The position numbers were made by a program, and so were the translations under genes. Below are positions 1 to 15,576 of a stretch of DNA of 15,576 bases, in pieces. This DNA comes from a bacterium (GTDB taxonomy: Bacteria; SZUA-79; Acidulodesulfobacterales; Acidulodesulfobacteraceae), in contig JAJYJN010000023.1 of the NCBI GenBank assembly GCA_021789455.1, positions 1 to 15,576 on the forward strand, written 5' to 3'. Each line of letters starts with the position of its first letter. Position 1 is the first letter of the stretch. The notes beneath the pieces were generated by a model that was not told where the DNA came from, searched no databases, and worked only from the letters and a program-made list of their open reading frames with translations.

Positions 1-2
1 AC

Positions 3-611
3 GGAAATAATAAATATAATGGTGTTACACCTGCTTTTGTTATCTGGAATTTACTTCAAAGATATACAAAAGAAGGAGATTTAGTTGTTGATCCTATGTG
101 TGGAAGTGGCACGACAATTGATGTGGCTAAGGAATTAAACAGGAAAGTAATCGGCTATGATTTAAATGTAGTTAGGGCTGATATAATTAAAAATGATTCT
201 AGAAAAATCCCTCTAAATGAAAATTCTGTTGATTTTGTTTTTATTGATTCGCCATATTCAGATAATATTGTGTATTCTGATGACCCAAAATGTATTGGTA
301 AAATTTCTTGTGAAAAAAAAGAATTTTATGACGAATTAGAAAAAGTTGCTTCTGAAGTCGCAAGAATTTTGAAACCAGGCAGGGCTATGGGATGGATTAT
401 AGCAGATCAATGGATTAAGAAGAAATTTACCGCAGTTGGATTTTTATTATGGCAAAGATTAGAAAAATATTTTGATCCGATAGATATTATTTGCCTAACG
501 AGACATAATCAAACGTCAAACACTGCTATCTGGCATAAAAGAGCAAGACAATATAATTTTTATTTGAGAGGTTTTAAATATTTGTTTATAATGAAAAAAA
601 GTAATTTATAA
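3..611 (+). CDS. DNA methyltransferase, 3' part (5' end outside window)
   Basis: The reading frame is open from the first bases of the window, so the N terminus is missing; about 202 residues are visible. The SAM-binding motif I (VVDPMCGSGTT, nt 84-116) is followed by a catalytic-type motif IV, DSPY, at nt 246-257, which replaces the commoner DPPY/NPPY. That order and the aromatic residue after the proline fit an amino-methyltransferase acting on adenine N6 or cytosine N4; RNA-guanine methylases of the Trm11 type use a similar fold and are a weaker alternative. A later segment, RILKPGRAMGWIIADQW, resembles the strand region after motif IV. The gene is visibly more AT-rich, with more A/T-ending codons, than the dsr genes, which suggests a different origin. 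No restriction endonuclease or specificity gene lies beside it in the window, so target and role (orphan or restriction-linked) cannot be told. Confidence 0.75.
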   Translation, partial: GNNKYNGVTPAFVIWNLLQRYTKEGDLVVDPMCGSGTTIDVAKELNRKVIGYDLNVVRADIIKNDSRKIPLNENSVDFVFIDSPYSDNIVYSDDPKCIGKISCEKKEFYDELEKVASEVARILKPGRAMGWIIADQWIKKKFTAVGFLLWQRLEKYFDPIDIICLTRHNQTSNTAIWHKRARQYNFYLRGFKYLFIMKKSNL

Positions 612-633
612 AAATAATTTTTAAATTAATTAT

Positions 634-981
634 ATGAAATTTAAATACGATATAGAATATATTACGAAAATTACCAAACTGAGCAAAGAGTTTATACTCG
701 AACTCCTTAAATATTTCGACGGACTTCCTTTGCAGGCTAAACTCGAAGCGTTTTATATAAGCAAAATAATAGAAGAAGACGATGAATTTGCTTTTCATCA
801 GCACTACTTCGATAAAGACAGATCCGCCGAATATGAATTCGCTCTGTTCATCCTGGGTATCGAAAGGATATATTCCGTAGAACATAGAAAAGAAGAAGCG
901 GAAGCTCAAGGAAAAAAACTTTCCGCGTATAAGATAAATTTGATTTCAAAAATTACGGAACTCAGGAAGCAGGATGATTAA
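634..981 (+). CDS. Conserved-looking small hypothetical protein, coupled to dsrN-like gene
   Basis: This gene encodes 115 residues that I do not recognise. The protein is highly charged and appears almost entirely helical, with a Lys/Glu-rich C-terminal half (HRKEEAEAQGKKLSAYK) that could form a coiled coil. It has no cysteine, no signal peptide and no membrane segment, so a soluble cytoplasmic protein is expected. The start ATG at 634 lacks a strong Shine-Dalgarno sequence: only AT-rich sequence precedes it. Its last 8 bases (974-981) overlap the start of the following amidotransferase gene, so the two are probably translationally coupled. Base composition matches the dsr genes better than the upstream methyltransferase. 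That it is a real gene is supported by the overlap and codon use; a role in siroheme modification or sulfite reduction is only a guess from position. Confidence 0.6.
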   Translation: MKFKYDIEYITKITKLSKEFILELLKYFDGLPLQAKLEAFYISKIIEEDDEFAFHQHYFDKDRSAEYEFALFILGIERIYSVEHRKEEAEAQGKKLSAYKINLISKITELRKQDD

Positions 982-2464
982 GGTTGAAAATACCCAAAAA
1001 TATAAAAAGAATAATAGAAATAATAATAGAAATATTATTAACGGAATTTACATTTCAGCCGCTAAAAGGAATTCGGGTAAAACTACTATTTCTATAGCTC
1101 TGTCGCGTTTGTTGAGCAACAGGGGTTTATCCGTCCAGCCGTTCAAAAAAGGCCCTGATTTTATCGATCCAATGTGGCTGAATATAGCTTCGAGAAACAG
1201 GACGTATAATCTGGATTTCTATTTTATGTCCAAAGATAAAATCAGGAAACATTTCTTAAAATATTCTTTAAATTCTGACATAAGCATAGTAGAAGGAAAC
1301 CACGGCCTGCACGATTCGATAGATATTTACGGAAAATCGTCCAACGCCGAAATGGCGAAACTGCTGGGACTTCCCGTTATACTTATTATAGACGTAGGAG
1401 AATTAAACAGAGGGGTTGTTCCTTTAATATTGGGTTATAAAGAATTTGATAAAAATGTTGATATCAAAGGCGTTATTCTTAATAAAGTCCACAGCAAAAG
1501 ACACGAGAAAAATTTGCTTAGAGCTATTAAATATTATACCGATTTAAAGGTCGTAGGCAACATACCCAATAATCCTGAATTTTCAATAAAACAGAGGCAT
1601 CTGGGGCTTTTATCGACGATGTCGGGCGGCGAAATAGAATCGTTGGTGGACAAGACTTCCGCCGAAATTGCGAACTATATAGATTTGGAAGGTATAATAA
1701 AAATGTCGAAATTTGCTGACAAACATTATACCGATGCCCAAAAAAAACCTATTTTAAAATTAAACGCCGATAACGCAAAGCAAAAAAATAAAAGAAACGG
1801 CTTGATAAAAATCGGGCTTGCTTTCGATAACGCTTTTAATTTTTATTATAACGAAAATTTGGAAGCCCTTGAAAATCTCGGATGCGAATTGATTAAATTT
1901 TCTCCAATCTCCGATAAGCATTTGCCGGATATCGACGCATTATATATAGGCGGCGGATTTCCTGAAATATTTTCCAAAGAACTTCATGATAATAAATCTA
2001 TAAGAAATGAAATAAAACAAAAAATAGAAGACGGACTTCCCGTTTATGCAGAGTGCGGCGGACTTATGTATCTTTGCAAAAGCATTTCTTACGAAAACGG
2101 TTTTAACGAAATGGCGGGGGTTATCGATGCAGACGTAAAACTTACCAAAAAACCCAAGGGGCACGGATATACGAAATTAATGCCTTATTCTTACGGAAAA
2201 GGGAAAGAAGGCAGATGGTTCGATAAAGTAAAATTAATAAAAGGACATGAATTTCACCATTCTTTTTTAGAAATGCCCCAAAATAAGTATGAATTTATAT
2301 TTAAAATGAAAAAAGGTTACGGAGTCGACGGTTGTTCCGACGGAATAACGTATAAGAATCTATTGGCAGGCTACACGCATATGTATTCTCCTGCGTCGTC
2401 CGGCTGGTTTAAAAACTGGATTGCGTTTATAAAACTGACAAAAGCGGAAATGCAGAGAAAATAA
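974..2464 (+). CDS. dsrN: DsrN-type siroheme amidase (cobyrinate a,c-diamide synthase family)
   Basis: A 496-residue protein of the CbiA/CobB family, which amidates tetrapyrrole carboxylates using ATP and glutamine. The N-terminal ATP-binding half shows AAKRNSGKTT (29-38), KKGPDFIDP (58-66) and VEGNHGLHD (106-114). The C-terminal class I glutamine amidotransferase half shows GGGFPE (326-331), the nucleophile Cys361 in AECGGLMYL and GHEFHHS (424-430), ending with YTHM near 467-470. The EGN-GL-D form of the third motif and the segment NRGVVPLILGY (145-155) fit my recollection of DsrN better than of cobalamin enzymes, which usually read EGVMGLYDG. DsrN in dsr operons is thought to convert siroheme to siroheme amide for DsrAB. 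Here it lies just upstream of dsrA, not after dsrD as in Desulfovibrio. The Asn/Lys-rich first 20 residues are unusual, but no later ATG precedes the P-loop. No other cobalamin gene is nearby. Confidence 0.8.
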   Translation: MIKVENTQKYKKNNRNNNRNIINGIYISAAKRNSGKTTISIALSRLLSNRGLSVQPFKKGPDFIDPMWLNIASRNRTYNLDFYFMSKDKIRKHFLKYSLNSDISIVEGNHGLHDSIDIYGKSSNAEMAKLLGLPVILIIDVGELNRGVVPLILGYKEFDKNVDIKGVILNKVHSKRHEKNLLRAIKYYTDLKVVGNIPNNPEFSIKQRHLGLLSTMSGGEIESLVDKTSAEIANYIDLEGIIKMSKFADKHYTDAQKKPILKLNADNAKQKNKRNGLIKIGLAFDNAFNFYYNENLEALENLGCELIKFSPISDKHLPDIDALYIGGGFPEIFSKELHDNKSIRNEIKQKIEDGLPVYAECGGLMYLCKSISYENGFNEMAGVIDADVKLTKKPKGHGYTKLMPYSYGKGKEGRWFDKVKLIKGHEFHHSFLEMPQNKYEFIFKMKKGYGVDGCSDGITYKNLLAGYTHMYSPASSGWFKNWIAFIKLTKAEMQRK

Positions 2465-2504
2465 AATAACGTTTAATTTTTTTTTTTAAAAGACAATTTT
2501 TTTA

Positions 2505-2534
2505 TTGACAACTATAGCTATAAAATTGTATAAA
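2505..2534 (+). promoter_or_regulatory. Putative sigma70-type promoter of dsrABD with flanking repeated motif
   Basis: A perfect -35 consensus TTGACA (2505-2510) is followed after 18 bases by TATAAA (2529-2534). The spacer holds the 10-bp palindrome TATAGCTATA (2513-2522). The octamer ACAACTAT occurs at 2508-2515, overlapping the -35 box, and again at 2543-2550, close to the expected transcription start. A repeated motif in those two positions is the usual layout of a repressor operator, but I do not recognise the regulator. The 5' leader also contains a 7-bp stem (ATAATGC 2576-2582 with GCATTAT 2597-2603). The whole 2465-2647 gap is very AT-rich, so chance matches are possible. Confidence 0.55.
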
Positions 2535-2647
2535 TAAAAATTACAACTATGTTTTAGTTTTAATTCATTTAAAAAATAATGCGTGTATATATGGCGGCAT
2601 TATATTTAATCTAATTTTATTTTTTAATTAAATAAAGGAGGCTTACA

Positions 2648-3838
2648 ATGGGTAAAAAGCACCAGACTCCGCTTCTTGACGAACTTAAAAAAGGGAAGTG
2701 GATAAGTTTCGTCAGAGAAATGGAAAGAGCGGCGGAGAAAAGCGAAAGAACCGAAGACCTTTTAGGTCAGGTTGAAGAATCTTACCACGACAAAGTAAAT
2801 CATTGGAAACACGGCGGTATGGCGGGCGTTAAGGGATACGGCGCCGGAATGGTCGGAAGATTCAGCGAATACCCCGATAAATATCCGGGAATAAAAGAAT
2901 GCCATTCTATGAGAATTATACCTTCTGCCGGTTTTTTCTATAACTCCGATTTTCTTAGAAAATTAGCCGATATTTCAGAAAAACATGCAGGCGGACTGTT
3001 AAACTTTCACGGAGCTACAGGAAATATTCAAATACTTGGAATGTCCCAGGCGGAAGCAGAAGATGTTTTTCAGGCAGTTGCAGAGCTAGGTTTCGATCTC
3101 GGCGGAAGCGGTTCGGATTTAAGAACGCCTTCATGCTGTGCGGGACAGGCAAGATGCGAATTTGCAAATTACGATACTATGAAGATTTGCCGCCATTTAA
3201 CGGAAGAATATTTGGACGAGCTCCACAGACCGGCGTTTAATTATAAATTTAAATTTAAATTTTCCGGATGCGCCAACGACTGCGTCGCTTCTGCGGCAAG
3301 ATCCGATCTTGCTTTCATAGGAACATGGAAAGACAAAATAAAAATCAAACAGGAAGAAGTAAAAAATTATAAAAAGAAATTCGACGTCCAAAAATACGTT
3401 CTCGATAAATGTCCGACAAAGTGCATGTGGTTTGAAGGGGAAAACCTTATTATAGACGACGAAAACTGCGTAAAATGCATGCACTGCATAAATGAACTTC
3501 CCAAAGCTCTTAAAGCCGGCGATGAAAGAGGCTGTTCTATTTTAATAGGAGCAAAAGCGCCTTTGGTTACCGGTCCGAGAATGGGAATGATGCTCGTTCC
3601 TTTTTACGACGTAAACGAAGATGCAAAGAACGATTATGAATGGATAAAATCCTTAATTTCCAATATGTGGGAATTCTGGGACGAATACGGAGTCAGCAGG
3701 GAAAGAATAGGAGAGCTTATAGGAAGGGTAGGATTAAATACATTCTTGGAAGGCATAGGATTAGAGCCTATTCCTGAAATGGTCGAACATCCGAGAAGTA
3801 ATCCGTTTATTAAATTTACCGAAGACGAAGAAGAATAG
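2648..3838 (+). CDS. dsrA: Dissimilatory sulfite reductase alpha subunit
   Basis: DsrA pairs with DsrB in a cytoplasmic alpha2-beta2 enzyme that reduces sulfite to the sulfide level at a siroheme-[4Fe-4S] centre. The 396-residue product has the coupled siroheme/cluster cysteines as C164-x5-C170 (in PSCCAGQARCEF) and C208-x3-C212 (SGCANDC). These are followed by a ferredoxin domain with CPTKC (255-259) and CVKCMHC (274-280). HWKHGG (52-57), LGGSGSDLRTP (151-161) and ELHRPAFNYKFKFKF (191-205) are family hallmarks. It is somewhat shorter than Desulfovibrio DsrA (about 437 residues), mainly near residues 30-38, where that protein has an extra loop. A strong Shine-Dalgarno AAGGAGG at 2635-2641 fixes the ATG start. 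It is the first gene after the promoter and is followed by dsrB after 61 bases. Dsr type (reductive) is inferred from the adjacent dsrD. Confidence 0.97.
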   Translation: MGKKHQTPLLDELKKGKWISFVREMERAAEKSERTEDLLGQVEESYHDKVNHWKHGGMAGVKGYGAGMVGRFSEYPDKYPGIKECHSMRIIPSAGFFYNSDFLRKLADISEKHAGGLLNFHGATGNIQILGMSQAEAEDVFQAVAELGFDLGGSGSDLRTPSCCAGQARCEFANYDTMKICRHLTEEYLDELHRPAFNYKFKFKFSGCANDCVASAARSDLAFIGTWKDKIKIKQEEVKNYKKKFDVQKYVLDKCPTKCMWFEGENLIIDDENCVKCMHCINELPKALKAGDERGCSILIGAKAPLVTGPRMGMMLVPFYDVNEDAKNDYEWIKSLISNMWEFWDEYGVSRERIGELIGRVGLNTFLEGIGLEPIPEMVEHPRSNPFIKFTEDEEE

Positions 3839-3889
3839 TCTTAAAATTAAAATATAATAATAATAATTTATAGCATTACATATAAATTT

Positions 3890-3894
3890 GGAGG
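3890..3894 (+). promoter_or_regulatory. Ribosome binding site that sets the dsrB start
   Basis: GGAGG lies 5 bases before the ATG at 3900. A longer open frame reaches back to a TTG at 3888, but that start would place this Shine-Dalgarno sequence inside the coding region and has none of its own, so ATG 3900 is preferred. Confidence 0.8.
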
Positions 3895-3899
3895 TTAAT

Positions 3900-4985
3900 A
3901 TGGCAGAAGAAGTTAAAAAGAAAAGACTTACCGATATTGGACCCCATGATTACAACGAATATTTGTCGCCGGTTATAAAAAATAATTACGGCAAATGGGC
4001 TTATCATGAGATTCTTGACCCAGGCACTATGGTGCACGTGGCGGAAAGCGGCGATAAACTATATACGGTGAGAATGGGTTCGCCTAGATTAGTCAGCGGC
4101 AGTTTCGTGAGGGATATTTGCGATATCGCCGATAAATACTGCGGCGGACACTTAAGATTTACGACAAGAAATAACGTTGAATTTTTAATAGAAGATGAAA
4201 AAAACGTCGAACCGCTTAAAAAAGACCTTGAAAAAATGGGATATAACGTAGGCGGCATAGGCAATATCGTTGCAAATATAGTTCATACTCAGGGATGGGT
4301 GCACTGCCACACTTCCGCAAGCGATGCATCTGGCGTCGTAAAGTCCGTTATGGACGAGTTGTATGAATATTTCGTCGAAGACAAACTTCCGTCAAAAGTA
4401 AGAATAGCGTTTGCCTGCTGTTTAAATATGTGCGGTTCTGTTTCGTCTTCGGACATAGCTATAGTAGGAACTCATAGAAAGCCGCCGAGAATCGACCTCG
4501 AAAGACTCAGAAATCTCTGCGAAATACCTAGTACCATTGCGGCATGTCCTACAAATTCAATCAGGCCTGATACCGTAGACGGTAAACCGGCAGTAAAAGT
4601 AAACGAAGAAACCTGCGTGTTCTGCGGAAGCTGTTATACGGTTTGTCCCGCTATGCCGATTGCTAACGCCGAAAACGACGGCTTATCGATTTGGGTCGGC
4701 GGAAAAGTATCCAATGCCAGAACTAAACCGACTTTCTCTAAATTAGCTATACCGTTTATTCCAAACGATCCTCCAAGATGGCCGGGAGTGGTAAACGCCG
4801 TTAAAACAATTCTTAACGAATATAAAAAAGGCGCAGAACCCGGTGAAAGAGTCGGCGAATGGATAGACAGGATAGGCTGGCCGAGATTCTTTAAGATTAC
4901 CGGATTCCCGTTCACGAAATATCATATCGACGATTTCAGGCTCGGCGAAACTACTATGAACTATTCTTCGCATGCCAGGCTGTAG
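3900..4985 (+). CDS. dsrB: Dissimilatory sulfite reductase beta subunit
   Basis: DsrB is the subunit carrying the catalytically active siroheme in the DsrAB enzyme and the docking surface for DsrC. From ATG 3900 it has 361 residues. The siroheme-cluster cysteines are visible as C136 in TQGWVHCHT, the CC pair 173-174 and C178 in [11 protein letters not shown] ferredoxin domain follows, with C206 ([10 protein letters not shown]), C219, C222, C225 and C229 ([15 protein letters not shown]). The C-terminal part ([17 protein letters not shown]) is typical of the family. All cluster ligands are present, so the enzyme should be functional. It lies between dsrA and dsrD with short spacers and no terminator, consistent with one dsrABD transcript. 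Confidence 0.97.
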
Positions 4986-5040
4986 TTTTTCGATAAAATT
5001 ATAAATTAAAACTAATGTTTAGTATCTAGGAGCTCATAAT

Positions 5041-5277
5041 ATGACTGATGAAACTAAAAAGAAAGTCGAAGATAAAATTTTAGGGCTTGTGACGGAATAT
5101 GCAGGAAAAAAAAGGTTCAAGCCGATAGATATCGTCAAAGAAATGGAAAAGGAGTTTGCAAGCGAAGCTTTAACTAAAGACGATATTAAAGGAGCATTAA
5201 AAGACTTAATGGATGATGAAAAACTTGTTTACGGATATGCAGGCGGCAGTTTCCTGACGCTTCCGGAAAACAAGTAA
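5041..5277 (+). CDS. dsrD: DsrD, small winged-helix activator of DsrAB
   Basis: This 78-residue protein is exactly the usual DsrD length and sits directly after dsrB, the canonical dsrABD order. The pattern of three helices, with a basic segment KKRFKPIDIVKEM and a C-terminal beta-wing (KLVYGYAGGSFLTL), agrees with the winged-helix fold known for DsrD. It contains no cysteine, so it is not redox-active. Once thought to bind DNA, DsrD has been shown in Desulfovibrio/Archaeoglobus systems to stimulate sulfite reduction by DsrAB. dsrD is a commonly used marker for the reductive direction of the Dsr pathway, although it also occurs in some sulfur disproportionators. Start ATG 5041 follows AGGAG (5028-5032). 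Identification rests on size, fold pattern and position, since sequence identity within the family is low. Confidence 0.88.
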   Translation: MTDETKKKVEDKILGLVTEYAGKKRFKPIDIVKEMEKEFASEALTKDDIKGALKDLMDDEKLVYGYAGGSFLTLPENK

Positions 5278-5294
5278 ATAATTAATAATAAAAA

Positions 5295-5331
5295 AACGTA
5301 ACGGCGGAAATTTTATTTCCGCCGTTACGTT
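5295..5331 (+). terminator. Strong hairpin after dsrD; U-run lies on the opposite strand
   Basis: Arms 5295-5310 and 5316-5331 form a perfect 16-bp stem (AACGTAACGGCGGAAA and its complement) with a 5-base loop. On the plus strand no T-run follows: the next bases are GAATAATAAAT. A run of A precedes the stem (5290-5296), so the intrinsic-terminator layout with a U-tract exists only for minus-strand transcription. For the dsr transcript it may be a partial terminator, or a 3'-end stabiliser for dsrABD mRNA. Confidence 0.7.
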
Positions 5332-5399
5332 GAATAATAAATAGCGTTGGACTAAATTAAATCCGTCCGACTGAAAAATAAATAAAATAGGGAAAAATT

Positions 5400-7112
5400 A
5401 TGCTTGAATTAAAAAAACCGAAAAAACCGGCAAAAATTGCGGCGAGTACTGGCGGCGGAATGTCTCAGTCGCCGTACAGACCTAAATACGTCGAAAAAAG
5501 ACCCCCTTGCATGGATACTTGTCCTAATGGAACAAAGGTTAGAGATTATATTCAGCTTATAGCGCAGAGCGAGTCTTACGACAGGCCTATAGACGACTCA
5601 TTAAAGCTGGCTTTTTATATGCTGACGGAGTCCAATCCTCTTCCTTCGACTACCGGAAGAGTATGTCCCCATCCATGTGAAGACGCATGCAACAGAAAAG
5701 AAAAAGATACGCCGGTAGCTATTAATGCTATAGAAATGTTTGTTGGAGATTACGGAATAAAAAATAATCTTCAGTATAAAAAATTAACCGAAGTTACAAG
5801 AAAAGAAAAAATTGCGATAATAGGAAGCGGTCCTGCAGGTTTATCTGCCGCATATCACCTTGCGTTAAGAGGCTATCAAGTCACTATTTTTGAAAAGTTT
5901 CCTGAAACAGGAGGATATTTAAGATATGGAATACCGCGTTTCAGACTGCCTTTAGATATTATAGATGCCGAGGTTCAGCGCATTAAGAATCTTGGCGTTG
6001 AAATTAAAACCGGCGTCAATATAGGCACTGATGTAACATTGGACAGCCTTAAGTCCGAGTATGATGCAATATTTATTGCCATAGGAACTCATGAACCTAT
6101 AAAAATGAAGATGAACGGCGCAGATTCTCCTAATGTTTATACCGGAATTGAATTTCTGCAGAAAGCGGCTTCCGGAGAACTTAAAGATGCCGGTAAAGAA
6201 GTGGTAGTTATCGGAAGCGACAGCGCAATGGATGCTGGAATGGTTGCAAAAAGACTCGGCGCCAACGTTACTTTTATATACAATAAAGGCACGGTTAACG
6301 ATGCATCCGAAATAGAAGAAAAAGGTTCTACGGAAGTAAAAGAAGGACACGCCGAGGGAATAAAATTCGAATTTTTATTTGCGCTCGACGAGATAGTTAC
6401 GGAAAACGGCAAAGCTGTTGCCGTAAAGCTTAAAAAAATGAAACTTTCGGAAAAAGATGCTTCGGGCAGGGTTCATCCTATAATAATAGAAGGCGGGCAG
6501 GAACTTAATTTAAAATTAGACACTTTAATATATTCTTTCGGTCAAAAGCCCGATTATAAAGGTTTAGAAAATCTGACTAAAAATCCGAATAACGAATTTT
6601 TAAAAGTTGACGATAATTATTTAGTCGCAGGCGAAGATAAAGTATTTGCCGGCGGCGATATATTAAGGTTCGGTCTCGTTACGGACGCTATAGGAATGGG
6701 AAGATATGCCGCATACGCTATACATAAAAAGTTTAGCGGAGAACAGGTTATTAACGACGAAAGAAGAGTTATAAAGTACGGCGACGCTGTAAACAGGGAA
6801 GGGAAAAATATGTATCTTGCGTATTTTCAGCCGGCCGAAAGAAAGAAGAGGACGTCCAGAGATCCTAAAGAAAGAGTTAAAGATTTTGAAGGCATTTTAA
6901 ACGACCTTAATTTCGACGAATTAGTTTCGGAAGTAAAGAGATGCATGAGCTGCGGATTATGCTTCGACTGCGGCAGCTGTTTCGAATACTGCTCGCAGAG
7001 CGCAGTTAAAAAATTGCCGAAAGGTCAGCATTTCGAGTTTCACCTTGAGACGTGCAACGGTTGCAAAAAATGCGCCGAAAGCTGTCCCTGCGGTTATATA
7101 GATATGCTGTAA
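5400..7112 (+). CDS. dsrL: DsrL-like iron-sulfur flavoprotein, NAD(P)H oxidoreductase partner of DsrAB
   Basis: A 570-residue protein of the glutamate-synthase beta-subunit (GltD) type with extra ferredoxin sites. Domains in order: an N-terminal Fe-S domain (C37, C41, C89, C93, C97); FAD-binding GSGPAG (142-147) with GGYLRYGIP (171-179); a second dinucleotide domain starting at VVVIGSDSAMDAG (268-280); FAD-closing FAGGD (416-420); and a cysteine-rich C-terminal ferredoxin region (C515, C518, C521, C524, C527, C531; C552, C555, C558, C562). This arrangement is that of DsrL, which passes electrons between NAD(P)(H) and DsrAB in Allochromatium. Linked to dsrD, it fits the DsrL-2 group of reducers and disproportionators. 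The pyridine-nucleotide motif is altered: GSDS replaces the usual GGGN, and the arginine pair expected after IY is NK (295-296). The start codon has only a weak GGGA Shine-Dalgarno. Other GltD-like oxidoreductases are the alternative. Confidence 0.82.
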   Translation: MLELKKPKKPAKIAASTGGGMSQSPYRPKYVEKRPPCMDTCPNGTKVRDYIQLIAQSESYDRPIDDSLKLAFYMLTESNPLPSTTGRVCPHPCEDACNRKEKDTPVAINAIEMFVGDYGIKNNLQYKKLTEVTRKEKIAIIGSGPAGLSAAYHLALRGYQVTIFEKFPETGGYLRYGIPRFRLPLDIIDAEVQRIKNLGVEIKTGVNIGTDVTLDSLKSEYDAIFIAIGTHEPIKMKMNGADSPNVYTGIEFLQKAASGELKDAGKEVVVIGSDSAMDAGMVAKRLGANVTFIYNKGTVNDASEIEEKGSTEVKEGHAEGIKFEFLFALDEIVTENGKAVAVKLKKMKLSEKDASGRVHPIIIEGGQELNLKLDTLIYSFGQKPDYKGLENLTKNPNNEFLKVDDNYLVAGEDKVFAGGDILRFGLVTDAIGMGRYAAYAIHKKFSGEQVINDERRVIKYGDAVNREGKNMYLAYFQPAERKKRTSRDPKERVKDFEGILNDLNFDELVSEVKRCMSCGLCFDCGSCFEYCSQSAVKKLPKGQHFEFHLETCNGCKKCAESCPCGYIDML

Positions 7113-7188
7113 ATGAAGCTTTTAAATATTTTTAAATATGATGTAATGAATTCAAATAAATTAAATTTAATTTTAATGGAGGTTATTT

Positions 7189-7530
7189 ATGGCAAGTTTT
7201 GTTTATAACGGAAAAACGATAGAAACGGATGACGAAGGTTACCTTCAGAATCTTGGAGATTGGGACAAAGGTCTTGCTGAAGTTCTTGCGAAACAGGAAA
7301 ATGTAGAATTAACCGAAAAACACTGGAAATTAATTGAATGGATAAGGGATTACTTTCAGAAATTTCAGGTTGCGCCTGCTATTAAATCGCTGACGAAAGA
7401 AGTCATGAGCCTTGAAAATTTACCGGACAAAAAAGAAGCAAATAAATTCATTTATGAATTATTTCCCGAAGGCCCGGCAAAACAGCTTGCAAAAATATCG
7501 GGTCTTCCAAAACCGACAGGCTGCGTTTAA
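7189..7530 (+). CDS. dsrC: DsrC/TusE-family sulfur carrier with a single cysteine
   Basis: The 113-residue product ends in the family signature GLPKPTGCV, with CysA as the penultimate residue (C112, codon 7522-7524). In DsrC proper a second cysteine, CysB, lies 11 residues earlier; here that position is Ala101 (GCA, 7489-7491), and C112 is the only cysteine in the protein. Between VAPAI (61-65) and YELFP (89-93) it is about 9 residues longer than Desulfovibrio DsrC, an insertion also seen in E. coli TusE. IETDDEGYL and GPAKQLAKISGLPKP also resemble TusE. It can therefore carry a persulfide but cannot form the intramolecular CysA-CysB trisulfide used by DsrAB/DsrMK. By position, between dsrL and dsrM, it is the cluster's dsrC; by sequence it is closer to TusE. 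GGAGG at 7178-7182 supports the ATG. Confidence 0.85.
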   Translation: MASFVYNGKTIETDDEGYLQNLGDWDKGLAEVLAKQENVELTEKHWKLIEWIRDYFQKFQVAPAIKSLTKEVMSLENLPDKKEANKFIYELFPEGPAKQLAKISGLPKPTGCV

Positions 7531-7548
7531 CGTAAAAAAGAGCTATGA

Positions 7549-7583
7549 AATAATCAAGCGGCTTTTTAAGCCGCTTGATTATT
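7549..7583 (+). terminator. Hairpin between dsrC and dsrM, no clear U-tract
   Basis: Arms 7549-7564 and 7568-7583 pair perfectly over 16 bp around a TTT loop, with an AAGCGGCTT core. The following bases ATATAAACAC are not a U-run, so efficient intrinsic termination is doubtful. It may act as a partial terminator or protect the 3' end of a dsrC message, which is often far more abundant than dsrMK. Confidence 0.55.
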
Positions 7584-7635
7584 ATATAAACACAAATAAA
7601 ATAAAATTAAATTATTTATTCAGGGGGGAGTAAAT

Positions 7636-8397
7636 ATGGAACCTCTTAATTTAACCACCGCTATATACTTATTTATTACTTATTCGGTCGGGTTGATTTT
7701 TGTTGTAGGCGTAGTTTTAAGAATATATCAATATGCGACGACGCCTCAGCCGATTAAAATTATGCTGACTCCTGCTCCGCTTACTAAAAGCGGCGCATTT
7801 GCAAGAGTTCTTGGAGAAGTTTTTTTCTTTAAAAGCCTCTTTAAATCAAATAAACCTACTTGGGTATTTGGATACCTGTTTCATATTTCGTTTTTTCTTT
7901 TAATAGCAATGCATTTTGCGCGACATTTTGTTTATACTAACCCTTTGCCTTCCTGGTATAATTATTTCGTTTTAGCGGGTATAGTTTGCGGCATAATTAT
8001 GGTTTTGTCCCTTTTTCTTTTACTAATGAGAAGAGTCGTGGTAGAAAGGGTAAAATTTATATCGCTTTTTCAGGATTATCTTATATTGATTTTATTAATG
8101 CTTATCGGCATAGCAGGTCTGTCTTTGAACTTTGTATTAACGCCGGCTGCTTTGACCGTGGTTGATCAACAGCTGGATCCATATATGAACGGCCTTTTGA
8201 CGTTTCAATTTACAAATATACCGTCAAACCCTTTATTTTTGATACATTATACGCTAGTTATGCTTCTTATTCTATATATACCGTTTAGCAAAATAATGCA
8301 TTTCGTCGGAATATTCTTTTCGCCGACAAGAAATATGGCAGATAATCCTATAGAAGAAAGATACTATCGTCCAAATGCAAAGGATCTGTCTATATAA
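7636..8397 (+). CDS. dsrM: DsrM, heme b membrane subunit of the DsrMK quinol-linked complex
   Basis: A 253-residue NarI-like membrane protein. Five hydrophobic segments are visible at about 7-30, 76-98, 110-130, 145-168 and 199-220. Candidate heme b ligands are H83, H93 and H97 in segment 2 and H204 and H222 around segment 5. The C-terminal PFSKIMHFVGIFFSPTRN (216-233) is a good DsrM signature. DsrM is thought to take electrons from menaquinol and hand them to DsrK for reduction of the DsrC sulfur species. It is the shorter form; Desulfovibrio DsrM is, from memory, around 330 residues. GGGGGGAG at 7623-7630 serves as ribosome binding site. dsrK follows after 69 bases with no terminator. No periplasmic DsrJ or DsrO genes, nor dsrP, follow it. 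Confidence 0.9.
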   Translation: MEPLNLTTAIYLFITYSVGLIFVVGVVLRIYQYATTPQPIKIMLTPAPLTKSGAFARVLGEVFFFKSLFKSNKPTWVFGYLFHISFFLLIAMHFARHFVYTNPLPSWYNYFVLAGIVCGIIMVLSLFLLLMRRVVVERVKFISLFQDYLILILLMLIGIAGLSLNFVLTPAALTVVDQQLDPYMNGLLTFQFTNIPSNPLFLIHYTLVMLLILYIPFSKIMHFVGIFFSPTRNMADNPIEERYYRPNAKDLSI

Positions 8398-8466
8398 TAA
8401 AATATAAATTAATTAATAACCTGTAATTTTAATTCCGTATATGAATTAATCGGAGGTATATACAGT

Positions 8467-9954
8467 ATGGCTAAGCCGAAAAGTAAATATAAAGTACCGG
8501 TATTGGACGGAAAGATTTCAATACCGAAGATAGTTCCCGGAGCATCTTCATATGAACATATGATAGAAGCACAGAAAGAAGATATGGAAGCGCTGGGCTT
8601 TCCTGCGAAACTGCAAGACGGATGGAAGGATAAAGCTCTTGGGGTGTTTAAAGAGATACTAGACCATAATAAAGCTGTAAGAGATTATATGGACATATGC
8701 GTCAGGTGCGGCGCGTGCACCGATAAATGCCAGTTTTTCCTCGGAACGTCGGACCCTAATAATATGCCCGTACAAAGACAGGAGTTAATGAGAAAGGTTT
8801 ACAGATATTATTTTACTCCGTCGGGATTTTTTAAAAGTCTTTCCAATGCACAGGAATTAACCGAAGAAGTTTTGAAGGAGTGGTATACGTATTTTTGGCA
8901 GTGTTCGGAATGCAGGAGGTGTTCGCTCTACTGTCCTTACGGCATAGATACGGCAGAAATAACTATGGCGGCAAGACAGATTATGGATTCCATAGGTCTT
9001 GGACAAAAATACACTACCGAAGTTATTCATAAAGTTTTCGTGACCGGAAATAATATAGGAATCCCGCCAGCCGCTTTAAGAAACACTCTTGACGACTTGG
9101 AAGAAGAAATAGAAGAAGAAGGCGGAAAAGGCGTAAAAATTCCTATGGACGTAGAAGGAGCGGAAGTTTTGCTTGTTCCCCCGTCGGCTGATTTTTTTGC
9201 TATGCCGCATATGGAATCTTTGAAAGGATATGCAAAAGTGTTTCATAAAGCAGGTATAAGCTATACTGTTTCTTCGTATGCATCCGAAGCGGGTAATTTC
9301 GGAAAGTTTATAGGAAGCTATCAAAACACCAAAGAAATCAATAAAAGGATATGGGATGAGGCAAGAAGGCTTAAAGTAAAGAGAGTAATTATAGGAGAAT
9401 GCGGACATGCATGGAGAGCGGCATATATGTATTCCAATACTATGAACGGACCCTTCGATTTTCTCGATTCAAAATATAAACAGCCTACCCATATTTGCGA
9501 TTTTACTTTAGGACTTGTAAAAGATGGAGTTATAAAGCTCGATCCAACCGCAAACGACGATAAAGTCGTTACGTTCCACGATTCTTGCAACGTAGCGAGA
9601 GGTTCCAGAATAGGCGACGTTGTAGGAGGTCAATTTACCATACCGAGAGAATTGATAAAAGCCGCCGCAAATAAATTCGTAGAATTAAGGGAAGGCACTA
9701 CTAAAGAAAGCACTTTTTGCTGCGGCGCAGGCGGCGGACTATTGACGGAAGAAGTAATGAACGTCAGGCTGGCAGGTTCTATGCCGAGAATGCAGACTGT
9801 TAAAGAAGCAGTAGATAATCATGGAGTAAATTTTTACGCCTTGATTTGCGCAATATGCAAAACTCAGTTTTCCAAAGTATTCCCGTTGTACGGTTTAGAT
9901 GCCGAAATGGTCGGCGGTATTCATCAGTTAGTCAGCAACGCTATAATAATGTAG
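8467..9954 (+). CDS. dsrK: DsrK, HdrD-like catalytic iron-sulfur subunit of DsrMK
   Basis: DsrK resembles heterodisulfide reductase subunit HdrD and is the cytoplasmic subunit believed to reduce the sulfur-loaded DsrC. The 495-residue product has two ferredoxin-type [4Fe-4S] motifs, C78-C81-C84-C88 (CVRCGACTDKC) and C146-C149-C152-C156 (CSECRRCSLYC). A CCG-type domain for a special catalytic cluster follows: C312 in GECGHAWRA, C374 in FHDSCNVARGSR, C418-C419 in CCGAGGG, and C461/C464 in CAICK. All expected cysteines are present, so the heterodisulfide-type site appears intact, although the DsrC-like partner here lacks one cysteine. GGAGG at 8452-8456 precedes the ATG. The gene is followed by the repeat-bearing gap before dsrE. 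Confidence 0.95.
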   Translation: MAKPKSKYKVPVLDGKISIPKIVPGASSYEHMIEAQKEDMEALGFPAKLQDGWKDKALGVFKEILDHNKAVRDYMDICVRCGACTDKCQFFLGTSDPNNMPVQRQELMRKVYRYYFTPSGFFKSLSNAQELTEEVLKEWYTYFWQCSECRRCSLYCPYGIDTAEITMAARQIMDSIGLGQKYTTEVIHKVFVTGNNIGIPPAALRNTLDDLEEEIEEEGGKGVKIPMDVEGAEVLLVPPSADFFAMPHMESLKGYAKVFHKAGISYTVSSYASEAGNFGKFIGSYQNTKEINKRIWDEARRLKVKRVIIGECGHAWRAAYMYSNTMNGPFDFLDSKYKQPTHICDFTLGLVKDGVIKLDPTANDDKVVTFHDSCNVARGSRIGDVVGGQFTIPRELIKAAANKFVELREGTTKESTFCCGAGGGLLTEEVMNVRLAGSMPRMQTVKEAVDNHGVNFYALICAICKTQFSKVFPLYGLDAEMVGGIHQLVSNAIIM

Positions 9955-9987
9955 TAAATTTCCGATTTGTTCGTATCAAGTTGTAAC

Positions 9988-10086
9988 GGGGACAGAATTG
10001 AATTCTGTCCCTACGATTTGTGATGGTGACAGAATTGAATTCTGTCCCTACGATTTGTGATGGTGACAGAATTGAATTCTGTCACC
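9988..10086 (+). repeat. Three tandem 37-bp palindromic repeats (REP/BIME-like)
   Basis: Each unit contains the 19-bp near-perfect palindrome GACAGAATTGAATTCTGTC centred on a G, then a spacer CCTACGATTTGTGATGGT. Units start at 9988, 10025 and 10062 with an exact 37-base period; the third stops at 10086 after its palindrome. The first unit opens with GGGGACAG, the others with GGTGACAG. In the last, the right arm changes to CTGTCACC, so both its arms match. In RNA each would fold into a hairpin of about 9-10 bp. The layout resembles REP elements mobilised by RAYT (TnpA-REP) transposases; no transposase gene lies in the window. It fills most of the 169-base gap between dsrK and dsrE. Confidence 0.85.
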
Positions 10087-10123
10087 ATAATATAAAAATA
10101 ACTAGTTAACAGGGGAGGAATTA

Positions 10124-10474
10124 ATGAAATTCGGCATTCTTATTAAAGAAGGCCCTTATATGCATCAGGCTATGGACACAGCCTATAATTTTATATTAGC
10201 GGCTATGGAAAGCGGGCATGAAATAACGGGCATATTTTTTTATAACGACGGAGTTTATAACAGATGTGCGACGCTTGAACCGCCGAGAGACGAAAGAAAT
10301 ATTATGAAACTCCTTACGGAATTAGAATTGAAAGGAGTCAGATTAATAGTCTGCGTTGCGGCTGGAAAAAGAAGAGGCATAGTCAATCAGACAGTATGTA
10401 AAGTGGAAGAAATATCCGGACTGGGACAACTGTTAGAACTGTGCATAACATCCGACAGAACTATAACTTTTTAA
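10124..10474 (+). CDS. dsrE: DsrE (TusD-like) sulfurtransferase subunit
   Basis: A 116-residue member of the DsrE/TusD family, the catalytic subunit of the cytoplasmic DsrE2F2H2 hexamer, which accepts persulfide sulfur and passes it to DsrC/TusE. The active-site cysteine is C77 in CVAAGKRRGI (77-86), equivalent to TusD/DsrE Cys78. Other signatures are FFYNDGVYN (38-46) and the C-terminal GLGQLLELCITSDRTITF. It carries three further cysteines (C48, C92, C107), so chemistry beyond C77 cannot be excluded. AGGGGAGGAA around 10110 supports ATG 10124. dsrF and dsrH follow with short gaps (39 and 52 bases). In classical terms dsrEFH marks sulfur oxidisers, which makes its presence in a dsrD-bearing cluster noteworthy. 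Confidence 0.92.
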   Translation: MKFGILIKEGPYMHQAMDTAYNFILAAMESGHEITGIFFYNDGVYNRCATLEPPRDERNIMKLLTELELKGVRLIVCVAAGKRRGIVNQTVCKVEEISGLGQLLELCITSDRTITF

Positions 10475-10513
10475 TAAAAAATAAAAAAATATACTGAATA
10501 AAGGAGCCATAAC

Positions 10514-10888
10514 ATGTCAGAACAAGAAAAAACTAAAGTTATGTTTGTATGCAGAACCGCTCCGTACGGTACTATATACGAACAGGAAGCTATAGAAGCC
10601 ATGGTTATGTTCGGCGCATACGAACAGGATATAAGCGTAACATTTACCGGAGACGGAGTATTTTCGTTGAAAAAAGGGCAGGATACTTCACTTCTGGGAA
10701 AGAAAAATTTTTCAATGACTTATCCTATATTAATAGACGACTTTGAAATTTCGCATATATACGTAGAAAAAGAGTCTCTCGAAGAAAGAGGTATGTCCGA
10801 AAGCGATCTTGCTACCGAAGTTGAGATAATAGACAGAAATACATTGAAGCAAAAGATGAGAGAAATGAAAGCGTTACTGCCGTTTTAA
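10514..10888 (+). CDS. dsrF: DsrF (TusC-like) subunit of DsrEFH
   Basis: A 124-residue protein of the DsrF/TusC family with the signature CRTAPYGTIYEQEAIE (13-28) and FTGDGVFSLKKGQD (44-57), followed by the expected DDFEISHIYVE strand region (70-80). It contributes to the heterohexamer with DsrE and DsrH; in TusBCD the sulfur-carrying cysteine is in TusD, and TusC is structural. One cysteine (C13) precedes the family motif. AAGGAGCC at 10500-10507 is the ribosome binding site. It is the middle gene of the dsrEFH set and is about the normal family length. Confidence 0.9.
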   Translation: MSEQEKTKVMFVCRTAPYGTIYEQEAIEAMVMFGAYEQDISVTFTGDGVFSLKKGQDTSLLGKKNFSMTYPILIDDFEISHIYVEKESLEERGMSESDLATEVEIIDRNTLKQKMREMKALLPF

Positions 10889-10940
10889 AAAATAAAAACC
10901 TAAATTTATTATGGAATAATAATTAAGGAGGAATTTAAAA

Positions 10941-11240
10941 GTGCTGCACATAGTAAAAAAATCTCCGTACGAATCTTCCGCATTCAGCGATGCGATAAAC
11001 TACATAGAGCAAAACGATATAATGCTTTTAACCGAAGACGGAATATATGCCGCAAAAAAAGGCGGAAAATTTGAAGGAGCGTTAAAAAACCTTATGCAAA
11101 AAAATGCCGTTTACTGTCTTATAGCCGATATAAAAGCAAGAGGAATTCAGGAAAGCGAAATAATAGAAAACGTAAAAGTAATAGATTATAAAGGCTTTGT
11201 AGAAAAAGTTACCGAACATAATCCGATGACATGGGCGTAA
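10941..11240 (+). CDS. dsrH: DsrH (TusB-like) subunit of DsrEFH
   Basis: A 99-residue DsrH/TusB-family protein. It opens with MLHIVKKSPYES (the LHTV-x-SP family start), has TEDGIYAAKKGG (31-42), and ends with VIDYKGFVEKVTEHNPMTWA, which matches the TusB ending IDYTDFV...HPSQMAW. The start is GTG at 10941, fixed by AAGGAGG at 10925-10931. The cysteine reported near position 20 of Allochromatium DsrH is absent, as in E. coli TusB; the only cysteine is C59. This, like the single-cysteine DsrC homologue, places the set nearer the Tus relay than the sulfur-oxidation form. It ends the dsrEFH unit; an 88-base gap with a possible promoter follows. Confidence 0.88.
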   Translation: MLHIVKKSPYESSAFSDAINYIEQNDIMLLTEDGIYAAKKGGKFEGALKNLMQKNAVYCLIADIKARGIQESEIIENVKVIDYKGFVEKVTEHNPMTWA

Positions 11241-11262
11241 TTTTAAAATATAAAAATAAATG

Positions 11263-11291
11263 TTGACTTTTTAAACAAATAATATTAAATA
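11263..11291 (+). promoter_or_regulatory. Possible promoter for sat-aprBA
   Basis: TTGACT (11263-11268) is followed after 17 bases by TAAATA (11286-11291) in the 88-base gap between dsrH and sat. The -35 matches 5 of 6 consensus bases; the -10 is poorer. The region is almost pure A/T, so this is tentative. Confidence 0.35.
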
Positions 11292-11328
11292 TATAGAATT
11301 AAATTTTAAAATATATACGGAGTAAAAT

Positions 11329-12552
11329 ATGGCTTTAGTAAATCCGCACGGTAAAGAAAAAAAATTAAAACCTCTGCTTTTGTCGGGAAGCGAACTTAAC
11401 TCCGCAAAAGAAAAAGCAAAAAATCTTAAAAAAATACCCATGACGTCAAGAGAAACATCCGACCTTATAATGATGGGGATAGGAGCATTTACCCCTCTTG
11501 AAGGTTTTATGGGAAAAAAAGACTGGCAGGGCGTAGTAGATAATTATACTATGGAAGACGGCACATTCTGGCCTATACCCATTACACTTTCCGCTTCAAA
11601 AGAGACTGCCGACGGAATAAACATAGGCGAAGAAGCTGCGCTTGTCGATTCCGAAACTTCGGAAATTATAGGTATTATTAACGTTTCTGAAAAATATACC
11701 ATAGACAAAGCTCATGAATGCCAGAAAGTTTTTAAAACTACGGATATGGAACATCCCGGAGTTCAAAAGGTTATGGCTCAGGGAGATATAAATATCGCAG
11801 GAAAAGTAAAAGTTTTAAGCGAAAGTTATTATCCGACGGAATTTAAAGATATATATATGCGTCCGGCGGAAGTCAGGAAATTGTTTGAGGAAAAAGGATG
11901 GAATACCGTAGCGGCATTTCAGACCAGAAATCCTATGCATCGCTCCCACGAATATCTTGCAAAAGTAGCAGTTGAAACTACCGACGGAGTACTTATACAC
12001 CAGCTAGTCGGAAAGTTAAAACCCGGAGATATTCCTGCAAATGTCAGAGCGGTAGCAATCAATACGTTAATAGACAAATATTTCGTTAAAAATACCGTAG
12101 TTCAAGCCGGTTATCCTATGGAAATGAGATATGCCGGACCCAGGGAAGCCCTGCTCCATGCCGTATTCAGGCAGAATTACGGATGTTCCCATCTTATAGT
12201 CGGAAGAGATCATGCAGGAGTCGGCGACTATTACGGGCCGTTCGACGCGCACAAGATATTCGACGAAATTCCAAAAAATGCGCTTGAATTAAAACCGTTA
12301 AAAATGGATCTTACCTTTTATTGCCATAAATGCGACGGGATGGCTTCGACGAGAACGTGTCCCCACCCTAAGGAAGACAGGCTTACCCTTAGCGGAACTA
12401 TGCTAAGAAAATTACTGTCCGAAGGACAGGAAGTTCCAGACCATTTTTCCAGACCTGAAGTTTTGTCTATATTGAAAGATTATTATGCTTCGCTTGCAAA
12501 AGAAGACAAGGTAGAAATTAAGCTTCACAAAGCGGCGAAAGGAGAAATTTAA
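11329..12552 (+). CDS. sat: Sulfate adenylyltransferase (ATP sulfurylase)
   Basis: Sat makes adenosine 5'-phosphosulfate (APS) and pyrophosphate from sulfate and ATP, the activation step of sulfate reduction. The 407-residue, single-domain protein carries the active-site motifs [10 protein letters not shown] (198-207) and [12 protein letters not shown] (292-303), and SGTMLR (355-360) near the C terminus. Cysteines C332, C335 and C344, followed closely by H346, form a zinc-site-like CxxC-x8-C pattern known from prokaryotic dissimilatory-type enzymes. There is no APS-kinase or reductase fusion. GGAG about 9 bases before the ATG is the ribosome binding site. It leads the sat-aprB-aprA block, which suggests that activation and APS reduction are co-expressed. 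Confidence 0.97.
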
Positions 12553-12566
12553 TTAAGTTATAATTT

Positions 12567-12599
12567 TATATTGCCGGCATAATATAAGGCGGCAATATA
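12567..12599 (+). other. Small hairpin between sat and aprB
   Basis: Arms 12567-12576 (TATATTGCCG) and 12590-12599 (its complement) form a 10-bp stem with a 13-base loop. No U-run follows, so it is more likely an RNA processing or stability element than a terminator. Confidence 0.4.
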
Positions 12600-12630
12600 T
12601 ATTCTTATAAAAAAACAAAATATAAAATTA

Positions 12631-12636
12631 AGGAGG
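12631..12636 (+). promoter_or_regulatory. Ribosome binding site that sets the aprB start
   Basis: AGGAGG ends 7 bases before ATG 12644, but only one base before an in-frame ATG at 12638, which is too close for initiation. Starting at 12644 also gives the family's usual N terminus (MPSFV). Confidence 0.75.
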
Positions 12637-12643
12637 TATGGAA

Positions 12644-13078
12644 ATGCCAAGTTTTGTAATTACTGAAAAGTGCGACGGATGTAAAGGCAGGGACAAGACT
12701 GCCTGTCAGTATATCTGTCCGAACGACCTTATGGTTTTAAATAAGGACATTATGAAGGCCTACAATCAAGAGCCCGACCAGTGCTGGGAGTGCTACAGCT
12801 GCGTAAAAATTTGTCCGCAGTCTGCCATCGAAGTAAGAGCTTATCAGGATTTTGCGCCGTTGGGTGCGTCCGTTATTCCTATGAGAGGTTCCGATTCGAT
12901 TATGTGGACGGTAAAATTCAGAAACGGAAAAATTAAAAGGTTTAAATTTCCGATAAGAACTACTCCCGAAGGCGGTATCGATCCGTATCATGGAATAGCC
13001 GAGGTAAACCAGGGCAGTTTGAAAGACGAGCGTCTATGCGACGAACTTGGGGTTGAACTTACGGCACCCAAGAAATAA
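12644..13078 (+). CDS. aprB: Adenylylsulfate reductase beta subunit (ferredoxin)
   Basis: AprB carries two [4Fe-4S] clusters that feed electrons from the Qmo complex to the FAD of AprA for reduction of APS to sulfite and AMP. From ATG 12644 it has 144 residues. Cluster ligands are C10, C13, C21 and C25 (CDGCKGRDKTACQYIC) and C47, C50, C53 and C57 (CWECYSCVKIC). The insertion between C13 and C21 is typical of AprB rather than ordinary ferredoxins. The rest is a beta-sheet domain (VKFRNGKIKRFKFPIRT) ending in a short tail (DELGVELTAPKK) that normally wraps around AprA. It precedes aprA by 64 bases. Confidence 0.96.
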   Translation: MPSFVITEKCDGCKGRDKTACQYICPNDLMVLNKDIMKAYNQEPDQCWECYSCVKICPQSAIEVRAYQDFAPLGASVIPMRGSDSIMWTVKFRNGKIKRFKFPIRTTPEGGIDPYHGIAEVNQGSLKDERLCDELGVELTAPKK

Positions 13079-13142
13079 AGAATTAAAAGACATTTTATTT
13101 ATTTATAATTAAAATAATTTATAATTTGCGAGGATAAATTGT

Positions 13143-15068
13143 ATGGCTGAAATGAAAGGTTCAATGACCAGCACCGAAGTTTTGAACAATTATACCATAG
13201 AAGAAATCAGTACCGACGTCTTAATAGTCGGGGGCGGTATGGTAGGTTGCGGAGCCGCATTCGAAATTAAAAAATGGGCGCCGAAAGATATGAAAATAAC
13301 GATGATAGAAAAAGCTGCCATAGAAAGAAGCGGCGCGGTAGCAATGGGTTTGTCCGCTATTAACACTTATTTGGGAGATAACACGCCCGAAGATTACGTT
13401 AAACACGTCGCTAACGACCTTATGGGAATAGTCAGGGAAGATCTTATATACGATACCGGCAGACACGTCGATTCTACCGTAAGACTTTTTGAAAAATTCG
13501 GGCTTCCGATATTCAAAGAAGACGAAGACGATACAAGAACTATTGCAGAAGGCGCAAAACCTTTAAGAGCGGGAAGATGGCAGATAATGATTCACGGAGA
13601 GTCTTACAAAGTACTTGTTGCCGAAGCGGCAAGAAAAGCTCTCGGCGAAGAAAACATCAAGGAAAGAGTCTTTATTACCGAACTTCTTATGGACGAAAAG
13701 CATGAAAACAGGGTTGCCGGAGCAATCGGTTTCAGCTTAAGAGAAGCAAAAATATATATTATTAAAGCAAAAGCCGTAATTATGGCTTGCGGCGGAACGG
13801 TTAACGTTTTCAGGCCGAGATCACAGGCGGAAGGTATGGGAAGAACTTGGTACGCAATATGGAATGCCGGTTCTACCTATGCTATGGGTTATCAGGCAGG
13901 AGCCGAAATGACAACGATGGAAAACAGATTCGTTCCGAACAGATTCAAAGACGGATACGGACCCGTCGGCGCATGGTTTACGCTCTTTAAATCTCGAGTT
14001 TTAAACGCTCACGGCGAAGATTATATGCAGAAATGGGGACACATGCTTCAAGACTATGCTCCTTACGGACTTGCGAAAGTTCCCGCAACATGCTTATGGA
14101 ACCATGTTATGCTTAAAGACTGGATGGAAGGGAACGGACCTTTCTATATGAATACTTCCGGTGCTATGAAGACGCTTTTTGAAACCCTTCCCGAAAAGAG
14201 AAAGAAATCTCTTGAAGCCGACGCATGGGAAGATTTCCTTGATATGACGGTTGCGCAGGCCGGATTATGGGCATCTATGGATATAGATCCAGGCGAAACT
14301 AATTCCGAGGTTATGCCTACAGAGCCGTATTTCTTAGGTTCTCATTCCGGAGCTTGCGGAATGTGGGTTTCAGGACCAGAAGATTTAGCTCCTAAGGAAT
14401 ATCAATGGGGTTATAACCGCATGACGACCGTTAACGGCCTTTTCACCGGCGGAGACGGCGTTGGAGCATCCGGACACAAATTCTCTTCAGGTTCATACGT
14501 AGAAGGAAGAATTGCGGCAAAATCGGCAGTCAGGTTTGTACTTGACGATCCGGGCTTTACTCCGACGGTTCATACCGACAATAAAGTTCTTGCCGAAAAA
14601 GTGTACGGGCCGATGATAACTTTTGAAAAATTCAAAGACTATTCTACCGAGTCAAACGTAAATCCTAATTATATTAAACCGAGACTTTATTTGTTCAGAT
14701 TGAATAAACTTATGGACGAATACGTCGCCGGTACTTCGACGTTCTACAGAACAAGCGAAGCCAGTCTTTTAAGAGGGTTAGACCTTTTAAACAGATTGAA
14801 AGAGGATGCGCCTAAACTTGCGGCCGCAAATCTCCATGAACTTATGAGAGCATGGGAAAATTACCACAGGTCTATAGTCGGCGAACTTCACTTAAGGCAC
14901 GTACTGTTCAGAGAAGAAACAAGATATCCGGGATTCTATTACAGAACCGACCATCCGAAACTTGACGAACAGAACTGGAAGGTGTTCGTCAATTCAAAAT
15001 TAAATAAAACGACCGGACAGCCGGAATTGTTTAAAAAGCCTTATATTGAAATCGTACCGAAAAACTAA
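13143..15068 (+). CDS. aprA: Adenylylsulfate reductase alpha subunit (FAD)
   Basis: AprA is the catalytic flavoprotein that reduces APS to sulfite. The 641-residue product is a fumarate-reductase-type FAD enzyme: DVLIVGGGMVGCGAAFE (25-41) binds ADP of FAD, ERSGAVAMGLSAINTYLGD (61-79) and ACGGTVNVFRPRS (215-227) are AprA signatures, and TGGDGVGASGHKFSSGSYVEG (435-455) closes the FAD site. W236, R267 (in PNRFKDGYGPVG) and H401 (in GSHSGACGMW) are the probable equivalents of the substrate-binding Trp, Arg and His of the Archaeoglobus enzyme. No interruption is seen, so it should be active. GAGGA at 13130-13134 precedes the ATG. It ends the sat-aprBA block and is followed by a terminator. Confidence 0.97.
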   Translation: MAEMKGSMTSTEVLNNYTIEEISTDVLIVGGGMVGCGAAFEIKKWAPKDMKITMIEKAAIERSGAVAMGLSAINTYLGDNTPEDYVKHVANDLMGIVREDLIYDTGRHVDSTVRLFEKFGLPIFKEDEDDTRTIAEGAKPLRAGRWQIMIHGESYKVLVAEAARKALGEENIKERVFITELLMDEKHENRVAGAIGFSLREAKIYIIKAKAVIMACGGTVNVFRPRSQAEGMGRTWYAIWNAGSTYAMGYQAGAEMTTMENRFVPNRFKDGYGPVGAWFTLFKSRVLNAHGEDYMQKWGHMLQDYAPYGLAKVPATCLWNHVMLKDWMEGNGPFYMNTSGAMKTLFETLPEKRKKSLEADAWEDFLDMTVAQAGLWASMDIDPGETNSEVMPTEPYFLGSHSGACGMWVSGPEDLAPKEYQWGYNRMTTVNGLFTGGDGVGASGHKFSSGSYVEGRIAAKSAVRFVLDDPGFTPTVHTDNKVLAEKVYGPMITFEKFKDYSTESNVNPNYIKPRLYLFRLNKLMDEYVAGTSTFYRTSEASLLRGLDLLNRLKEDAPKLAAANLHELMRAWENYHRSIVGELHLRHVLFREETRYPGFYYRTDHPKLDEQNWKVFVNSKLNKTTGQPELFKKPYIEIVPKN

Positions 15069-15109
15069 CTTAATATTTTATAAACACAATTTATAAAAAA
15101 ATTAAGTCT

Positions 15110-15144
15110 ATCCCCTTCTCTAAATAGAGAAGGGGATTTTAATA
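15110..15144 (+). terminator. Rho-independent terminator after aprA
   Basis: A 12-bp stem (15110-15121 with 15126-15137, core TCCCCTTCTCT) has an AAAT loop and is followed by TTTTAAT. It is a good intrinsic terminator for the sat-aprBA transcript, separating it from qmoA. Confidence 0.8.
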
Positions 15145-15214
15145 TGTATAAAGTCTTTATATATTTTTTATATTATATTTAAATAAATAAAAACTTAGCA
15201 ATGGAGATTTAAAG

Positions 15215-15576
15215 TTGAGCGAGCTAAATAATGAAAATGCCGTATTAATAATCGGCGGCGGGCATAGCGGCGTATCGGCAGCATTAGAAATTACCGAGGC
15301 GGTCGATAAAAAAGTATATATAGTAGAAAAAAAATCGTATATCGGCGGCAGGGTTCTCCAGATGTATAAGTATTTTCCAAAATTGTGCCCCCCCTTTTGC
15401 GGCTTTGAAATCAATACGAAAAGAATAAAGTCGTCTACCGAAGGAAATATAAATTTTTTAGTTTCTTCAAACGTCGAAGAAATAACAAAAGCGAAAGAAG
15501 GAACCGGATATAAAGTAAAAATAAAACAAAAACCGCAGTATATAAACGATAACTGCACGGTATGCGGAGAATGCGC
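15215..15576 (+). CDS. qmoA: QmoA, quinone-interacting oxidoreductase subunit, 5' part
   Basis: The frame opens with TTG at 15215, 8 bases after GGAG (15203-15206), and runs off the window; about 120 residues are visible. No in-frame ATG lies near the start, and the conserved FAD motif VLIIGGGHSGVSAALE (residues 10-25) begins soon after, so TTG is the best start. GGRVLQMYKYFPKLCPPFCG and the following EINTKRIKS are characteristic of QmoA/HdrA-type flavoproteins. A ferredoxin motif CTVCGEC starts at the window edge. QmoA with QmoB and QmoC passes menaquinol electrons to AprBA, and qmo genes usually follow aprBA, as here. HdrA of another complex is the alternative, but the KYFPKLCPP segment and position favour QmoA. 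Confidence 0.88.
   Translation, partial: MSELNNENAVLIIGGGHSGVSAALEITEAVDKKVYIVEKKSYIGGRVLQMYKYFPKLCPPFCGFEINTKRIKSSTEGNINFLVSSNVEEITKAKEGTGYKVKIKQKPQYINDNCTVCGEC

Follow-up and report, generated by a model that had tools for sequence, protein, structure and literature searches.

DsrC is told apart from its relative TusE by an arm with two cysteines, and in the trisulfide model this arm is tied to the way sulfate and sulfite reducers conserve energy. A canonical DsrC has CysA as its penultimate residue and CysB eleven residues before it, and it is encoded with and following DsrAB. CysB is described in PMC3397948 as strictly conserved in organisms with a sulfur-based energy metabolism. The same paper describes that sulfur and sulfite bind only CysA of A. 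vinosum DsrC, that CysB is needed neither to accept sulfur from DsrE nor for the binding of DsrEFH, and that transfer needs only CysA. DsrC proteins with a single cysteine are known from phages, where they are regarded as likely TusE (PMC8190135).

The DsrC studied here is encoded in a window (the whole stretch of DNA analysed) of 15,576 nucleotides from a bacterium of the Acidulodesulfobacterales. Its best solved relative is A. vinosum DsrC (1yx3; 126.8 bits, fold TMq 0.81), a long, oxidative-type protein that shares with it CysA, the KPTGCV end and most of a longer region at residues 61–93. A. vinosum DsrC has CysB with Ala before it, however, whereas the window's protein has Leu-Ala at these positions and two extra residues. 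The reductive-type DsrC of D. vulgaris (2v4j_C) differs by having CysB and by lacking nine residues of the 61–93 region. E. coli TusE resembles the window's DsrC in its one cysteine at CysA, its lack of CysB and its TusBCD/DsrEFH-type partner genes, but has Thr at CysB, Ala before it and no residues 76–77.

Earlier work describes the lineages treated here, with their mixed sets of dsr genes (PMC6776010, PMC7596348, PMC10504309, PMC10591310). Judged by titles and the start of abstracts, the papers found in our searches held no report of a missing CysB in these bacteria, and the word 'cysteine' occurs nowhere in the main text of PMC10504309 and PMC10591310. Florentino 2019 and Venceslau 2014 fell outside the scope of this search, so the missing CysB may have been noticed earlier; the content of Florentino 2019 (PMC6378623) is taken second-hand from what PMC10504309, PMC9751629 and PMC10591310 say of it.

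The dsr cluster of the window

The window carries dsrN, dsrA, dsrB, dsrD, dsrL, dsrC, dsrM, dsrK, dsrE, dsrF, dsrH, sat, aprB and aprA in one direction (Table 1). The products of dsrA, dsrB, dsrK and dsrEFH passed the curated cut-offs, while that of dsrM did not. The names dsrN, dsrD, dsrL, sat and apr are assigned from Pfam or NCBIfam matches where present, together with known or published operon content. An operon with dsrAB, dsrD, dsrL and dsrEFH is described for Ca. Acidulodesulfobacterales in PMC6776010, which also names dsrD for this group, and the content of the window agrees with it. Ca. Acididesulfobacter diazotrophicus has the same dsr genes, with a DsrB 85% identical to the window's. 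The nearest relative of the window is genome G001 (54% of sampled 31-letter words in common; completeness 100), whose one DsrC-family gene also encodes a single cysteine. The translation of the window's dsrL contains YNK. According to PMC7596348, YNK replaces the YRR motif of DsrL-2 in these genera; the NADP(H) preference of this DsrL is therefore uncertain.

Table 1. Genes and codons of the dsr cluster, with positions in the window
Feature	Position	Strand	Basis
dsrA	2648..3838	+	TIGR02064, 487.8 bits, over cut-off
dsrB	3888..4985	+	TIGR02066, 496.3 bits, over cut-off
dsrD	5041..5277	+	Position and similarity among relatives; no NCBIfam match
dsrL	5400..7112	+	NAD(P)-binding, PRK12771 family; NF009410, 537.1 bits; name from PMC6776010, PMC7596348
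dsrC, single-cysteine, 113 aa	7189..7530	+	TIGR03342, 135.1 bits; PF04358, 133.6 bits
dsrC codons 76–77, two residues within the longer 61–93 region	7414..7419	+	Alignment; present only in single-cysteine dsr-type rows
dsrC codon 100, CTT (Leu)	7486..7488	+	Codon read; alignment of single- and two-cysteine rows
dsrC codon 101, GCA (Ala at the CysB position)	7489..7491	+	Translation, alignment, codon comparison
dsrC codon 112, TGC (CysA, only cysteine)	7522..7524	+	Translation, codon comparison
dsrM, 253 aa	7636..8397	+	Top match is DsrM model NF038037, 104 bits, under cut-off of 300
dsrK, CCG-type cysteines ending CxxC	8467..9954	+	NF045796, 528.9 bits, over cut-off
dsrE/tusD, conserved Cys77	10124..10474	+	TIGR03012, 103.5 bits
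dsrF/tusC	10514..10888	+	TIGR03010, 106.3 bits
dsrH/tusB, Ala at residue 18	10941..11240	+	TIGR03011, 87.7 bits

A DsrC with one cysteine

The DsrC of the window ends in GPAKQLAKISGLPKPTGCV. It clears the cut-offs of TIGR03342 (53.5 bits) and PF04358 (24.9 bits), and hence belongs to the TusE/DsrC/DsvC superfamily. Its penultimate residue is CysA (C112), and its gene shares a cluster with dsrA and dsrB and tracks dsrB across the class, but eleven residues before CysA it has Ala101, which aligns to the CysB column of 1yx3. Translation and this alignment thus confirmed the initial annotation, which had read Ala at CysB and C112 as the only cysteine. With one cysteine per molecule, an intramolecular trisulfide between CysA and CysB is impossible; the earlier statement that a one-cysteine DsrC cannot form the trisulfide holds for this intramolecular bridge. 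An AlphaFold2 model of the protein (pLDDT 89.9) has the DsrC fold, with A. vinosum DsrC as its best PDB match. In the model A101 lies within the last helix (96–103), and the C-terminal tip is poorly fixed.

The 61–93 region had also been described as about nine residues longer than in Desulfovibrio and as a TusE-type insertion. The length was borne out by nine gap positions in the alignment to 2v4j_C, whereas the attribution to TusE did not hold: seven of the nine positions are present in the two-cysteine DsrC of A. vinosum, so the insertion is no marker of TusE. Two other features did separate the single-cysteine proteins. Residues 76–77 were filled in 31/31 single-cysteine dsr-type rows of the alignment and in none of the 65 other rows, which include E. 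coli TusE. Position 100 was Leu in the same 31 rows and Ala in all 57 two-cysteine rows of a larger row set. Among dsrB-anchored loci, it was likewise Leu in 22/22 single-cysteine rows and Ala in the 32/32 two-cysteine rows long enough to align.

CysB is absent from the DsrC matches of the class

We searched 30 genomes of the window's class with the PF04358 profile. DsrC was found in 23 of them, with 26 matches in total, of which 25 had a complete C terminus (the match in L126 is cut). All 25 complete-ended matches lacked CysB and had Leu-Ala at positions 100–101, and no two-cysteine DsrC occurred among them. The same search recovered the two-cysteine DsrC in both comparison genomes (G018, G019). 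Among the best 80 of 427 dsrB-anchored loci plus the window, 55 of the 81 had a complete-ended dsrC, 22 with a single cysteine and 33 with two. A pattern read of the CysB residue in 180 collected proteins gave Cys 148 times, Ala 20 times and Val 10 times, with two proteins not read; one listing of matches covered 120 of 1524.

Across 19 Acidulodesulfobacterales rows, codon 101 was GCA, GCT or GCC, so that Ala was retained in every row. Over 38 unsaturated pairs the dN/dS of dsrC had a median of 0.06 and a maximum of 0.13; pairs with dS <=0.05 or >=1.5, or saturated, are omitted from the median, and many pairs were saturated. The state without CysB is thus conserved under purifying selection. 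A sequencing error, judged unlikely from the start, is ruled out by the 25 class matches and by the retention of Ala while its codon varies; in the window itself, GCA differs from the cysteine codons TGC and TGT at all three bases. The DsrC without CysB is a real and conserved departure from the DsrC rule.

The initial annotation had offered a canonical DsrC elsewhere in the genome as one explanation. The class genomes are draft assemblies, in which such a gene could have been missed, but none was found among the 25 class matches (23 genomes) or among 11 matches in the Desulfurella order (8 of the 19 genomes searched), which include those of D. acetivorans (a complete-genome record) and of D. 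amilsii. Since the search finds the two-cysteine form where it is present, we consider a missed second DsrC extremely improbable.

Carriage of the dsr module varies within the class. DsrC and dsrB occurred together in 23 of the 30 genomes, dsrB alone in one (G033, with a partial dsrB), DsrC alone in none, and neither in six. DsrE was found in the same 23 genomes as DsrC. MnmA was found in 27 genomes, including all six without dsrB and DsrC. These six (G021–G025 and G044; completeness 86–99) had no match to dsrB, DsrC or DsrE.

Desulfurella and Deferribacterales

The absence of CysB extends beyond the class. In the Desulfurella order, dsrB and a dsr-type single-cysteine DsrC were found in the same four of 19 genomes (G002, G004, G049, G050). 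Comparison of the C-terminal motif, as the initial annotation had proposed, gave Leu-Ala in the class and Val at CysB in the dsr-type DsrC of the Desulfurella order and of two Deferribacterales MAGs; the proteins with Val include those of D. acetivorans, a Desulfurellaceae MAG and UBA4806 (Deferribacterales). The Desulfurella and UBA4806 proteins are otherwise like the window's, with Leu100, a place in the same clade and a dsr cluster around the gene, but their dsr loci carry no window-type dsrEFH.

Genome G049, which we infer to be Desulfurella amilsii TR1, encodes two DsrC-family proteins, neither with CysB, in agreement with the two DsrC genes listed for this strain (PMC5317093). Its dsrA, dsrB, dsrD, dsrL, dsrC, dsrM and dsrK are each one open frame. 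D. amilsii is a cultured thiosulfate respirer, and PMC10504309 states that DsrAB seems to be involved in its thiosulfate respiration.

A second, short DsrC-family paralogue, with Ala at CysB, was found in seven of the 19 Desulfurella-order genomes (L097, L134, L139, L133 and L136–L138), four of which have no dsrB. Several of these loci adjoin a small DsrE-like frame.

In the order of UBA4806, dsrB was found in one of 45 genomes (G003) and DsrC above the cut-off in two (G003, G109), both with a single cysteine. In G109, 86 bases separate dsrC from the contig end on the flank that carries dsrAB in G003. Sub-cut-off PF04358 matches in G085 and G092 were LexA-like by eye and were rejected as DsrC. 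Unlike the window, the UBA4806 locus (L146) also carries DsrJ, and it has two separate DsrM/DsrK-like pairs beside the single-cysteine DsrC. A tie between the absence of CysB and the absence of DsrJOP is ruled out by this DsrJ; neither the absence of DsrJOP nor the presence of DsrL is constant across the single-cysteine clade.

Relationship to TusE

We calculated an unrooted tree from a selection of 96 rows, among them 26 of the 65 proteins P0020–P0083 and later P ids, and from 111 columns, omitting columns 100–101. The 31 dsr-type single-cysteine rows fell on one side of a branch with support 96/84, adjoined by the six short paralogues (92/84), and E. coli TusE fell outside. Placement in such a tree had been suggested by the initial annotation; it left E. 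coli TusE outside the clade, but not firmly so, because forcing TusE together with the 31 rows cost 1.87 log units (AU p 0.446, or 0.401 when P0075 was included too). Hence the tree does not exclude kinship of the single-cysteine DsrC with TusE. A single change of the one- or two-cysteine label suffices in the best tree. The tree gives that change no direction, but in the published rooting of DsrC, as presented in PMC10504309, these lineages are basal on the oxidative side. Of the earlier claim that CysB was lost, the absence is therefore certain and the loss likely.

The protein could be a TusE supplying MnmA in tRNA thiolation, with its place in the dsr cluster due to chance. Such a role would fit the one cysteine at CysA, the TusBCD/DsrEFH-type genes nearby, the result of the tree and the database names of the relatives P0003 and P0019, members of the clade that already bear the name of a tRNA 2-thiouridine protein. 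However, the window's protein scored 107.8 bits against a cut-off of 191 for the TusE equivalog model NF008562, and E. coli TusE lacks both Leu100 and residues 76–77. Moreover, the gene tracks dsrB and not mnmA, unlike TusE: the six class genomes that lack dsrB all have MnmA but no DsrC, and DsrC without dsrB occurred in none of the 30. A tRNA role is unlikely on this pattern, and we regard the protein as very improbably a TusE. The single-cysteine lineage, two members of which already bear such a name, calls for caution with the CxxxxxxxxxxC filter that separates DsrC from TusE-like proteins (used in PMC8190135).

Partner proteins and a possible single-thiol route

The single-cysteine protein is very likely the Dsr pathway's own working DsrC. 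The intact set of dsr genes in G049 supports a role in the pathway. Against this counts that the genes lie in one operon, so that the shared pattern of DsrC, dsrB and DsrE shows joint gain or loss and independence from MnmA rather than a fine functional link, and would be expected even if the protein had another role with sulfur.

How such a DsrC would work is less certain. We tentatively favour a direct persulfide route on CysA, the second alternative of the initial annotation, and hold it at a little under even likelihood. In sulfite reduction, DsrAB would hand sulfur to CysA as a persulfide (DsrC-S-SH), and the loaded arm would then depart from DsrAB. DsrK, alone or with an outside thiol, would use its HdrB-like cluster site to reduce the persulfide, freeing sulfide without forming a trisulfide bridge. 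DsrE is a further candidate for loading CysA in the window's group, by the transfer known from A. vinosum. Since A. vinosum uses CysA alone for sulfur uptake, the CysA-dependent half of the cycle would be intact here, whereas the half that needs the intramolecular bridge would not. DsrK retains the CCG-type cysteines ending CxxC, and Cys77 of DsrE was Cys in 19/19 aligned rows. The published trisulfide model, which rests on two cysteines, counts against a single-thiol DsrC. The full proposal, that the pathway's own DsrC acts with DsrAB and DsrMK in single-thiol form through CysA alone, is thus put forward tentatively, as nearly as likely to be right as wrong.

A compensating cysteine in a partner would offer another solution. 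CysA could form a disulfide or trisulfide in trans, the other thiol coming from another DsrC molecule, from a low-molecular-weight compound or from a partner cysteine. DsrMK would reduce it in the manner of the methanogen heterodisulfide, and the published chemistry would be retained with one change. In DsrK, Cys344 was present in 19/19 and Cys464 in 18/18 ungapped single-cysteine rows, but they also occurred in 11 and 6 of 28 two-cysteine loci, respectively. No cysteine of DsrA, DsrB, DsrD, DsrL, DsrM or DsrK was both fixed in the single-cysteine loci and absent from two-cysteine loci; residue 118 of DsrM, for example, was Cys in 14/21. Several cysteines of DsrE, DsrF and DsrH were typical of the window's group, among them an extra Cys13 of DsrF in 15/16 rows, but this comparison is based on three two-cysteine loci only. 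The short one-thiol paralogue of Desulfurella species might serve as the second thiol there, but it was absent from the matches in the class genomes searched. Cys76 of the Desulfurella and UBA4806 DsrC was rejected as a replacement thiol, as it is absent from 20/22 single-cysteine loci. We consider a second thiol in trans unlikely.

A bypass is rather less probable still. Here DsrAB, fed by DsrL with NAD(P)H, would reduce further without a DsrC bridge, and DsrC would be only a regulator or a sulfur relay to or from DsrEFH. The position of dsrL immediately upstream of dsrC in the window suits such a route, as does the activity of Desulfurella DsrL-2 with NADPH described in PMC7596348. Yet the DsrMK genes remain beside dsrC, and G003 (UBA4806) combines a single-cysteine DsrC and dsrB with a dsr locus that has no dsrL. 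The best DsrL match in that genome (228 bits at 35%) is at the level of the non-DsrL paralogues in G001, and thus no close DsrL was found there.

Should the direct persulfide route be correct, a complete energy-conserving Dsr sulfite reduction in three bacterial lineages and a cultured thiosulfate respirer would run on a one-thiol persulfide carrier; the DsrC trisulfide would not be obligatory, and DsrK could act on a persulfide. This wider conclusion is somewhat less likely than not. A lineage with DsrAB and DsrMK in which no CysB was found amounts to a natural mutant with which the need for the trisulfide can be probed. Laboratory work on this point is feasible, as D. amilsii has been cultured and, according to PMC7596348, its DsrL-2 has already been produced and characterised.

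Residue 18 of DsrH was Ala in nine and Cys in three of 14 single-cysteine rows, and Cys in 3/3 two-cysteine rows. By our own inference it may be equivalent to Cys20 of A. vinosum DsrH; according to PMC3397948, sulfur oxidation in vivo depends on that cysteine there, whereas transfer does not. If the two are equivalent, Ala18 disfavours oxidation of the A. vinosum kind in the window's organism.

The dsr genes of Desulfurella acetivorans

PMC5317093 reports that D. acetivorans is unable to respire thiosulfate and that its genome lacks dsrC and DsrMK subunits. In strain A63, dsrL is spread over three open frames (L022:11317–12727) and dsrK over two (L022:13892–15395). Its dsrM is intact, and so is dsrC, which is present in the genome, contrary to that report.
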